DNA of 64,000 bases, from positions 372,001-436,000 of the forward strand of contig NZ_CP096115.1 of the NCBI RefSeq assembly GCF_024662215.1. The letters run 5' to 3'. Source of the stretch: Methanoplanus endosymbiosus. GTDB taxonomy: Archaea; Halobacteriota; Methanomicrobia; Methanomicrobiales; Methanomicrobiaceae. This document shows positions 1 to 64,000 of the stretch, piece after piece (position 1 is the first letter of the stretch; every line of letters starts with the position of its first letter). The notes beneath the pieces were generated by a model. The model was not told where the DNA came from and did no database searches. It saw only the letters and a program-made list of their open reading frames with translations. The position numbers and the translations under genes are program-made.

Positions 1-6
1 ATGTAA

Positions 7-849
7 ATGGTAAAAAACCTGATTACAAGTGAACAGAATACCTGGTGCATGGGCTGCGGGAATTTCTCGGTTGAACACAGCTTAAAAGAAGTATTTGCAG
101 GCATGAGGGACGATAGTAAGAGCCTCGATGAGGTTGTTTTAGTTGCCGGAATCGGATGCCATGGTAAAATTGCCGATTATCTCAATGTAAATTCAGTTTA
201 TTCCCTTCATGGACGGGCAATTCCCTTCGCAACCGGAATTAAGCTTGCTGATAATAATCTTAAGGTCATATGCTGCGTTGGTGACGGGGATGCCTATGCA
301 GAAGGACTTGAACACCTCATATTTGCCGCAAAAAGAAATATTGATATTACGGTTATTGTTCATGACAACCGGGTGTACGGCCTGACAACGGGGCAGTACA
401 CACCTACATCCCCATATCATTTTAAGGGGAGATCCACACCGGGCGGTTCTCCTGAAAGGCCGGTAAATCCCCTGAGTTTAATGCTTGTAAGCGGAGCCAC
501 ATATATTGCCCGGAGTTATTCCGGAAGAAAAGAGCACCTCGCCGGAATTATCAGGGCCGGTATTGAGCATAAAGGATTTTCATATATTGAAGTACTCCAG
601 ATCTGTGCAAGTTATTGTGATATGACTGATTCTTATGAGGAGAAGACAGAGATCCGCAATAATGAAAACCTTACATCTTATTCCGGTGCGGAAGAGATAA
701 TAAATATCTGGAATTATGATAACGGTAAAGAGATTCCACTGGGAGAATTTTACCAGGTGAATAAATCTGCATATGAAGATGAATTCTCTCCGGTCTCTGA
801 TGTTAATTCCGGAAAAACTTCTGTAACAGAGTTTCTGGACGGAATCTGA
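7..849 (+). CDS. 2-oxoacid:ferredoxin oxidoreductase, beta subunit
   Basis: This is the thiamine-diphosphate-binding beta subunit of a 2-oxoacid:ferredoxin oxidoreductase, which oxidatively decarboxylates a 2-oxoacid (or carboxylates acyl-CoA) with ferredoxin as electron carrier. The N-terminal CMGCG (residues 14-18) is typical of the family. The TPP/Mg motif GDGDAYAEGLEH lies at 92-103, with N121 after it and the usual VYGLTTGQ following. The length of 280 residues is normal. A TAA at positions 4-6 sits directly before the ATG, so the preceding gene, presumably the alpha subunit, ends just at the window edge. The substrate (2-oxoglutarate or another oxoacid) cannot be decided from this subunit. 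Confidence 0.88.
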   Translation: MVKNLITSEQNTWCMGCGNFSVEHSLKEVFAGMRDDSKSLDEVVLVAGIGCHGKIADYLNVNSVYSLHGRAIPFATGIKLADNNLKVICCVGDGDAYAEGLEHLIFAAKRNIDITVIVHDNRVYGLTTGQYTPTSPYHFKGRSTPGGSPERPVNPLSLMLVSGATYIARSYSGRKEHLAGIIRAGIEHKGFSYIEVLQICASYCDMTDSYEEKTEIRNNENLTSYSGAEEIINIWNYDNGKEIPLGEFYQVNKSAYEDEFSPVSDVNSGKTSVTEFLDGI

Positions 850-922
850 GGATTATAGTGTGAATATAACTGTGATTTATCCACAGAATCAGGTAATTAT
901 TACGCTGAAAATCTGATTAATT

Positions 923-942
923 CACCGGATATATTTCCGGTG
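923..942. promoter_or_regulatory. palindrome upstream of ferritin promoter
   Basis: A perfect inverted repeat with 7-base arms CACCGGA and TCCGGTG around the 6-base spacer TATATT. It lies just upstream of an AT-rich TATA-like stretch (about 948-957) that precedes the ferritin gene. The position suits an operator for an iron-responsive regulator, but it could also be a hairpin ending the upstream operon. The function is inferred. Confidence 0.4.
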
Positions 943-1002
943 GAAAAATTATTATATCATCGTGCTCAATCAGAAAATCAAAGGGATAAGAGGCTGAAAA
1001 AA

Positions 1003-1530
1003 ATGGCGATGAATCCAAAAATTGAGAAAGAGCTTAATGAGCAGATCATGTGGGAATTGTATTCGTCCTATATGTATCTATCAATGTCGTCCTGGTATGA
1101 GTCTATTGGACTTAAGGGCTTTGCAAACTGGGAGTCTGTTCAGGCTCAGGAAGAACTTGAACATGCAATGAAGTTTTACAGTTATATTATTTCAAGAGGC
1201 GGAAGGGTGAAACTTCAGGCAATAAAGGAACCCCCAACAGAGTGGGAATCCCCTCTTGATGCCTTTGAGGCATCCCTGGAGCATGAGAAATTTGTAACCT
1301 CCAGAATTAACCTCCTTGTTGATCTTGCAATTGAAGAACGGGATCATCCGACAAATAACATGCTTCAGTGGTATGTTGATGAACAGGTTGAGGAGGAGGC
1401 AAATGCAGAGGAAATTCTGAACCAGCTCAGACTTATGGGGGTTCAGGGAAATTCAGGCCTGCTCTATATGCTTGATAAGGAACTTGCAACGCGGGTTTAT
1501 ACTCCTCCTGCCACAGATAAGAAGAACTGA
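1003..1530 (+). CDS. ferritin (iron storage)
   Basis: A ferritin-family four-helix protein that oxidises Fe(II) and stores it as a mineral core in a 24-subunit shell in the cytoplasm. The frame is open from 940, but the ATG at 1003 follows an AAGAGG ribosome-binding site at 988-993 and gives 175 residues, the normal bacterial-type length, starting MAMNPKIEKELNEQ. Ferroxidase-site residues are visible: the glutamate in MWELYSSYMYLS, the pair in EELEHAMK, and later glutamates in AIEERDHPT and DEQVEEEANAEE. A T8 run follows the gene. The palindrome at 923-942 may regulate it. Confidence 0.9.
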   Translation: MAMNPKIEKELNEQIMWELYSSYMYLSMSSWYESIGLKGFANWESVQAQEELEHAMKFYSYIISRGGRVKLQAIKEPPTEWESPLDAFEASLEHEKFVTSRINLLVDLAIEERDHPTNNMLQWYVDEQVEEEANAEEILNQLRLMGVQGNSGLLYMLDKELATRVYTPPATDKKN

Positions 1531-1556
1531 ATTCAGGGATACTGGTATGCCGGTCA

Positions 1557-1579
1557 GGGAAGTTTTTTTTAATTTCCCC
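1557..1579 (+). terminator. stem with T8 tract after ferritin
   Basis: GGGAA (1557-1561) can pair with TTCCC (1574-1578) around a run of eight T. T tracts are the usual archaeal termination signal. It lies 27 bases past the ferritin stop. Confidence 0.5.
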
Positions 1580-1795
1580 GTGATTACCGGCAGATCAGAT
1601 CATCATCTTTTATTATTCCGGATTTAATCAGGTTTATGGTGCTTAATCTCCATCTGGTTCTGTCAGGGCGTTTTTCTGTTTTTTGACTGATATGCCACAC
1701 ACTCTGTATAAATTCCGTCATTTTCTCTGCCAATACCATATAATTTTAAGGTTACTCAGGTTGAATTAAGAAGAATAATTTCGGAGTATATTCAA

Positions 1796-2299
1796 GTGAC
1801 AGGTCAGTTTGTTCCAAAAAAAGTATTTTTCACATCCGGCGCTGGTTCTCATCCGGATAAGCTGACATCTTTTGAGATGGCATTAAGACAGGCATCAATC
1901 CACTGCTACAATATCGTTGAGGTAAGTTCAATATTACCACCCAAATGCAGGATTATACCTAAAGATGAAGGTGTCGGGATGCTGTTTCCGGGTAGTATTA
2001 CATTTGCAATTCTCTCCCGTCTGTCATCCAGTGAGGCAGGAAGGAGAATAACTGCATCGGTAGGTATGGCAATTCCACGTGATGTTGATAACGACTGGGG
2101 GTATTTTGCAGAATATCAGAGTTTTGATGAAAGTAAAGAGACTGCCGGTGCCTATGCAGAAAAAATTGCAGACAATATGTACAGGAGCATCTCTGATAAG
2201 GTTCCTGAGAAGACTATGAACAGAACCAAATCAGCAGTTGTAAATGATGATGGTGACTGGTCAACAGTCCTTGCGGCAGCTGTTTTCATAATGGAATAA
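1796..2299 (+). CDS. pdaD: pyruvoyl-dependent arginine decarboxylase
   Basis: Converts arginine to agmatine, the first step of archaeal polyamine synthesis and a source of agmatine for tRNA-Ile2 agmatidine. The proenzyme self-cleaves at a Ser-Ser pair to make its pyruvoyl cofactor; here the motif VSSILPP places the pair at residues 44-45. The length of 167 residues matches the Methanocaldococcus enzyme family. The start is GTG at 1796, preceded by CGGAGT at about 1782-1787. A TATA-like ATATAATTTTAA at about 1738-1749 fits a promoter with a leader of about 30 bases. It stands alone between ferritin and the convergent proS. Confidence 0.93.
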   Translation: MTGQFVPKKVFFTSGAGSHPDKLTSFEMALRQASIHCYNIVEVSSILPPKCRIIPKDEGVGMLFPGSITFAILSRLSSSEAGRRITASVGMAIPRDVDNDWGYFAEYQSFDESKETAGAYAEKIADNMYRSISDKVPEKTMNRTKSAVVNDDGDWSTVLAAAVFIME

Positions 2300-2311
2300 T
2301 CTATTTCTCAG

Positions 2312-2318
2312 TTTTTTT
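2312..2318 (+). terminator. T7 tract after pdaD
   Basis: Seven T in a row, 13 bases after the pdaD stop, in the convergent gap with proS. This is a probable archaeal oligo-T terminator. Confidence 0.4.
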
Positions 2319-2455
2319 AAATTTTCAGCCGGAAAAATCTATTTCTTCCCGCCGGAATTCACCTGATTTTTCGATCTTTGGCCGGCAGTATCAGCTCTCT
2401 GATCGCAGAACCTGAAGCATCTTTTCTGAAATTTCTGCCGGATTAATTACGGCTT

Positions 2456-2462
2456 AAAAAAA
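2456..2462 (-). terminator. T7 tract after proS
   Basis: Seven A on the plus strand (T7 on the transcript strand), 14 bases beyond the proS stop. Probable terminator of the DUF63-SpoIIM-proS operon. Confidence 0.4.
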
Positions 2463-2475
2463 GAATATTATTAAA

Positions 2476-3909
2476 TTAATATGATCTTGCAACCAGTGCC
2501 GGCTTTCCGGCTTTTTTGCAGATTATACATTCGCCTTCGCTGTCGCCGATGTATTCAGATCTTATCTCATTGCCTAGTATGCTTACGTTTAATCTCTTTT
2601 CGATCTCATTGGCACACTCTTCACATCCACACCAGTGGACAACAGCAACACCGTCTTCAACTGCTTTTCCGGCCTCATCAGGTGTATCTGCATGCCTTAT
2701 CTTCTCCTTTACTGTCTCCTCAGCTCTGTTAAGAAGGCTTTCACCAAATGTTTCAAGACTTATCTTTACCTCTTCCGTAATATTTTCACGGCTCAGGCTG
2801 GCTTTATCTCCGAGGCGGTTTGCTGACATAACAACATTGTTGTCAATATCTCTGGGGCCCAATTCAAGCCTTAGGGGGACACCCTTCATCTCCCAGTGGT
2901 AATATTTTGCGCCGGGCCTGAGTGGCCGATCATCGATCTTTACCCTGAGTCCTGCGTCCTTTAACTCCTTCTCAAGAGCTTTTGCAGATTCCAGGATCTC
3001 ATCGGCCCTCTTCTTCATAATAATAGGAACAATAACAACCTGCACCGGTGCCATTTCAGGCGGAAGTACAAGGCCCTTGTCATCCCCGTGAACGGATATG
3101 AGTGCCGCAATGCACCTCTCTGAGATGCCATAGCAGGTCTGGAATGCCAGCTTCTGATCTCCATTCTCATCCTCAAAACTGATGTCAAAGGTCTTTGAGA
3201 AATTATCACCCAGATGGTGCACAGTGCCGACCTGAAGCGTTCTTCCGTCAGGCATAATCGCATCGGCTGCCATGGTGTAATCCGCGCCCGGAAATTTGTC
3301 CCAGTCCGGTCTTTTGGAGATTATCACCGGAACACAGAGCCTACGGTAAAACTCAGTGTAGATTTTAATGGCATCTTCAACCTGATTCTTTGCATCCTCC
3401 CAGGTTGCATGAACTGTGTGTGCCTCTTTAAACGATGTAATCTCACGCAGACGTATCAGAGGTCTGGTATGCTTTGTCTCGTACCTGAATGTATTGACAA
3501 TCTGGTACAGCTTTAACGGAAGGTCAGCATGTGATCTCACCCACAGCGCATACATAGGATAGATTGCAGTCTCACTGGTCGGCCTTAATGCAAGAGGCAC
3601 ATCAAGTTCGGATGTCCCTCCGTGAGTAACCCAGTAAACCTCTTCTTCAAAACCCTTGATATGCTCCGCTTCCTTCATGAATTCGTTTTCCGGAATTAAA
3701 AGCGGAAAGAGCGTTTCCTCGTGATCCCTGTCAAGAAGCTCTCTCAATACTGAATATACAGCCTTACGGACTGCAAAACCATGCGGGTACCAGACATAAA
3801 CACCCTTAACCGGGTACCTGACATCCATCACCTCAGCGCGCCAGAGTATTTCATTGTACCATTCGCTGAACGTTTCTTTTGAAGGCAATGTGCCCTTCTC
3901 TTCGGACAT
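2476..3909 (-). CDS. proS: prolyl-tRNA synthetase, archaeal/eukaryotic type
   Basis: Charges tRNA-Pro with proline in the cytoplasm. The 477-residue protein lacks the bacterial editing insert and has the class II motif 2 region [17 protein letters not shown], a motif 3 region with [10 protein letters not shown], an anticodon-binding domain after about residue 280, and a C-terminal zinc domain (CGCEEC, CIICKK) ending in Tyr, all typical of archaeal ProS. The ATG is at 3909, 13 bases after the SpoIIM-like gene stop, so it is probably the last gene of the DUF63-SpoIIM-proS transcript. A tRNA-Pro gene lies at 30.6 kb in this window. Confidence 0.95.
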
Positions 3910-3922
3910 GTATGAAAAACTC

Positions 3923-4492
3923 CTAAATACTAACTAAATTTATGATTTGAGGCGTAATAAATGCCTCTGTGATTGCCGCAGCAATGAGAAGCGGTATAAC
4001 AGTCATAACGAATATTTTTCCCAGCCTTCCGGCCTCAGCTGCTGCATCACCGCGTCCTCTGAATTCTCTCCAGATGGATTCGGACAGTATAAATCCAAGT
4101 CCTGCTGCCGTTATGAATGCCGGAATTTCAAATATACCATGGGGAATAATTCCGGCCAAAACCACCGGCAGACCCTTCTCAATCATTGTAAACTGAAGGA
4201 CAAAACCAACAATAATTCCGTTTGTCATCAGAATAAACATCGTAACAATGCCAAATGTTGCACCACCGATGAAGAGCAGAACGGATGCCTCTGTATTGTT
4301 TATAAAGAGATTTATGGCCAGTAGTGCACTGTTGTCAGTTAAAATCGGCAGAAACACATTCTGGCTTATAGTCTCAACCATCGCCTTACCGGATTCAGGA
4401 TTCTGCGAAAAAGCAAGTGCTCCGAATATTAAAAATAAAAAGAAAAAAGAGAGAGAAAAAATAAATGCCCTCTTAAGATTACCTTCAAACAT
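3923..4492 (-). CDS. SpoIIM/DUF95-type membrane protein
   Basis: A polytopic membrane protein of 189 residues with about five hydrophobic segments. Residues around [13 protein letters not shown] match the signature of the stage II sporulation protein M (DUF95) family, which is common in archaea; its role outside spore formers is unknown. It overlaps the 3' end of the DUF63 gene by 8 bases and ends 13 bases before proS, so the three genes are likely co-transcribed and translationally coupled. Confidence 0.75.
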
Positions 4493-5330
4493 ACAGAATC
4501 ATCCTGACCATATCCCTGATTCCGGGGGCCATTCCAACCATTATCATTGCAAGAATTATCAGATGCCACAGTGCTTTGTTACCATCTTTTCTGTACATCT
4601 CAAGGATATAAATCGCAGGAATTACTACTACAAGCTTCAGTCCGAACATTGAAAATGCAGTTCCGGTTGCCTCAATCAGTGCAGAGCCTACAACATGCTG
4701 TTCAACATATGCTATCTCATGGAGATCGATTCCAAAGCTCGTGGCGCTGGCATCAAGCATATGCCCGAATATCAGCAGTTTGTAGAGAATATCGGATGCA
4801 AAATCCCATTTAAAGACGTATTTTATCACTGCCCAGACTGCTGCTGATGATGCAAAAGCCATAGCCAGAATAAAAACCATAACCAATATGTGAATGCCTG
4901 AAACAGTCATTCCATACCAGACAAGCGGGATGAGTGAAGCAATAACGGCGATTATTCCTCCGGCTGCGAAACCATGAGTATATCTCCTGATAATTCCCTT
5001 CTTTTCGAGAAATCTGGATATTATCAGGGCAATTATTGCATAGAAGAATATTGCAAAGAATATCACCGGAGTTATCAGCAGAACATACCACGGGTACGGA
5101 ATAATTCCTGTATCCTCTACAACCCTGAGCGTTCCTCCAAGTACAACATAGGGAATTACTGCAAGAATAAAATCCCTGTCAATTGAGATCCCTGTCTTTT
5201 CAAGCCATCTGTACACAAGATATACCGAAAGTATCAGTATCAGGGCGTAGGTAAGGGTGTCAACAATCGTATAGGCCTCACCGTTCACAATCGGACCTAC
5301 ATAATATTTGTATATAAAATCCCCTATCAT
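4485..5330 (-). CDS. DUF63 family membrane protein
   Basis: A 281-residue, very hydrophobic protein with about seven transmembrane helices. Charged motifs DTLTYALIL, VVLGGTLRVVEDTG and HMLDASATSFGID agree with the archaeal DUF63 family, whose function is unknown. It is the first gene of the leftward DUF63-SpoIIM-proS unit. Its ATG lies only 14 bases from the divergent egsA ATG, so its promoter must lie inside the egsA coding region. Confidence 0.8.
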   Translation of the reverse strand: MIGDFIYKYYVGPIVNGEAYTIVDTLTYALILILSVYLVYRWLEKTGISIDRDFILAVIPYVVLGGTLRVVEDTGIIPYPWYVLLITPVIFFAIFFYAIIALIISRFLEKKGIIRRYTHGFAAGGIIAVIASLIPLVWYGMTVSGIHILVMVFILAMAFASSAAVWAVIKYVFKWDFASDILYKLLIFGHMLDASATSFGIDLHEIAYVEQHVVGSALIEATGTAFSMFGLKLVVVIPAIYILEMYRKDGNKALWHLIILAMIMVGMAPGIRDMVRMILYV

Positions 5331-5366
5331 TTATTGATAAAATAATGAGCGCAGAAGGTATAAAAG
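5311..5366. promoter_or_regulatory. interleaved divergent promoters of egsA and DUF63
   Basis: A TATA box TATATAAAA at 5311-5319 lies about 30 bases before the egsA ATG (5345). On the other strand CTTTTATACC, at about 5358-5367, lies about 33 bases before the DUF63 ATG (5330). Each box sits inside the other gene. Both mRNAs would be leaderless or nearly so, with start sites within a few bases of each other. Confidence 0.55.
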
Positions 5367-6424
5367 TACTCAAAAAACCGCAATTTGACAAATCCAAATG
5401 GCTTCAGATGCCTCGCGATGTCATAATCGGTCATGATTCGGTGGAACAGATTCCAAAAGTCTGTGAAGATCTGAGAACCGGCAATTCTGCGCTGATAATA
5501 TCCGGCAGAAATACCATGAAAGCCGCAGGAGGGCGTGTCCGGGATCTTTTAGAAGAGAAATATGACGTATCTGTCTTTATAATTGATGCAATATCAGAAC
5601 AGAGCATAGTGGACGCTGAAGATGCCGCATCTGATTCCGATTTTCTAATAGGTGTGGGAGGCGGAAAACCGATAGATGTAGCTAAAATTGCCTCATATAA
5701 TCTTGAAAAACATTTTATCAGTGTCCCTACAGCGGCATCCCATGACGGGATCGCCTCTTCGCGTGCGTCAGTACCGATTGAAGGGGGCAGGGTCTCGCTG
5801 GATGCGCACCCTCCGATTGCAATCGTGGCTGATACTGCAATAGTTTCAAAGGCACCGCACAGGCTTACTGCATCAGGGTGCGCAGATGTCATCTCCAATT
5901 ATACAGCCATTCTTGACTGGGAACTGGCACACAGACTGAGGGGCGAGACTATCAGTGAATATGCCATTGCTCTCTCAAAGATGACAGCAGAAATTCTTGT
6001 AAAAAATGCAAACGTGATAAAACCCGGTTCTGAAGAAGGGGCATGGATGGTCTTAAAGGCGCTCTTCTCGTCCGGAATTGCGATGAGTATTGCAGGTTCA
6101 TCAAGGCCTGCAAGCGGCGGTGAGCACAAGTTCAGCCACGCGCTGGACATACTGTCTCCCAACATCGGTCTTCACGGGGAGCAGTGCGGGATAGGTTCAA
6201 TAATGACAATGTACCTGCATGGCGGAGACTGGCGGTGGATAAGAAACTCCCTTCGCGCAATTGGTGCACCAGTAACTCCAAAGGAACTTGGCATTGAGGA
6301 TGAAGTTGCAGTTGAGGCTCTTATGATGGCACGAAATATCCGCCCGGAAAGATTTACTGTTCTTGATATGGGCCTTGAAAGGGACTGTGCCGAAAAACTT
6401 GTAAAAATGCTTTACAAGGATTAA
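5345..6424 (+). CDS. egsA: sn-glycerol-1-phosphate dehydrogenase
   Basis: Reduces dihydroxyacetone phosphate to sn-glycerol-1-phosphate with NAD(P)H, setting the stereochemistry of archaeal membrane lipids. The 359-residue protein has the nucleotide-binding VGGGKPIDVAK motif, PTAASHDGIASSRAS, and metal-binding histidines in SGGEHKFSHALD and LHGEQCG, as in the iron/zinc polyol dehydrogenase superfamily. The start is supported by a TATA box 30 bases upstream (leaderless). Geranylgeranyl reductase, a later step of the same lipid pathway, is at 23.3 kb. Confidence 0.95.
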   Translation: MSAEGIKVLKKPQFDKSKWLQMPRDVIIGHDSVEQIPKVCEDLRTGNSALIISGRNTMKAAGGRVRDLLEEKYDVSVFIIDAISEQSIVDAEDAASDSDFLIGVGGGKPIDVAKIASYNLEKHFISVPTAASHDGIASSRASVPIEGGRVSLDAHPPIAIVADTAIVSKAPHRLTASGCADVISNYTAILDWELAHRLRGETISEYAIALSKMTAEILVKNANVIKPGSEEGAWMVLKALFSSGIAMSIAGSSRPASGGEHKFSHALDILSPNIGLHGEQCGIGSIMTMYLHGGDWRWIRNSLRAIGAPVTPKELGIEDEVAVEALMMARNIRPERFTVLDMGLERDCAEKLVKMLYKD

Positions 6425-6481
6425 ATTCTATTAGAAATAATATAGAAATAATCTGTCTGCTTAAAGGGAGTTACTGAAAAT

Positions 6482-6931
6482 ATGTCTGAAAATGCTGTAA
6501 TTATAACGCTGATTGGCAAAAACCTCACAGAAATGGGCCTTGAATTTATTTATAAAGGGGAACTTGAAACATGCGAAGGATGCAGGATGTTTAAGGTCTG
6601 CAATAATCTGGTACCAAAAAGAAGATATCGCATTGTCGGAATCAGGGGAAATACAGTCCATTCCTGTAATATCCATAACTCCGGAGTCTGTGCTGTAGAG
6701 GTCATTGAACCTCCGGTCATTGCCCTCATTGAATCAAAACGGGCAATTCCAAAATCTGAAATAATATTCAATCAGACATGCCCGAATCTCACATGCGAAC
6801 TTTACGACCTCTGTTTTCCGGAAGGTGTAATTGAGGGTGAACGATATCTTGTATCGGGAGTATTTGAGGAGAACGATCAGCCATGTGCGATGAGCCGGAA
6901 GTTAAGAAAAGTTGAACTGACACCACTCTGA
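6482..6931 (+). CDS. UPF0179 family protein
   Basis: A 149-residue conserved archaeal protein of unknown function, rich in cysteine: CEGCRMFKVC near residues 31-40, CNIHNSGVC, CPNLTCELYDLC and a later PCAMS. The paired cysteines suggest a metal or Fe-S site (inference). GGGAG precedes the ATG. It follows egsA on the same strand after 57 bases. Confidence 0.8.
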   Translation: MSENAVIITLIGKNLTEMGLEFIYKGELETCEGCRMFKVCNNLVPKRRYRIVGIRGNTVHSCNIHNSGVCAVEVIEPPVIALIESKRAIPKSEIIFNQTCPNLTCELYDLCFPEGVIEGERYLVSGVFEENDQPCAMSRKLRKVELTPL

Positions 6932-7022
6932 AAGAAATTTCCGGTTTGTTGCAGGATTCAGAAAAACAGCTCCCCACTTCACCCTACATTTATCACCATC
7001 CAAGAATATATTCGCCAGAGGT

Positions 7023-7883
7023 TTATTTTTCAGAGACTTCTGCAAGTTCAAAAGCCGTTTTTTGGATCTCTTCCCTGATTATCAGCCTGCACAGCCATCT
7101 TTCCGGGATGGAACTATAGCCATATTCAGCGCCGCACAATGCTCCGGTAATTGCAGCTATGGTATCAGTGTCGCCTCCGACAGATGCTGCATCTGAAACC
7201 GCCTCTTCAAATGAATTTCCCTGCATAAAAAAAGCGACTGCACAGTGCGTTGCATCCAGCGCATCAATGGAAGGATTAAGTCTTATTTTCTTAAGCTGCG
7301 AAAGTTTTCCCAGTACGTCTTCATTTCTGCATTCTGAAAGTGCGCGATAGTATGCCTCTCTCCTGTTACAGCCCCTGCACATGCAGCTAATCATCAGATT
7401 CACAAAAGCCGAGCATTCACAGGCCACAGGATGATAATGTGTCATCTGTGAATAAAGAATACTCATGGTCCTGACTTTTGCCGGACTGTAGAAAATCCCC
7501 ACCGGCGCACCCCTCATAACACTGCCGTCTGTCCTCCCGCCCCCTGCTTCGTAAACCTCTTTAGAGATGCGAAATGCAGATTTGCCAGCTAATACTGCTT
7601 CAAATACTTTTGCAGATGTAGGGCCGAAGAAGTTCCTGTGAATCCTGAAACTTTCAGCCATTAAGAGCGCAGTTTCATCATATACGAGTTTTCCATACTT
7701 AATCAGCGATTTTGCGACTGCTAAGGCAAGATATGTGTCATCTGTAACCTCTCCGCCCTTCAGTTTATGCACACCCCCCGGAATTATATCATATACTGGC
7801 TTATTTTCCGGTTTTAAGCCCTCAAAGGCCGCACCTAACGCATCGCCAACAGATAAACCCACCAGTGCCCCCGCTTTTTTCAT
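7023..7883 (-). CDS. ADP-ribosylglycohydrolase (DraG-like)
   Basis: Member of the DraG/ARH superfamily, which removes ADP-ribose from proteins or small molecules using a di-Mg centre. Motifs: GLSVGDALGAAFEG near the N terminus, VTDDTYLALA, and the C-terminal GGDTDTIAAITGALCGAEYG that holds metal-binding aspartates. The frame is open to a TTG at 7907, but that overlaps a TATA box (ATATAATTTATT on the minus strand, about 7905-7916). The ATG at 7883 lies about 28 bases below the box, giving a leaderless 286-residue protein starting MKKAGALVG. No matching ADP-ribosyltransferase is seen nearby. Confidence 0.82.
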   Translation of the reverse strand: MKKAGALVGLSVGDALGAAFEGLKPENKPVYDIIPGGVHKLKGGEVTDDTYLALAVAKSLIKYGKLVYDETALLMAESFRIHRNFFGPTSAKVFEAVLAGKSAFRISKEVYEAGGGRTDGSVMRGAPVGIFYSPAKVRTMSILYSQMTHYHPVACECSAFVNLMISCMCRGCNRREAYYRALSECRNEDVLGKLSQLKKIRLNPSIDALDATHCAVAFFMQGNSFEEAVSDAASVGGDTDTIAAITGALCGAEYGYSSIPERWLCRLIIREEIQKTAFELAEVSEK

Positions 7884-7957
7884 TATCTCTGATATAAAGC
7901 TCACCAATAAATTATATGTGGTTTCGGCTGAACTAAATCTTAAGGATTGGTGATCTA

Positions 7958-8224
7958 GTGCAGAAAGAGGAATTACTACATCTACACATGCTTTTAGTTC
8001 AGGTAAAAAAATATTATGAGTCCATAAACTGTGACGAAGTTCTGACCGAGAGATATGACAATCTAAAAATATCGCCGGTTCATATCCACAAGAACAAGAT
8101 CTGTCATAAAGAGGCCATTTTAACTCTTGGTGATGAACTTGTCGGATATATTCGGAGCAGAGGTATGCCCGCGGTTGAATACTTACCGGGTGCAGGTTCA
8201 GAAGAGGTTGCTGTTGAACACTGA
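7958..8224 (+). CDS. UPF0058 family protein
   Basis: An 88-residue archaeal protein beginning MQKEELLHLHMLLVQVKKYYE, with SPVHIHKNKICHKEAILTLG, matching the small helical UPF0058 family of unknown function. The start is GTG at 7958, preceded by GGTGATCT, which pairs well with the archaeal 16S rRNA 3' end. The last 11 bases overlap the elp3 start, indicating translational coupling. Confidence 0.75.
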   Translation: MQKEELLHLHMLLVQVKKYYESINCDEVLTERYDNLKISPVHIHKNKICHKEAILTLGDELVGYIRSRGMPAVEYLPGAGSEEVAVEH

Positions 8225-9803
8225 CCCCAAAAATCAGGATTTTGTTTTAAGGGAATTAATCTCCCGAATTTTATCGGAAGCCAAAGATGCTTCAGATGTT
8301 CCGCGAATAAAGACATCTGTTGCAAAAAAGTACAGGCTTCATTCTATCCCGCGCAATTCAGAGATCTTTGTTTCTGCGACTGAGGAAGAGAAGACACTTC
8401 TAAGACCTATAATTCAGGTTAAACCCTCAAGAACCATCTCCGGAGTTGCACCTGTGGCAGTTATGACCTCGCCGCATACATGCCCCCATGGAATATGTCT
8501 GCCATGCCCCGGAGGTCCAAATCATCCGTTTAAATCACCACAGAGTTATACCGGTGAGGAACCGGCGGCTCTTAGGGGCAGACAGCTTGAATATCAGCCT
8601 TATGTTCAGGTTCAGACAAGGCTCAGACAGTTTGAGATGCTTGGTCATCACATTGACAAAGCCGAGCTTATTGTGATGGGCGGTACGATGACTGCGAGGG
8701 ATACTGACTATCAGGAATGGTTTATGAGATCCTGCATCCGTGCAATGAATGAATATGGTTCAGAAGACAGAGGAGATATATTCACATTTGAAGAGCTTTG
8801 CAGGGAGAATGAAACATCCAATGTACGGTGCATTGCAGTAACCTTTGAAACAAGACCTGACTGGTGCAGAAAAGAGCACATTGACAGCATGCTTTCACTT
8901 GGAGTTACAAAAGTTGAAATCGGTGTGCAGCAGCTTGATGACCGGATTTTAGACTTCAACAGAAGGGGTCATCACGTAAGTGAATCTGTAAAAGCTAACA
9001 GACTTCTGCGCGATGCAGGAATTAAGGTTGGTTTTCATATCATGCCAAATCTTCCATCGGCAACGATTGAGGATGATATGAAGATGTTTGACACTCTCTT
9101 TACTGATGAAAGATTCTGCCCCGACTTTCTGAAGATATATCCGACACTTGTAACCCCGGGTTCGGAGATTGAGGATATGTGGAAGAAAGGAGATTATGAT
9201 GTCTATGATGAGGACAAACTCGTTGATCTCGTAGCTTATGGCAAATCCTGCCTTCCTGAATATGTGCGCCTGCAGAGGGTTCAGCGTGACATTCCCGCAA
9301 AGCTGATCGTTGCCGGATCGCACTTCAGTAATTTCAGACAGCTTGCGGGCAGCAGACTGACTGAAAAGGGCGGGAAGTGCCACTGCATACGGTGCAGGGA
9401 AGCCGGAAGAAACAGAATAGATGAAGAACCGCATATTGAGGTGACTGAATATCCATGCTGTGGCGGCAGGGAATTTTTCATTCAGTTCACTGCAAATGAT
9501 GCGCTCATTGGTTTTGCAAGGCTCAGGCTTCCGAACATGCCCTGGAAGAATGAACTTAAAGGTGCGGCACTGCTCAGGGAACTCCACGTGTACGGCTCTG
9601 TTGTGCCGATATCCGGTTCTGCCGGAGACGGAGAGTGGCAGCATAAGAACTTTGGTGATCGCCTCCTCAAACACGCAGAGAGTATTGCAGCGGAGAATGG
9701 CTATGAAAAGATTGCTGTGATGAGCGGAATCGGTGTCAGGCCATATTATCTGAAGAGGGGCTACAGAAGAATCGGCCCTTATATGGTGAAGGAAATCCGA
9801 TGA
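8214..9803 (+). CDS. elp3: tRNA uridine(34) acetyltransferase Elp3
   Basis: Radical-SAM/GNAT enzyme that makes carboxymethyl-type modification at wobble uridine of tRNAs using acetyl-CoA. The radical-SAM cluster CX4CX2C lies in TCPHGICLPCPGGP at residues 90-98, and the GNAT domain fills the C terminus (ELHVYGSVVPISG, QHKNFGDRLLKHAE, GVRPYYLKRGY). The frame is open from 8127, but that would lie inside UPF0058. TTG at 8214, six bases after GAGG (8204-8207), starts a 529-residue protein of normal length. It overlaps UPF0058 by 11 bases and priS by 4. Confidence 0.92.
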   Translation: MNTDPKNQDFVLRELISRILSEAKDASDVPRIKTSVAKKYRLHSIPRNSEIFVSATEEEKTLLRPIIQVKPSRTISGVAPVAVMTSPHTCPHGICLPCPGGPNHPFKSPQSYTGEEPAALRGRQLEYQPYVQVQTRLRQFEMLGHHIDKAELIVMGGTMTARDTDYQEWFMRSCIRAMNEYGSEDRGDIFTFEELCRENETSNVRCIAVTFETRPDWCRKEHIDSMLSLGVTKVEIGVQQLDDRILDFNRRGHHVSESVKANRLLRDAGIKVGFHIMPNLPSATIEDDMKMFDTLFTDERFCPDFLKIYPTLVTPGSEIEDMWKKGDYDVYDEDKLVDLVAYGKSCLPEYVRLQRVQRDIPAKLIVAGSHFSNFRQLAGSRLTEKGGKCHCIRCREAGRNRIDEEPHIEVTEYPCCGGREFFIQFTANDALIGFARLRLPNMPWKNELKGAALLRELHVYGSVVPISGSAGDGEWQHKNFGDRLLKHAESIAAENGYEKIAVMSGIGVRPYYLKRGYRRIGPYMVKEIR

Positions 9804-10942
9804 ATGCCGCAACTCTGGAATATTTAAAACAGAATTTCCAGAATTACTACAAAAAAGCCACAATAGAGATACCTCCGGCTCTTGAACAGCGAGAATGGGG
9901 ATTCATATTTTTTGATACTTCCGACGAGGTAAGGATGAAGCGCCACATATCATTCAGCTCAAAGCCTGAAGTTGAGAATTATCTCCGCGCCATGATTCCA
10001 CGCCATGTCTATCATTCGACAGCATACTACCGCACTCCGTCAGCAGGGACAATGCCCGATAAGGAATGGTGCGGAGCAGATCTTATATTTGATCTTGATG
10101 CCGACCACATAGTCCGGGGCGCATATGATCTGATGCTTGCCCGTGTGAAGGAGGAGGTATTCAAACTCATTGCTATGCTGCGCGATGAACTTGGTTTTTC
10201 AGAAAAGGATATGTTCCTTGTCTTCTCCGGAGGAAGGGGCTATCATATCCATATCAGGAACCTTGAGGTTTTGGGCTGGAGCAGTGCTGAGAGGCGCGGG
10301 ATTGTTGATTATGTCTGCGGGACAGGAATTGATCCGCAGATTATGCTAAAGTCCCGTATGTCCGGTTCAGGATGGCCTGAGAGGTACAGAGAGATCCTCT
10401 CTGAGTACCTTGCCGGCCTCTCTTCCGTAGAAAAAAAGAGCGCAGTCAAAAAAATTACTGCACTCAGAGGAATTGGTGAAAAATCCGCTCTGAACTTCAT
10501 TGAATCATCTCCGGCATTATCAAAGGCCCTAACATCAGGCAGGGAAGGCATTGTTCTCTCCGAAACGCAGAAAAAGGTATTTGAGGTACTTAAAGGAGAT
10601 TCAGAAGAATTTAAAGAGATATTTAACAAACGTGCTGTCCTGACCGATGAACCGGTTACAACTGATATAAAACGCCTTATACGGATGCCCGGATCGCTTC
10701 ACGGCGGAAGTTCGATGAGAGTTGTGTCAATGCCGGTCTCCGAACTTGACGGGTTTGATCCTCTGACCGATGCAGTGGTATTTGGTGAGGACGAGATCAT
10801 TGTCGATTCAAAATTCCCTGTGACAATGCCCATACTTGGAAATAAATATTCTCTCGATAAAGGAATAAACAGAGTACCTGAAGCACTGGCCCTCTTTCTA
10901 TGCGCAAGAGGAATTGCTGAGTATTCAGGTGCTAAAAGGTAA
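9800..10942 (+). CDS. priS: DNA primase small (catalytic) subunit
   Basis: Catalytic subunit of archaeal/eukaryotic-type primase, which makes RNA/DNA primers with PriL. The catalytic acidic motif FDLDADH is at 97-103 and FSGGRGYHIHIRN follows at about 137-149. Later RLIRMPGSLHGGS contributes the third conserved motif. At 380 residues the length is typical. The ATG overlaps the elp3 stop (ATGA), and a GINS-type gene follows, the common archaeal primase-GINS pairing. Confidence 0.95.
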   Translation: MNAATLEYLKQNFQNYYKKATIEIPPALEQREWGFIFFDTSDEVRMKRHISFSSKPEVENYLRAMIPRHVYHSTAYYRTPSAGTMPDKEWCGADLIFDLDADHIVRGAYDLMLARVKEEVFKLIAMLRDELGFSEKDMFLVFSGGRGYHIHIRNLEVLGWSSAERRGIVDYVCGTGIDPQIMLKSRMSGSGWPERYREILSEYLAGLSSVEKKSAVKKITALRGIGEKSALNFIESSPALSKALTSGREGIVLSETQKKVFEVLKGDSEEFKEIFNKRAVLTDEPVTTDIKRLIRMPGSLHGGSSMRVVSMPVSELDGFDPLTDAVVFGEDEIIVDSKFPVTMPILGNKYSLDKGINRVPEALALFLCARGIAEYSGAKR

Positions 10943-10975
10943 ATTGGCAGGCAAATATTGTTCGGCACATGCAAT

Positions 10976-11692
10976 ATGGACCTTGATTATTTAAGGCTCA
11001 TAGTACTTGATGAGAGAGGGAGCGGAAAGTTATCCGAAATTCCGGATGACATCTATAGCGAAGCGCTTGAATATCTGTCAGAGCTGTACTCTGAAGCAAG
11101 TTCAATTGATCACTTCATGACTGAGCGCGGAAGTGAACTGCTGAATGAGATAGAGAGTGTTCAGGCTACTCTGCAGGATATTACAAACCAGAGGATAAGA
11201 AAAATAATAAAGCTCGCTGAAATTCAGGCAGACTGCGGCAGAACCGATAAAGAAGAACTCAAAAGGATGCTTCCTCCTGAAGAGGAGATGTATGACAAAA
11301 TTCTTCTTGCAATTGGCGAATGCCGCAGGAAATTTACAGAGCCGGAATTTCTGAGAGCAACAAAGAAAAGCGCGGGTGGAAATGTGCAGCCTCCGCCCTG
11401 CGTGGACGAGGTTATATCACACGACAATTATGCTGCCGAAATTATTCCTCAGAATGACGGAATTATACAAAACGAGTCCGAATATGTGCCCACATCAGAA
11501 ATATCCTCCCCGGAAAAGGGTGGAGATATTGAATATGAACCGGTTTATATCATTGATAAAATTGATTCTTTTATGGGCATTGACGGCAGAATATATAATC
11601 TCTCAGCAGAAGATGTTGTTACACTTCCCAGGAAAAATGCTGAAGTCCTTTATAATCGCAACATAGCCTTAAATATAGGCATTAGCAAATGA
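10976..11692 (+). CDS. GINS complex subunit, archaeal Gins51-like
   Basis: DNA replication factor of the CMG helicase (MCM-GINS-Cdc45/RecJ). The N terminus MDLDYLRLIVLDERGSGKL and a helical A domain to about residue 130 are followed by an acidic linker and a small C-terminal B domain (PVYIIDKIDSFMGIDGRIYNL, ending in VVTLPRKNAEVLYNRNIA), the Gins51 arrangement. The position directly after priS supports this. Translation could also begin at TTG 10958, which has GGCAGG upstream; ATG 10976 was chosen because it gives the usual family N terminus. Confidence 0.82.
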   Translation: MDLDYLRLIVLDERGSGKLSEIPDDIYSEALEYLSELYSEASSIDHFMTERGSELLNEIESVQATLQDITNQRIRKIIKLAEIQADCGRTDKEELKRMLPPEEEMYDKILLAIGECRRKFTEPEFLRATKKSAGGNVQPPPCVDEVISHDNYAAEIIPQNDGIIQNESEYVPTSEISSPEKGGDIEYEPVYIIDKIDSFMGIDGRIYNLSAEDVVTLPRKNAEVLYNRNIALNIGISK

Positions 11693-11802
11693 TAATGGGA
11701 TTTAACAGGTAAATCAAATATCTGATATACGTCTGTAATTGCCGCTTCAATGCTCCAATAATTGTAGCGGCTTATTTCCAAAGAACAGGGGCCTGATATT
11801 TT

Positions 11803-12081
11803 ATGAAAATGCCAGTAAAATTCAAAACATATTGTCCGTACTGCAGAACCCATGAGGTTCACGAAGTAGAGAAAGTAAAGAAAGGCCGCGATCTACACTT
11901 ACACTGGATTGACAGGCAGAAGGCACGCAGAAGTAAAGTAGGAAATATGGGTAAGTTCTCAAAAGTGCCTGGTGGAGACAAACCTACAAAAAGAATCAAT
12001 GTGAGATACCGCTGCACAAAATGTGGCAAGGCGCACCTTCGCGCTGGTGTCAAAGCAGGAAAATTCGAGCTTACGGAGTGA
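11803..12081 (+). CDS. rpl44e: 50S ribosomal protein L44e
   Basis: 92-residue large-subunit protein starting [14 protein letters not shown], with a second zinc pair in [11 protein letters not shown]; the four cysteines form the expected zinc finger. It begins an operon L44e-S27e-aIF2alpha-Nop10-PAC2-EndoQ. The 110-base leader region upstream has a TATA-like GATATAC and complementary arms GCCGCT/AGCGGC about 19 bases apart, which could form a leader hairpin. Confidence 0.97.
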
Positions 12082-12088
12082 TTTAAGA

Positions 12089-12277
12089 ATGGTTCGTGTA
12101 AACAGAGAAAACAGATCAAAATTTTATACAGTGAAATGCCCGGACTGCGAAAATGAACAGAAGATCTTTCAGAGGGCAAGCTCAGTCGTGGACTGTGTTG
12201 TCTGCGGAAAGATTCTTGCAGAGCCAAAGGGCGGAAATGCGGATATAAAGGCAGAGATTATTGCCGAACACGAGTAA
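12089..12277 (+). CDS. rps27e: 30S ribosomal protein S27e
   Basis: 62-residue small-subunit protein MVRVNRENRSKFYTVKCPDC with CX2C (CPDC) and CX2C (CVVCG) zinc ligands. The ATG at 12089 follows GGAGTGA at 12075-12081, which overlaps the L44e stop. The frame is open further upstream but that part overlaps L44e. It is followed by aIF2-alpha, the standard archaeal order. Confidence 0.96.
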   Translation: MVRVNRENRSKFYTVKCPDCENEQKIFQRASSVVDCVVCGKILAEPKGGNADIKAEIIAEHE

Positions 12278-12285
12278 TATTAACT

Positions 12286-13071
12286 ATGTACGAGAGAGAA
12301 TGGCCGGACGAAGGTGAACTTGTAGTATGCACGGTTACAAATGTGAAAGATTTTGTCTCATTTGTTTCACTTGATGAATACGATGACCGTGAAGGTCTGA
12401 TACCTATTGCTGAGATTGCACGTGGATGGATTAAGCACATACGTGATTATGTCCGTGAAGGGCAGAAGGTTGTGTGTAAGGTTCTCAACGTGAACAAAAG
12501 CCGCGGGCACATAGATCTCTCTCTGAAAGATGTTAACGATCATCAGCGCAAGGAAAAGATCCATGAGTGGAAGAATGAGCAGAAGGCAGAGAAATGGGTT
12601 GGATTTATATCCGAAAAATCCGGTGTTCCTGCTGAAGAGATTATCTCAAAATTCTTCCCGGAATATGGCGCGCTTTTCCCTCCTTTTGAAGATGTGCTGA
12701 TCGATGAGGAGAAAACACTTTCAAAACTCAAACTTGATGAAAGTGTTGCAAAGGCTTTTGTTGAAGTTGCAAATGAAAATGTAAAACTTCCTAAAGTTAC
12801 TATCTCCGGCACTCTCGTTCTGACATCCGATAAACCTGACGGTGTTAATGTTATAAGAAGGGCACTCAGAAGTGCACAGCCAAAGATCGAAGGAGTCGAA
12901 CTTGAGCTTGTGTACGTTGGTGCCCCGAAATACCGTGTAAAGGTGACTGCACCGGATTATAAATCCGCTGAAAATGCAATCAACAAGGTTGCAAAAGCAG
13001 CAATTGGTGTTATGGAGCGGGCAGAGGGTGAAGGTAAATTCATCAGAAAGCAGCGTTCCGGTAAAAACTGA
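12286..13071 (+). CDS. translation initiation factor aIF2 subunit alpha
   Basis: Alpha subunit of the heterotrimer that brings Met-tRNAi to the ribosome. An N-terminal S1 domain (about 10-85, GELVVCTVTNVKDFVSFVSL, GHIDLSLKDV) is followed by a helical domain and a C-terminal alpha/beta domain (ISGTLVLTSDKPDGVNVIRRAL, YVGAPKYRVKVTA). The length of 261 residues is normal. It lies 8 bases after S27e and 13 before nop10. Confidence 0.96.
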   Translation: MYEREWPDEGELVVCTVTNVKDFVSFVSLDEYDDREGLIPIAEIARGWIKHIRDYVREGQKVVCKVLNVNKSRGHIDLSLKDVNDHQRKEKIHEWKNEQKAEKWVGFISEKSGVPAEEIISKFFPEYGALFPPFEDVLIDEEKTLSKLKLDESVAKAFVEVANENVKLPKVTISGTLVLTSDKPDGVNVIRRALRSAQPKIEGVELELVYVGAPKYRVKVTAPDYKSAENAINKVAKAAIGVMERAEGEGKFIRKQRSGKN

Positions 13072-13084
13072 TTAGACAGTTTAA

Positions 13085-13255
13085 ATGACCAGACACATAA
13101 GATGCTGTCCTAAGGACAGCAGATATTCTCTTTCCTCTGTCTGTCCTGTTTGTGGTGGCAGTACTGTTATTGCACACCCCCCGCGTTTTTCTCCTCAGGA
13201 CAGGTATGGGAAATACAGGAGGGAGGTTAGAAGAAATGAAGGATATAACTATTGA
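13085..13255 (+). CDS. nop10: H/ACA RNP protein Nop10
   Basis: A 56-residue protein of the H/ACA pseudouridylation complex, with the highly conserved HPPRFSPQDRYGKYRRE motif at residues 31-47. The zinc-ribbon half is CCPKD (7-11) then CPVC (20-23). The fourth canonical ligand is Asp11 instead of Cys. It starts 13 bases after aIF2alpha and overlaps the PAC2 gene by 20 bases. Standard archaeal operon aIF2alpha-Nop10-PAC2. Confidence 0.93.
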   Translation: MTRHIRCCPKDSRYSLSSVCPVCGGSTVIAHPPRFSPQDRYGKYRREVRRNEGYNY

Positions 13256-13988
13256 TTTTTTTGAAGAGAATCCTGAAGACAACAGATGCGATATAATGAT
13301 CGAAGGTCTTCCGGGTGTGGGGCAGGTGGGTAAACTCGTAGCAGAGCACCTGATTGAAGAACTTGGTGCAGAAAAGGTAGCTGAGATCCAGTCTGTTTTC
13401 TTCCCTCCGCAGGTTATTATTGATGAAACCGGCGTAGCACATATGCCAAACAACGAAATTTTCAGATATTCCGGAGAAGGAGTTAGTATTCTCTTTCTGA
13501 CAGGAGATTTTCAGAGCAGTTCATCTGAAGGTCATTATCTGATGACTGATGCATATCTGGATGTCGCTGAGAAATACGGAGTTAAACGAATATACACCCT
13601 TGGTGGATATGGCGTAGGGCACCTCATAGATGAGATCAGGGTTTTAGCCGCAGTGAACGGTGAAACTCTGAGAGATGAGGTTGAAAAAGCCGGCGCGATA
13701 TTTGCAAAGGAAGAACCAGGCGGGGGCATAATCGGAGCATCAGGTCTTCTGTTAGGTCTTGGTGCCAGAAAGGGAATTGAAGGGATCTGCCTTATGGGCG
13801 AGACCTCCGGATATCTCGTAGATCCGAAAAGTTCCTCCAGTGTTCTTGAGGTTCTTTCAAAATTAACCGGAATAGAAGTTGATCCAACAAAACTTGTTGA
13901 AAGGGCGGATGAAATGGAAGTCTTTGTTGAACGCCTAAAAGCTATGGATCAGCAGAAATCCGATGAAGAACTGAGTTATATCGGTTAA
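13236..13988 (+). CDS. proteasome assembly chaperone (PAC2) family protein
   Basis: 250-residue protein of the archaeal PAC2-like family (COG2047), related to proteasome assembly chaperones. It has IEGLPGVGQVGKLVAEHLIEEL, FPPQVIIDETGVA, TLGGYGVGH and a C-terminal helical region. The ATG at 13236 follows GGGAGG (13221-13226). The frame runs open upstream inside nop10, but that segment has no family similarity. The role as proteasome chaperone is inferred from the family. Confidence 0.85.
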   Translation: MKDITIDFFEENPEDNRCDIMIEGLPGVGQVGKLVAEHLIEELGAEKVAEIQSVFFPPQVIIDETGVAHMPNNEIFRYSGEGVSILFLTGDFQSSSSEGHYLMTDAYLDVAEKYGVKRIYTLGGYGVGHLIDEIRVLAAVNGETLRDEVEKAGAIFAKEEPGGGIIGASGLLLGLGARKGIEGICLMGETSGYLVDPKSSSSVLEVLSKLTGIEVDPTKLVERADEMEVFVERLKAMDQQKSDEELSYIG

Positions 13989-14002
13989 AGAGGATCATTT
14001 AA

Positions 14003-15130
14003 ATGATTCTTAATGCTGATTTTCATATTCATTCTCTTTTTTCAATGGCGGCTTCAAAGAGTATGAAGCCTCAGAAATTACTTGATTCCTGTGTTGTTAA
14101 GGGCATTGATGTAATTGGCAGCGGTGATGCCATACACCCGAAATGGCGGAATATGTGGGATGATTCAGATATTGACTATCGTGGTGTGACCGTTATTCCG
14201 ACAGCCGAAGTTGAAGGAAAGGGAAAGGTGCACCATCTTATTCTGATGAAGGATTTTGAGACCGCAGAAAATATTTATTCTGATATGGCTCCCTTCAGTA
14301 AGAATATCAGTACCGGAGGCCGCCCACATGTAGCTCTCACCGGTGAAAAGATAGCTGAGATCGTTCATAATAATGGCGGATATGTCGGCCCTGCTCATGC
14401 CTTTACTCCATGGACCGGGATGTACGGCAGATTTGACAGTATTACTGAATGTTATGGCGATGAGCCTGTGGATCTTCTTGAGCTTGGCCTTTCAGCGGAT
14501 TCTTCCTATGCCGCCGGAATTGAAGAACTTAAAGGTATCCCGTTTCTCTCTAATTCCGATGCGCACAGCCCCGCAGTGAATAAGATTGCAAGGGAATTCA
14601 ACAGGATTGATGTAAACAATAATTCTGTAAAAGATATTATCTCAGCCGTTCTGAATAACAGAATAGTTCTCAATGCAGGTTTTTTCCCTGAGGAGGGAAA
14701 ATACAACCGGACAGCATGCTCACGCTGTTTCAGACAGTTCAGTGCCGCAGAGGCAGAACACTGCAAATGGAGATGTCCGGATGACGGCGGTGCGATAAAG
14801 AGAGGAGTTTATGACCGGGCAAAGTATCTCTCAAAAGAGGGATTTACTACAGAACGGCCGGATTATATCCATATCGTTCCGCTTGGTGAGATAATCAGTA
14901 ATGTCCTTAAAACCTCTTCTCCCAATACAAAGGGCTGCCTGAAGCTTTATGATGAGTTCATCCGGAAATTTGACAATGAGATAAATGCCCTGTTAAATGC
15001 CGATACCGGTGATTTGTCAGAGTTAAATGAAGGAGTTGGTTTTGCTGTGGAGAAGTTCAGGAGAGGTGAAATTATTCTTAATCCCGGCGGCGGCGGAATT
15101 TACGGGACTTTTGAAATCCCACAAAAATGA
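14003..15130 (+). CDS. endonuclease Q-like PHP-domain protein (TIGR00375)
   Basis: 375-residue PHP-superfamily hydrolase. Metal ligands are in DFHIHSLFS, GSGDAIHP, HHLILM, PAHAFTPW and SNSDAHSP. A zinc finger (CSRCF ... CKWRCPDDGG) sits at about 238-257. This layout matches the archaeal TIGR00375 family, whose Pyrococcus/Thermococcus member, EndoQ, nicks DNA 5' to deaminated bases. It begins 14 bases after PAC2 and is probably the last gene of the ribosomal-protein operon. EndoQ activity is inferred from the family. Confidence 0.78.
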   Translation: MILNADFHIHSLFSMAASKSMKPQKLLDSCVVKGIDVIGSGDAIHPKWRNMWDDSDIDYRGVTVIPTAEVEGKGKVHHLILMKDFETAENIYSDMAPFSKNISTGGRPHVALTGEKIAEIVHNNGGYVGPAHAFTPWTGMYGRFDSITECYGDEPVDLLELGLSADSSYAAGIEELKGIPFLSNSDAHSPAVNKIAREFNRIDVNNNSVKDIISAVLNNRIVLNAGFFPEEGKYNRTACSRCFRQFSAAEAEHCKWRCPDDGGAIKRGVYDRAKYLSKEGFTTERPDYIHIVPLGEIISNVLKTSSPNTKGCLKLYDEFIRKFDNEINALLNADTGDLSELNEGVGFAVEKFRRGEIILNPGGGGIYGTFEIPQK

Positions 15131-15172
15131 AAGAGATTTTTTTGGAATATTTAAATAACTCAGATATTTATT

Positions 15173-15364
15173 TTATTCATCTTTTTGGTTGCCGGCGCTT
15201 TCAACAATCTGACCGGTAATCTGTTTTCTGATCTCCCTGATTTCATCTAGAGCAGAGTCTCTTCGTTTAAAGTCGCCTCTTTCATGTGCTGAAGCAGCAA
15301 TATCAGTAAGTTGTATGAGGAGAGAAAAAGTATCTTTATCCTCAAGGAGTTTCCTGGAAAACAT
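15173..15364 (-). CDS. small hypothetical protein
   Basis: 63 residues, predicted helical and charged (ASAHERGDFKRRDSALDEIREIRKQI); not recognised. The ATG at 15364 lies about 35 bases below a strong TATA-like run (ATATATATAT, about 15395-15405, minus strand), so it has its own promoter although it follows cbiA on the same strand by 75 bases. It is convergent with the EndoQ gene. Nothing in it ties it to cobalamin. Confidence 0.55.
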   Translation of the reverse strand: MFSRKLLEDKDTFSLLIQLTDIAASAHERGDFKRRDSALDEIREIRKQITGQIVESAGNQKDE

Positions 15365-15439
15365 CTTTTTTATGAGTTTTGTTTTCTCTATGATATATAT
15401 ATTGGGTAAATGCCGCGACTTTCTGTATGCCGGAAAATA

Positions 15440-16789
15440 TCATCTTTCGGAATATTTCACTGCATTATTAACAAATGCCTCTGCAAATCTGTCTGTAAAA
15501 TATACATGAGTATATCCTCCTATTGTATTTCCTGAGTATATCCCGTCTCTTCCGTCTTCAATCCCCTTCCCGCGTGTTAACTCCATGGCAAATTTTGTGT
15601 CAGAATCACAGTTAAGTTTTGTATAATGAAATTCATGTCCTTTAACTGAAATTCCGGATGGCAAAGGAGAGTCTTCTGCCCTGCATGTAGCCTCAACATA
15701 TCCAAGTGCCTGAAACCTGTTCATTTTCACTGCATCTGCCGGAAGGATTCCGCACATATCTGACTTTCTGCCTTCGTAATCAATACTCCTTGAGAGATAG
15801 ATCAGTCCGCCGCACTCTGCATAGATAGGCATATCATCATCAGCACACTTTTTAATCAGAGTGCGGCACTTTGATTTCTCAAGCTTTTCCATATAGATCT
15901 CAGGGTAACCTCCACCGAAATATAGTGCATCAACTGCGGGCATCTCATCTTTCATCGGGCTGAAATAAATGATATCTGCTCCGTATTTTTCAAGCCTGTC
16001 AAAATTATCCTGATAATAAAAGTTAAAGGCACTGTCATATGCAACTCCTATTCTTGCCTTTTTATCTGTATTGGTACTTATTGAATTTTCAGAATTTCTG
16101 AGTGGTACAGGGATTTCTTCTCCTGTTCCTGCAATCTCAATAATTCTCTTTAGATCTGTATTATCCTCTATTATCTGTGTAAACGCCGCTGGTGATTCTT
16201 CAGGTGGTGTTTCATGAGCCATTTTAAGACCAAGATGTCGGCTGTTAAGTGATTTTTCCCTCTCCCAGGGAATCCATCCTACAGCCTCTCTCTTAAGTGA
16301 TGCACTAATCATTGCCCTGTGCCTCTCACTGCCGATCCGGTTGAAGATTACACCTTCAACTCTGACATTTCTGTCAAATTCTGTAAATCCAAGGACTGAA
16401 GCGTTTGCACTTCTTGAAGATCCTTTAACATCAACAATGAGAATTACCGGAGCATTGAGTATTTTTGCAACGTGGGCGGTGCTCCCGGCATCTGTTCCTT
16501 CAAGGCCGTCATACAGGCCCATAACACCTTCAATAACAGAGATGTCAGCATCCTTTGAGGCATCAGCAAATGTTCTTAAGACACCATCCTCACCCATCAT
16601 AAAAGGGTCAAGGTTTCTTGACACCCTGCCACATATATCTGTATGGTGTGTCGGGTCTATAAAGTCCGGACCAACCTTAAATGGCTGAACCCTAAGTCCT
16701 CTTTTTTTCAGTGCAGACATAATTGCGGATGAGATGGTTGTCTTCCCGCACCCGCTATGCGTTCCTGCAATAATTATTGTTGGTGTCAT
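15440..16789 (-). CDS. cbiA: cobyrinate / Ni-sirohydrochlorin a,c-diamide synthase
   Basis: Glutamine-dependent ATP enzyme that amidates the a and c side chains of cobyrinate. The N-terminal dethiobiotin-synthase-like domain has P-loop GTHSGCGKTT (8-17) and KVGPDFIDPTHH. The C-terminal class I glutaminase has nucleophile Cys in AECGGLIYL and His in THVYF. Its place after the cbi operon suggests cobalamin synthesis, but in methanogens the same family (CfbB) amidates Ni-sirohydrochlorin for coenzyme F430, so it may serve both. A 171-base gap with TATA-like sequence separates it from cbiE, so it probably has its own promoter. Confidence 0.9.
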   Translation of the reverse strand: MTPTIIIAGTHSGCGKTTISSAIMSALKKRGLRVQPFKVGPDFIDPTHHTDICGRVSRNLDPFMMGEDGVLRTFADASKDADISVIEGVMGLYDGLEGTDAGSTAHVAKILNAPVILIVDVKGSSRSANASVLGFTEFDRNVRVEGVIFNRIGSERHRAMISASLKREAVGWIPWEREKSLNSRHLGLKMAHETPPEESPAAFTQIIEDNTDLKRIIEIAGTGEEIPVPLRNSENSISTNTDKKARIGVAYDSAFNFYYQDNFDRLEKYGADIIYFSPMKDEMPAVDALYFGGGYPEIYMEKLEKSKCRTLIKKCADDDMPIYAECGGLIYLSRSIDYEGRKSDMCGILPADAVKMNRFQALGYVEATCRAEDSPLPSGISVKGHEFHYTKLNCDSDTKFAMELTRGKGIEDGRDGIYSGNTIGGYTHVYFTDRFAEAFVNNAVKYSER

Positions 16790-16903
16790 CTCCGGTTATT
16801 CCTTAAATTTGTTCTTTTTAATGTTATGTTATTACTTCCAAATACAATTTATTTTGATCTAATTTAATTAATAATGGTATTGAGGAGAACCAAAGAAAGA
16901 GGT

Positions 16904-16922
16904 GGATTTTAATTTAAAATCC
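16904..16922. repeat. 19-base palindrome between cbiE and cbiA
   Basis: GGATTTTAA and TTAAAATCC flank a single T, a perfect 9-base-arm inverted repeat. It lies about 40 bases past the cbiE stop and about 115 bases before cbiA. It could be the end of the cbiE transcript or an operator for cbiA. No T run follows on the minus strand. Confidence 0.4.
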
Positions 16923-16960
16923 GGCCACAATATTGAGGTTATTGAAGTTATGCAGGAAAT

Positions 16961-17554
16961 TCATGGCCCTGCCGTATAATCTCCCGCAATCACTACAAAA
17001 AGTCCGGATCTGTTTTTTGGCGGACTTTGCACATTTCCGGAGGTAATTCTTTCATCAGGATAACCAAGATTTTCACATACTGAGATATTACAGAGGATAT
17101 TTTTATCTGCCAGATATTCAGCAAATCTGCCAATATCAAAATCGGGGTCCGCAATTATAAAAGAAATGTGGCCGTTTTCAATATCAGCAGATGCCTGTTT
17201 TATTGCTGACATATGCTCTTTTCCATGTGCATTTGATACTGCAACCTTTGAAAGCGGAATTTTAAGCCTGGCAAAGGCATAACTCATGGATGAAATTCCG
17301 GGTACAACCTCTCCTTTAAGATAACCAAGCCCTGCAAACATCGGATCGCCTGTTGAGAGCACAACAGCATCTTCAGGAAGTTTTCTCAGTGCTTTGTAAT
17401 CCGTAATTTCAACAACCTCTGCTTTCTCCGGTATGTATCTCCGGCATATCTCAATAGCCCGTTTTGATCCATAGATCAGGGTTGCTTTTTTTATCGAATA
17501 TATGGCTTCTTCTGTCAGCATTCCCTGTCCGCATCCCGCCCCAATAATTATCAT
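16961..17554 (-). CDS. cbiE: cobalt-precorrin-7 C5-methyltransferase
   Basis: SAM-dependent corrin-ring methyltransferase of the anaerobic cobalamin pathway, working with CbiT on C5. At 197 residues it has the tetrapyrrole methylase start MIIIGAGCGQGMLTEEA, VVLSTGDPMFAGLG and the VPGISSMSYAFA motif. Its start overlaps the cbiD stop by 4 bases (last gene of the long overlapping operon). Confidence 0.9.
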   Translation of the reverse strand: MIIIGAGCGQGMLTEEAIYSIKKATLIYGSKRAIEICRRYIPEKAEVVEITDYKALRKLPEDAVVLSTGDPMFAGLGYLKGEVVPGISSMSYAFARLKIPLSKVAVSNAHGKEHMSAIKQASADIENGHISFIIADPDFDIGRFAEYLADKNILCNISVCENLGYPDERITSGNVQSPPKNRSGLFVVIAGDYTAGP

Positions 17555-18612
17555 TCCGGAAATTCTCCCTCTTCTTCGCCTGCGGATGAATCAATCTCAA
17601 TTCCGCCGTTTCTGTTTATAATCACGATTCTTACTCCAGAATGATCTCTGCGGTAGTGTGATATGGATTTCTTTGCCCTGATTTTCCATTCAGGATCAAT
17701 AGTCATCTCCTCAACTGTCAGGTATGGGGTGCCGGAGAGAATTTCAGGGTCAATGAACTTCAGTATAAGTGCCGGAAGTCCGCAGAGAATCAGATTATCT
17801 TCTGCTGCCAATATGCCCTTCTCCATATATTTACCTACAAGGACTGCCTCATAATCCGGAAACAGCATTCTTGAAAAACGAAGGCCGATTCTTCCGGTTG
17901 TGATAACAACCTTTTCGGCTGCCCTAATCCTGTCAAAAACAGATTCTGAGAGATGGTCATCCCAGGGTTCAACAAATCCGGTTGAGCCGAGAACTGATAT
18001 CCCGCCTTCAACTCCTACTTTTGGGTTGAGTGTCCTTCTGCCGATCTCCTCACCATTGGGAATGGAGAGAGTGACTGTCACACCCGGAATTTTTGTTTCG
18101 TAAAGAGCCTCATCTATTGCCTCCGTGATTGTTTTCATAGAGGTATTGCTGATAGCAGGACTGCCCTCCCCATATCGTGGTGTATCCCTTGAGAACCTGC
18201 CTATTCCCTCTCCGGCAATAAATTCATTTCTTTCCGGATTTTCTTCAGCTATGGCAATGAAGAGAAGTTCTGAGGTGATGTCATTCTTATAATCGCCTGA
18301 GTATTTAGCCGACCTGCCGGTTCCGGATTCTCCGGATGCCTTTATATTCACCCGGATTCCTGATGCAGTTCTGATGCTGACTGAGTCAGTGACGTATTTT
18401 TTGAGGGATAATACGGCAGCCTTGCATGCCGCAGCAGCAGTGCTTCCGGTTGTAAATCCTCTCATCAGAATATTTCCGTCTGATGTCAGCACTGCAAGCC
18501 CCTCCCTTACCAGCCTGAGATCTCCAGTATTGCTGCATCTCTCAGACCATTCTTCCGGGTAGAGAAAATCCGAGACCGGATCCCTAATCCTCTTTTCTGT
18601 TTCTTTCGGCAT
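17551..18612 (-). CDS. cbiD: cobalt-precorrin-5B C1-methyltransferase
   Basis: Methylates C1 of cobalt-precorrin-5B with SAM. The 353-residue protein carries RDPVSDFLYPEEWSERC at the N terminus, the signature RGFTTGSTAAAACKAA and VEGGISVLGSTGFVEPW, all diagnostic for CbiD. Its start region overlaps the 3' end of cbiC by 29 bases. Confidence 0.95.
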   Translation of the reverse strand: MPKETEKRIRDPVSDFLYPEEWSERCSNTGDLRLVREGLAVLTSDGNILMRGFTTGSTAAAACKAAVLSLKKYVTDSVSIRTASGIRVNIKASGESGTGRSAKYSGDYKNDITSELLFIAIAEENPERNEFIAGEGIGRFSRDTPRYGEGSPAISNTSMKTITEAIDEALYETKIPGVTVTLSIPNGEEIGRRTLNPKVGVEGGISVLGSTGFVEPWDDHLSESVFDRIRAAEKVVITTGRIGLRFSRMLFPDYEAVLVGKYMEKGILAAEDNLILCGLPALILKFIDPEILSGTPYLTVEEMTIDPEWKIRAKKSISHYRRDHSGVRIVIINRNGGIEIDSSAGEEEGEFPE

Positions 18613-19225
18613 ACATTGTGATTATCTCATTCATGGCTGCGACTGCCGGTGGTGTGCCACCTCTTGTGCCCCTGTTCGATACTGAGGGCACATCAAGAGT
18701 TCTTAACAGCTCTTTTGACTCAGCGGCATTTACAAACCCTACAGGACTTCCAATAACAAGTGCCGGAACAATTCCCTCTTTGATCATATCACAGACTGTG
18801 AGGAGCGCAGAGGGTGCATTTCCGATGACAATAACTGAGCCACTTACTTTTTCTCTGAGCGCAATGAATCCTGCCGAACTTCTTGTGATGCCTCTCTCTT
18901 TTGAGATATCAGCACCATAATCCAGTGCACAGATAATCTCACTGCCGTGCTCTTTTTTCCGGATTCCGGTCTGAACCATTCTGATATCAGTGATAACCGG
19001 CGCTCTTATCTCAAGTGCAGACAGTCCTGCATCCACAGGGTTATTTTTAAATGCTGTCAGATCTGCCATCACAAAGTCACCAACGGAAATTGCGCATCTC
19101 TGCCTGATTCTGTCCTCTAAAGTTCTGTCACCAACCACCTGCCTTGCAAGTTTTCTGCTGGTCAGGGAGATCTTATAACCCTCTTTTGTATCCGCACCCG
19201 GATCAATATACGTATTTTCTGTCAT
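18584..19225 (-). CDS. cbiC: cobalt-precorrin-8 methylmutase
   Basis: Moves the C11 methyl group to C12 to make cobyrinic acid. The catalytic histidine region common in this family is replaced here by RQRCAISVGDFVMADL; the GNAPSALLTVCDMI and ViGSPVGFVNAAESKELL motifs are canonical. The frame is open to a GTG at 19288. ATG 19225 was chosen because the family starts near YIDPGADTKEGY and AAGAGG precedes it (short spacing). It overlaps cbiH by 23 bases. Confidence 0.9.
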   Translation of the reverse strand: MTENTYIDPGADTKEGYKISLTSRKLARQVVGDRTLEDRIRQRCAISVGDFVMADLTAFKNNPVDAGLSALEIRAPVITDIRMVQTGIRKKEHGSEIICALDYGADISKERGITRSSAGFIALREKVSGSVIVIGNAPSALLTVCDMIKEGIVPALVIGSPVGFVNAAESKELLRTLDVPSVSNRGTRGGTPPAVAAMNEIITMYAERNRKED

Positions 19226-19979
19226 ATCCTCTTGGTGTGATAATTCCGCTGATATCTTCACCTTCTCCAATAAATTCCGATTCTTCACCGCCGATTGTCA
19301 CAACTGAACGCATATCCACAAATCCATCATCTTCAAAAAGTTCAGCAAGTGTGTAATACCTGATCTCCTCCCCCTCTCTGTGAGAGTTTTTAACCACTGC
19401 AACGGGGGTATCTCCGCTTTTATATTTCAGGGCAGTCCCAAGTGCCATGGCAAGGTTATGCGGCCTTCCATTGCTCTTTGGGTTGTACAGTACAACCGGA
19501 ACACCCATCTGAAATGCAAGGTCAAGTCTCTTCTCAATAACCTCAAGGGGTGTTAAGAGATCAGAGAGAGAAATTGTTGTATAATCTCCTGAAAGCGGAG
19601 ATCCCGTCCTTGATGCCGCGGCGGTTGCTGCTGTGACACCCGGAATTACCTCATAGTCAACTCCGGAACTGTCCTTTTTGATAATCTCAATGACAATGCC
19701 TGCCATGCCGTAGATTCCGGGATCTCCGCCGCTTATCATTGCGACTTTCTTTTTCTCTGCAAGTTCAATGCATCTTCGTGCCCTCTCGACTTCTTTACCC
19801 ATTGAACTGTAAATTACTTCTTTATCTTCCACAAGCGGTTTAATGAGATTTAAATAAAAGTCATTCCCGATAATTATGTCAGATTCCCTTATGGCATCGG
19901 ATGCCCGCTTAATCATGAAATCTGTATTTCCGGGGCCGATACCTATTATGAAAAGTTTTCCTCTATTCGATGACTGCAA
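19203..19979 (-). CDS. cbiH: cobalt-factor III / precorrin-3B C17-methyltransferase
   Basis: Ring-contraction methyltransferase of the anaerobic pathway, 258 residues. It has the GKLFIIGIGPGNTDFM start, ISGGDPGIYGMAG, VPGVTAATAAAS and PVVLYNPKSNGRPHNL, as in CobJ/CbiH. The longest start is TTG at 19979, which overlaps the cbiG stop by 17 bases; a few residues of uncertainty remain at the N terminus. It works with CbiG, encoded just upstream. Confidence 0.92.
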   Translation of the reverse strand: MQSSNRGKLFIIGIGPGNTDFMIKRASDAIRESDIIIGNDFYLNLIKPLVEDKEVIYSSMGKEVERARRCIELAEKKKVAMISGGDPGIYGMAGIVIEIIKKDSSGVDYEVIPGVTAATAAASRTGSPLSGDYTTISLSDLLTPLEVIEKRLDLAFQMGVPVVLYNPKSNGRPHNLAMALGTALKYKSGDTPVAVVKNSHREGEEIRYYTLAELFEDDGFVDMRSVVTIGGEESEFIGEGEDISGIITPRGYDRKYVY

Positions 19980-20838
19980 TTGTAACTCTCCCGAATACTG
20001 TTTTTTTAAGAATTATTTTTTTATTCTTTGAAAGCGCCAGTGCCGAAGGTTCGGCAACGCCTTTAAGCCCGATCTTATCTGTAGCCCGTGAACCCGATTC
20101 CGGGTTTTCACTGTTTATGTCTTCATCAGTGACAAATACGAGGTTTCCGGAAAGATTCCGGATGGCGCTGATAAGTCCCTTCTCATCCTTTTTCAGAACT
20201 GCTGTAGAATATACCAGCACATCATTCTTTTCGATGCCTGCCATATCCAGAGCCTTAAGGATGGCACCTGTCACTTCATCCGCACTCACGCCTCTTCTGC
20301 ATCCTATTCCGACAATGTATCTGCCATTACTGAGAAGAACCGACACTCCGGGAGAAACGACCGCCATAGAAGGTTCATTTAGAAGATAACACGGGATGTC
20401 ACCATCAAGAATCTCTGCATTGACCTTCCTTGTGGAATCCTTGTTGAGGATCTCAAGATTATTTATCTTTGCATAACCCTCGACTGAACCGCGGTTCATA
20501 GTCTCTGTGGCAGTTGTGATCACCGGTTCAATGCCTATTTTAGCCAGCATCACTGCAATTTCATTGCCTCCGTGGTGCCCGCCTGTAACAGGAATGGCAT
20601 ATCTCATATCCGGACTTACAACAACAACAGGAGGATCAGTCCATTTATCCTTTAGAAGGGGTGCGATGTTTCTCACCGCAATTCCGGCTGACATCACCGC
20701 AACAATCCCTTCATAACGGTCAAATGCCTCCCTGAAGGCATCTCTGGAATATTCTGTGACATCACCGCCGATGACTTCGGCTATTATTTCTGCACTGTCT
20801 CTGAATCTGTCAAGCGAGATTACGATGTATTTTTTCAT
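19963..20838 (-). CDS. cbiG: cobalt-precorrin-5A hydrolase
   Basis: Opens the delta-lactone of cobalt-precorrin-5A and releases acetaldehyde. The 291-residue protein has the CbiG N domain (RYEGIVAVMSAGIAVRNIAPLL, YAIPVTGGHHGGNEIA), a variable middle part and the C domain (IVGIGCRRGVSADEV, GVAEPSALALS). It is 4 bases overlapped with cbiF. Confidence 0.93.
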   Translation of the reverse strand: MKKYIVISLDRFRDSAEIIAEVIGGDVTEYSRDAFREAFDRYEGIVAVMSAGIAVRNIAPLLKDKWTDPPVVVVSPDMRYAIPVTGGHHGGNEIAVMLAKIGIEPVITTATETMNRGSVEGYAKINNLEILNKDSTRKVNAEILDGDIPCYLLNEPSMAVVSPGVSVLLSNGRYIVGIGCRRGVSADEVTGAILKALDMAGIEKNDVLVYSTAVLKKDEKGLISAIRNLSGNLVFVTDEDINSENPESGSRATDKIGLKGVAEPSALALSKNKKIILKKTVFGRVTIAVIE

Positions 20839-21557
20839 CCGTACAGGTGCGAATTAATGTATTCTGAGTTGCAGGCCTTAACGACATCACCGATAATTAT
20901 CAGTGATGTTCTCTCTATGCCCTCTGCCCTTGCTTTTTTGGCGATGTCTCCAACGGTTCCCTTAACAACTATCTGGTCAGGCCAGGTTGCCCTATAAACG
21001 ACTGCCGCAGGTGTTTCCGGCGGACACCTGACCCTTGAAAGTATATCCTCCATATGCTCAGTACCAAGAAAGATAACCATAGTCTCTCCAAGTGCAGACA
21101 TCTCTGCAATCTTATCTCTATCAAGAGTGTTTCCTGCGGGCCGCGTGATTATTACCGATTCAGATACTCCCCTTAAGGTGAGCTGAGTCTCAAGCGCTGC
21201 CGCGGCACCAAACATTGAGGATACTCCCGGTACTCTCTCTGCACCAACACCTTTAGCCTTAAGCAGTGTACACTGCTCAACAATTGCACCATAAAGAGCC
21301 GGATCTCCTGAATGAAGCCTGACGACAGTTTTACCTTCAATTGCAGCTTTTGCCATTATCTCAGTCATCTCATCAAGCTTCATGCCCCAACTGTCATATT
21401 TTTCCTCTGCGGGACAGTTATCAACAAGTTCCGGATTTACAAGTGAACCTGCATAAACTAACAGATCGGCTCTGTCAAGGAGATCTTTTCCTTTAACGGT
21501 TATCAGACCAGGATCACCGCATCCGGCACCGACGATGTATATTTTAGGCATAATCAT
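20835..21557 (-). CDS. cbiF: cobalt-precorrin-4 C11-methyltransferase
   Basis: SAM-dependent methyltransferase acting at C11, 240 residues. It has KIYIVGAGCGDPGLITVKG, VRLHSGDPALYGAIVEQ, VPGVSSMFGAAAAL and TRPAGNT, all typical of CobM/CbiF. ATG codons at residues 1 and 3 are both possible starts. It abuts cbiL. Confidence 0.94.
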   Translation of the reverse strand: MIMPKIYIVGAGCGDPGLITVKGKDLLDRADLLVYAGSLVNPELVDNCPAEEKYDSWGMKLDEMTEIMAKAAIEGKTVVRLHSGDPALYGAIVEQCTLLKAKGVGAERVPGVSSMFGAAAALETQLTLRGVSESVIITRPAGNTLDRDKIAEMSALGETMVIFLGTEHMEDILSRVRCPPETPAAVVYRATWPDQIVVKGTVGDIAKKARAEGIERTSLIIIGDVVKACNSEYINSHLYG

Positions 21558-22207
21558 CAGTATTTTTCCTCTTTATGCCGGCTATCTCCGGCATAATTAT
21601 TTTTCCGTGCAAAAAGAATACTGAAGTAAGGGCTTTTCTCCGGAATTTCATCATCTCTTAAGATATTCTGATCTTTCATAAATATCTTCTCTGCAAGAAT
21701 GAACTCATTATATCCTTCAGCCTTTAATTTAGCAGAAATATCCTTTGGTTTTCTTACTTTAAGCATTAATTTTGAGTTGATCTCCGATCCGTCTGAGATC
21801 TCAACTCCTCCGTTAATGGCTATACCTGCGGCGGATGCAAAGGCTGTAATTGAACTTATGCCCGGAACGGTCTCAAAAGAAATGTCCGGATGGGTTTTTT
21901 TCAGTACTGAACATAATCTCCCAAATGTCCCGTAAAAATTGGGATCGCCAAGTATGCAGAATACTGCGAGGCCTTTTTCGGCAACAGGTGCAATAATTTC
22001 TGTATTTTTCCGGATACATCTGCTGATGTAATCCTCATCGTCTGTCATGGGAAATGAGAGTACTGTTACATCCTTTCTGTATGGCGATATTATCTCCTTT
22101 GCAACATTTCCGGGAACATATACAGCGTCCGCTTTTTTAATCAGGTTAACTGCTTTTACTGTCAGCAATTCCGGATCTCCCGGACCAATTCCAACTGCAA
22201 CAAGCAT
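21557..22207 (-). CDS. cbiL: cobalt-factor II / precorrin-2 C20-methyltransferase
   Basis: Methylates C20, the first SAM step of the branch toward corrin. The 216-residue protein has VAVGIGPGDPELLTVKAV, FCILGDPNFYGTF and TVPGISSITAFASAAG. The start overlaps nothing and directly follows the cbiT stop; its stop shares a base with the cbiF start. Confidence 0.92.
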   Translation of the reverse strand: MLVAVGIGPGDPELLTVKAVNLIKKADAVYVPGNVAKEIISPYRKDVTVLSFPMTDDEDYISRCIRKNTEIIAPVAEKGLAVFCILGDPNFYGTFGRLCSVLKKTHPDISFETVPGISSITAFASAAGIAINGGVEISDGSEINSKLMLKVRKPKDISAKLKAEGYNEFILAEKIFMKDQNILRDDEIPEKSPYFSILFARKNNYAGDSRHKEEKY

Positions 22208-22735
22208 TTACTTATTCACGCTCCCTGAAATGATGTAAACCGGATTTATAGGCTTAAACATTGTTCCGCCTGCAATATCATACGACCTTGCAACCTGTAC
22301 ATAAACCACTTCTTCAAATATGCCAAGTTCTCTCATTTTACTAACTGTTTTACTGGCTGTCTCAAGCATTACAGCATTTATCACAATTCTGCGCTGCACA
22401 ATATCATACAGCCTGTCAAGAACTGCCTCAATATTAACCGAACCACCAATGAAGGCACAATCAAGATAATCTATCTCCAAAAGCGCTTTTGATGCTTCCT
22501 CTTTTATGAGTGAGATATTTTCTGCTGTGGATTTTTCAATTTCCCGGTCCGCAAATTCAATGGCTTCTTCTCTTTTGTCAATTGCAATTACTGCTTTACA
22601 GTATTTTGAGGCTTCAACTGATATTTTGCCGGTTCCGCATCCAATATCTACAAAAATATCATCCTTTAACAGTCCGAGTTTCTGCATGGATATGGCCATA
22701 ATCTCATCCTGAGTCGGACCTCCGGTAAGTTTCAT
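22208..22735 (-). CDS. cbiT: cobalt-precorrin-6B C15-methyltransferase (decarboxylating)
   Basis: Methylates C15 and decarboxylates the C12 acetate. The 175-residue Rossmann methyltransferase has the N-terminal GGPTQDEIMAISMQKL, SAM motif VDIGCGTGKISVEA and FIGGSVNIEAVL, as in archaeal CbiT. It is the first gene of the eight-gene cbiTLFGHCDE operon. A TATA box on the minus strand (AGTATAATTT, 22766-22775) lies about 35 bases before the ATG. Confidence 0.94.
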   Translation of the reverse strand: MKLTGGPTQDEIMAISMQKLGLLKDDIFVDIGCGTGKISVEASKYCKAVIAIDKREEAIEFADREIEKSTAENISLIKEEASKALLEIDYLDCAFIGGSVNIEAVLDRLYDIVQRRIVINAVMLETASKTVSKMRELGIFEEVVYVQVARSYDIAGGTMFKPINPVYIISGSVNK

Positions 22736-22765
22736 ATTATAAATAATGTTAATTTTTCTTATGTT

Positions 22766-22775
22766 AAATTATACT
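22766..22775 (-). promoter_or_regulatory. TATA box of cbi operon
   Basis: AGTATAATTT on the minus strand, about 35 bases before the cbiT ATG, giving a leader of about 10 bases with no clear ribosome-binding site. No cobalamin riboswitch is seen. Confidence 0.45.
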
Positions 22776-22799
22776 GAATTGATTTTCCGGATGTCCACA

Positions 22800-22937
22800 G
22801 AGGCTGTTGCATGGCTATTTTCTAATTAAACATGGGATAATTAAATGGGATATTTTGATCAATCATCACAACATTTGTGCCAATTGTACCTGTAAATCAT
22901 ACAATTGTCCATTAAATTTTATTTGTGCAACAGCCTC
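22800..22937. mobile_element. putative 138-bp MITE
   Basis: Perfect 12-base terminal inverted repeats, GAGGCTGTTGCA at 22800-22811 and TGCAACAGCCTC at 22926-22937, enclose 114 AT-rich bases without a coding frame. Short elements with such ends are typical of non-autonomous insertion sequences. No clear target-site duplication is seen; the flanks (CCACA and CACTG) share only a weak match. It lies between the cbi promoter and the ferredoxin promoter. Confidence 0.5.
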
Positions 22938-23149
22938 CACTGTATTATTTTTGTGAGCCGTCACACAGGGTAAATACCAGATGGTATTCTGCGATAATTT
23001 CATAATAAATCACAAATATTAACAGATAAATCAATAAGTCTCCCTGCGAAAGCGTGGCGTAGTTCACTTAAGTCAGTATATAAACAAATCTCTTATATTC
23101 AAGATCATGTCGTAAAGGTTAAAGAGCGTATCAACTCAATATATAAAGA
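22938..23149. promoter_or_regulatory. upstream region of ferredoxin-GGR operon
   Basis: Non-coding. It holds a palindrome AATACC-AGAT-GGTATT (22973-22988) and a TATA-like CAGTATATAAAC at about 23073-23084, about 70 bases before the ferredoxin ATG. A second TATATAAAG lies directly before the ATG, too near to act as its promoter. Confidence 0.4.
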
Positions 23150-23329
23150 ATGATCAAAGTAAGAAGAGAGGTCTGTGGATATTGCGGTGCCTGTGTTTCT
23201 GTCTGCCCGGAAGGAGCACTCGAACTCGTTGATGCGTACCTTTCAGTTGATTATGATAACTGCAAAAATTGCAATATTTGTGTGAAAGTCTGCCCCCTTG
23301 GCGCTCTGGAGGTGGCCGATGAAGAGTGA
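23150..23329 (+). CDS. small 2[4Fe-4S] ferredoxin
   Basis: 59-residue protein with two CX2CX2CX3CP clusters: [12 protein letters not shown] (9-20) and [12 protein letters not shown] (38-49). It overlaps the geranylgeranyl reductase gene by 11 bases, so the two are translationally coupled. By inference it donates electrons to the reductase, since archaeal GGR enzymes are known to use reduced ferredoxins as partners. Confidence 0.93.
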
Positions 23330-24518
23330 ATATGATGTTTTAATTATCGGTGGAGGTCCCGGTGGGGCACTCGCCGCGAAAACTGCCGCAAAAAATGGCC
23401 TTTCCGTTGGCCTTATTGAAAAACGCCCTGCAATTGGTGCACCAGTGAGGTGCGCAGAGGGAATAGGTGAGGATTTAATCGGTGAATTTTTTGATGAAAT
23501 CGATCCTAAATGGATCTCTGCAAAGATAGAAGGAGCAAAGCTCATTGCACCCGATGGTTCTTATTTTTACTTAAGTCCTGAGATGGCCGGCAATGAAGTA
23601 GGATTTGTTCTTGACAGGAAATTTTTTGACCGTGATCTTATCTGGCAGGCAGTACATGCCGGCGCAGAGATCTTTGTAAAGGCAAGAGCCGTTGATGCCA
23701 TTGTTGAAGGCGGCGTTGTCTGTGGTGCAAAGGTAGAGTACAATGGCAGGGTCCAGGAAGTCAGAGCAAAGATTACAATTGCCGCTGACGGTGTAGAATC
23801 AAAATTCACACGCTGGTGTGGTATTGATACAACAGTGCCTCTTGGTGAACTTGAGACATGCGCACAGTACCTGATGACCGATATTAATATTGAACCCAAT
23901 ATCACCGTATTTTACGTTGGAAGGGATATCGCACCTGAAGGTTATCTGTGGATCTTTCCAAAAGGAGAACGCACTGCCAACGTTGGTCTTGGTATTTCCG
24001 GCACGCAGTCAGGAGATGGACATCGCGCAAAGGATTATCTCGACAAATATGTCAATGAATTCTTCCCCGAAGGAAAAATTATTGAACAGATTGCAGGCGG
24101 AGTTTCAGTATGTGAACCTCTTGAATGCACTGTGTCAGATGGCCTGATTATCATTGGTGATGCTGCAAGGATAAGTGATCCAATGACAGGTGGCGGAATT
24201 TACAATGCGATGTACACCGGACGTCTGGCTGCCGAAGTTGCTTCAAAGTGTATTGAATCAGGTGACCTTTCAAAGGGAGCACTTATGGAATATGATTCCA
24301 TGTGGCGTGATTCAAAGATGGGCAGGGCACTTGAACGCAATTATCAGATGAAAGAGATATTTGTAAAATTAAGCGATAAACAACTGAATGCGATTCTTAC
24401 ATCTGTAAAGAATCTGAAGATGGCAGATTTCTCCACACTTTCACTTGTAAAAGAAATTGTAAAGTTAAATCCTAAACTGATCAGGGACCTCACCGGTCTG
24501 AAAAAATATTTTGAATAA
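23319..24518 (+). CDS. digeranylgeranylglycerophospholipid reductase
   Basis: FAD enzyme that saturates the geranylgeranyl chains of archaeal lipids. The 399-residue protein begins [20 protein letters not shown] (FAD dinucleotide fold), followed by [11 protein letters not shown], the substrate/FAD loop [18 protein letters not shown] and [20 protein letters not shown] 23319 was chosen because GGAGGTGG stands 3 bases before it and the FAD motif follows. A T8 run after the stop is a probable terminator. Confidence 0.93.
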
Positions 24519-24526
24519 TTTTTTTT
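24519..24526 (+). terminator. T8 tract after GGR
   Basis: Eight T immediately past the stop codon, followed by T6 at 24534-24539; oligo-T tracts end archaeal transcripts. Confidence 0.5.
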
Positions 24527-24663
24527 ATTTTGATTTTTTAATATATTTATTCGCTTAACTGTGCATATCCTGACCCGATCATGCTGCTTTTCCGGATTTT
24601 TGTCATCCACATTTTCTGTTTAAAAATCCATGCAGATTCAGGTATATCTGTATGTATGTGTAT

Positions 24664-24714
24664 TGGTGCAACATGCACCATACCGTCACCTTTCTCCCGT
24701 TCGTCAGGGTATGG
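24664..24714. other. overlapping inverted repeats in convergent gap
   Basis: Stem 1 is TGGTGCA/TGCACCA (24664-24670, 24674-24680) with a 3-base loop. Stem 2 is CCATACC/GGTATGG (24678-24684, 24708-24714). They share three bases, so they exclude each other. They could be a structured 3' end or small RNA. The gap 24527-24749 shows no coding frame. Confidence 0.35.
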
Positions 24715-24749
24715 ATTAAAGTAATATATCTGCCGTAGGATGTTTGTGT

Positions 24750-25436
24750 TTATTTCCTTCCGGCAGGGTTTTTATCCGGTGTTTTAAGCTGTCTGTTAAG
24801 TTGCTTTAAACATTCTTCTTCTGCTTCCTTCTTTGACAAAACTATTATGTTGTCATCCTGCCTGATTCTGACGCTTCCGTTGGGTATGATCAGATCTTTT
24901 CCCGGCCTTATTATCGCAATAAAGACAAAATCCCTGACATTTAGTTCTTTAATCTCATGATTGACAAAGGGTGCATCCTTATCAACTGCAATCTCAAAGA
25001 TTGTCCCACCCGGAATTGAAGCAAGCTGCTCCATATTAGGATTTTCTGACCAGTAATACAGACGATTCGCAACAAGTTCGTCAGGATTTTCGCTGATTCT
25101 GACCCCCACTTCCTTAAACAGATCTGAATGCTCTATCTGGTTTACTATGGATACAAGGTTTTTCACATTGAATCTCTTTGCAAGCCAGCACGTCATCAGG
25201 TTTACTGCATCGTCACTGGTCGTTGTAACAAGAGCATCTGCCCTGTCAATGCCTGCATCTTCAAGAATTGACTTGTCTGTTGAATTGCCTGTGATTGCAA
25301 GGACATCATAATGTTCAAGTATCTCATTACACCTGTCCTCATCCTTATCAATAACGACAACACTGTCACCATGCTGTGCCGCAATTGCTGCCAGGCTTCT
25401 TCCTATTCCGCCAAGGCCAATAACTATGATATACAT
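24750..25436 (-). CDS. TrkA-type potassium channel regulatory subunit
   Basis: 228-residue cytoplasmic regulator (RCK domain) of a Trk/Ktr potassium transporter. The N-terminal Rossmann part starts MYIIVIGLGGIGRSLAAIAA with the acidic VVIDKD; the TrkA-C part includes FEIAVDKDAPFVNHEI and the closing VRIRQDDNIIVL. No membrane subunit is adjacent. It is divergent from rnhB with 58 bases between starts. Confidence 0.9.
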   Translation of the reverse strand: MYIIVIGLGGIGRSLAAIAAQHGDSVVVIDKDEDRCNEILEHYDVLAITGNSTDKSILEDAGIDRADALVTTTSDDAVNLMTCWLAKRFNVKNLVSIVNQIEHSDLFKEVGVRISENPDELVANRLYYWSENPNMEQLASIPGGTIFEIAVDKDAPFVNHEIKELNVRDFVFIAIIRPGKDLIIPNGSVRIRQDDNIIVLSKKEAEEECLKQLNRQLKTPDKNPAGRK

Positions 25437-25494
25437 CAGGATAACGTATCAAACAAGGCTATAGATATAATTTATGAATTACCATAACTAAGTA

Positions 25495-26133
25495 GTGATC
25501 TGCGGCATAGATGAAGCGGGAAAAGGTTCAGTTCTTGGCCCTATGGTAATTGGGGGAGTGAGCGGCGCAAATATTTCTGACTTTGAAGAGAGAGGTTTTG
25601 CAGACTCAAAAAAACTGTCTCCAAAGAGAAGGGAGAGCCTTTACAAAGAGATAAAGGAAGAATTTAAAACTTCAGTGCTTATTCTCTCAGCAGAGGATAT
25701 TGATCTTAAAAGAGAAACAGTCACAATGAACGATATTGTAGCCTGTGGCCATGCGTCAGTAATCAGGCAGTTGTCTGCCAGTACTGCCTATGTGGATGCC
25801 TGTGATGTCAATGAGATCAGGTATGGAAATAGAATATCTGAGTTGCTTGAGAATAAGGTTACAGTACATTCCAGGCATAAAGCGGATGATATTTATCCTG
25901 TTGTTGCCGCAGCTTCAATAGTTGCCAAGGTTACAAGGGACAGGTTAATTAAGGAATTATCTGAGGTTTATGGTGACATTGGGAGTGGTTATCCGTCTGA
26001 TTCTGTAACAGTCTCATATCTTGAAGATTATATCAAAATAAACAGAGAAGTACCGGATATTGCAAGAAAAAGCTGGAAGACAGTATCAAATATTATCGCA
26101 CGGGGAAAACAAAAAAGCCTTTTTGATTTTTAA
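25495..26133 (+). CDS. rnhB: ribonuclease HII
   Basis: Cleaves the RNA strand of RNA-DNA hybrids. The start MICGIDEAGKGSVLGPMV holds the first catalytic DE; YVDACDVNEIRYG and AASIVAKVTRDRL, with the C-terminal GSGYPSD, complete the family pattern. It starts with GTG at 25495. ATATAATTTATG at about 25464-25475 is a TATA box about 26 bases upstream, implying a leaderless mRNA. Confidence 0.95.
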   Translation: MICGIDEAGKGSVLGPMVIGGVSGANISDFEERGFADSKKLSPKRRESLYKEIKEEFKTSVLILSAEDIDLKRETVTMNDIVACGHASVIRQLSASTAYVDACDVNEIRYGNRISELLENKVTVHSRHKADDIYPVVAAASIVAKVTRDRLIKELSEVYGDIGSGYPSDSVTVSYLEDYIKINREVPDIARKSWKTVSNIIARGKQKSLFDF

Positions 26134-26151
26134 TCTGTTTTTTCCGGAATA

Positions 26152-26310
26152 TTATTCAGGAGACACAAAGAGAAGAACAAATGCCGCTGCCAAGAGAAGA
26201 ACAGCCATAGCTTTTCTGACATCATCAGGATATTCAGCAGTTTCTGCGGGGAAAACAGGTACGTTTCCGGTTGGATTCATAACTGAGAACGTTGCAAAAA
26301 AGTCATACAT
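26152..26310 (-). CDS. candidate 52-residue membrane protein
   Basis: A short frame with a hydrophilic N-terminal part (MYDFFATFSVMNPTGNVPVF) and one clear transmembrane helix, AMAVLLLAAAFVLLFV, at about 35-50, ending SPE. The composition looks like a real small membrane protein. A TATA-like CTATATAAT on the minus strand (about 26398-26406) lies 90 bases upstream, and an 18-base palindrome is in between. No strong ribosome-binding site is seen. Not recognised; it fills an otherwise empty 350-base gap. Confidence 0.5.
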   Translation of the reverse strand: MYDFFATFSVMNPTGNVPVFPAETAEYPDDVRKAMAVLLLAAAFVLLFVSPE

Positions 26311-26335
26311 GAGCCTGCGGGTTCACAGATGGCAG

Positions 26336-26353
26336 ATGAAACAAATGTTTCAT
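26336..26353. promoter_or_regulatory. 18-base palindrome in leader of small ORF
   Basis: ATGAAACA-AA-TGTTTCAT, perfect 8-base arms around AA. It lies between the TATA-like element and the small gene at 26152-26310, where an operator or leader hairpin would be. Confidence 0.45.
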
Positions 26354-26484
26354 AGGAGAAATTTATCAGAAATGCGGTCTCTGTCACATATTGCTTTCAT
26401 TATATAGCTTCACTGGTGAATTGTTTGCCGAAAAATCTGTTCTCTTAAGAACTTTCATCTGCTATAGAATTCAAATCATTGTAG

Positions 26485-27786
26485 ATGGATTTGCTATTGA
26501 TTGCAGTTTTTTTGGTTGCACTATATTTTCTAATAGCGGGTTATATTAAGGTAAATAATCTCTGGGAAGATCATATCAGATTTTATGGTCCGATACTTGC
26601 CCTGAAGACGGATAATGTTGGATTTTTTGATAAATTTCTGCCATACTCAAAATTTCTGAAGCTATACGGTACTGCCGGTGCGGTTATGGTGGTTATTGTA
26701 TCCCTTCTGTTTACAGTGCTGATGTTCTTCTCGTTTCAAAAGACGCTTGCCTCACCACCGGCACCAACGGGGATTTATGAACCGCAGAATATTCTGGCAA
26801 TTCCGGGAATAAATGAATTTCTTCCTTTAAGTGTTGCAGTAATTATAGCATTTATTGCAACTCTGGTTGTTCATGAGTTCGGCCACGGTATTCTTGCAAG
26901 AATTGAGGGTATGCGGGTTGAAAGTACCGGAGTATTGTTTTTTGTAATTCCAATCGGGGCATTTGTTGAACCATGTGAAGAGGATGTCGAAAAAGCGAGC
27001 GGCCGGTCAAGAATAAGGATGTTTGGCGCAGGAATTACCAATAATCTCGTACTTGCACTTATTGCATTTCTGCTTCTGGCGCTCTTTATGGGTATGGCAC
27101 ACCCGGTTGATGCACCGTATGTCAAGGCAGTATATGCCGACTATCCGGCAGATGAAGCAGGTCTTTTTCCAAACTCACTGATAATGTCTGTAAATGGCAT
27201 TGATGTCACTTCAAGAGAGGATGTTTCATCCATAATGTCAGGCACACAGCCGGGTGACACTGTTTCAGTTACATCAGTTCATGAAGGAATAACCAGTACC
27301 AATGATCTGAAACTTGCAGAATGGCCGACAGAATATGGAGATAAAAATTCCGGTTTTATGGGAGTATCATATTATGATTCTTCCAGGGCAAAAGAGCTGT
27401 CAGACAAGTATATCAGGTCTCCTTTAGGGCCGCTTTTACTGATCTATGTGCCGATAAATGCCGTAATTGATGATGACAGCCTAGGCCTTGGCATACTTGC
27501 GTTTGATTCCCCTGACACAGTTGCATGGAGTGAACCGTTTTATGGCTACTGGCAGTTGATTCAGATACTGTTCTGGCTCTTCTGGTTCAACTTTGCGGTT
27601 GCGACCTTCAATGCCCTACCTCTGATTCCGCTTGACGGCGGTTATATTATGCAGGAAGGGGTTAAGCAGTTTTTTGCAGCCAGAAATAAGGAAAAATATG
27701 CAGATTATGTTGTATCCGGAATTAGCTGGCTCATGATATTTGTGATAATATCACTGATTATGATACCATACATTGCATCGTTTTAA
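26485..27786 (+). CDS. site-2 protease family (M50) membrane protein
   Basis: 433-residue intramembrane zinc metalloprotease. HEFGH at 130-134 lies in a hydrophobic segment, and a downstream PLIPLDGGYIMQEG holds the third ligand. A PDZ-like domain (YADYPADEAGLFPNSLIMSVNGIDV) sits at about 215-290. Hydrophobic segments at both ends give about six helices. Such enzymes cleave membrane-bound regulators or signal peptides; the substrate is unknown. Confidence 0.9.
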   Translation: MDLLLIAVFLVALYFLIAGYIKVNNLWEDHIRFYGPILALKTDNVGFFDKFLPYSKFLKLYGTAGAVMVVIVSLLFTVLMFFSFQKTLASPPAPTGIYEPQNILAIPGINEFLPLSVAVIIAFIATLVVHEFGHGILARIEGMRVESTGVLFFVIPIGAFVEPCEEDVEKASGRSRIRMFGAGITNNLVLALIAFLLLALFMGMAHPVDAPYVKAVYADYPADEAGLFPNSLIMSVNGIDVTSREDVSSIMSGTQPGDTVSVTSVHEGITSTNDLKLAEWPTEYGDKNSGFMGVSYYDSSRAKELSDKYIRSPLGPLLLIYVPINAVIDDDSLGLGILAFDSPDTVAWSEPFYGYWQLIQILFWLFWFNFAVATFNALPLIPLDGGYIMQEGVKQFFAARNKEKYADYVVSGISWLMIFVIISLIMIPYIASF

Positions 27787-27815
27787 CCCGGAAAATAATA
27801 TCTGTTAAAAAAGTG

Positions 27816-28895
27816 TTATTTTTCATCAAGATCTCCGATGTCCTTAACATTGACATCACTCAGATCTTCAATTTTCTTCTCAATTATCTTTACAGTCTTT
27901 GCGGCATTCTCAACATCCTCATCTCCGGCCATACTGCCAAGAATTGATTCGTCAAGATTGGTATTTTTCCAGTCTTCATCTGTGAACTCCTCGTCTTCAG
28001 CGCCGAGAAACTTCGCGCTCTGTTTTATGAGACTGGAAATCTCAAACGGAAATATGATCTTGGTTGCCTGTCCGTCTGCCATCTGCTTTAAGGCATCAAG
28101 GGAGAGGACGGTTATTGCCTTTTTATCAAGCGGACGTGAACCAAGCGCAAGAATTCTGAGTCCCTGCGCCTCGCCCTGTGCCTGAAGTATTCTTGATTTA
28201 CGGTCACCTTCGGCACGCAGTATTTTGCTCTGCCGATCACCTTCTGCTTCCAGGATCATCGACTGCCTCTTTCCTTCGGCAGAGAGAATTGCTGATCTCT
28301 TCTCACCGTCTGCACGTAAGATTGCAGCTCTTCTTTCCCTTTCGGCTGCCGTCTGTTCTGTCATTGCCTGTTTTACCGCGCCGACAGGATCGACTTCCCT
28401 TATCTCAACCCTCTCAACCTTGACACCCCACTGATCGGTTTCCCGGTCAAGAGAGTCGCGCAGGCGGTTGTTGATGAGATCCCTGTTGTAGAGGACTTCA
28501 TCAAGCTCAAGGTCACCGATTATTCCCCTCAGGCTTGTCTGGGCCAGTGCCAGGGTTGCCATCCGGTAATTTGAGACCTCAAAATAGGACTTTTCAGGGT
28601 CAACCACTCTTGTATATACAATTGCATCCACATTGGTTGGTGAATTATCTTTGGTTATCACTTCCTGCTGTGGAACGTCCATAACCTGTGTTCTCAGGTC
28701 AATCTTTACAATCTCCGTGATAAATGGTACAACCCACCTAAATCCCGGATTTAACCGACCTATATACTGTCCCAGACGAATCTGGAGAGCCTGTTCGTAC
28801 GGCTGAATAATTACAACGCCCTTTGCAAAGATAAGAACAATTGCAAGGACGAGAACTATTGTCAGAAATATATTACCTAAATCAACAAATGCCAT
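27816..28895 (-). CDS. SPFH (stomatin/prohibitin) family protein
   Basis: 359 residues: one N-terminal transmembrane helix (about 8-28), an SPFH domain (30-190; QPYEQALQIRLGQYIGRLNPGFRW, VMDVPQQEVITKDN, LDEVLYNRD), then four to five 11-residue repeats of the form AEGxRQSxILx at 195-245, which predict a coiled coil, and an acidic tail. It forms membrane-bound oligomeric scaffolds. The partner NfeD gene ends 2 bases before its start, the usual NfeD-stomatin operon. Confidence 0.9.
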   Translation of the reverse strand: MAFVDLGNIFLTIVLVLAIVLIFAKGVVIIQPYEQALQIRLGQYIGRLNPGFRWVVPFITEIVKIDLRTQVMDVPQQEVITKDNSPTNVDAIVYTRVVDPEKSYFEVSNYRMATLALAQTSLRGIIGDLELDEVLYNRDLINNRLRDSLDRETDQWGVKVERVEIREVDPVGAVKQAMTEQTAAERERRAAILRADGEKRSAILSAEGKRQSMILEAEGDRQSKILRAEGDRKSRILQAQGEAQGLRILALGSRPLDKKAITVLSLDALKQMADGQATKIIFPFEISSLIKQSAKFLGAEDEEFTDEDWKNTNLDESILGSMAGDEDVENAAKTVKIIEKKIEDLSDVNVKDIGDLDEK

Positions 28896-28897
28896 AG

Positions 28898-29353
28898 TTA
28901 AATCTCCTCTACAGTTACATGCACTCCTTCTGAATGAATTACTTTAACCTTCCTTCCGGCAGGAATGTTTATCCCTTCCGTTGTTGCGCTCCAGTCAACA
29001 TTTTCGACTGTAACTTTTCCGGATATCGAATCAGCACTGATCTCCTTTGTGACAATACCGGTCTTTCCAATCAGTGAATCTTTACTGGCAGTAAACGGAG
29101 ATCTGCTGTCAGTAGTGATTCTGCTGTATATGAGCACAGAAATTCCGGCAGAGAGAAGTGCAACGATTATCCCGATCACAATTATCAGAGGTGAGTTAAA
29201 GAGTTCAGGAAACAGAAGTGAGATAATTCCGATTATTATCAGGGTTGTTCCGGGCACTGCGATGAAAAATCCCGGATTAAATGCTTCAATAAGCAGCATT
29301 AGGACACCGATCACTATCAGAATCCATCCGATGGCAATTATATCCATTACCAT
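28898..29353 (-). CDS. NfeD family membrane protein
   Basis: 151-residue protein with several transmembrane helices (IIAIGWILIVIGVLMLLIEA and others) and a C-terminal OB-fold NfeD domain (SLIGKTGIVTKE, GKVTVENVDWSATTEG). The frame stays open to 29437, but a strong TATA box ATTATATATAAT (about 29376-29387, minus strand) lies in that stretch; ATG 29353 is about 27 bases below it, a leaderless start. It probably works with the SPFH protein downstream. Confidence 0.87.
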   Translation of the reverse strand: MVMDIIAIGWILIVIGVLMLLIEAFNPGFFIAVPGTTLIIIGIISLLFPELFNSPLIIVIGIIVALLSAGISVLIYSRITTDSRSPFTASKDSLIGKTGIVTKEISADSISGKVTVENVDWSATTEGINIPAGRKVKVIHSEGVHVTVEEI

Positions 29354-29460
29354 GATGAAGAAAGGATGGTTTCCGATTATATATAATATTTGATCAGTCC
29401 GCGCTGAAAATAAGTAATGATTTATCCGGATTTGCATCTGAATAAATCATAATAAGTTAT

Positions 29461-30339
29461 CTATCTAACAAGCATTGCAATACGTGAACCTTTGCTGATG
29501 CCAATATCCTCTGCAATAGGCTGGCATTTCACCATCATCAGGTACAGAACAGGCGGGAGTTTTTCTGTCTTTTTATGCTCACTTAACGATTCATAGTTTG
29601 CCATTCCCTTTGATATTATAAGGGTTGCATCGTCTATTGCTTCGTTAACATCCTGCGGGAGCAGATCCAGGTTTACTCCGAGTTCTGCTGTATCATCTGC
29701 ATTCGTAAGCAGCCGGTCTGCAATTTTATCAAGTCCGAGACTGAGGGCATCCTCCATCGTTGCATCGTTTATAATTGGAAGACCTCTTACTACTACCGTA
29801 ATCTCAGAACCGTTATTTTTAAGATGCTTAATCAGGTGTCTGTCAAAAACAATTTCACCGCAGTTGTCACAGAGGAAAACAATTTTTTTACATAATTTTG
29901 ATGCTTCATCCGTGTCGTCTATTGAAAGCCCTTTTCTGAACTCTTCCATGAAAAAAGCGCTGAAATCCTCTGAAACTTTGTGCTCCACTGAACCGTGATC
30001 AAGGGTGTTTGCGATGATTGTTCCAAGGCAGATGTCCCGGAAATCTGATAAATTATCTTTTACATCCTCAAGGACAATTCCAGCTGTTTTATTGTCTTCA
30101 GATTTTATTTTTCTGTAAGGATCACTGTCAGATATACATTCACAGACAAGCCTGTGAATCATGCTGGAGATCTGCGGTGACGGATTATCGTCATTCAGAT
30201 GTTTTATCAACAGATCTTTACATTTTTTTGCAGTTTCTTCAATAAGTTTATCGTCATCTGTTGCAAGTCTGCATTCATATTCAACTCTTCCGAGAAGGCA
30301 GTTAAAACAGGTATTATTTATCTTCATATTGTTTTTCAC
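29461..30339 (-). CDS. DUF89 (ARMT1-like) metal-dependent phosphatase
   Basis: 292 residues with a cysteine-containing N terminus (CFNCLLGRVEYEC), a VFLCDNCGEIVFDRHLIKHL motif with the conserved D and N that bind metal, then VVRGLPIINDATMEDA and a C-terminal ISKGMANYESL and VKCQPIAEDIG. These fit the DUF89 family of metabolite damage-control phosphatases. The exact substrate is unknown. A second ATG four codons in could be the true start. Confidence 0.85.
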   Translation of the reverse strand: MKNNMKINNTCFNCLLGRVEYECRLATDDDKLIEETAKKCKDLLIKHLNDDNPSPQISSMIHRLVCECISDSDPYRKIKSEDNKTAGIVLEDVKDNLSDFRDICLGTIIANTLDHGSVEHKVSEDFSAFFMEEFRKGLSIDDTDEASKLCKKIVFLCDNCGEIVFDRHLIKHLKNNGSEITVVVRGLPIINDATMEDALSLGLDKIADRLLTNADDTAELGVNLDLLPQDVNEAIDDATLIISKGMANYESLSEHKKTEKLPPVLYLMMVKCQPIAEDIGISKGSRIAMLVR

Positions 30340-30582
30340 AACCGCTTGCGCTGATAATTTTTGAACTCAGGCAGAAATAGTATGTTCGGTTTAAAAAAAG
30401 TTATTTGGGGTATTTTTTTTCAGAATCTGTATAATGATTCAATATAACTTTCAAAAAGATTGTTGCAATGGTATTCGGTCATTTTTGTCACCGGACTATT
30501 ATTGGTATTATCAGGCAATAATATTATTTGTCAACAATAAATAATTATAATTATTAATCATCATAATTATTAATAAAAAGAA

Positions 30583-30657
30583 TGGGGCCACCGCGATTCG
30601 AACGCGGGTCAGAAGACCCCCAGCCTCCTAGGATGGTCCAGGCTACCCTATGGCCCC
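30583..30657 (-). tRNA. tRNA-Pro (GGG)
   Basis: Read on the minus strand from GGGGCCA to TGGCCCC plus discriminator A. The acceptor stem pairs fully; the anticodon stem GGAGG/TCTTC encloses loop CTGGGGG with anticodon GGG; the T stem CCGCG/CGCGG encloses TTCGAAT. No intron and no encoded CCA. Confidence 0.94.
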
Positions 30658-30726
30658 AGTGCAGAAATGCTATTTCATATTGTCAGTGCCAACTTAATTA
30701 ACTTGTCTTTTGTCTCCACCGGTTCT

Positions 30727-30936
30727 TCAGAACTTTAATTTTTTGAACTCTTCAACATTTTTTGTCAGTTCTTCAAGTTCTGTACATGTGACATTCATTG
30801 TGCTGCCCAGTTCATCAACTTCTGTCAATAGCTGTCCAATCCTTCTCTGCATCAGGTAAATCAGAACCAGAAGGAAGATAATTACAATCCCAAACAGTAC
30901 TATCAGCCCGGATTCTATCCCAAAAAACATACTCAT
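30727..30936 (-). CDS. small membrane coiled-coil protein
   Basis: 69 residues: one N-terminal transmembrane helix (about 9-28), then a charged heptad-like segment (RRIGQLLTEVDELGSTMNVTCTELEELTKNVEEFKKL). It overlaps the MinD-type gene stop by 4 bases (ATGA arrangement), so it is translated with it. Possibly a membrane partner of the ATPase (inference); not recognised as a named family. Confidence 0.7.
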   Translation of the reverse strand: MSMFFGIESGLIVLFGIVIIFLLVLIYLMQRRIGQLLTEVDELGSTMNVTCTELEELTKNVEEFKKLKF

Positions 30937-31724
30937 TTTTTCCTGCCCTTAACTATCGATTTTGCAAGTCTGTCAATAAATTTATCGCCGGAGACCTCGG
31001 GTTTAATCTCTGGATATTCTTTTCCGGCAATCTTCGCAGCAATTTTACTGATTTCTCTTGAAGCAGGAGAATCAGGATACTTTATCACAATCGGTGTTTT
31101 ATAAGCTGCTGCTCTTCTTACATTAGGGTCTTCAGGTACCAGGCCGATAACTTTCACTCCCAGTACTTCCTCAATTTTATGAACACTGACTTCAGTGTTT
31201 TCAAGTGTTGCCCTGTTCAGTATTGCCCCCATTACATGGCCGCCTATTAATTCGGTCAGAATTTTGGTCTTTAAGGCATCAACCATTGATGACAGTTCAG
31301 GATTTACAACAAGAATAACTTCATCAGCGATGGCAAGAGGAATTACGCCATCCCTGCTGATTCCTGCCGGCGCATCAATTATCAGGAAATCACAGTGATT
31401 TACTATCTCACTCATTACATCCCTTAAATGTTCGGGATCTGCATCCTGAAATCCCTTAAGTGATATTCCGCTTGGCACAACTTTCACGCCAGATGGCCCG
31501 TCATAAACAGCCTCTGAAACGGGCGCTTTTCCGGCCAGGACTTCGTGCAGAGTTACCGGTACATTTTCAAGTCCGAGAAGAATTGCCATGTTTGCCATCC
31601 CCATATCTGCATCCATTATGTACGTCTCTTTTCCATAGGAAGCAATAATTGTACCGAGGTTAACTGTGAGGGTTGTTTTTCCAGTTCCGCCTTTTCCGGA
31701 AGCAATTGTATAGGTTGTGACCAT
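30933..31724 (-). CDS. MinD/ParA-type ATPase
   Basis: 263-residue deviant-Walker ATPase: SGKGGTGKTT (9-18), MDADMGMANMAILLG, and FLIIDAPAGISRDGV as the Walker B region, with a C-terminal segment. The archaeal MinD group often positions membrane or surface machinery such as archaella or chemosensory arrays; which cargo is unknown here. It is the first gene of a two-gene operon with the small membrane coiled-coil protein. An inverted repeat overlaps its promoter (31763-31787). Confidence 0.9.
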   Translation of the reverse strand: MVTTYTIASGKGGTGKTTLTVNLGTIIASYGKETYIMDADMGMANMAILLGLENVPVTLHEVLAGKAPVSEAVYDGPSGVKVVPSGISLKGFQDADPEHLRDVMSEIVNHCDFLIIDAPAGISRDGVIPLAIADEVILVVNPELSSMVDALKTKILTELIGGHVMGAILNRATLENTEVSVHKIEEVLGVKVIGLVPEDPNVRRAAAYKTPIVIKYPDSPASREISKIAAKIAGKEYPEIKPEVSGDKFIDRLAKSIVKGRKK

Positions 31725-32059
31725 ATTTTTCTCTGCTTTAAGTTATAATTGCTGAATCAGTACTCCGGATAATTAATTTTGCCGGAGATTATATGTAAAG
31801 ATTCCTTTCTCAATTATTATAATTAATTCGTTCGTATTTGTGTATTATCCGGAATAAAATTTAGTTCAGCAAAATAATATATTACATCTCTCCTGAAGAC
31901 AGATAATTGCAGAAGACTGACAGACTCTGCATTTACAATAATTTTTGAACACATGATAATAAGCCATAAATTATATGCTGATTTTCGAACACACAATGAT
32001 TAATCATAACTCTCCAAAGATGAAATCTTCAGCGTAAACAGGTGGCAGTTTTTACGAGA
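31725..32059. promoter_or_regulatory. minD upstream region
   Basis: 335 AT-rich non-coding bases. On the minus strand ACATATAATC (31787-31796) is a TATA box. CTCCGG/CCGGAG (31763-31768, 31782-31787) lies between it and the expected start site, an operator-like spot. Farther up, ATTTTTGAACACA (31941) and ATTTTCGAACACA (31981) form a 13-base direct repeat exactly 40 bases apart. Confidence 0.45.
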
Positions 32060-32596
32060 TCAGTCTTTCTTTTCATTCAGAATTTCACCGGCTAAATTCT
32101 CCATTTCACGTTTTAATTTTTCTTTCATTTTTATTATTGAAGCGCTGTCAAGTTTTGACAGTTCCTCCTCAAAAAGCGAATCTGGATCATCTGTTATTTT
32201 TTCTGCCGGAAATTCACTGATTTTGCACGCTTCTACTGCTGCATTATTATCAGATTTATTTTTTATATTTTCTGCCCCTTTAACACTGATAAGCATTTTA
32301 TTTTCTGAATTATTCTGCGTGTAGAGTCTGATCTCTCTTCCAACAGGGTTGATCTCAGTTATTTTTTTGATTAGGAGACTCTCTTTTAATCCACTGAAAT
32401 CAGATGGAATGGCATCATATTCAGATTCAGTCCATGCGTCCCGGCAGACCCCTTCTGTTACAGTCAGTACGATCGTCAGACTATCTGTTTTAATCCGGCA
32501 TTCTCCGGTGAAATTTATCATTTCCAGAATTTCAAGAATTCTGACTGAATCTGTATTGTATATGCAGGCTTTCAGAGTCCTGTATTTTTCATTCAT
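32060..32596 (-). CDS. hypothetical protein, possibly signalling-related
   Basis: 178 residues beginning MNEKYRTLKACIYNTDS; the first 100 residues look like a compact alpha/beta domain (CRIKTDSLTIVLTVTEG, IKKITEINPVGREIRLYTQ), and the rest is an acidic linker and a C-terminal charged helix. Not recognised. The frame is open to 32686, but the ATG at 32596 sits about 35 bases below a TATA-like AATTATAATTT (about 32627-32637, minus strand). It faces the Roadblock gene divergently and lies between minD and a two-component receiver. Confidence 0.55.
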   Translation of the reverse strand: MNEKYRTLKACIYNTDSVRILEILEMINFTGECRIKTDSLTIVLTVTEGVCRDAWTESEYDAIPSDFSGLKESLLIKKITEINPVGREIRLYTQNNSENKMLISVKGAENIKNKSDNNAAVEACKISEFPAEKITDDPDSLFEEELSKLDSASIIKMKEKLKREMENLAGEILNEKKD

Positions 32597-32899
32597 AAAC
32601 TGCCTGATTAAAGTATTGCCGCAGGTTAAATTATAATTCTCTGATATGTATCCGTGCCGGAGAGGAGATCTGCACTCCTGCCACATAAGATCTACAGTAT
32701 ATTTAATTATTATGGATCTAAATATGATAATTGTACAAACTTTGTATGCCGGGCTGAAATACAGGGATAATATTTACATATTTCTGCATCAATAACTCTA
32801 ATAAGTAGTAATTTGAGATAAGTTGATTATAGTAATCTTATACTCATTGGGATATGATCTATTATTTCACATAATATTTACTCCGAGGTGCCTTAACAG

Positions 32900-33280
32900 A
32901 TGAATGAAATTGGTCCGTTAAAAGTTAAAATAAAAGGCTATATTGATGAAATTATGTCTTTTAATGGTATTGTGGCATGTGCCATAGTAACGACAGAGGG
33001 ACAGATTATTGGAAAATCGGAATCAGAAAGGGCACCTTCATCATTTTTGGGGATAACAGCTGCTACCATGTATGCTTCATCGGAGGCGGCCTGCAGCACC
33101 TTTCATATCAGCCGTCCGGAATGCGTACAGGTGGACACATTAAATGGAGATGGCAGAATATTAATAAAAAGTTCAGGGAGAAAGATTTTAATCGCCACAG
33201 TTATTAACGATTCTGCTGATATTAATGAAGTAAGAAAGATGCTCATACCCATTTCAGAGAAAGTAGGGGAGAATTTATAA
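32900..33280 (+). CDS. Roadblock/LC7 domain protein
   Basis: 126-residue single-domain protein: helix LKVKIKGYIDEIMSFNGIVACAIVTTEGQIIG, then the beta strands and ATMYASSEAACSTF helix, and ILIKSSGRKILIATVI, the Roadblock/LC7 fold. In prokaryotes such proteins regulate small GTPases or polarity systems. GAGGTG (32885-32890) precedes the ATG. The stop codon is directly followed by the ATG of the response regulator, so the two are one operon. Confidence 0.88.
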   Translation: MNEIGPLKVKIKGYIDEIMSFNGIVACAIVTTEGQIIGKSESERAPSSFLGITAATMYASSEAACSTFHISRPECVQVDTLNGDGRILIKSSGRKILIATVINDSADINEVRKMLIPISEKVGENL

Positions 33281-33907
33281 ATGAACACAATTTTAGTTGT
33301 AGATGACAGCCCCATGATAGTGGATGTTTTTGTAGCCATGCTTGAGAGGGGTGGTTATAATCCGGTTGCTTCTTATAGTGGCCCTGAATGTCTGGATAAA
33401 TTGAAGGATATCAGCCCCGATCTAATACTTCTGGATATTATGATGGAACCTATGGATGGATGGGAAACTCTTGAAAATATTAAGACAAACCCTGAAACCC
33501 GTGAAATTCCTGTCATGATGCTGACTGCAAAGCAGCTCACTCCTGAAGAGGCGCAGGAGTATGGCGCATATATCGAAGATTATGTCATGAAGCCGACGAC
33601 TCACCGCCAGTTGTATGATGCAATAGAATATATCCTTAAAAGGCGTGAAAAGATAAGCCTTGGCGTTGAGATGGCAAAAAAAGCAGGCATTGAAGATCAG
33701 ATAATTGATGAATTTGAACGTCTGAGCAGAAGTGTTGATGTCTCAAAAAGACTTCTTCGTATTCTTGAATCAACCTACAGTCTTGATGACGATGACATCA
33801 GGGTTGGCGAGAATATTGAAAGAGCAATTAAGAGTATGGAGATGTCAATCAGACTTCAGGAAGAAAGGCTTGAACAGATCAATAAATTATTCGGTATTGA
33901 AAAATAA
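33281..33907 (+). CDS. response regulator receiver protein
   Basis: 208 residues. Receiver domain 1-120: acidic pair D8 D9, phospho-acceptor D52 in LILLDIMM, T82 and K104 in VMKPTT. The C-terminal part (125-208) is helical, with no DNA-binding or enzymatic motif seen, so it probably acts by protein contacts. Co-operonic with the Roadblock gene. No histidine kinase is nearby. Confidence 0.9.
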   Translation: MNTILVVDDSPMIVDVFVAMLERGGYNPVASYSGPECLDKLKDISPDLILLDIMMEPMDGWETLENIKTNPETREIPVMMLTAKQLTPEEAQEYGAYIEDYVMKPTTHRQLYDAIEYILKRREKISLGVEMAKKAGIEDQIIDEFERLSRSVDVSKRLLRILESTYSLDDDDIRVGENIERAIKSMEMSIRLQEERLEQINKLFGIEK

Positions 33908-34273
33908 CAATCCTGAATTCCTTCCGGATATAATTTATAAATTCGATATATCTATCCTTTTTCTCGTTAGTCCTGCACCATAACGCACAGGAAGGCTCCC
34001 ACCCAAAGCATTGGCGACATAGAATCAGGTGAATTGAGCAGTAATTTATCTTCCGGCTACAGGGCACAGGTGACTCTTATTATGTGGGGTAAGTATTTAT
34101 CCTTTGAAAATCATTAGTTTGTCGGGTTGATATAAGGTATTTCGGGGTTACCGGGCAGGTGTTTGCGCGTAGGAATTTAATTTTAGATGTGTTAAAAATA
34201 AATACATTTAAAATGAAAGATACATTTAAATAATCATAACGCATTTTAATAATGCTGAATTAATTTCAATAAT
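33908..34273. other. 366-base non-coding stretch
   Basis: No convincing coding frame on either strand. The first 200 bases are less AT-rich than usual gaps here (for example around 33980-34080 and 34130-34175) and might hold an untranslated RNA; the last 100 bases are AT-rich and precede tRNA-Lys. I could not assign a known RNA family. Confidence 0.3.
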
Positions 34274-34347
34274 GGGCCTGTAGCTCAGTTAGGCAGAGCG
34301 CCTGACTTTTAATCAGGTGGTCGGGGGTTCAAATCCCCTCGGGCCCG
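34274..34347 (+). tRNA. tRNA-Lys (TTT)
   Basis: Acceptor GGGCCTG pairs with CGGGCCC; D arm GCTC/GAGC; anticodon stem CCTGA/TCAGG with loop CTTTTAA (anticodon TTT); T arm GGGGG/CCCCT with TTCAAAT; discriminator G. No intron, no encoded CCA. It precedes the RNA polymerase operon by 90 bases. Confidence 0.96.
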
Positions 34348-34437
34348 TTAGCCACCAAATGTCAAAGACTGTGGCGCTTTGTATTTTTTTATGGTGATGC
34401 ATCTGAACAAAACTCAATATTTCAGCAGGTATTATTG

Positions 34438-34713
34438 ATGAGCACCAATTATTCTGTATTAAAACATGTGATGGTTCCGGACCATCAGGTTATGAGCGAG
34501 GAGGAAGTAAACGAACTTATGTCCTTCTACAGGATCACCCGTGATCAACTGCCAAAAATTTATCATGACGATCCTTCCATTAATGACATCAGGGATGAAA
34601 ATGGAAAAGAAGTCAAAGTGAAAATCAATAACGTGATTCGTATTATTCGTGAAAGTCAGACTGCAGGCAGGGCAGAAGCGTATCGTCTGGTCGTAAAACG
34701 ACCTAAGAAATAA
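34438..34713 (+). CDS. rpoH: DNA-directed RNA polymerase subunit H
   Basis: 91-residue Rpb5-like C-terminal-domain protein: VLKHVMVPDHQVMSEEEVNELM, QLPKIYHDDPSI and the closing VIRIIRESQTAGRAEAYRLV. The ATG at 34438 was chosen over TTG 34435. It is the first gene of the polymerase operon, the standard archaeal order. Confidence 0.96.
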   Translation: MSTNYSVLKHVMVPDHQVMSEEEVNELMSFYRITRDQLPKIYHDDPSINDIRDENGKEVKVKINNVIRIIRESQTAGRAEAYRLVVKRPKK

Positions 34714-34741
34714 GTTAAATTCTTTTTAAGGGTGGTCATTT

Positions 34742-36301
34742 TTGTTGGATAGAAAAATTTTATCACAATCATATTTTTCCCGTGCCCATGTGGCAAGGCA
34801 TCAGCTTGACTCATACAATCATTTTCTTGAATTCAACCTCCAGAAAGTTGTTGATGAACAGAGAATAATTGAAACTGATGTAGCGCAGAGAGGGAAGGAT
34901 AATGAACCTGTCTGGGTTGAGCTTGGCACTATCAGGGTTGAAAAACCTGTGGTGCGCGAAGCTGACGGTTCACAGTCAAGCCTGTACCCAAGTGAGGCAA
35001 GGCTTAGAAATCTCACATATGCAGCACCAATTAAGCTTGATATGGTTCTTGTGCAGGGTGATGTAAGACATGATCCTGTAACTACAACTATAGGTCAGCT
35101 TCCTGTGATGATAGGGTCTGCATCGTGCAACCTTTATGGTCTTTCTGACAATGAAAGGATTGAACATGGTGAAGATTCACACGATCCCGGAGCATATTTC
35201 ATTGTAAATGGTTCTGAGAGAGTACTTATGACTCTTGAAGATCTTGCATCTAACAAGATCATGACTGAGTTTACCGAACGTTACAGTGAAAAGATCTACG
35301 TGGCAAAGGTATTCTCGCAATACAGGGGTTACAGAGCACTTGTGATAGTTGAGAGAAACAAAAAGAATCTTCTTGATGTTTCCTTCCCGTCTGTTGCAGG
35401 ACATCTTAAATTTGTAGATCTGATGCGTGCGCTTGGACTTACAAGTGATCATGATGTTGTAAATGCAGTTTCTACTGATGAGGATATACTGACCTTTATG
35501 CTTCAGAATCTTGAAGAAGGTGAATGCGCAGATACCGAAGAGGGCATAATGTATGTCGGAAAAAAACTTGCTCCAAACCAGACGCGCGATTACCAGCGTA
35601 AACGTGCGGAGTTTGTTCTTGACAATTATCTGCTCCCGCATCTGAATGAACTCATGCCCTCCGGCATGAAAGAAGAGGATCCAGGATATCAGGACGCTTT
35701 AGAAGGTATAAGGCTTGCAAAAGCTCATTTCCTTGGCCGTATGGCAGAAGCCTGTTTTGATCTTGTTCTTGATAAGAGAAGAATAGATGATAAGGATCAT
35801 TACTCCAATAAACGCCTTAAGCTTGCAGGTGATTTAATGGAAGATCTCTTCAGGATTTCACTGAACCGCCTCACGCGCGATGTCAAGTACCAGCTTGAAA
35901 GGGCCAGTATGAGACACAGGGATCTCTCAATTGCAACTGCTGTAAGAGCAGATGTCCTTACAGAACGCCTGTTGCATCCTCTGGCCACCGGAAACTGGGT
36001 TGGCGGAAGAACAGGTGTGTCTCAGCTGCTGGACAGGGTTGATCACATGGCTGTACTTTCTCATTTAAGACGTGTCATTTCCCCTCTGTCCCGATCACAG
36101 CCTCACTTTGAAGCACGTGATCTTCACCCAACACAGTGGGGCCGCATATGTCCGTCGGAGACTCCTGAAGGACCTAATTGTGGTCTTGTAAAGAACTTTG
36201 CACAGATGGTTGAGATCTCCAAAGGTGTAAAAGACGAAAAAGCCGTGTCAAGAACACTCTACAATCTCGGTGTAGAAGAGCTTAAAAGGGAATTAATATG
36301 A
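34742..36301 (+). CDS. rpoB2: RNA polymerase subunit B'' (N-terminal half of B)
   Basis: 519-residue N-terminal half of the beta-like subunit. [23 protein letters not shown] begins the protein; later [60 protein letters not shown] is the rifampicin-pocket/fork region. TTG at 34742 is the start, after GGGTGGTC. The ATG of rpoB1 overlaps its stop by 4 bases; the split B subunit is typical of methanogens. Confidence 0.96.
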
Positions 36302-38127
36302 GCACTGCAGTTACTAAAAAATCAAGGGTTTTCGTGGACGGTGCTCTTATCGGCCTTTGTGACGGACCTGAAGAACTTGTAAACAATGTCAGGAAGATGA
36401 GACGTCATGGTGAACTCTCCAATGAAATAAATATTTCATATAAAGATTTCAATGGCGACATCATTATCCACACTGACCGTGGAAGAGCAAGAAGACCTCT
36501 TATTGTCGCTGAGGGCGGAAAACCCCTGATGACAAATGAGGATCTCGATGTTCTCAGGGAAGGAAAATGCGATTTTCTTGATTTTATTGAGAAAGGACTT
36601 ATTGAATTCATTGATGCAGAAGAAGAGGAAGATCTGTTAATTGCAATTAATGAAGAAGATCTGACTCCCGAACATACACATCTTGAGATTGATCCTGCTC
36701 TGATTCTTGGAATCGGTGCAGCGCATGTTCCGTTCCCTGAACACAATGCATCTCCGCGTGTCACAATGGGTGCCGGAATGGTCAAGCAGGCCCTTGGTTT
36801 TGGCGCTTCAAATATGAAACTCCGTCCGGATACCCGTGGGCATCAGCTGCATTATGTTCAGAAACCTCTTGTGCACACGCAGACCTCCCAGGTTATTGGA
36901 TCTGATGATCGTGCAGCCGGACAGAATCTTGTTGTTGCTGTTCTTTCGTACGAAGGTTTCAATATTGAGGATTCACTCATATACAACCGCGCTGCAATAG
37001 ATCGTGGTGTGGGACGCTCTCATTTCTTCAGGACATATGATGGTGAAGAGAGGCGCTACCCAGGTGGTCAGCTCGATAAAATAGAAGTTCCTGACGAAGA
37101 AGTATCAGGATCACGCGGACCTGAATATTATCAGAACTTAGACTCTGATGGTGTAATTAATCCTGAAACTGAAGTTCATGAGAAGGATATCCTTATTGGA
37201 AAGACATCCCCTCCAAGATTCCTTGAAGAACCAAGCGGAGAATTAATTGCTGTTGAGAAGAGGCGTGACACATCTGTCACAATGAGAAGCAATGAGTGCG
37301 GCATTGTTGATACCGTCATTGTAACCGAAGGTGAAAATTCATCCCACCTTGTTAAAGTAAGGACAAGGGACTTACGTGTCCCTGAAGTCGGTGATAAGTT
37401 CGCATCAAGGCACGGTCAGAAAGGTGTTGTCGGACTCATTGTTCCTCCGGTTGACATGCCCTTTACAGAAGGTGGCATTGCTCCTGATCTTGTCATCAAC
37501 CCTCACGCAATTCCTTCACGTATGACTGTCGGACATATGCTTGAGATGATTGGTGGAAAGGTTGGTTCACTTGAAGGCCGCAGAATTGATGCAACTGCTT
37601 TCAGCGGCGAACCTGAGGCTAAGATTCGTAAATCCCTAAAAGTTCTGGGCTTTTCACACAATGGCCGTGAAGTCATGTATGACGGAATTACAGGCCGTCA
37701 GTTCAAGGCAGATATTTACATCGGTGTGATTTATTACCAGAAGCTGTACCATATGGTTTCGTCAAAGATGCATGCACGTTCAAGAGGTCCTGTTCAGGTT
37801 CTTACCCGCCAGCCGACAGAAGGTCGTGCACGTGAGGGAGGTCTGAGATTCGGAGAGATGGAGCGTGATGTTATGATAGGACACGGCGCTGCAATGGCTC
37901 TTAAAGAGCGCCTCTTAGATGAATCTGACAAGGTTGAACAGTACGTCTGTGCAAAATGCGGAATGATTGCATTCCTTGACAAAAACCGCAATGTGACAAG
38001 ATGTCTTGCATGTGGCAATGAGACAGACATATATTCTGTTGAAATGAGTTACGCATTCAAACTTCTGCTGGATGAGATGAAGAGTATGTGCATAGCTCCA
38101 AGGATGCATCTTGAGGATCAGGTATAA
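36298..38127 (+). CDS. rpoB1: RNA polymerase subunit B' (C-terminal half of B)
   Basis: 609 residues. [10 protein letters not shown]-type motif ([17 protein letters not shown]), [12 protein letters not shown] catalytic lysine region, [16 protein letters not shown] and [29 protein letters not shown], with a C-terminal zinc ribbon (CAKCG, CLACGN). Overlaps rpoB2 by 4 bases and lies 15 bases before rpoA1. Confidence 0.97.
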
Positions 38128-38142
38128 GGGGGGTTAAAAGAT

Positions 38143-41956
<3,814 letters not shown>

Positions 41957-41999
41957 ATAAGGTCATTTATTAATTTAATCTAAATTTAGGAGAATTTCA

Positions 42000-42287
42000 A
42001 TGGATTTCGAAACGTCTCTCAGACGAGCAATCAAATCTGGTGCAGTAGTTAACGGACAGAAAGAGACCAGAAACTGTATAGAAGAAGGAAAAGCACAGAT
42101 TGTGATTGTTGCTAAAAACTGTCCCGGAGAATTTATAACATATCTTAACGAAAAAGATGTTTTTGTTCACACATACGATGGATCAAGCATGCAGCTTGGA
42201 AAAACCTGTGGTAAGCCATTTATGGTCAGCGCTCTGGCAGTTGTGGATGCAGGCGAATCTGACATTCTCACACTTAAGAGGGTCTGA
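42000..42287 (+). CDS. rpl30e: 50S ribosomal protein L30e
   Basis: 95-residue L7Ae/L30e-family protein: DFETSLRRAIKSGAVVNGQKET, IVIVAKNCPG, GKPFMVSALAVVDAG. AGGAG precedes the ATG. It lies between rpoA2 and nusA as in other euryarchaea. Confidence 0.95.
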   Translation: MDFETSLRRAIKSGAVVNGQKETRNCIEEGKAQIVIVAKNCPGEFITYLNEKDVFVHTYDGSSMQLGKTCGKPFMVSALAVVDAGESDILTLKRV

Positions 42288-42292
42288 TTATT

Positions 42293-42739
42293 ATGGGTGA
42301 AATTGTATTAAATGAACAGTCTCTTCAGCTGATGAAGCAGTTTGAAGATATAACCGGCGCAGGAAGCCGTGACTGTATCATTGATGAAAAAAACGATCGT
42401 TTAATCTTTGTCATCAACCCCGGTGACATGGGCCGTGCAATCGGTAAGCAGGGTACAAGCATTAAAAAAGCAGCAGAAGATCTTGGTAAAAAGATCGAAG
42501 TTGTGGAATTTTCAAACGAAGCTGAGGATTTTATTAAAAACTGTTTCCTTCCGGCAAGAGTAATATCAGTGGACATCTCTGAGAACGACGAAGGAGAATT
42601 TGTTGCACTTGTTGATGTTGCAGAAGAAGATCGGGGTATTGCAATCGGCAAAGGCGGAAAGAATATTTTCAAGGCTAACAAGCTTGCAGAAAGGCAGCAC
42701 GATATTGTAAATGTTCAGATCATCACAGATGAGGACTGA
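42293..42739 (+). CDS. nusA: NusA-like transcription factor (KH domains)
   Basis: 148 residues with two KH motifs: NPGDMGRAIGKQGTSIKKAAEDL and EEDRGIAIGKGGKNIFKANKLAE. It lacks the bacterial NusA N-terminal and S1 domains, as in archaea. It ends the polymerase operon; a T7 run (42749-42755) follows. Confidence 0.94.
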   Translation: MGEIVLNEQSLQLMKQFEDITGAGSRDCIIDEKNDRLIFVINPGDMGRAIGKQGTSIKKAAEDLGKKIEVVEFSNEAEDFIKNCFLPARVISVDISENDEGEFVALVDVAEEDRGIAIGKGGKNIFKANKLAERQHDIVNVQIITDED

Positions 42740-42748
42740 ACTTTTATC

Positions 42749-42755
42749 TTTTTTT
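42749..42755 (+). terminator. T7 tract after nusA
   Basis: Oligo-T 10 bases past the nusA stop in a 229-base gap; probable end of the polymerase operon transcript. Confidence 0.45.
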
Positions 42756-42903
42756 ATTGATATTTATATCTCAGTCTGCGCTTTTTAAATTACATTTACA
42801 TTACTGCAAGGGTCAGTATTATCTGTTTTCTGATTTAATAGATCTGTAATACCGGATATCCGGTCAGCTTATTGCAAAATTTATTGAAATTGGATGTTGT
42901 TTA

Positions 42904-42929
42904 TTATCATATCAAATTGATAATGATAA
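42904..42929. promoter_or_regulatory. nested inverted repeat before ech promoter
   Basis: TATCAA-A-TTGATA (42910-42922) is a perfect palindrome, flanked by TTATCA (42904-42909) and TGATAA (42924-42929) as an outer pair. About 15 bases farther is the TATA-like AATATAAAAAA (42945-42955), ahead of echA at 42969. This is a probable operator. Confidence 0.5.
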
Positions 42930-42968
42930 ATAGTGTGAAATTAGAATATAAAAAACAGAGGGAACGTT

Positions 42969-44894
42969 GTGGAATCAATAATATTTCTTATTCTCTTTCC
43001 GTTGTTTGCCGGATTATTAATGCTGGTCCTTCCAAACAACGGACTTAGGGATACAATTGTCAAAGCAGCGGCAGTTGTAACCTGTCTTGGGTCAATATAT
43101 CTTCTTTTTGAATATTTTGGTCAGGGTCAGGTATTTTTTTCTATCGAAAGTGCGCTTATAGATCCGATAATCGTTGCAGCTGAAGTTGCAATCGGTCTTT
43201 TTATCATCGGTATCAGTGTGAAACATAAAAAATATCTCATTACCGTGCTTGCTGTAGTACAGCTGCTTATTATGGGATATACAGAGATTGTCTTCCATCC
43301 GGGTCATATGTCCGGCTATGATCTCTTTATTGATGAATTTTCATTAATAATGGCTCTGATTATAGGTATAATCGGAAGCCTGATCTGTGTATATGCAACC
43401 GGATATATGAAGGACTATCAGAGCCATCATAAGGATACACCTGATAACAGGCCGTTATTTTTCTTCCTTATGTTTCTCTTCCTCTCAGCAATGTTTGGAA
43501 TTGTCTTTTCAAACAATATCATGTGGTTATTCCTCTTCTGGGAGATTACAACGCTTTGTTCATTCCTGCTCATTGCATATGCAAGAGATGAGGTGTCATG
43601 GAAGAATGGTTTCTGGGCACTGCTGTTAAACACAGTCGGCGGAGTTGCATTTGCAGGGGCTATTCTCTTTGTCAATGCATATTCTACCGGAAATGATATC
43701 TACCTGAATGAACTGTTAAAAGCAAGTCCGGGAGTGGCATTGATGGCTGCGGCACTGATAGGTTTTGCAGGGCTTACAAAATCTGCCCAGCTGCCTTTCT
43801 CATCATGGCTTGTCGGTGCAATGGTTGCACCAACTCCTGTCTCTGCGCTTCTGCATTCAAGTACTATGGTTAAGGCTGGTGTGTATGTAATCGTCAGATT
43901 TGCGCCTGTTTTTGAGGGCAATCTTGTCGGAATTACATTTGCTGTCATCGGTGCACTTACATTCCTTGTCGCATCCGGAATTGCTATCAGCCAGAGTAAT
44001 GCCAAGAAGGTGCTTGCATATTCTACAATTGCAAATCTTGGACTGGTTGTTACATGCGCCGGAATCGGTACTGAAGAAGCTGTATGGGCAGCAATACTGC
44101 TGATAATATTCCATGCTGTTGCAAAATCACTGCTCTTCCTCTCTGTAGGATCTGTTGAGCACAAAAAAGGTTCAAGGGATATTGAGGATATGGGCGGACT
44201 TATTGCAACAATGCCAAAGATTGCCCTTATGATGCTCATCGGAATGGCCGGAATGTTCCTTGCACCGTTTGGTATGCTTATCTCAAAGTGGGCATCTATT
44301 CATGCTTTTGTCAGTGCGATGCCACCTTTTGGAATGCTGCTGATTGCAATTATTGCCTATGGCAGTGGAATGACCGTCTTTTTCTGGACGAAATGGATGG
44401 GCAGGTTGATTGAGGTGAAGTCTGAGAGAAAGCCATTGAAGGAAGAGGCTTCCGGTGCGGAAATGTCAGCAATATATACACTTGGAGGGTTGACAATTCT
44501 TGCATGCCTGATTTTCCCGTTAATTTCTGCGACTATGATTGAACCTTATGTCAATACTGTCTATAATACGGCTTCACATCTGCTCAGCCTCAACAATATG
44601 CTGATTATGCTTATGATGATGGTCCTGGTGCTTCTCCTGCCGCTCAGCCTCTCCCACTTTGCAAAGGGAAGGACACTTAAGGGGCAGTATATGGGTGCAA
44701 GGGCAACCGGGGATGATCTGAAATTCCTTGGCAGCATGGGCATTATGAAGGAGACAGAATTTTCAAATTATTATTTTGAGGATATCTTCGGTGAGGATAA
44801 ACTCAATAAAATAGGTAACCTGATGACAATTGTGCTTCTTGTGGTTCTGTTTATTCTGATAACTCTCTTTTTGCCTCTGGAGGTGGTAATGTGA
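42969..44894 (+). CDS. echA: Ech hydrogenase membrane subunit EchA (NuoL-like)
   Basis: 641-residue membrane protein of the antiporter family (NuoL/MrpA), about 16 transmembrane helices. The proton channel region has LFWEITTLCSFLLIAY, GFAGLTKSAQLPFSSWLVGAMVAPTPVSALLHSSTMVKAGVYVI and VLAYSTIANLGLV with conserved charged residues. It starts with GTG at 42969 and overlaps echB by 4 bases. It couples hydrogen/ferredoxin chemistry to ion translocation. Confidence 0.92.
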   Translation: MESIIFLILFPLFAGLLMLVLPNNGLRDTIVKAAAVVTCLGSIYLLFEYFGQGQVFFSIESALIDPIIVAAEVAIGLFIIGISVKHKKYLITVLAVVQLLIMGYTEIVFHPGHMSGYDLFIDEFSLIMALIIGIIGSLICVYATGYMKDYQSHHKDTPDNRPLFFFLMFLFLSAMFGIVFSNNIMWLFLFWEITTLCSFLLIAYARDEVSWKNGFWALLLNTVGGVAFAGAILFVNAYSTGNDIYLNELLKASPGVALMAAALIGFAGLTKSAQLPFSSWLVGAMVAPTPVSALLHSSTMVKAGVYVIVRFAPVFEGNLVGITFAVIGALTFLVASGIAISQSNAKKVLAYSTIANLGLVVTCAGIGTEEAVWAAILLIIFHAVAKSLLFLSVGSVEHKKGSRDIEDMGGLIATMPKIALMMLIGMAGMFLAPFGMLISKWASIHAFVSAMPPFGMLLIAIIAYGSGMTVFFWTKWMGRLIEVKSERKPLKEEASGAEMSAIYTLGGLTILACLIFPLISATMIEPYVNTVYNTASHLLSLNNMLIMLMMMVLVLLLPLSLSHFAKGRTLKGQYMGARATGDDLKFLGSMGIMKETEFSNYYFEDIFGEDKLNKIGNLMTIVLLVVLFILITLFLPLEVVM

Positions 44895-45766
44895 GCTTTA
44901 CTCAGTTTATATTTGATAATCCGTGGATCGGCGTTCTGCTGTTTATTATACTCTCACCATTTGTTGGGGGTATCATATTCGGGCTTGACAGAATTGTTAC
45001 TGCAAGAATGCAGGGAAGGGTAGGCCCTCCTGTGCTTCAGCCTGTATATGATATTCTCAAGCTTTTAGAGAAAGAAAAGATGGTTGTGCATGAATCACAG
45101 AATTTCTGGATATTTGGCTATCTTGTATTTATTATAATTACAGGTGCGCTCTTCTTTGCCGGAAGTGACATTCTTCTGGTGATATTTGCGCTCACACTGG
45201 CTCACGTATTCCTGATACTTGGAGCATTCTCATCGGGATCTCCGTATGCACATATCGGTGCTGAACGTGAACTGATTCAGTTAATGGCAGTTGAACCTAT
45301 GATAATCATTGCAGCTGTCGGATTTTATGAAGTCACAAAATCATTTAACACATCTGATATTCTGGCTTTCAGTGACCCGCTGATTCTGACACTTCCGGGA
45401 ATATTCATTGGATTTGTCTATATCCTGACAGTTAAACTGAGGAAATCTCCGTTTGATATTTCCACATCACACCATGCCCACCAGGAGCTTGTAAAGGGAC
45501 TGAATACTGAATTTGCCGGATCAACACTTGCAATGGTTGAACTTGCTCATCTGTATGAGACGGTGTTTCTCTTGGGTTTCCTCTTCCTCTTCTTTGGAAT
45601 GGCTGCCCCGATAGTCGGAATTATCGTTATTGCAATAATATATCTCATTGAGATTTTTGTTGACAATGCAACAGCAAGGGTAAAATGGGGCTTTATGTTT
45701 AAGAGCTGCTGGATTATCACTGCTGTGGCCGGAGTTTTGAACCTTATGGCTCTGTATATCATCTGA
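44891..45766 (+). CDS. echB: Ech hydrogenase membrane subunit EchB (NuoH-like)
   Basis: 291 residues, about eight transmembrane helices, the NuoH/subunit-1 anchor of the complex. It has GLDRIVTARMQGRVGPPVLQPVYDILKLLEKE and the loop GAERELIQLMAVEP. GTG start at 44891 within the echA stop. GAGGT precedes the next gene. Confidence 0.93.
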   Translation: MSFTQFIFDNPWIGVLLFIILSPFVGGIIFGLDRIVTARMQGRVGPPVLQPVYDILKLLEKEKMVVHESQNFWIFGYLVFIIITGALFFAGSDILLVIFALTLAHVFLILGAFSSGSPYAHIGAERELIQLMAVEPMIIIAAVGFYEVTKSFNTSDILAFSDPLILTLPGIFIGFVYILTVKLRKSPFDISTSHHAHQELVKGLNTEFAGSTLAMVELAHLYETVFLLGFLFLFFGMAAPIVGIIVIAIIYLIEIFVDNATARVKWGFMFKSCWIITAVAGVLNLMALYII

Positions 45767-45777
45767 GGTAAAAAGAT

Positions 45778-46218
45778 ATGGCATATATTACAAAATCCCC
45801 GTGGATAATACATTATGATGCATCGAGCTGTAACGGCTGTGATATTGAGGTGCTCGCATGCCTGACTCCTCTTTATGATATTGAGAGGTTTGGTATCATC
45901 AATACCGGAAATCCAAAACATGCTGATGTTTTCCTGGTTACCGGCGGTGTAAACGAACAGAACAGGCCGGTTATAAAAAATATCTATGACCAGATGCCAA
46001 AGCCCAATGTGGTTGTGGCAATCGGTGTCTGTGCAATCTCCGGAGGGGTATTTCATGACTGCTACAATCTCGCCGGAGGTGTGGACAAGCTTATTCCTGT
46101 GGATGTTTATGTTCCCGGATGTGCTGCCAGACCTGAGGCTATTATTGACGGTGTCGTGAAGGCTCTGGGTATTCTTGGAAAGAAGAGAGAAGATATGAAG
46201 AATGCAGGGAGCAAATGA
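45778..46218 (+). CDS. echC: Ech hydrogenase small subunit EchC
   Basis: 146-residue NuoB-like [4Fe-4S] small subunit: SSCNGCDIEVLACLTP (first cysteines), GVCAISGGVFHDCYN and YVPGCAARPEAI hold the proximal-cluster cysteines. Electrons pass between the large subunit and EchF through this cluster. Confidence 0.94.
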   Translation: MAYITKSPWIIHYDASSCNGCDIEVLACLTPLYDIERFGIINTGNPKHADVFLVTGGVNEQNRPVIKNIYDQMPKPNVVVAIGVCAISGGVFHDCYNLAGGVDKLIPVDVYVPGCAARPEAIIDGVVKALGILGKKREDMKNAGSK

Positions 46219-46219
46219 G

Positions 46220-46621
46220 ATGGCAATTGAAGATCAGTTATTGAGGGATATTTCAGTAGAGGAGCTTTTGAGCGAGGTTAAGAAGAAGTCTGATGACGGC
46301 TACCGCCTTGTCCAGATGGGATGCACAAGGATCGATAAGATTTTTGAGATAAATTACTCCTTTGAGAAGGACTATAAATTTGAAAACCTGAGAATTACAA
46401 TATCCGGAGATACGGTTGTTCCAAGTATTTCAGATTCTTACTGGGGTTCTTTTATCTATGAAAATGAGATGCATGATCTCTATGATATAAAAGTTAAAGG
46501 CATGAATATTGACTTTAACGGTTATCTCTTTAAGACAAGCGTTCCGCATCCATTTAATAACGATAATATTACAGTAAAGAAAGTTCCTTCAAAGAAGAAA
46601 AATGACGGAGGTGAGAAGTAA
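46220..46621 (+). CDS. echD: Ech hydrogenase subunit EchD (NuoC-like)
   Basis: 133-residue NuoC-like accessory subunit: EELLSEVKKKSDDGYRLVQMGCTRI, SYWGSFIYENEMHDLYDIKVKGM (conserved family ending region). ATG 46220 is one base after the echC stop; a frame open from 46202 overlaps echC and is less likely. The stop overlaps the echE ATG by one base. Confidence 0.9.
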   Translation: MAIEDQLLRDISVEELLSEVKKKSDDGYRLVQMGCTRIDKIFEINYSFEKDYKFENLRITISGDTVVPSISDSYWGSFIYENEMHDLYDIKVKGMNIDFNGYLFKTSVPHPFNNDNITVKKVPSKKKNDGGEK

Positions 46622-47700
46622 TGGGAAGAAGAACGGTTGTACCTTTTGGACCACAGCATCCTGTGCTTCCTGAGCCGATTCATCTTGATCTGGTAATCGA
46701 GGATGAGATGGTTATTGAGGCTGTGCCTTCGATTGGCTATGTTCACAGGGGACTTGAAAAGCTTGTAGAGACGAGGGAATATAAGGATTATGTCTATATT
46801 GCAGAGAGGATCTGTGGTATATGCAGTTTTATTCACAGTCTTGCTTTCTGCCAGGGTATTGAGACTATTATGGACGTTGAGGTTCCTGAAAGGGCACATT
46901 ATCTGAGAACCATCTGGTCTGAGTATTCAAGGATGCACAGCCATCTTCTCTGGATGGGTCTTTTTGCTGATGCTATGGGCTTTGAGAATCTCTTTATGGA
47001 AGCCTGGAGAATCCGTGAGCAGGTGCTTGATGCGATGGAGGAGACAACCGGAGGAAGGGTTATTCAGGGTTCATGTAAGGTTGGTGGTGTCAGAAAGGAC
47101 ATCTCTGCTGAAAAGTTAAAGGAGATGTCAGCCAATCTTGACAGGATCTCAGCTGAGGTTACTGATATGAACCACGTCTTCTTTGATGACAGTTCTGTCA
47201 TTCACAGGACGAGAGGGGTAGGCCATCTGTCAAAAGATGATGCTTATAAACTCGGTGCCTGCGGTCCTACTGCAAGGGGCTGTGGTGTTGGAATTGATAT
47301 CCGCGAGACCGGATATGCAGCATATCCTGAACTTGACTATAAACCGGTTGTTGAGACTGCCGGAGACTGTTATTCACGGTGTATGGTTCGTGCAAAGGAG
47401 GTTGTCCAGTCAGCTGATCTGATTCAGCAGGCAATTGCCAAAATACCTGATGGTGACATTGATGTAAAGGTCAGGGGCAATCCTGACGGTGAGTACTTCT
47501 CAAGGGTTGAACAGCCAAGAGGAGAATGTATCCATTATCTGAAAGGAAATGGCACGAAGTATCTTGTCAGGGAGCGTGTCAGAACACCTACGCTTACCAA
47601 TATTCCTCCGCTTGTGAAGATGCTTGCCGGATGTGAGCTGGCTGATGTGCCTGTAATTGTCCTTACAATCGATCCATGTATCGGTTGTGCAGAGAGGTGA
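46621..47700 (+). CDS. echE: Ech hydrogenase large subunit EchE
   Basis: 359-residue [NiFe]-binding large subunit (NuoD-like). The N-terminal nickel motif is RICGICSFIHS; the C-terminal motif is DPCIGCAER, at the very end, so there is no cleavable extension and no maturation protease would be needed. Both CxxC pairs are intact, marking it as a true hydrogenase rather than a complex I subunit. ACGPTARGCGVGIDIRETGY is also typical. Confidence 0.95.
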   Translation: MGRRTVVPFGPQHPVLPEPIHLDLVIEDEMVIEAVPSIGYVHRGLEKLVETREYKDYVYIAERICGICSFIHSLAFCQGIETIMDVEVPERAHYLRTIWSEYSRMHSHLLWMGLFADAMGFENLFMEAWRIREQVLDAMEETTGGRVIQGSCKVGGVRKDISAEKLKEMSANLDRISAEVTDMNHVFFDDSSVIHRTRGVGHLSKDDAYKLGACGPTARGCGVGIDIRETGYAAYPELDYKPVVETAGDCYSRCMVRAKEVVQSADLIQQAIAKIPDGDIDVKVRGNPDGEYFSRVEQPRGECIHYLKGNGTKYLVRERVRTPTLTNIPPLVKMLAGCELADVPVIVLTIDPCIGCAER

Positions 47701-47706
47701 TTAGAT

Positions 47707-48084
47707 ATGGCTAAAATCACTTTTACAATGGCAAAGAGGATTTTTAAATCACTTTGCAGCGGCCCTGCAACCCGCAGGTACCCCGCTGTGCCGGCAAGGA
47801 GATATGAGACATCAAGAGGACATATTGAGATCAATATTGAGGACTGTATCTATTGCGGGCTTTGCAGCCGCCACTGTCCTGCTCATGCCATTGAGGTATC
47901 CAAACCGGAGAGGACATGGCAGATTGACAGGGCAAGGTGCATTATCTGCAATTCGTGTGCTGAGGCATGTCCTAAGGACTGTATCTATATGAGCAATGTC
48001 TATCATGAACCTGTAACTTCACCAATTCTTATTGAGAAGATACAGGGGCCTGAACCTGCACCAAAACCTGAGAAGAAAGAATAA
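47707..48084 (+). CDS. echF: Ech hydrogenase ferredoxin subunit EchF
   Basis: 125-residue polyferredoxin (NuoI-like) with two [4Fe-4S] clusters: CIYCGLCSRHCP and CIICNSCAEACP. It receives electrons from or gives them to soluble ferredoxin. GAGGTGAT overlapping the echE stop is the ribosome-binding site. Last gene of the six-gene ech operon; T-rich sequence follows. Confidence 0.95.
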   Translation: MAKITFTMAKRIFKSLCSGPATRRYPAVPARRYETSRGHIEINIEDCIYCGLCSRHCPAHAIEVSKPERTWQIDRARCIICNSCAEACPKDCIYMSNVYHEPVTSPILIEKIQGPEPAPKPEKKE

Positions 48085-48159
48085 TCAAATATTATAAATC
48101 TTTTTTCTTATAATTGCATTAACATCATTTATTAATCATATTACAACCATCATTACATT

Positions 48160-49182
48160 ATGATGCTGACACCGAATGAAAATGTTCTTCAATACCGGGA
48201 TATTGTATGCAGGATTTTTTGTCCGGAATCTGTATCTATTGTTCTTAATTTTCCGGAAATCACCTCTGACGGCTTAAACAATCCATATACTGAAGATTTT
48301 ATCTCTGATAAGATGTCAGCTAATGCGGTCTGTCTTGCAGATTTTCTGATTCTGAAAAGAGATGATGATAAATATTTCCTGACTAAATTTGGTGCTGTTC
48401 TTAGATCTAAGTATTTTTCCCTGTTGTCTGAACTTAACGGCAGGGAAAAAGCTGTGTGCAGTGATATATCTTCAGGAGATATTGATCTTCTCTCCGGTTA
48501 TTTACTGTCTGTCTATGACGGAGAAGATTCTGATCGGTTACAGATGGGGCTGATTTCGGCGGATATGATTCCCGGATCTAGAAGAGAAGAATTGTTATAT
48601 GACATATATAATCTTGTCATCCTGATTGTAGAAAATCCGGAATATTTTATGATCCATAGTTATGACACTCTCCCTGATTTTTCCATTGAGAAGATGGGTA
48701 TGCTGCGCAGCGCCAGTCTGATATGTGATCCAACAGTAAATTATAAACAGAATCTTAATTATTATCATAAACTGTTAAAGGAGGCAGATCATATCCACGG
48801 AATTTCAACCTGGGGTACGGCTGACATCAGCGGCACTATGATTGACTGCCTGAATTCCGGTGCTGAAATAGAGCTGGTTATATCCGAAGAACTTGCATTA
48901 ATGCTCATAAACCCTCCTTATTTCAACAATATTGATGAGTACCGGTATTTTGAGAAACTGAAATTTTTTGTGACCGATGAGATAATTCCTGTTGGCCTTA
49001 CGGTTACTGATAAAAAACTGTCCCTTGGATTTTTTTTAAATGACAGGGAAACATATGACTCAATCTATGATTTTATCTGTCAGTCTGATTCCTGCCTTAA
49101 ATGGAGTGAGGAATTATTTTCATATTATAAAGAGAGATCAGTTAAATATGAGGAATTTATAAGTCTGAACGGGCATCTTTGA
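48160..49182 (+). CDS. winged-helix regulator with FilR1-type domain
   Basis: 340 residues. The N-terminal third suggests a winged helix (FLILKRDDDKYFLTKFGAVLRSKYFSLLSEL). The C-terminal half (HIHGISTWGTADISGTMIDCL, IELVISEELALMLI, IIPVGLTVTDKKLSLGFFLN) matches the methanogen FilR1/DUF1724 regulators, which control methanogenesis or surface genes. It starts at one of two adjacent ATG codons. It stands 75 bases behind the ech operon and is a candidate controller of it (inference). Confidence 0.7.
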   Translation: MMLTPNENVLQYRDIVCRIFCPESVSIVLNFPEITSDGLNNPYTEDFISDKMSANAVCLADFLILKRDDDKYFLTKFGAVLRSKYFSLLSELNGREKAVCSDISSGDIDLLSGYLLSVYDGEDSDRLQMGLISADMIPGSRREELLYDIYNLVILIVENPEYFMIHSYDTLPDFSIEKMGMLRSASLICDPTVNYKQNLNYYHKLLKEADHIHGISTWGTADISGTMIDCLNSGAEIELVISEELALMLINPPYFNNIDEYRYFEKLKFFVTDEIIPVGLTVTDKKLSLGFFLNDRETYDSIYDFICQSDSCLKWSEELFSYYKERSVKYEEFISLNGHL

Positions 49183-49268
49183 GCGGCTGGATCTCCGGAG
49201 GACCCAAAGAGCAACCGGATATTTTTTCACCAAAGATTTCTTCGTTTATCCCTCCTATATTGTGAAAT

Positions 49269-50255
49269 ATGGAGGTCACAATTCTTGGCACGGAATCGCT
49301 TGGGGTTCGTGGGCTTTGCTGCCGGATAAAGACCGGAGATCGAAACATTCTGATTGATCCGGGTGTTGCGCTGGGTTATCTAAGGCACGGCCGTCTCCCG
49401 CATCCCTGTCAGGTGGCAGTCGGCGATGCAGTCAGGAAGCAGATTCTTGATGCCTGCTCTGAAGCTACTGATATTGTAATCAGTCATTATCATGGTGATC
49501 ACCTGCCTCTTGCTGATGCAAACCCGTACCAGATCCCTTTGCAGGATGTCAAATTCCGTGTGGGTGCTAAGTTCTGGTGTAAAGGGCCTGAAGGTTGTTC
49601 AAATGTTTCACTAAGGAGGCGGCTGGATCTCATTGCTTATCTTGGAAAGGATGATCTGCCGGCGGCTGAAGGCAGTGGTGATGCGGTTGTGCAGTGTTCA
49701 CTGCCGGTTCCGCATGGAAAACCGGGCAGCCATCCCGGAACAGTGATGATGAGTAAGATTAGGGATGTTTCTGATGGGGAGAAATCATTTCTTCATGCTT
49801 CTGATATTCAGTTGTTAAACAGGGAATCTGTTGATGTTATCCGGAATTCTGAACCAAATGCTGTTTTTGCATCCGGGCCTCCATTATATCTCGGTCGGAT
49901 TTCTGCTGATGACAGAGATCTGGCATGGGGGAATGCCATTTCAATAGCTGAAATTCCGTCAGTTGAAATTTTCATTCTTGATCATCATCTGCTGCGTTCA
50001 CATGAGGGTTTTGAGTGGCTAAAGGCACTGTCCGCAGAAACCGATGGAAAAATTATTTCAGCTGCGGATTTTATGGGACAAAAACCTCTCCCTCTTGAAG
50101 CTAATCGTGATGAGCTGTACAGCCGGTTTAAAGTGCCGGACAGATGGCATGCCGATTATGCAGACGGCAGGGTTGGTTTTATGGATTTTGTTCGTCAGTG
50201 TAAACCGGAGAATGATCTGGGGAGCCTAAAGGAGAACAGGGGTATTGATATCTGA
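49269..50255 (+). CDS. UPF0282 family metallo-beta-lactamase-fold protein
   Basis: 328 residues. The beginning MEVTILGTESLGVRGLCCRI and NILIDPGVALGYLRHGRLPHP, with the metal motif HYHGDH (about 77-82), then SFLHASDIQLLN and IFILDHHLLR, correspond to the archaeal UPF0282 family, metallo-beta-lactamase-fold hydrolases of unknown substrate. The start has no ribosome-binding site and may be leaderless. Confidence 0.87.
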   Translation: MEVTILGTESLGVRGLCCRIKTGDRNILIDPGVALGYLRHGRLPHPCQVAVGDAVRKQILDACSEATDIVISHYHGDHLPLADANPYQIPLQDVKFRVGAKFWCKGPEGCSNVSLRRRLDLIAYLGKDDLPAAEGSGDAVVQCSLPVPHGKPGSHPGTVMMSKIRDVSDGEKSFLHASDIQLLNRESVDVIRNSEPNAVFASGPPLYLGRISADDRDLAWGNAISIAEIPSVEIFILDHHLLRSHEGFEWLKALSAETDGKIISAADFMGQKPLPLEANRDELYSRFKVPDRWHADYADGRVGFMDFVRQCKPENDLGSLKENRGIDI

Positions 50256-50332
50256 TTTATCCGGATGATTTTAAGGATTGGCATTCACTTTTCCGACATA
50301 ATTTATAATATCAGTGAGAATTATTTTTAAGG

Positions 50333-50797
50333 TTGAAGATGATGAATAAAATTATTTTTTTTACTGTTCTGGCAGCGATTGGATTAATTTTGTCTGCCGG
50401 ATGTATTTATGACCGCGACATTCCGGGTCCATCAGAGAATAGTAAGGATTCTGAAGATCCATACGGCCTTGAACAAACAAATGAAACCGTTGAGGATGAA
50501 GAGGAAGATTCCGGCTATGAAGAGAGCTACAACACTATGGGCAGTGGCGGTATTCTTGATAAGGCTGAAGGATATTACAATGAAGAGTATGCCAGTGATG
50601 CATATGTCAATCAGGCTACTGTGGTCAGTCCCGCCGGCACTGATAATTCAGATGAGGATGAGTATGATTACGCCATTGATAATTATGGTGAGACCGGTAG
50701 CAATCCTGTAGATGCCATTAAAAATCCTGAAAATTATTCTGTTCAGGATAGCGGCACAGTAATTCTGAATACAGATTCAGGAGAGATAGATAACTGA
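50333..50797 (+). CDS. small secreted lipoprotein
   Basis: 154 residues: a hydrophobic signal (KIIFFTVLAAIGLIL) followed by the lipobox LSAGC (about 20-24), so Cys24 would carry the lipid. The mature part is acidic, rich in Glu, Asp, Ser, Tyr and Asn, low-complexity, with no domain I recognise. TTG at 50333 or ATG at 50339 starts it. Probably on the outer face of the membrane. Confidence 0.7.
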   Translation: MKMMNKIIFFTVLAAIGLILSAGCIYDRDIPGPSENSKDSEDPYGLEQTNETVEDEEEDSGYEESYNTMGSGGILDKAEGYYNEEYASDAYVNQATVVSPAGTDNSDEDEYDYAIDNYGETGSNPVDAIKNPENYSVQDSGTVILNTDSGEIDN

Positions 50798-50816
50798 CCG
50801 GAATAAAAATACTGTG

Positions 50817-50839
50817 GTGGATCTGAAAGAGAGATCCAC
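50817..50839. terminator. hairpin between convergent genes
   Basis: GTGGATCT (50817-50824) and AGATCCAC (50832-50839), a perfect 8-base stem with a 7-base loop, between the lipoprotein gene and the methyltransferase/ATP-grasp gene that end toward each other. T-rich sequence follows on the plus strand. Confidence 0.55.
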
Positions 50840-50854
50840 ATCATTACTTTTACT

Positions 50855-52828
50855 TTACAGGCTAAGTTCTTCCGGAAATAAATTTGTAACCGGATTCATT
50901 TCCGGTGTTTCTTTGGATTCTATCTCTTCATTGTCCGGAAATATCCGTTTTTCAGTACTTATCATTATGCTTTCCAGCATATCCTGATAGTCCATTCCTG
51001 CAAATCCTGCCATCTTTGCCAGATGTCCGTCCCAGCACCAGCCAGGATTGGGATTGGCTTCAAGAAGCCTTGGAGTACCGTTTTTATCGAGTCGCCAGTC
51101 AAAACGGGCATAATCGCGGCAGCCAAGCCTTGCATACAGCCTGATACAGCTGGCTGTAAGGAATCTCAATACATCTTCAGGAAGATCAGCCTTAATTGAT
51201 TTTAGATTCCAGTATGGACTTTCAGGATCCCATTTTGCCTCATAACCGCAGACTTTTGGCAGGTCCTCAGGAAGTGCAGAATAATCCTCTTCTATTACGG
51301 GGAGAACGATGTATTCATCCGGAAGATTGCCTATTATGCCTACGCTGATATCTTTTCCGTTTAAGAATTCCTCAACAAGAATTGGTTTTTCCGCTCCGGA
51401 AATTCTTCTGACATTGAGTATTGCATCCTGAAGTTCATTCACATCACTGCATATGCTCTCTTTTGTTATTCCAACACCTGAATCTCCAAAATTTGGTTTG
51501 ACTATTATCGGAAATTGTATTGGGAATTCAATAAATGAACTGTCTTCGGGGTTTATCATGAATGCTTTTGGAACAGGTATATCAAGCTCCTTTGCAATAC
51601 CACGCACAAGGGATTTGTCATAGCAGTATGCAAGACACTGAGGGTTTCCGCCGGAGTATTCTATATCCAGCATTTCAAGTAATGCAGGGATATGCAGCTC
51701 TTTTTTTGGGTCATTTGAAAAACCTTCATCACATAAATTTAATGCAAATTCAAACCTGTTTTTGTTTTTGATGAGGTAACTCATGAGATTTTTATGGCTG
51801 TTTACATAGGTGAATTTATAATTCTTAAGACCGGAAAGTGCATCTTTCAGCTGGGAAATAGTCTTAAAATCATCGTCATCGAATTTGCAGAGAGGTTTTA
51901 CCTTATCTTCCAGTTCCGGGTCACCCATAATCACAATTACTGATCTTTTTTTATTGGCCTGTTTCTTCTTAGGTGACCACTCTTTCTCTACAGATGAAGT
52001 TATGATGAGGCGGCGTGCCATCATACCGAGATCCTGCATTCTCTGTGATTCTGTTATAATGGGTTCATGTATCCGGATATTTTTAAAACCGCATTCTTTA
52101 AGCATGGAAGAGATCATTTCAGGGTTGTAAAGCCGTTCCGCATAGAACTGGTCAGCTATTACCCCCTTGCTGACATGAGTGATAACCTCACGGGTTACAA
52201 GCCTTTCATTATCGGAAGATAGTGACCTTTCCCTGCATACAAAATAATTTCTGTCTATCCATTCCCAGCTTCTCGGTGTGAAATTTTCTTTCAGATAATC
52301 TCCGTCTGATACATCCAGAAGTAATTTACCGCCGGGTTTTAGTGTTCTGAATACTTCAAGCAGGACTTTTTTGTCGTCATCGCATGACTCAAAATATCCA
52401 AAGCTGTTTCCCGGAATAATAATACAGTCAAATGTGTCAGTGGAATAGGAAAGCTTTCTTGCATCGCCTTCCCTGAAGTTAATGCTGTAGCCATCTTTTG
52501 CAGACTGTTTTTTTGCCCTGTTTATCAGATAATGAGATCTGTCAAGACCATAGAGATTTTTAAAACCCCTTGCTGCAAGCTCAACTGAATGCCGGCCCTG
52601 TCCACAGCATAGATCAAGAATTATATCATCTTTTGAGATATCCATCAGAGAGATAAAGCTCTCAGTCTCTTTTGATGTAATTTCATTGTCATCAACAACA
52701 TCACCGTCTGTTCTGAGATAATTGGCATTGAATATCTCTCTCCACCATTCTGCCCGGACATAACTTTCAAGGCTTTCAACCGGACCAAGAAATGTAGTGA
52801 TTCTGGATTTACCTTTCGATTTATTCAT
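50855..52828 (-). CDS. methyltransferase / D-Ala-D-Ala-ligase-like ATP-grasp fusion
   Basis: 657 residues in two parts. Residues 1-290: class I SAM methyltransferase, with motif I LDLCCGQGRHS (71-81), GLDRSHYL, and FDCIIIPGNSFGYF. Residues 300-640: ATP-grasp ligase resembling D-Ala-D-Ala ligase (FPIIVKPNFGDSGVGI, VEEFLNGKDISVGIIG, RLLEANPNPGWCWDGHLAKMA). Methanogens of this group have no peptidoglycan, so the ligase likely joins amino acids or similar groups into another compound that is also methylated. The substrate is unknown. It follows the two prenyl-synthase-like genes after 270 bases. Confidence 0.85.
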   Translation of the reverse strand: MNKSKGKSRITTFLGPVESLESYVRAEWWREIFNANYLRTDGDVVDDNEITSKETESFISLMDISKDDIILDLCCGQGRHSVELAARGFKNLYGLDRSHYLINRAKKQSAKDGYSINFREGDARKLSYSTDTFDCIIIPGNSFGYFESCDDDKKVLLEVFRTLKPGGKLLLDVSDGDYLKENFTPRSWEWIDRNYFVCRERSLSSDNERLVTREVITHVSKGVIADQFYAERLYNPEMISSMLKECGFKNIRIHEPIITESQRMQDLGMMARRLIITSSVEKEWSPKKKQANKKRSVIVIMGDPELEDKVKPLCKFDDDDFKTISQLKDALSGLKNYKFTYVNSHKNLMSYLIKNKNRFEFALNLCDEGFSNDPKKELHIPALLEMLDIEYSGGNPQCLAYCYDKSLVRGIAKELDIPVPKAFMINPEDSSFIEFPIQFPIIVKPNFGDSGVGITKESICSDVNELQDAILNVRRISGAEKPILVEEFLNGKDISVGIIGNLPDEYIVLPVIEEDYSALPEDLPKVCGYEAKWDPESPYWNLKSIKADLPEDVLRFLTASCIRLYARLGCRDYARFDWRLDKNGTPRLLEANPNPGWCWDGHLAKMAGFAGMDYQDMLESIMISTEKRIFPDNEEIESKETPEMNPVTNLFPEELSL

Positions 52829-53098
52829 TTAATTTATCTTCTCGAAATCTGATGTTGATTTCTCAGGATAAATATTTTGCCGGACCGGATGTAAATATTA
52901 AATGTTAATAGGTATTTTGAGTCTAAAATAAGCTGGAATTCATAATTTACAGACGGGTGCGCAACAAATTATAAAACAATCCACAAATGAAGTTTATTTC
53001 CGGAATATCCTGTGACTTATTTACCTTTTTGCGGGGTGAAACGCACACCCATCTTTCAGTTCCGGAATAATACTATATAATTTTGCACAGGTGTGTAT

Positions 53099-54571
53099 TT
53101 ATCTGACATCAGAATCATTCAGGCTTTTTTTCATATCAAGCGAAATCTTAGTGCATCTGCCTGCAATTTCGGTTTCAAAATCCGTAACCAGATTATAATT
53201 CCGGCCAGTGAGGCAGAGCTGCCGGTTTGTTTCATTATCAGGGATGTTCATCTCCGAAAACAGTTTACAGAGATCTTCTGTACGGTTTTTTTCAGAAAGG
53301 ACTTTTAATGACTGAAATATAGAGGCCATATAAAGATTGCAGGCATCTTTTAACTCCGGATAATCAATAAATGATGTACGTGATATTGCCAGCATCAAAA
53401 TTTCAATGGGATGGTGATTCAGAGGATTTGCTCCGAATTTATAATAATTAAAAGCTGTAATATTTCCATTTTTGGTGTCTTCCGGAAAATCACGGAGATC
53501 GTCAGGGAGCTGAAATATATATCCTGATCTAAGAGTATGTACCAGAAATTTTTCGGTTATCCGGTATTCTGCAAGAATTGCAGGTATTATTCTTGTATAG
53601 GCTCCTTTCAGTGCAGAGTTGATATACAGATCTTCATCTCTGAGGATATTGCCGTATCCCCATTCTGCACCTTTTAATGAAGCATCTGCAATGGCCGAAT
53701 ATGCCTTTGCAAGCATTTTCCATCTATTTTCCGGCAGTTCATCACGCATTTTAATCAGTGCATTTTCGGTATATGCCATAAGATAATTTTCAGATAACTC
53801 TATATCATCATCTCTGGTGCTCAACAATATATTTGAAATATTTCTGTAGTATTTCTCTTTCTCTTCTGAAGAGTAGTCAGGATCATCAATGATTTCGTCA
53901 AAGAGATAGGTTATACCATAGCAGGAGCCAAGAACAATTTTTTGGCGTAAATTGCTGCTTTTGCTGTCATAACCAAATTTTACAACTCCAAACATAGAAC
54001 CGATATATTTTGCAGACAGCCCTTTTTTAATGTAAGATTCCGGACAGTTTCTGATAAATTCTGTAATTTCATCTTTGATAAGTGCGGTATCATCAACGGA
54101 GATTCCTGCCATTTCACAGCAGATTTCAGCAAGTTTTTCCGGGTCTAAAAGTTCATTATTTCCGCTTATCTTTCCGGAATTTCCGAACCTGAAATATTTA
54201 TCTTTCAGATCTTTTTTAAAGGCTTTAATCTCTTTATTCTGCCTGATTATTCCTTTATCCCTGACTGAGGCATACCTGTAATAATTTATAGCTTCACTGT
54301 ACATTTCAGAATATTTTATCAGACTGTCTGTATCTGTTTTGAAGATTTTATCTGTGGATTTTAGGGCATTGTGTATAAAATACCGCTTTTTAAGCCATCT
54401 TCTCTCAGACTGGATAATTTTAGTGATAATTTCCGGATTATATGCAGTCCTGCCATAATTCAGCAGATCATCAAAATCATGGAGGAGATATCTGTGGGAT
54501 ACATCATACAGGCTTTCATCTTCGTTATATCCGTTAAGGTTATCCAGTACTGCCTGAATCATTACTGCCAC
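53099..54571 (-). CDS. prenyl-synthase-like protein, paralogue B
   Basis: 490 residues. The C-terminal part has isoprenoid-synthase motifs: DEIIDD (225-230, first aspartate-rich region) and DDLRD (357-361, second), plus GAYTRIIPAI. The N-terminal 200 residues are a helical extension. The usual IPP-binding GKxxR is not intact (AKYIGS at 187-192). It is clearly related to the next gene upstream by matching segments such as AYNPEI/EYDPEI. GTG 54571 or ATG 54562 starts it. Isoprenoid chemistry is inferred from the fold motifs; a terpene-synthase or non-elongating role is possible. Confidence 0.65.
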   Translation of the reverse strand: MAVMIQAVLDNLNGYNEDESLYDVSHRYLLHDFDDLLNYGRTAYNPEIITKIIQSERRWLKKRYFIHNALKSTDKIFKTDTDSLIKYSEMYSEAINYYRYASVRDKGIIRQNKEIKAFKKDLKDKYFRFGNSGKISGNNELLDPEKLAEICCEMAGISVDDTALIKDEITEFIRNCPESYIKKGLSAKYIGSMFGVVKFGYDSKSSNLRQKIVLGSCYGITYLFDEIIDDPDYSSEEKEKYYRNISNILLSTRDDDIELSENYLMAYTENALIKMRDELPENRWKMLAKAYSAIADASLKGAEWGYGNILRDEDLYINSALKGAYTRIIPAILAEYRITEKFLVHTLRSGYIFQLPDDLRDFPEDTKNGNITAFNYYKFGANPLNHHPIEILMLAISRTSFIDYPELKDACNLYMASIFQSLKVLSEKNRTEDLCKLFSEMNIPDNETNRQLCLTGRNYNLVTDFETEIAGRCTKISLDMKKSLNDSDVR

Positions 54572-54617
54572 ATCTTTTTATCTGAACTTTTCCGGGTTTT
54601 GTTAAATCCGGACACTC

Positions 54618-56162
54618 TTAATGGCCGAAAACGGGATTTTTACTCCACCCGCCCCGTATATTAACGGCAATTTCCGAATGTATTTTTGCAGTTTCAGCTT
54701 CAATGTCGATAATGACATCACTGCATCCGGCAATCATTAGAAGTTCTTCTTTGATTTTTCCATCCGGAAAATTCATCTCATTAAAAAGTATATTAAGGTC
54801 TTCTTCACCTGATTTGAGCTTTAATAGCCGGATTGAATGCGTTATCCGCATAATCCAGAGGTCTTCTGCATCAGGAATATCTTTCAGATTTTCAGCAGAC
54901 ATTCTGCTTACTGCTGCAAGGAAAATTTCCACCGGATGGATCTCCTGTTCTGTTTTGCCATAGCGGAAATAATTGAAAGGCGTTATACTGCCTTCTGTTA
55001 TGTCATCAGTTATATCCCGGAGGTCATCTGTAAGCTGATATATCAGTCCGCCTCTCATGCAGTGTGACAAAAATATCTCATCAATTTCATGACCACCAAG
55101 AATTGCCGGAATAATTCTTGTATATGCTGCTTTTATAGCGGCAATTGAGTATATCTCACTATCTGTAAGCGGTGTACTGTAATTCCACTGAGAACCTGCC
55201 TCAGTTGCTTCTGCAATAGCAAGATATGACTGTGCAACCATACTGCCTCTTTTATCATCAAGAATATCACACATTCCGGCAAATGCAGATTCTGAAAAAG
55301 CCATCAGCGGATCTGAGGAATAAATAATTTCATTGGATTTTCCGGCGTTTAAAATATTCAGGACATTTTGGTAGTAATCCTCTTTCTCAGATTTTCTGTA
55401 TTCTGCATCGTCCAGTATGTCATCAAAGAGATATGTTGCCGCAAAAAAACCCGCCAGCCTCAAAATATTATTGTAATCCGGATTTTCAGCTGATTTTGAA
55501 AAGAATATTACCCCAATAATGGATCTCATGAATTTTCCGAATATTCCATTTTCAAGGTATTTTTTCGGGCAGATATCAATATATTCATGAATGTACGAAT
55601 ATAACCAAAGGAAAGACTCTTCATCATTTTTTCTGATGATCTTCTTTGAAATTCTGATAAATTCTTCAGGCGAGTCCAGAAAATTCTGCCTGTTATCTTT
55701 TTTTCCCGGAAGTAGTATTTCTATCCACTCTTTAAACTCTTCAGGATTTATATTCGGATTTGAAGCTATGCCCTGATCCCTCATCACTGCGAATCTGAAT
55801 AATCTATCTTCTGCCTTTAAAATTTCTTTTTCCCTCAATCTCTCCTCATTGTTGAGGCTGAATTTCCGGTCAGAAAAAATAACAATCTCTCTTAAGTATT
55901 TAAGTTTCTGAAGCCTTTTGCGTTCTTTTGTAAGCCTGCCTAAGATTATCTCAGGATCATATTCATTCTCCATGAATGCAGTAAGATTTTGATAATCTTC
56001 TTCTGCATATTGATATGAAATTTTAAATATGTCATTCTCCGGTTTTTCCCCTAAAAGAGTGTCCATAAGCTCTTTCATCATAAATAATCCTGTTATCCCA
56101 TTAAGGGTATTGTTACTGATGTTATTAACAATCTTGTTTTTTAAGAGAAATTCCACTTCCAA
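54618..56162 (-). CDS. prenyl-synthase-like protein, paralogue A
   Basis: 514 residues. FARM-like DDILDD (247-252), SARM-like DDLRD (379-383), a GKFMRS element (209-214) that resembles the IPP-binding GKxxRP, and AAYTRIIPAI. The N-terminal 200 residues are helical and not seen in normal 300-350-residue archaeal prenyltransferases. The longest start is TTG 56162, about 40 bases below a TATA-like AATTATAATATTTTT (about 56196-56210, minus strand). An alternative ATG at 56081 (AGGAT before it, aligning with the paralogue start) is equally likely. It probably heads an operon with paralogue B. Confidence 0.67.
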   Translation of the reverse strand: MEVEFLLKNKIVNNISNNTLNGITGLFMMKELMDTLLGEKPENDIFKISYQYAEEDYQNLTAFMENEYDPEIILGRLTKERKRLQKLKYLREIVIFSDRKFSLNNEERLREKEILKAEDRLFRFAVMRDQGIASNPNINPEEFKEWIEILLPGKKDNRQNFLDSPEEFIRISKKIIRKNDEESFLWLYSYIHEYIDICPKKYLENGIFGKFMRSIIGVIFFSKSAENPDYNNILRLAGFFAATYLFDDILDDAEYRKSEKEDYYQNVLNILNAGKSNEIIYSSDPLMAFSESAFAGMCDILDDKRGSMVAQSYLAIAEATEAGSQWNYSTPLTDSEIYSIAAIKAAYTRIIPAILGGHEIDEIFLSHCMRGGLIYQLTDDLRDITDDITEGSITPFNYFRYGKTEQEIHPVEIFLAAVSRMSAENLKDIPDAEDLWIMRITHSIRLLKLKSGEEDLNILFNEMNFPDGKIKEELLMIAGCSDVIIDIEAETAKIHSEIAVNIRGGWSKNPVFGH

Positions 56163-56274
56163 TTATCAGATCGATGATACTGTGCTGGTTTAAAAAATAT
56201 TATAATTGATCTCTCCTGCTTTTTTGCAGGGAGTTTGTTGTCTGTTTATGATTTATTAATACGGAATTTCCGGG

Positions 56275-59200
56275 TTAATGCTCTCTTCTAAGCAGAATAA
56301 ATGCTGCTGCAAGAGAGATGCCGGTTAATACAACAGTTCCCGGAAGTGGTGTTGGTGTTGGTGTTGCTGTTGCTTCTGGGGTCTCAGTCTTTTCAGTTCC
56401 GGCTGGTTCCGCAGGTTTTGTGGACTCCGGCTTTACTGTCTTATCCGGAACTTCTGACGGGATTACAGGTCCCGGCCCAAATGGCAGGGTTTCTCCGGTG
56501 ATAAATTCATCTGTCACTGATCCGACTGCAAACCATCCGAATCCGGGCATCTCTGCTTTTACTGTTACAATTTTATTTCCGTTCTCTTCTGTAATATTCA
56601 GAATTTCAAGCATATTCCATGAAAGTGCTGATTCATTGTAATACCAGATTTCCGGGAGTGAACTGTTGTTCTCTTCCAGCCATTTTTCCGGAATTTCTGC
56701 TGTATATGCCACATTTTCAAGGGACGCAGATGTTGTATAATACAGAACTGTCTTTACATATTCCATAACTGCTGCATTGCCGCCTTCCGGAACTCCCATA
56801 CCGCTCTCAGGATTGTTCATAACCTGTGCAGTAATTCTCAGATCAGGTATCTCCTTTACCGGAGTGAGTGCAATTCCTGTAAAAGCAGAGCTGCTCATCG
56901 TAAGCGCCACCGTTTTTCCGGTTGCGAGATTCTCTGCATCAGTGATGCCTACAGAGTTGTCATCATCCCTGCTGCTTTCATATGATGACTGTACTGAAAA
57001 TCCGGCAACGCCATAGACTGAAAATCCGTCTGTTGTCACTTTGAAGAGTGATTCAGTGCCTGAAATTCCAAGATATGTCGGGTTGATGTTCTCACTCATT
57101 CCGTCATCCTTCCACCTGACAATGGTAATTCTCTGAGGGCCGCCCATTGAATTTACCCACGAGGTATTGACTGAGAAGCTTATGGTGGCCTCAGATATTG
57201 CAGAACTATTGTCAAAGCCGGATTTTGTGAAGTAAATGGTATATGCTACATCTTTTAAGCCTGGCACTGCAACTGAGAAGGCATTCCTTGCATCATCAGC
57301 ACATCCGGCTGAGATCTCTGTTGATACACTGGCATCTCCATCATATTCATCCATCGTCATTGAAACACCGACTGAGGCATTACCAAGTCCGCTGCCGAGT
57401 AATGCGTTAAGTTCAGGCTGCTGCATAGTTACGGATGTTACCTGTCCTGAAACACTGCCTCCTGATTTAGAGGGTGTTTCATTTGTCTTTATTTCGATCT
57501 TTGTCCCATCCGGTTTCTCTACTACAATGCCGTCATTGGTTGTCGTAACATTGCCGGCTTTGCTTGTATTTATGAAAATAACCTGTGAACCATCAGGAAG
57601 GGTTTCTGTCCTTGTGCCGTTTATTTTAGTACCTGCCTTCTCTGAAGCCTTTGGTTCCGGCGGTGCCTCCATTACACGGATAATCTTAGGGACCGATGTG
57701 GTTGTTTTACTGTCCCATACTGCATCAAGGGTTACTGTGTAATTGCCTGTGTCATTGAGATAAGTCTGCACACTGCCTCCATCATATGAATGATCTGTTC
57801 CGTCCGGAGAAACTATATGCCACTTCCATGATTTCAGGTCTGCTGAAGTTTTGGTTGCATCTGCCACAAAGTTTAAAGGAGCATGTCCTGAACCGGTTGA
57901 ACGGAATTTCGGAATATCTGTGAAACTGTATTCAATATATTCTATCTCTCCGGTTTTCACAGGTACTGTATATAATGGTGCATCAAAGTAATTCTGAAGG
58001 GTTATATTAACAGAATAATTTCCGGCGGGCATATAATATCCTGCATCTGACTCACGCCCGTAAGTCTTTCCGTCAATTTCTATCTCTGCACCTTCAGGTT
58101 CTGTTAACACAATGAGTGTACCATATTCCGGGTTGTAATAGAGTGGCAGTTCATCAACACCGACTATTGTGCCATCTGTATCATTGACAGTATATGTACA
58201 CGAGTCACAGATTCCGTCAAGGTCAGCGTCAGTGCAGGTCTGTGACATTCCTGTGCCGTCTGGTTTTGCCCATACGCTTCCTCCGCCGTAAGGGCTGCCT
58301 GTAACTGTAAATGCCTTATATATTGTATGGTTTAGTAAAGCATCCCATGCAAATGGTGCAGCTTCTGTTGATTTTGCAAGGATATTTTCCTTATTCATGA
58401 AGATATTGTTATACTCAGTAAAGCCGCGTGAATCCTGAATATATATGCCGTCACCTTCGGGTGCACTATTGGTTGAAACTGTTGTCTCCACAATTCTGGT
58501 ATCATTTGAGGCAACAAGAGATATTCCTCCGCCGGATATAGTGGCTGTGTTGTCTGAAACATAGCATCCTATTATATTTTCATATTCAGAACCAATTATG
58601 TTAATTCCACCACCGGAACTGGCAGTATTGTTCTCAATAATTGCACTGTATATATTATTACGCATTATAACTCCATCTTCGGAATTAATGTCCGGCTGTA
58701 GATACCCGTCATCTTCTGAAGATGCCAGAGTCAGGTGAATTAAATCATTATTGATCTCCTGAATTGCAGTATCAGATGTTATTCCTGCTGCGTCACTGAT
58801 TTCACGGGCTGCTTCTCCAGAGTAGGCTGCACCAATGATATTAATTCCACCTCCGCCGGATAAGTTTCCGCTTCCCGGAGCCGAGTTGCCACAAATTACT
58901 CCTCCGTAATAGTTCACCCAACATTCAAGTAAATTAATTCCTCCACCGCCTGTTCCGGCATAGTTGCCGGATATCTCTCCTTCATAAATGAACAACTGCC
59001 CACCAATTGAACTGAGACCACCGCCGTATGATGTTGCGTTGTTATTCTTCAGTTTTGTAAATCCAACTGAGCACTGTGAAGCTATAAGACTTAATCCACC
59101 ACCACGCACTGCATCGTTCTTCCTGATTTTATCAGAGTCAAATAATGCCCGTGATGCAATTATGTCTGCCGCACCTCCCCTATTGGCACTATTGTCAACA

Positions 59201-61719
59201 ATTATATTTTTCTTAAATTTCACCTTCGAGCCTAAGACTTTAACACCTCCACCTCCGGTGATTGCTGAATTGCTTTCAATTGTATTCCTTCTGAATGTTG
59301 CCTTTGCAGTCAATGTTAAACCATCTGAATCTGCTGCAATATCTGAGGATAAAAAGAGATCATCATCTGCATCCAGATCATCATCAGAGTATATATCCCA
59401 GAAGAGATCAGGATCTTCGGAGAGTTCTTCTTCATTAATGTAAATGTCGGTTCCGGCTGTTTCAGTTATATAATCTGCAATATTTCCGGTGAAAAACTCT
59501 GAGTCCGGATTATTCAATATCTCAGACAGTTTTTCAGGAGCTGATAATAATTCAGGATCAATATACAGTCCGGCAACCATTACACCTCCGCCACCAGAGA
59601 TAATTTCTGTTCCGTTTCCGGCATCATTTGAAGATATAGTATTATCAATAATTCTGGATTTACCGCCTATCTGGCATATGCCTGCTCCGCCCTCTCCTGC
59701 CTTGTTAATTTTAATAATATTGTCCCGGATTATAGTTTTTCCTGTAACAGTCTGAATTCCGGCACCAAATCCTGTAGCATTATTTTTAGAAATTCTGTTG
59801 CCGGATATCTCTGCCACTCCTGCCATCTGGCATATACCCGCACCGATCATTGTGGCGTTATTATTTCTGACATTATTGTCAGTAATGCTGGTGGTTGAAT
59901 TCATACAGAATATTCCCGCACCATAGTCAGCAGAATTACTGTTAATTGTATTATCTGAAATACAGCCGCTGGAGTCCATTAGTGCAACTCCGCCGCCAAC
60001 TATTAATGAGGTCTGGTTCTCTGTCGGAGCATTGAATCTAATAAGATTGTTGCAGATTGTAATGTTCTCAGATTCTTCTATAAGAATACCAACACCTGAC
60101 TGCACACCTATATCTTCAGAGATCTCCGGAACTGAAAGATATTGCATTAAATTTTCATCAAAATACTGACTGGATATGCAGTCCTGATAAATTGTTCCCT
60201 CCGGAATATTGAGTTTCTCCTGAATAAGATGGAATACTGAATCATTATTATCTGTATCTCTCAATATTCTGTTGTATTGTATATCTGTTCCGCAGATCTC
60301 AGAATCTCCGTTAGTTATTGCAATTCCCGCACCCGAATAAGCATAATTTCCGGTGAAATTGCACGAGTAGATTCTGTCTTCACTTGCATCACCTGCATAC
60401 CCTGCACCTTTGTCAGCTATATTGCTATAGAAATCAGTGTCGTGCAGCTCTGTCTCTGAAATAGCACTATAGATTCCGGCGCCAATATATGCATGGTTAT
60501 AATTGACATCACACCAATGGACTGATGTCAGACTGGCCACATCAAGGATTCCACCACCAATTATTGCAAGGTTATATGAAATATCAGAATTGAAAATTCT
60601 ATTTTCTGAATTTATGAAGAGAACTCCGGAGCCCGATAATGCAGTATTATAATATATCTCAGAATTATGAATTTCGGAGATACTATCATATACGACAATA
60701 CCGGCACCTTCAAAGCCGACATTTTCATGAATTGTGGAATTGGAGATCCATACAGAACTGTTGAATAACAATACAGCGCCACCTGTATCAGCATAGTTCC
60801 CTGATAAATCAGTTCCCCTTATGGCACCCTCTGCATTGTAAAATGATATGCCGGCACCCGTTTCTGCGGTATTGTTGATGACAGTACAGCGCTTAATTTC
60901 TGTATTTGCACAGTCATGAACAAAAATTCCTCCTCCGGATCTACCCATGTCCGGAACTTCATAAGTGGCATTGCATTCTGTAATTATTAGTTTACAGAGC
61001 CAGACGTTGTCAGCCGAAATAATAACCCCGGTGTTTTCAGGATCTGATATTGTCGGATATTCTTTTGGACTGTCGGATTCTGAACGGATGATAACGTCCG
61101 GAATTTCCACAACAAATCTGTCATACAAAATTCCTCCGGCATGGGCTATGAGGATGGTATTTTTTTCAGAGGCATTGCAGACATCAAGTGCTGTCTGGAC
61201 CTGCCTGAAAGGTTCTGCCTTTGAACCGTCTCCACCTTCAGGCGCGCTCGCATCAACATACCAGACAGTTCTGTTCTCAATGTAGGGGAGAGCACCATCG
61301 AATGTTCTCTTCTGCATCAGCAGCTGATTTGTGCAGGTTTCCGGCTTATCACTGCTCTTAACTGCATTTGACATCTGTCCGGAGAAAACTTCAGATTCAG
61401 TATCAAACCCGTTTTCCGGACTGAAGTCTTCAATATCTGCTGCCAGAGTATTGTTATCCGGCATTTCGTTTACAGTGCCGGTAATAATTCTGGATTCTTC
61501 GGTTAATTCCAATGCTAAACTTTGATTTGTATCCAAATCAAAATCTTTTGAACTTAAATCGGATAAATTATCAGTCTGACCGGTCTGATATTTTACTCCC
61601 GTAAAAATTGAATTATTCTCATCTGTTAACGATGTTTCTGCCAAAACCGGCTGAATGCTGAATATTAAACATATGGTTAATATCAGAATTACTGACGGCA
61701 AAGAAAAATGACGAGCCAT
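56275..61719 (-). CDS. giant parallel beta-helix surface protein
   Basis: 1,814 residues. Signal peptide MARHFSLPSVILILTICLIFS. WYVDASAPEGGDGSKAEPF starts a right-handed beta-helix of many NosD/PbH1-type turns (repeated N-rich ladders such as ISxNxAxxGAGI) to about residue 1150. Then a PEGA-type segment (GTLIVLTEPEGAEIEIDGKTYG), a PKD-like domain (GSGHAPLNFVADAT), a PGF-pre-PGF-like module and a TPTPTP stalk. A C-terminal transmembrane helix follows PLPGTVVLTG, then RREH. GTG 61728 is an alternative start. An anchored cell-surface protein is likely (inference). Confidence 0.85.
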   Translation of the reverse strand: MARHFSLPSVILILTICLIFSIQPVLAETSLTDENNSIFTGVKYQTGQTDNLSDLSSKDFDLDTNQSLALELTEESRIITGTVNEMPDNNTLAADIEDFSPENGFDTESEVFSGQMSNAVKSSDKPETCTNQLLMQKRTFDGALPYIENRTVWYVDASAPEGGDGSKAEPFRQVQTALDVCNASEKNTILIAHAGGILYDRFVVEIPDVIIRSESDSPKEYPTISDPENTGVIISADNVWLCKLIITECNATYEVPDMGRSGGGIFVHDCANTEIKRCTVINNTAETGAGISFYNAEGAIRGTDLSGNYADTGGAVLLFNSSVWISNSTIHENVGFEGAGIVVYDSISEIHNSEIYYNTALSGSGVLFINSENRIFNSDISYNLAIIGGGILDVASLTSVHWCDVNYNHAYIGAGIYSAISETELHDTDFYSNIADKGAGYAGDASEDRIYSCNFTGNYAYSGAGIAITNGDSEICGTDIQYNRILRDTDNNDSVFHLIQEKLNIPEGTIYQDCISSQYFDENLMQYLSVPEISEDIGVQSGVGILIEESENITICNNLIRFNAPTENQTSLIVGGGVALMDSSGCISDNTINSNSADYGAGIFCMNSTTSITDNNVRNNNATMIGAGICQMAGVAEISGNRISKNNATGFGAGIQTVTGKTIIRDNIIKINKAGEGGAGICQIGGKSRIIDNTISSNDAGNGTEIISGGGGVMVAGLYIDPELLSAPEKLSEILNNPDSEFFTGNIADYITETAGTDIYINEEELSEDPDLFWDIYSDDDLDADDDLFLSSDIAADSDGLTLTAKATFRRNTIESNSAITGGGGVKVLGSKVKFKKNIIVDNSANRGGAADIIASRALFDSDKIRKNDAVRGGGLSLIASQCSVGFTKLKNNNATSYGGGLSSIGGQLFIYEGEISGNYAGTGGGGINLLECWVNYYGGVICGNSAPGSGNLSGGGGINIIGAAYSGEAAREISDAAGITSDTAIQEINNDLIHLTLASSEDDGYLQPDINSEDGVIMRNNIYSAIIENNTASSGGGINIIGSEYENIIGCYVSDNTATISGGGISLVASNDTRIVETTVSTNSAPEGDGIYIQDSRGFTEYNNIFMNKENILAKSTEAAPFAWDALLNHTIYKAFTVTGSPYGGGSVWAKPDGTGMSQTCTDADLDGICDSCTYTVNDTDGTIVGVDELPLYYNPEYGTLIVLTEPEGAEIEIDGKTYGRESDAGYYMPAGNYSVNITLQNYFDAPLYTVPVKTGEIEYIEYSFTDIPKFRSTGSGHAPLNFVADATKTSADLKSWKWHIVSPDGTDHSYDGGSVQTYLNDTGNYTVTLDAVWDSKTTTSVPKIIRVMEAPPEPKASEKAGTKINGTRTETLPDGSQVIFINTSKAGNVTTTNDGIVVEKPDGTKIEIKTNETPSKSGGSVSGQVTSVTMQQPELNALLGSGLGNASVGVSMTMDEYDGDASVSTEISAGCADDARNAFSVAVPGLKDVAYTIYFTKSGFDNSSAISEATISFSVNTSWVNSMGGPQRITIVRWKDDGMSENINPTYLGISGTESLFKVTTDGFSVYGVAGFSVQSSYESSRDDDNSVGITDAENLATGKTVALTMSSSAFTGIALTPVKEIPDLRITAQVMNNPESGMGVPEGGNAAVMEYVKTVLYYTTSASLENVAYTAEIPEKWLEENNSSLPEIWYYNESALSWNMLEILNITEENGNKIVTVKAEMPGFGWFAVGSVTDEFITGETLPFGPGPVIPSEVPDKTVKPESTKPAEPAGTEKTETPEATATPTPTPLPGTVVLTGISLAAAFILLRREH

Positions 61720-61828
61720 AATAAACACAACCTAAATGTATCAGTATGTGTATTTAGTGACTAAAACTATTGCCCCTGTGAATTAACCAGACTCAGGATA
61801 AAAAAATTGGGTTGTATGGGATTATTGC

Positions 61829-61880
61829 CACCATCATTATTACCATTATTATTATTGTTGTCGTTATTATTGTTATTATT
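61829..61880. repeat. ATT-type trinucleotide tract
   Basis: A low-complexity run of ATT/GTT/CAT triplets, reading mostly as repeats of three bases, between the stop of the helicase gene and the promoter region of the giant surface gene. The helicase stop lies inside the tract. Confidence 0.6.
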
Positions 61881-64000
61881 CCTGACATTTAAACTGCTGT
61901 AACAGATCTTTCAGGATTGTTATGGTCATCTCTTTGTCAGGTCTACGCTCTTCTGCGTCATTATACGAATATATACATGAAATGCACCCGTTTTTACATT
62001 TACAGCTCTGGACAATGTTGAGTGCCATCTTTAAAATATTGTACAACTCCTTCTGTGCTTTTTCAGATAATCCGACACCACCCATGTAATTGTCAAATAT
62101 TATGACTGTCGCCTCGTTTTTCGGTCCGTATTTATCATATACAGCACACCTTATATCATTGTGATCACAGAGGACAAAATGCGGAATCACAACAGAGAGT
62201 ATATTTTCAACGCCTTTTAACCCTTTGAGGATCTCAGATGTTTTCAGGTCCGGTCCTGATTTATCTATAGCCTCTTTTGGGATTGTAAACCACAGCCCTT
62301 TTGTTTCTATTGATACCGGAGGAAGATTCAGGCAATACTCAGATATCTTTCCTTTGTAGTCATGTTCTGAGTATTTTGTATATCTCTCCTGCACTATCAT
62401 CTGGCTGAAGTTTATCTCAAGTTTTCCCACCGGAATTTTATTTAAAATCCGGCCAGTTTTAACAGTTATATCAGATTCAGCAATGGTATGATTTTCGGTA
62501 TTCTCTTCTGTGACATATACACTGTGAGTTTTTAAGTCAAGTTTAGAAACACGATATCTGCCATCACCATGAAGTATAATTGCACCTTCATGCCCTTCAC
62601 GATATACCTGCTCTTTAGATAATGTCTCTATTACTTTATTCCGGCTGATAACTTTGAATGTTTCACCGGATGTCCCGTTTCTGATCTGAACATCGCCCTG
62701 AATATGCTTTTTTTCAACAGGATACCACTTATTTTTGTCTTTTTTAATCAGGTGTTTATAAAATGCCGATGCTGCTGCTTTCTCTAATTTTTCATCTATA
62801 TCACAGTTAAATATGCTGTTATGCTCTGCTGAAAGCTCCCCGTTTTCCATCAGTGCACAGATGAGGTGGTCAGTCAGGATATATTTGTTTGAGGTATCTA
62901 TCGTTGCATGTTCACTTGGTTTATTAAAGAATTCATCCGGATTGTTGATTATAAATTTCTCAAGCGGGTTGTTAAATCCCATAAATATAACGAGTGAAGA
63001 ACTGTACTTTCTTCCTGCACGCCCTGCCTGCTGCCAGGTGGACATTATTGAACCCGGATAGCCTGAGATAATTACACAGTCAAGAGAGCCTATATCTATC
63101 CCAAGTTCAAGTGCATTTGTTGAAGAAATCCCCATTGTTTTCCCGGATTTTATCCCGGCTTCGATCTCTGCTCTTTCACCTGAGCGGTACCCTGACCGGT
63201 AGGATACAATTTTGCAGGGTTTTGTGGAGTTATATGTACTCTCTTCCCTGACGATCTTCTTTGCCGCATCTGCAATAAGTTCTGTGGACCTTCTGGTCTT
63301 TGCAAAGCAGAGCGTCTGAATACCGGAAGATGAAAGATATGCAAGCAGTTCAGCGGTCTGTTTTACCTGTGACGGTTTATCTGCCTGATAGAATATGAAT
63401 GTCTTTTCGTTTGTCTTTGAACCGTTTTTATCAACAAGGACAAATTTCTCTCCTGTCAGGTTTTCTGCATGCTCTACAGGGTTTGCAATGGTTGCGGATG
63501 AGAGAATAAAATTTGGATCAGAGTTATATCTTCCTGCAATAAGTTTCAGCCTTCTTGTAAGAAGAGCAATATGTGAACCAAATACACCCCTGTATGTATG
63601 TGCCTCATCCATCACCACGTAACTTAGGTTTGAGAAGAGAAACGACCACTGTTTATGATTGTGCAATATTCCTATATGCAGCATATCAGGATTTGTTATT
63701 AATATTGAGGGTTTATTCTGCCGGATTCTCTTTCTTTCATCAGGTTTTGTGTCCCCGTCATATTTTTCAACCTTTATTGCCGGATCTATCTTTCCAACCA
63801 TCTCACGTATTGATTTTAACTGGTCGGATATCAGAGCCTTTGTCGGATAGATCAGCAATGCCCTTGATTTTGGGTTATTGATTATTGAGTTGATTATCGG
63901 AACCATGAATGCAAGTGATTTTCCGCTTGCAGTTGGTGTTGTGATGATTACGTTTCTGCCATTAATGGCATGTTCAATCGTCTCAGTCTGGTGACTATAT
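61876..64000 (-). CDS. DEAD/DEAH-box helicase with DUF1998 (partial at right edge)
   Basis: Large helicase of the COG1205 type, truncated by the window edge. The frame runs to the last bases; TPTASGKSLAF, the Walker A motif, is at about 63914-63946. Other motifs: MDEAHTYRG (II), SSATI (III), and QQAGRAGR (VI). The C-terminal cysteine cluster CKCKNGCISCIYSYND marks the DUF1998 metal site. Such helicases (MrfA-like) act in DNA repair. An ATG at 63906 would omit Walker A, so the true start lies beyond 64000. Confidence 0.88.
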   Translation of the reverse strand, partial: YSHQTETIEHAINGRNVIITTPTASGKSLAFMVPIINSIINNPKSRALLIYPTKALISDQLKSIREMVGKIDPAIKVEKYDGDTKPDERKRIRQNKPSILITNPDMLHIGILHNHKQWSFLFSNLSYVVMDEAHTYRGVFGSHIALLTRRLKLIAGRYNSDPNFILSSATIANPVEHAENLTGEKFVLVDKNGSKTNEKTFIFYQADKPSQVKQTAELLAYLSSSGIQTLCFAKTRRSTELIADAAKKIVREESTYNSTKPCKIVSYRSGYRSGERAEIEAGIKSGKTMGISSTNALELGIDIGSLDCVIISGYPGSIMSTWQQAGRAGRKYSSSLVIFMGFNNPLEKFIINNPDEFFNKPSEHATIDTSNKYILTDHLICALMENGELSAEHNSIFNCDIDEKLEKAAASAFYKHLIKKDKNKWYPVEKKHIQGDVQIRNGTSGETFKVISRNKVIETLSKEQVYREGHEGAIILHGDGRYRVSKLDLKTHSVYVTEENTENHTIAESDITVKTGRILNKIPVGKLEINFSQMIVQERYTKYSEHDYKGKISEYCLNLPPVSIETKGLWFTIPKEAIDKSGPDLKTSEILKGLKGVENILSVVIPHFVLCDHNDIRCAVYDKYGPKNEATVIIFDNYMGGVGLSEKAQKELYNILKMALNIVQSCKCKNGCISCIYSYNDAEERRPDKEMTITILKDLLQQFKCQE

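Follow-up and report, generated by a model that had tools for sequence, protein, structure and literature searches.

A conserved fusion of a class I methyltransferase and a Ddl-like ATP-grasp ligase, shared by methanogens and many bacteria

What use could an archaeon without peptidoglycan make of an enzyme resembling D-alanine-D-alanine ligase (Ddl), and why would that enzyme be joined to a methyltransferase? The question is raised by a gene of Methanoplanus endosymbiosus lying at 50855-52828 of the 64,000-nucleotide stretch analysed here (hereafter the window). An initial annotation read it as a SAM methyltransferase and a Ddl-type ATP-grasp domain in one protein that would make a methylated peptide-like bond in some compound other than D-Ala-D-Ala. 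We find that it is a widespread and strongly conserved fusion of two known enzyme kinds, undescribed as far as searches of the open PMC library show. No paper on it was found there; the amidoligase survey of Iyer et al. 2009 could well include the architecture, and the accessible part of a study of archaeal fusions does not mention it (PMC11237513).

The fusion gene and its carriers

Both motifs quoted in the initial annotation are present, LDLCCGQG at residues 71-78 and ANPNPGWCWDGHLAKMA at residues 591-607, and Pfam recognises Methyltransf_25 (residues 70-167, E 1e-19) and Dala_Dala_lig_C (residues 433-622, E 8.6e-25) in one open frame (Table 1), which bears out the reading of two enzymes in a single protein. 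The gene occurs once in the genome, a single contig of 3.16 Mb. The copy of a relative of the same genus (L114) is 96% identical, and the codons that differ between the two are mostly synonymous in the methyltransferase half (46 against 11 that change the amino acid) as well as in the ligase half (52 against 17). As the halves are also similar in GC and GC3 and the frame is open, the fusion is real and under selection. A chimera, or a frameshift or sequencing error joining two genes, as the annotation had envisaged, is excluded by the uninterrupted frame, by the same arrangement in 72 of 76 loci and by the synonymous excess in both halves.

Table 1. Features of the fusion gene in window coordinates
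Feature	Position	Strand	Basis
Complete ORF, methyltransferase-ATP-grasp fusion	50855..52828	(-)	ATG start, 657 aa, no internal stops
Class I SAM methyltransferase domain, residues 14-285	51974..52789	(-)	Pfam; AF2 model of residues 1-285; fold matches
SAM-binding motif I, residues 70-80 (ILDLCCGQGRH)	52589..52621	(-)	53-sequence alignment
Putative methyltransferase substrate cap, residues 186-234	52127..52273	(-)	53-sequence alignment; alignment with the NmbA 9ri2 cap
Linker, residues 286-292, weakly conserved	51953..51973	(-)	Column conservation
Ddl-fold ATP-grasp ligase, residues 293-634 (pre-ATP-grasp and ATP-grasp)	50927..51952	(-)	Pfam; AF2 model; VIA Z 25-29
Residues 302-320, at the place of the Ddl first-amino-acid motif	51869..51925	(-)	Alignment; role inferred
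Residues 575-602, catalytic/metal end and PNPGWCWDGH loop	51023..51106	(-)	Alignments

A homologue scan of 84,980 species genomes found 79 loci, of which almost all show 47-69% identity. Their carriers are mostly bacteria, with methanogens and Loki- and Sigynarchaeota besides; according to record titles, which mostly belong to bins and may be wrong, the bacteria include Spirochaetales, Planctomycetota, Nitrospirota, Omnitrophota, Verrucomicrobia, Desulfobulbaceae and Gammaproteobacteria, among others. The four exceptions to the single frame, among the 76 loci checked as ORFs, are three copies interrupted by contig ends (L101, L103 and L113) and one stand-alone ligase (L109). Another three of the 79 (L065, L070 and L084) gave no ORF match; a longer ORF overlapping the fusion was probably retained instead, and their tblastn matches span the protein end to end. 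In the order of the window's organism, 48 of 150 genomes have a long match and 3 more have fragments, while 43 of 294 genomes of its phylum match at E<=1e-100. Counting the centre genome each time, the fusion was found in 6 of 274 genomes from the class of a gammaproteobacterial bin (G390); for the phyla of a Nitrospirota bin (G389) and a Desulforhopalus (G393), the counts were 7 of 198 and 7 of 247.

A tree of 89 proteins was built after excluding 13 of the 76 ORF-matched loci (L035 rather than L075, compared with the neighbour set below) and adding 25 loci from genome searches and the window copy. The latter and three relatives of the same family stand beside two Spirochaetota copies (SH-aLRT 91), and the methanogen copies are scattered over several separate places. 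These two features make repeated transfer of the whole fusion between lineages likely, though not proven. The framing of the gene as an oddity of a peptidoglycan-free archaeon therefore fails, since the majority of the carriers are bacteria and the window copy groups nearest to spirochaetal ones.

Several related arrangements were met along the way. One genome (G043) holds two full copies with equal scores about 19 kb apart (L116 and L117) and a third, broken one; in another (G007, L118) the fusion is broken, with matches to residues 1-343, including a stop, and to residues 483-632. The same subtype of ATP-grasp ligase (46-48% identity) also occurs on its own, at L086:6840-7961, about 4 kb from the fusion, and at L109:2310-3299. 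At L185:12167-14314, close to the fusion, lies a gene for a protein of 716 aa with a Ddl-type ATP-grasp domain of its own (145 bits) and a C-terminal half that Pfam does not match. As for mobile or defensive cargo, viral contigs held no relative of the fusion; 72,556 plasmid records gave no full-length match and four partial, single-domain ones, three neighbourhoods of which were uninformative; and the one PADLOC match, mad2, is confined to residues 32-182, that is, to the common methyltransferase fold.

In an alignment of 53 sequences (52 of the 79 loci and the window copy), mean column identity is 65% and 100 columns are invariant, of which the methyltransferase contributes 46 and the ligase 54. 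In the linker region (residues 281-292) the commonest residue has a mean frequency of 0.45, compared with about 0.70 in each domain. Furthermore, distances computed separately for the two halves correlate across the 89 proteins (r 0.84). Some 630 shared residues and 100 invariant columns over archaea and many phyla indicate that an exact function is required. The full-length AF2 model (pLDDT 82.7) has a pTM of 0.55 and so does not fix the mutual placement of the domains. Among the NCBIfam families listed, the fusion reaches neither the Ddl cut-off nor that of any specific methyltransferase, and no close match of known function, the annotation's other refuting condition, was found.

Two catalytic halves with distinct relatives

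The ligase half (residues 293-634) is modelled by AF2 as a complete Ddl fold, with VIA Z of 25-29 to Ddl and VanA structures, and VanA and Ddl are also its best solved matches. K405, K444, R575, D577, E590 and N592, which we take from their counterparts in Ddl to be the ATP-grasp residues, are invariant in the 53 sequences. Upstream, G302-D303 is invariant and K311-P312 and F316-D317-x-D319-D320 are nearly so, in a segment (residues 302-320) that presumably stands at the position of Ddl's first-amino-acid motif; the PNPGWCWDGH loop is near-invariant too. In a HMMER alignment with Bacillus anthracis Ddl, the invariant W533 is aligned with the Tyr of NAKY and the invariant G601 with the Ser of PGMTQAS (the PGMTxxS loop); both Ddl residues belong to the D-Ala binding site. 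The invariant ATP-grasp residues on the one hand, and W533, G601 and the acidic pre-ATP-grasp motif on the other, indicate that the phosphoryl-transfer machinery is retained and the substrate side altered. The score on TIGR01205, the D-alanine-D-alanine ligase family, is 106.7 bits, far short of the cut-off of 245.65. Judged from its sequence, the ligase half is thus Ddl-like yet not Ddl. For NF053643, an archaeal pseudomurein ATP-grasp family, the stand-alone relative L109 scores 41.8 against a cut-off of 500, and the family lies outside the best 25 of the 86 listed for the window protein. Finally, the window's genome contains no match to a Mur ligase above cut-off and one weak match of 20.6 bits, which supports the earlier view that D-Ala-D-Ala is an improbable product.

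The other half is a class I SAM-dependent methyltransferase by both its motif I, in which D72, C75, G76, G78, R79 and H80 are invariant in the 53 sequences, and its Rossmann fold (residues 1-285 folded alone by AF2, pLDDT 88.9, pTM 0.86). Its predicted cap carries the invariant residues W188-E189-W190, R199-E200-R201, R213-E214, D226, Y229 and E231-R232. Among solved structures, 9ri2 gives the best sequence match, which spans core and cap (profile E 5.8e-32, positions 22-249 of the profile). This structure is NmbA, whose methylation target is the cysteine nitrogen of bacillithiol; according to the accessible text describing it, the bacillithiol pathway is lacking in archaea and AlphaFold mispredicts the NmbA cap (PMC12719100), a caution for the fusion's cap, which is known from an AF2 model only. 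By fold, methyltransferases of unstated function (3d2l, 1wzn and 1y8c) are nearest and rank above NmbA; further neighbours are CypM, NmbA itself, amino-sugar N-methyltransferases and glycine-sarcosine N-methyltransferase (GSMT), together with some C- and O-directed enzymes. The daptide methyltransferase family is a neighbour in sequence, and the score on NF051855 (glycine/sarcosine N-methyltransferase) is 56.6 bits, below the cut-off of 350. Given this resemblance to amine N-methyltransferases in both sequence and fold, N-methylation of an amine would be the likeliest reaction. The proposed methylated peptide-like bond was to that extent imprecise: with such relatives, an amino group is a likelier methyl target than the bond.

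Gene neighbourhood and proposed product

Our main reading, to which we give a probability of about one half, is a bifunctional enzyme that makes a small, soluble, N-methylated and dipeptide-like metabolite, which hydrolysis can break down again. The ligase half would use ATP to activate the carboxylate of one amino-acid-like substrate as an acyl-phosphate, in the manner of Ddl, and would couple it to a second amino-acid-like unit through the latter's amine. The methyltransferase half would transfer one or more methyl groups from SAM to an amino group, either of the substrate or of the product. Unrelated amide hydrolases encoded beside the fusion in some bacteria (an AstE/AspA-type deacylase, an M42 aminopeptidase and an M32 carboxypeptidase) would recycle the product. 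While the chemistry class of the fusion is reasonably predicted, we infer the activity itself, a small-molecule rather than protein substrate, the order of the steps and the identities of the amino acids.

Neighbouring genes were collected from 80 loci (13 of the 76 ORF-matched loci L035-L113, near-copies or truncated, were excluded and 17 genome-search loci added), and genes more than 3.5 kb from the fusion served as controls, 110 of the 290 being drawn at random for the Pfam scan. In an unselected Pfam scan of 110 adjacent genes, AstE/AspA is the commonest family (7), followed by MFS (4), with M32 at 3; AstE/AspA is outside the top 25 families listed for the 110 control genes. With our own profiles, which were derived from the neighbours themselves for families partly chosen after the loci had been viewed, AstE/AspA occurs in 7/110 adjacent versus 1/290 control genes (p 0.0006), M42 in 3/110 versus 0/290 (p 0.02) and M32 in 3/110 versus 1/290 (p 0.065). 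None of the three families accounts for 97 of the 110 adjacent genes, and on the tree their labels change at least seven (AstE/AspA), two (M42) and two (M32) times. The deacylase gene lies on the same strand as the fusion and 13-65 bp away in L062, L073, L083, L093, L102 and L108, and is convergent with it in L164; an M32 carboxypeptidase gene follows the fusion in L099, L168, L192 and L194. In L048, L053 and L055 the neighbour of the fusion is an M42-type protein, and M42-type neighbours hit no NCBIfam model at 1e-5: that of L048 scores 23.1 bits on Peptidase_M42, slightly below the 23.2 cut-off, and that of L053, which has no significant Pfam match, is so labelled from its likeness to the L048 protein and from motifs read by eye. 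RimK-type ATP-grasp genes were also seen next to an AstE/AspA gene near the fusion in L052, L072 and L091.

Most copies, those of the window and the methanogens among them, lack a conserved partner gene, and in the methanogens the fusion is solitary. No conserved methanogen operon was found either, the neighbours being kept only in L114, and Methanosarcinaceae copies lie partly beside polymerase IV-like and dapA/dapB-like genes (ORFs judged by eye). The window's genome has no AstE/AspA match, so that recycling in this organism would need other enzymes. Within the window, two proteins that look related (490 and 514 aa) are encoded in tandem at 53099-54571 and 54618-56162 (-), the latter with a sub-threshold polyprenyl synthetase match (E 0.005); among 12 methanogen regions, only L114 shares the pair.

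As to the role of the product, a compatible solute or osmoprotectant is our leading guess, and a tentative one. In uncharged amino-acid compatible solutes the amino and carboxyl charges are masked, as stated in the accessible part of PMC1224877. The ion-transport families in the 110-gene tally are CorA (2), the sodium/hydrogen exchanger family (3) and CitMHS (2); in addition, K+/H+ antiporter-type genes are among the neighbours, a Na/Ca exchanger gene belongs to the L053 cluster, and MscS adjoins the fusion in L185 and is nearby in L184. The gene ablB is present in 35/48 genomes with the fusion and 42/102 without (p 0.0004), a comparison confounded by kinship, and a BCCT betaine transporter, weakly, in 12/48 and 12/102 (p 0.055). 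The adjacent CorA, K+/H+ antiporter-type, MscS and Na/Ca-exchanger genes and the ablB co-occurrence weakly favour a solute role. Close whole-protein relatives in many bacteria and archaea suggest a widespread methylated small compound. More speculatively still, the fusion might be a one-gene pathway for undescribed N-methylated, possibly quaternary and betaine-like, dipeptide solutes, recycled by dedicated amide hydrolases and common to methanogens, Asgard archaea and many bacterial phyla.

Other readings of the same protein deserve consideration. The two domains could act on unrelated substrates and merely be co-expressed as a single chain, as the stand-alone ligases of L109 and L086 might suggest, all the more since a search of L109's genome for the methyltransferase of a split pair gave no close match (best 30% identity); the chain intact in 72/76 loci over several phyla and the divergence of its halves in step fit coupled reactions better, and we hold this independence for distinctly unlikely. 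A low-molecular-weight thiol could also be the product, as the analogy of N-methyl-bacillithiol would suggest. This reading would agree with NmbA being, among solved structures, the closest in sequence to the methyltransferase half and with the fact that glutathione synthetase is an ATP-grasp enzyme too. It appears improbable given the Ddl type of the ligase half, the archaeal carriers, for which no bacillithiol pathway is reported in the accessible text of PMC12719100, and the adjacent-gene Pfam tally shown, in which Redoxin/AhpC-TSA (2/110) is the only recurrent thiol-related entry.

Tailoring of a peptide or protein, RiPP-like or by C-terminal tagging, with the ligase adding an amino acid and the methyltransferase capping it, would recall the RimK-type ATP-grasp ligases that modify proteins (accessible part of PMC12239564) and the peptide-acting CypM and daptide methyltransferases met among the neighbours in fold or sequence. 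The ligase, however, is of Ddl and not RimK type, and the ORF lists, which start at 60-80 aa and miss shorter precursors, showed no precursor-peptide gene recurring next to the fusion, so that we consider tailoring unlikely. A true D-Ala-D-Ala or D-Ala-D-X ligase with an accessory methyltransferase, serving the cell wall or glycopeptide resistance, is very improbable: its fold, its best solved matches and the bacterial nature of most carriers, which have walls of their own, speak for it, but the low TIGR01205 score, the replaced Tyr and Ser, an archaeal carrier genome with no Mur ligase above cut-off and the lack of adjoining wall genes in the loci checked by eye speak against it. Should the N-methylated dipeptide of our main reading indeed be made, a whole class of metabolites has been overlooked in methanogens and in sediment and groundwater bacteria, and it would come from a single gene with no obligate partner.

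Comparison with known systems

With Ddl, the ligase half shares the whole fold of residues 293-634, the ATP- and metal-binding residues and the conserved arginine. It differs by a score far under the curated cut-off, by W533 and G601 in place of Tyr and Ser, by its own pre-ATP-grasp motif (GDP..D.VKP...FDxDDF) and by the attached methyltransferase. While the alignment of the methyltransferase half with NmbA extends over core and cap, NmbA is a stand-alone enzyme and lacks the W188-E189-W190 of the fusion's cap. CypM and GSMT share the class I fold, and their specificity is for small-molecule or peptide amines, but neither is fused to a ligase. Finally, N-acetylglutaminylglutamine amide (NAGGN) is made by a synthetase combining GNAT and ATP-grasp domains, in a system that has an M42 hydrolase. 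The likeness to our protein is one of logic only, an amine-capping domain being fused to an ATP-grasp ligase, with an M42-type gene beside the fusion in some loci, whereas here a methyl group would take the place of the acetyl and the ligase is of Ddl type.

Follow-up and report, generated by a model that had tools for sequence, protein, structure and literature searches.

Background

Substitutions that pile up in the IPP-binding motifs of duplicated isoprenyl diphosphate synthases (IDSs) mark the change from IDS to terpene synthase (TPS) in insects (PMC10962984). The sandfly sobralene synthase keeps three of 15 IPP-binding residues (PMC10962984), and the termite GGPPS-like TPS likewise reflects an IDS-to-TPS change (PMC13143122). 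In the heterodimeric hexaprenyl diphosphate synthase HexA/HexB, the catalytic Asp motifs are, according to a review, those of HexB (PMC7839719).

The proteins described here, A and B, are encoded by a tandem gene pair of a Methanomicrobiales methanogen. They are similar to trans-IDSs (PF00348: GGPPS, FPPS, and polyprenyl synthases) in the fold, in the positions and spacing of the first and second Asp-rich motifs (FARM and SARM), and in the helix-F Lys and the Gln preceding the SARM, A also having the GKxxR element. They differ from trans-IDSs in about 140 extra N-terminal residues, the absence of RRxxP after the FARM, an altered KT motif, and a score under the Pfam cut-off; in addition, B is without the Arg of GKxxR. 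Like the insect IDS-derived TPSs, they are duplicated IDS relatives with retained Asp motifs and eroded IPP-binding residues (PMC10962984, PMC13143122), but they are archaeal, far more diverged from IDSs, and extended at the N-terminus, and their activity is only predicted. With bacterial class I terpene cyclases (BjKS and epi-isozizaene synthase) they have in common the class I fold, BjKS giving the highest VIA Z, and an acidic triad with i, i+4, i+8 spacing at the NSE position; the triad is, however, D-D-D and not N-S-E, the helix-F Lys is present, and A has GKxxR. As in HexA/HexB, there are two IDS-fold proteins, possibly paired (PMC7839719), but here both partners possess both Asp motifs and the N-terminal extension. 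A and B constitute a new uncharacterized family inside a known superfamily, whose chemistry is known by fold, and no paper on this family was found among open-licence papers. What is new is the architecture (the N-terminal extension and the fixed asymmetric pair) and the restricted distribution.

The gene pair and its genomic setting

The window analyzed here is the 64,000-nucleotide stretch at positions 372001-436000 of a 3,163,021-base single-contig genome, and all coordinates below refer to it. An earlier note, made from the letters of this stretch alone, described two adjacent genes between 53099 and 56162, and these were found to be in place: gene A (54618..56081), encoding a class I isoprenoid-synthase-like protein with GKxxR, and its paralog gene B (53099..54562), where AKxxG replaces GKxxR, both on the minus strand and separated by a 55-bp spacer from the stop of A to the start of B (54563..54617). 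The lengths given there, 490 and 514 residues, need revision, as both proteins consist of 487 residues and the figure of 514 came from a TTG at 56162, upstream of the conserved ATG at 56081. The closest relative, in genome G024, has two in-frame TAA codons upstream of the common ATG, and the homologs begin with M[MI]xEL, matching the ATG start of A; thus A has 487 and not 514 residues. Gene B starts with the ATG at 54562. The identity between proteins A and B is 33%.

In every A-B pair found, the two genes lie on the same strand with a short spacer, which suggests that they are co-transcribed as an operon. The GC content of the pair is 0.36-0.37 versus 0.42 for the window; this lower value may fit acquisition of the genes, of which it is no proof. 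The gene directly upstream of A codes for a protein of 1817 aa that contains a PEGA domain and right-handed beta-helix repeats (56275-61728, minus strand), and which is absent beside the A-B pair of the same-genus genome. At 50855-52828 (minus strand) lies a fusion of a SAM methyltransferase domain to a D-Ala-D-Ala-ligase-like ATP-grasp domain, 96% identical to its counterpart in the same-genus genome.

Predicted fold and the N-terminal extension

AlphaFold models built from the alignment of 12 A/B sequences are all helical, with mean pLDDT of 88.2 for A and 87.3 for B. The comparison with class I synthases that had been proposed as a check agreed with the class I isoprenoid-synthase fold: the 50 Foldseek and 50 VIA-align matches listed for each model consist of class I isoprenoid synthases (IDSs, squalene synthases, and terpene cyclases), barring one UbiA prenyltransferase homolog in the Foldseek list of B. 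The top VIA-align match of both models is the ent-kaurene synthase BjKS (Z 13.9, rmsd 4.0, 243 aligned residues for A; Z 13.6 for B), values that are moderate among helical proteins; chance matches of helical bundles can come close to a Z of 13. The Foldseek E-values are weak, the best being 2.2e-3. Together with the motif positions, these predicted-model matches are convincing for the class I superfamily, but not for a subfamily. In BFVD, the model of A matched two uncharacterized proteins, of Pithovirus LCPAC403 (A0A481ZCB8, E 6.4e-5) and Cedratvirus kamchatka (A0A6G8MX44, E 1.7e-4), with E-values better than that of any PDB chain and a TM-score on the target of 0.62.

From the Lys of GKxxR, which is residue 183 in A but residue 42 in the GGPP synthase of the same genome, the N-terminal extension can be put at about 140 residues, shorter than the approximately 200 estimated before. 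In A, it corresponds to residues 1-140 (55662..56081, minus strand), is helical, and contains the invariant residues R96 and R101-D102-x-G104. Neither Pfam nor the PDB sequences yielded a convincing sequence relative of this region, and when it was used alone to search genomes, it retrieved the A/B family plus one marginal match (E 0.007). The extension thus appears to be new, as had been supposed, being found only in the A/B family.

Active-site motifs

The active-site elements of A can be aligned with those of the host GGPP synthase, where GKxxR starts at residue 41, the FARM at 82, KT at 173, and the SARM at 214, the equivalents in A being 182, 220, 317, and 352; the distance from FARM to SARM, 132 residues, is identical in the two proteins. 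In A (all features on the minus strand), the equivalent of the IPP-diphosphate site GKxxR of IDSs is GKFMR (residues 182-186, 55524..55538), the FARM is DDILDD (residues 220-225, 55407..55424) with no RRxxP downstream, K317 (55131..55133) corresponds to the Lys in the KT motif of IDSs, with Thr replaced, and the SARM is Q349-LT-DDLRDITDD360 (55002..55037), where D352, R355, D356, and D360 are invariant. The respective motifs of B, also on the minus strand, are AKYIG (53999..54013), DEIIDD (53882..53899), and DDLRDFPED (53477..53503). The C-terminus GGWSKNPVFGH (54621..54659, minus strand) is specific to A and absent from B, and its final V[FYC]GH is seen in all seven A proteins.

Both Asp-rich motifs and the AYTRIIPAI segment are indeed common to the pair, as the earlier note had it, and the former occur as D[DE]I[LI]DD and D[DE]LRD in all 12 members of the family. 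Nine residues (D220, D224, D225, K317, Q349, D352, R355, D356, and D360) are invariant in the 12 homologs, so the motifs are not a matter of chance. The reported presence of GKxxR in one protein and not in the other holds family-wide (7/7 A, 0/5 B): all five B proteins have AKxxG, with Lys alone kept and Arg changed to Gly. IPP-binding residues have been lost from A as well. The RR following the FARM, present as RRGAP in the host GGPP synthase, is lost in both A and B with no conserved basic pair in its place, and the Thr of the KT motif is changed to Ala, Gly, or Cys in both. Compared with the helix-F KT and [FY]QxxDDxxD patterns of IDSs, the Lys, the Gln, and the Asp residues are retained. 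Lys-233 after the FARM is invariant and could be a substitute for the lost Arg. A, in which Gly, Lys, and Arg of GKxxR persist together with the helix-F Lys and the Gln that precedes the SARM, may still bind IPP.

In terpene cyclases, the positions equivalent to D352, D356, and D360 are occupied by N-S-E, and in squalene/phytoene synthases by N-D-D. The acidic triad of the A/B family keeps the i, i+4, i+8 spacing and is not the NSE/DTE triad of canonical class I terpene synthases (PF19086/PF03936).

The retained fold and ligand residues, the alteration of many substrate-binding residues, and the sporadic occurrence of the family could also be explained if A and B were non-catalytic or regulatory binders of isoprenoid diphosphates, that is, a sensor or a carrier; such a role seems very improbable given that the Asp residues serving as metal ligands are almost fully conserved in A and B alike.

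Relationship to known synthase families

The PF00348 profile matches six of the 12 A/B members with the best E-value of 1.5e-5, under the cut-off (in the G024 genome search, A scores 25.9 bits against a cut-off of 27), and PF19086 gives a weak match in three of 12 (best E 0.0027). In profile-profile comparison by hhalign, the core of the family scored 47.1 with methanomicrobial IDSs (E 1e-5, probability 82%), the best of 40 column-shuffled decoys reaching 26.9. With archaeal squalene/phytoene synthases (PF00494) the score was 24.3 versus a decoy maximum of 22.5, and with archaeal Terpene_syn_C_2 proteins 13.8 versus 20.2. The full-length alignment with IDSs begins at GKxxR, residue 182. By these profiles, the C-terminal approximately 310 residues of A and B appear nearest to trans-IDSs and not to terpene or squalene/phytoene synthases. 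The proposal of a duplicated and diverged family of terpene-synthase type was partly supported: the duplication is old (see below), but the nearest relatives of the core are trans-IDSs. Searches of PDB and NCBIfam with single sequences returned nothing relevant.

A reaction that joins two allylic diphosphates, either head to head as in squalene/phytoene synthesis or irregularly, deserves consideration at this point, as the second motif can be read as LxDxLRDxxxD, resembling the LRDxxED of SQS and PSY, the missing RRxxP would fit, and SQS structures are among the Foldseek matches listed, most of them for B. We regard it as improbable: PF00494 has no match among the 12 A/B members and none in the source genome, the profile score is near the decoy maximum, and GKxxR and the helix-F Lys are IDS features. 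The identity as a squalene/phytoene synthase, prompted by LRDxxED, was rejected on the same score, and kinship with the archaeal Terpene_syn_C_2 proteins was rejected with no detectable relation, the score being at decoy level.

Several other proteins with synthase-type domains were observed in the same phylum. Fusions of about 750 aa in which an N-terminal CrtC/Lipocalin_9 part is joined to a polyprenyl synthetase domain (PF07143 + PF17186 + PF00348) occur in several Methanomicrobiales (L068:1231-3477, L069:2389-4674, L067:1461-3482) and are possibly another unstudied methanogen terpenoid enzyme. The archaeal Terpene_syn_C_2 family of about 320-340 aa, some members of which are above the Pfam cut-off, is found in Methanomicrobiales (L077, L080, and L082, with a common NWVGTWEREVxEGD stretch) and in the wider phylum (L073-L076, L078, L079, L081, L083, L084); by sequence, its members could be canonical class I terpene synthases of archaea. 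Finally, some Methanomicrobiales encode a second, divergent stand-alone PF00348 protein alongside the canonical GGPP synthase (L070:1753-2712, L072:1786-2670).

Distribution and evolution of the family

The A/B family was found in seven of 232 genomes of the class. Five genomes, including the source genome, contain the A-B tandem in identical order; the metagenome-assembled genome (MAG) G017 has A with no neighboring B, and one fragmented MAG has A and, on a separate contig, what may be the end of a B gene. The relatives are named Methanomicrobiaceae, Methanoculleus, and Methanocalculus, the carriers including Methanocalculus taiwanensis and Methanoculleus sp. FWC-SCC1. No additional homolog was detected in 393 further genomes across the phylum, and none outside Methanomicrobiales in a scan of one genome per species (84,980 species), with the limitation that the two genome-wide contig scans rely on short conserved peptides, which very distant relatives could escape. 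No relative is encoded in viral contigs or plasmids, and a viral or plasmid origin of the pair was rejected on these grounds.

On the phylogenetic tree, A and B form one clade each, both with support of 100/100, and thus either the duplication is older than the split of the genera or the pair was transferred as a unit. Neighboring genes are shared with the same-genus genome alone, where they flank the pair on one side; those at the loci of other genera differ. No gene consistently common to loci of different genera provides a functional clue, the recurrent ones being only common sensor-kinase-type paralogs, and no terpene tailoring genes were found nearby. Both genes are under purifying selection, with dN/dS of 0.14-0.24 (about 0.2) across their whole length.

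The conserved tandem could represent a heteromeric chain-elongating prenyl diphosphate synthase, with A as the catalytic elongase and B as the partner setting the chain length, like HexB and HexA of Micrococcus luteus, respectively. This main rival to our preferred explanation is consistent with the retention of GKxxR along with the helix-F Lys and the SARM Gln in A and the erosion of GKxxR in B, with IDSs being the nearest sequence relatives, and with the HexA/HexB precedent (PMC7839719). At the same time, RRxxP and the Thr of KT are missing from both proteins, B is under purifying selection with its two Asp motifs intact, unlike HexA/HexB, in which the catalytic ones are those of HexB, and one MAG has A only, so that we consider a heteromeric elongase rather unlikely. 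The last observation also means that the A-B pair is not strictly obligate.

Possible function of A and B

The explanation that we prefer, and to which we give roughly even credence, is that A and B would be an IDS-derived, non-elongating pair of class I synthases acting on FPP or GGPP within one pathway or complex, as we infer from the sequences. A trans-IDS ancestor would have gained the helical N-terminal region of about 140 residues and then undergone tandem duplication. As members of this superfamily with conserved Asp residues, A and B are expected to use class I chemistry, the Mg2+-assisted ionization of an allylic diphosphate: inside the helical barrel, the two Asp-rich motifs would face one another, bind Mg2+ and FPP or GGPP, and then abstract the diphosphate and ionize the substrate. 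The latter would be supplied by the canonical GGPP synthase, which is single in the source genome. In B, and probably also in A, no IPP would be added, and the carbocation would be quenched or cyclized as in terpene synthases. The two proteins probably function in one pathway, perhaps in one complex; the pair is retained in five genomes despite neighbors that differ between genera.

Terpene-synthase-like chemistry is favored because the IPP-binding residues are eroded while the Asp motifs are retained, as in the insect IDS-derived TPSs. By this analogy, B would fit the insect pattern well and A partly. A more specific version, a lineage-restricted two-subunit methanogen terpene synthase that is IDS-derived, has a new N-terminal domain, evolved independently, and makes a non-lipid terpenoid product, is put forward tentatively, as we think it somewhat doubtful. 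No characterized methanogen terpene synthase, and no such product of this archaeal group, was found to be reported among open-licence papers. If active, A and B would point to a methanogen product beyond membrane lipids, and their product may be a terpene or prenyl compound yet to be discovered. The family offers a self-contained system of two genes in culturable methanogens with the GKxxR contrast built in, and would allow a direct test of how an elongating synthase becomes a terpene synthase in organisms other than insects and plants.
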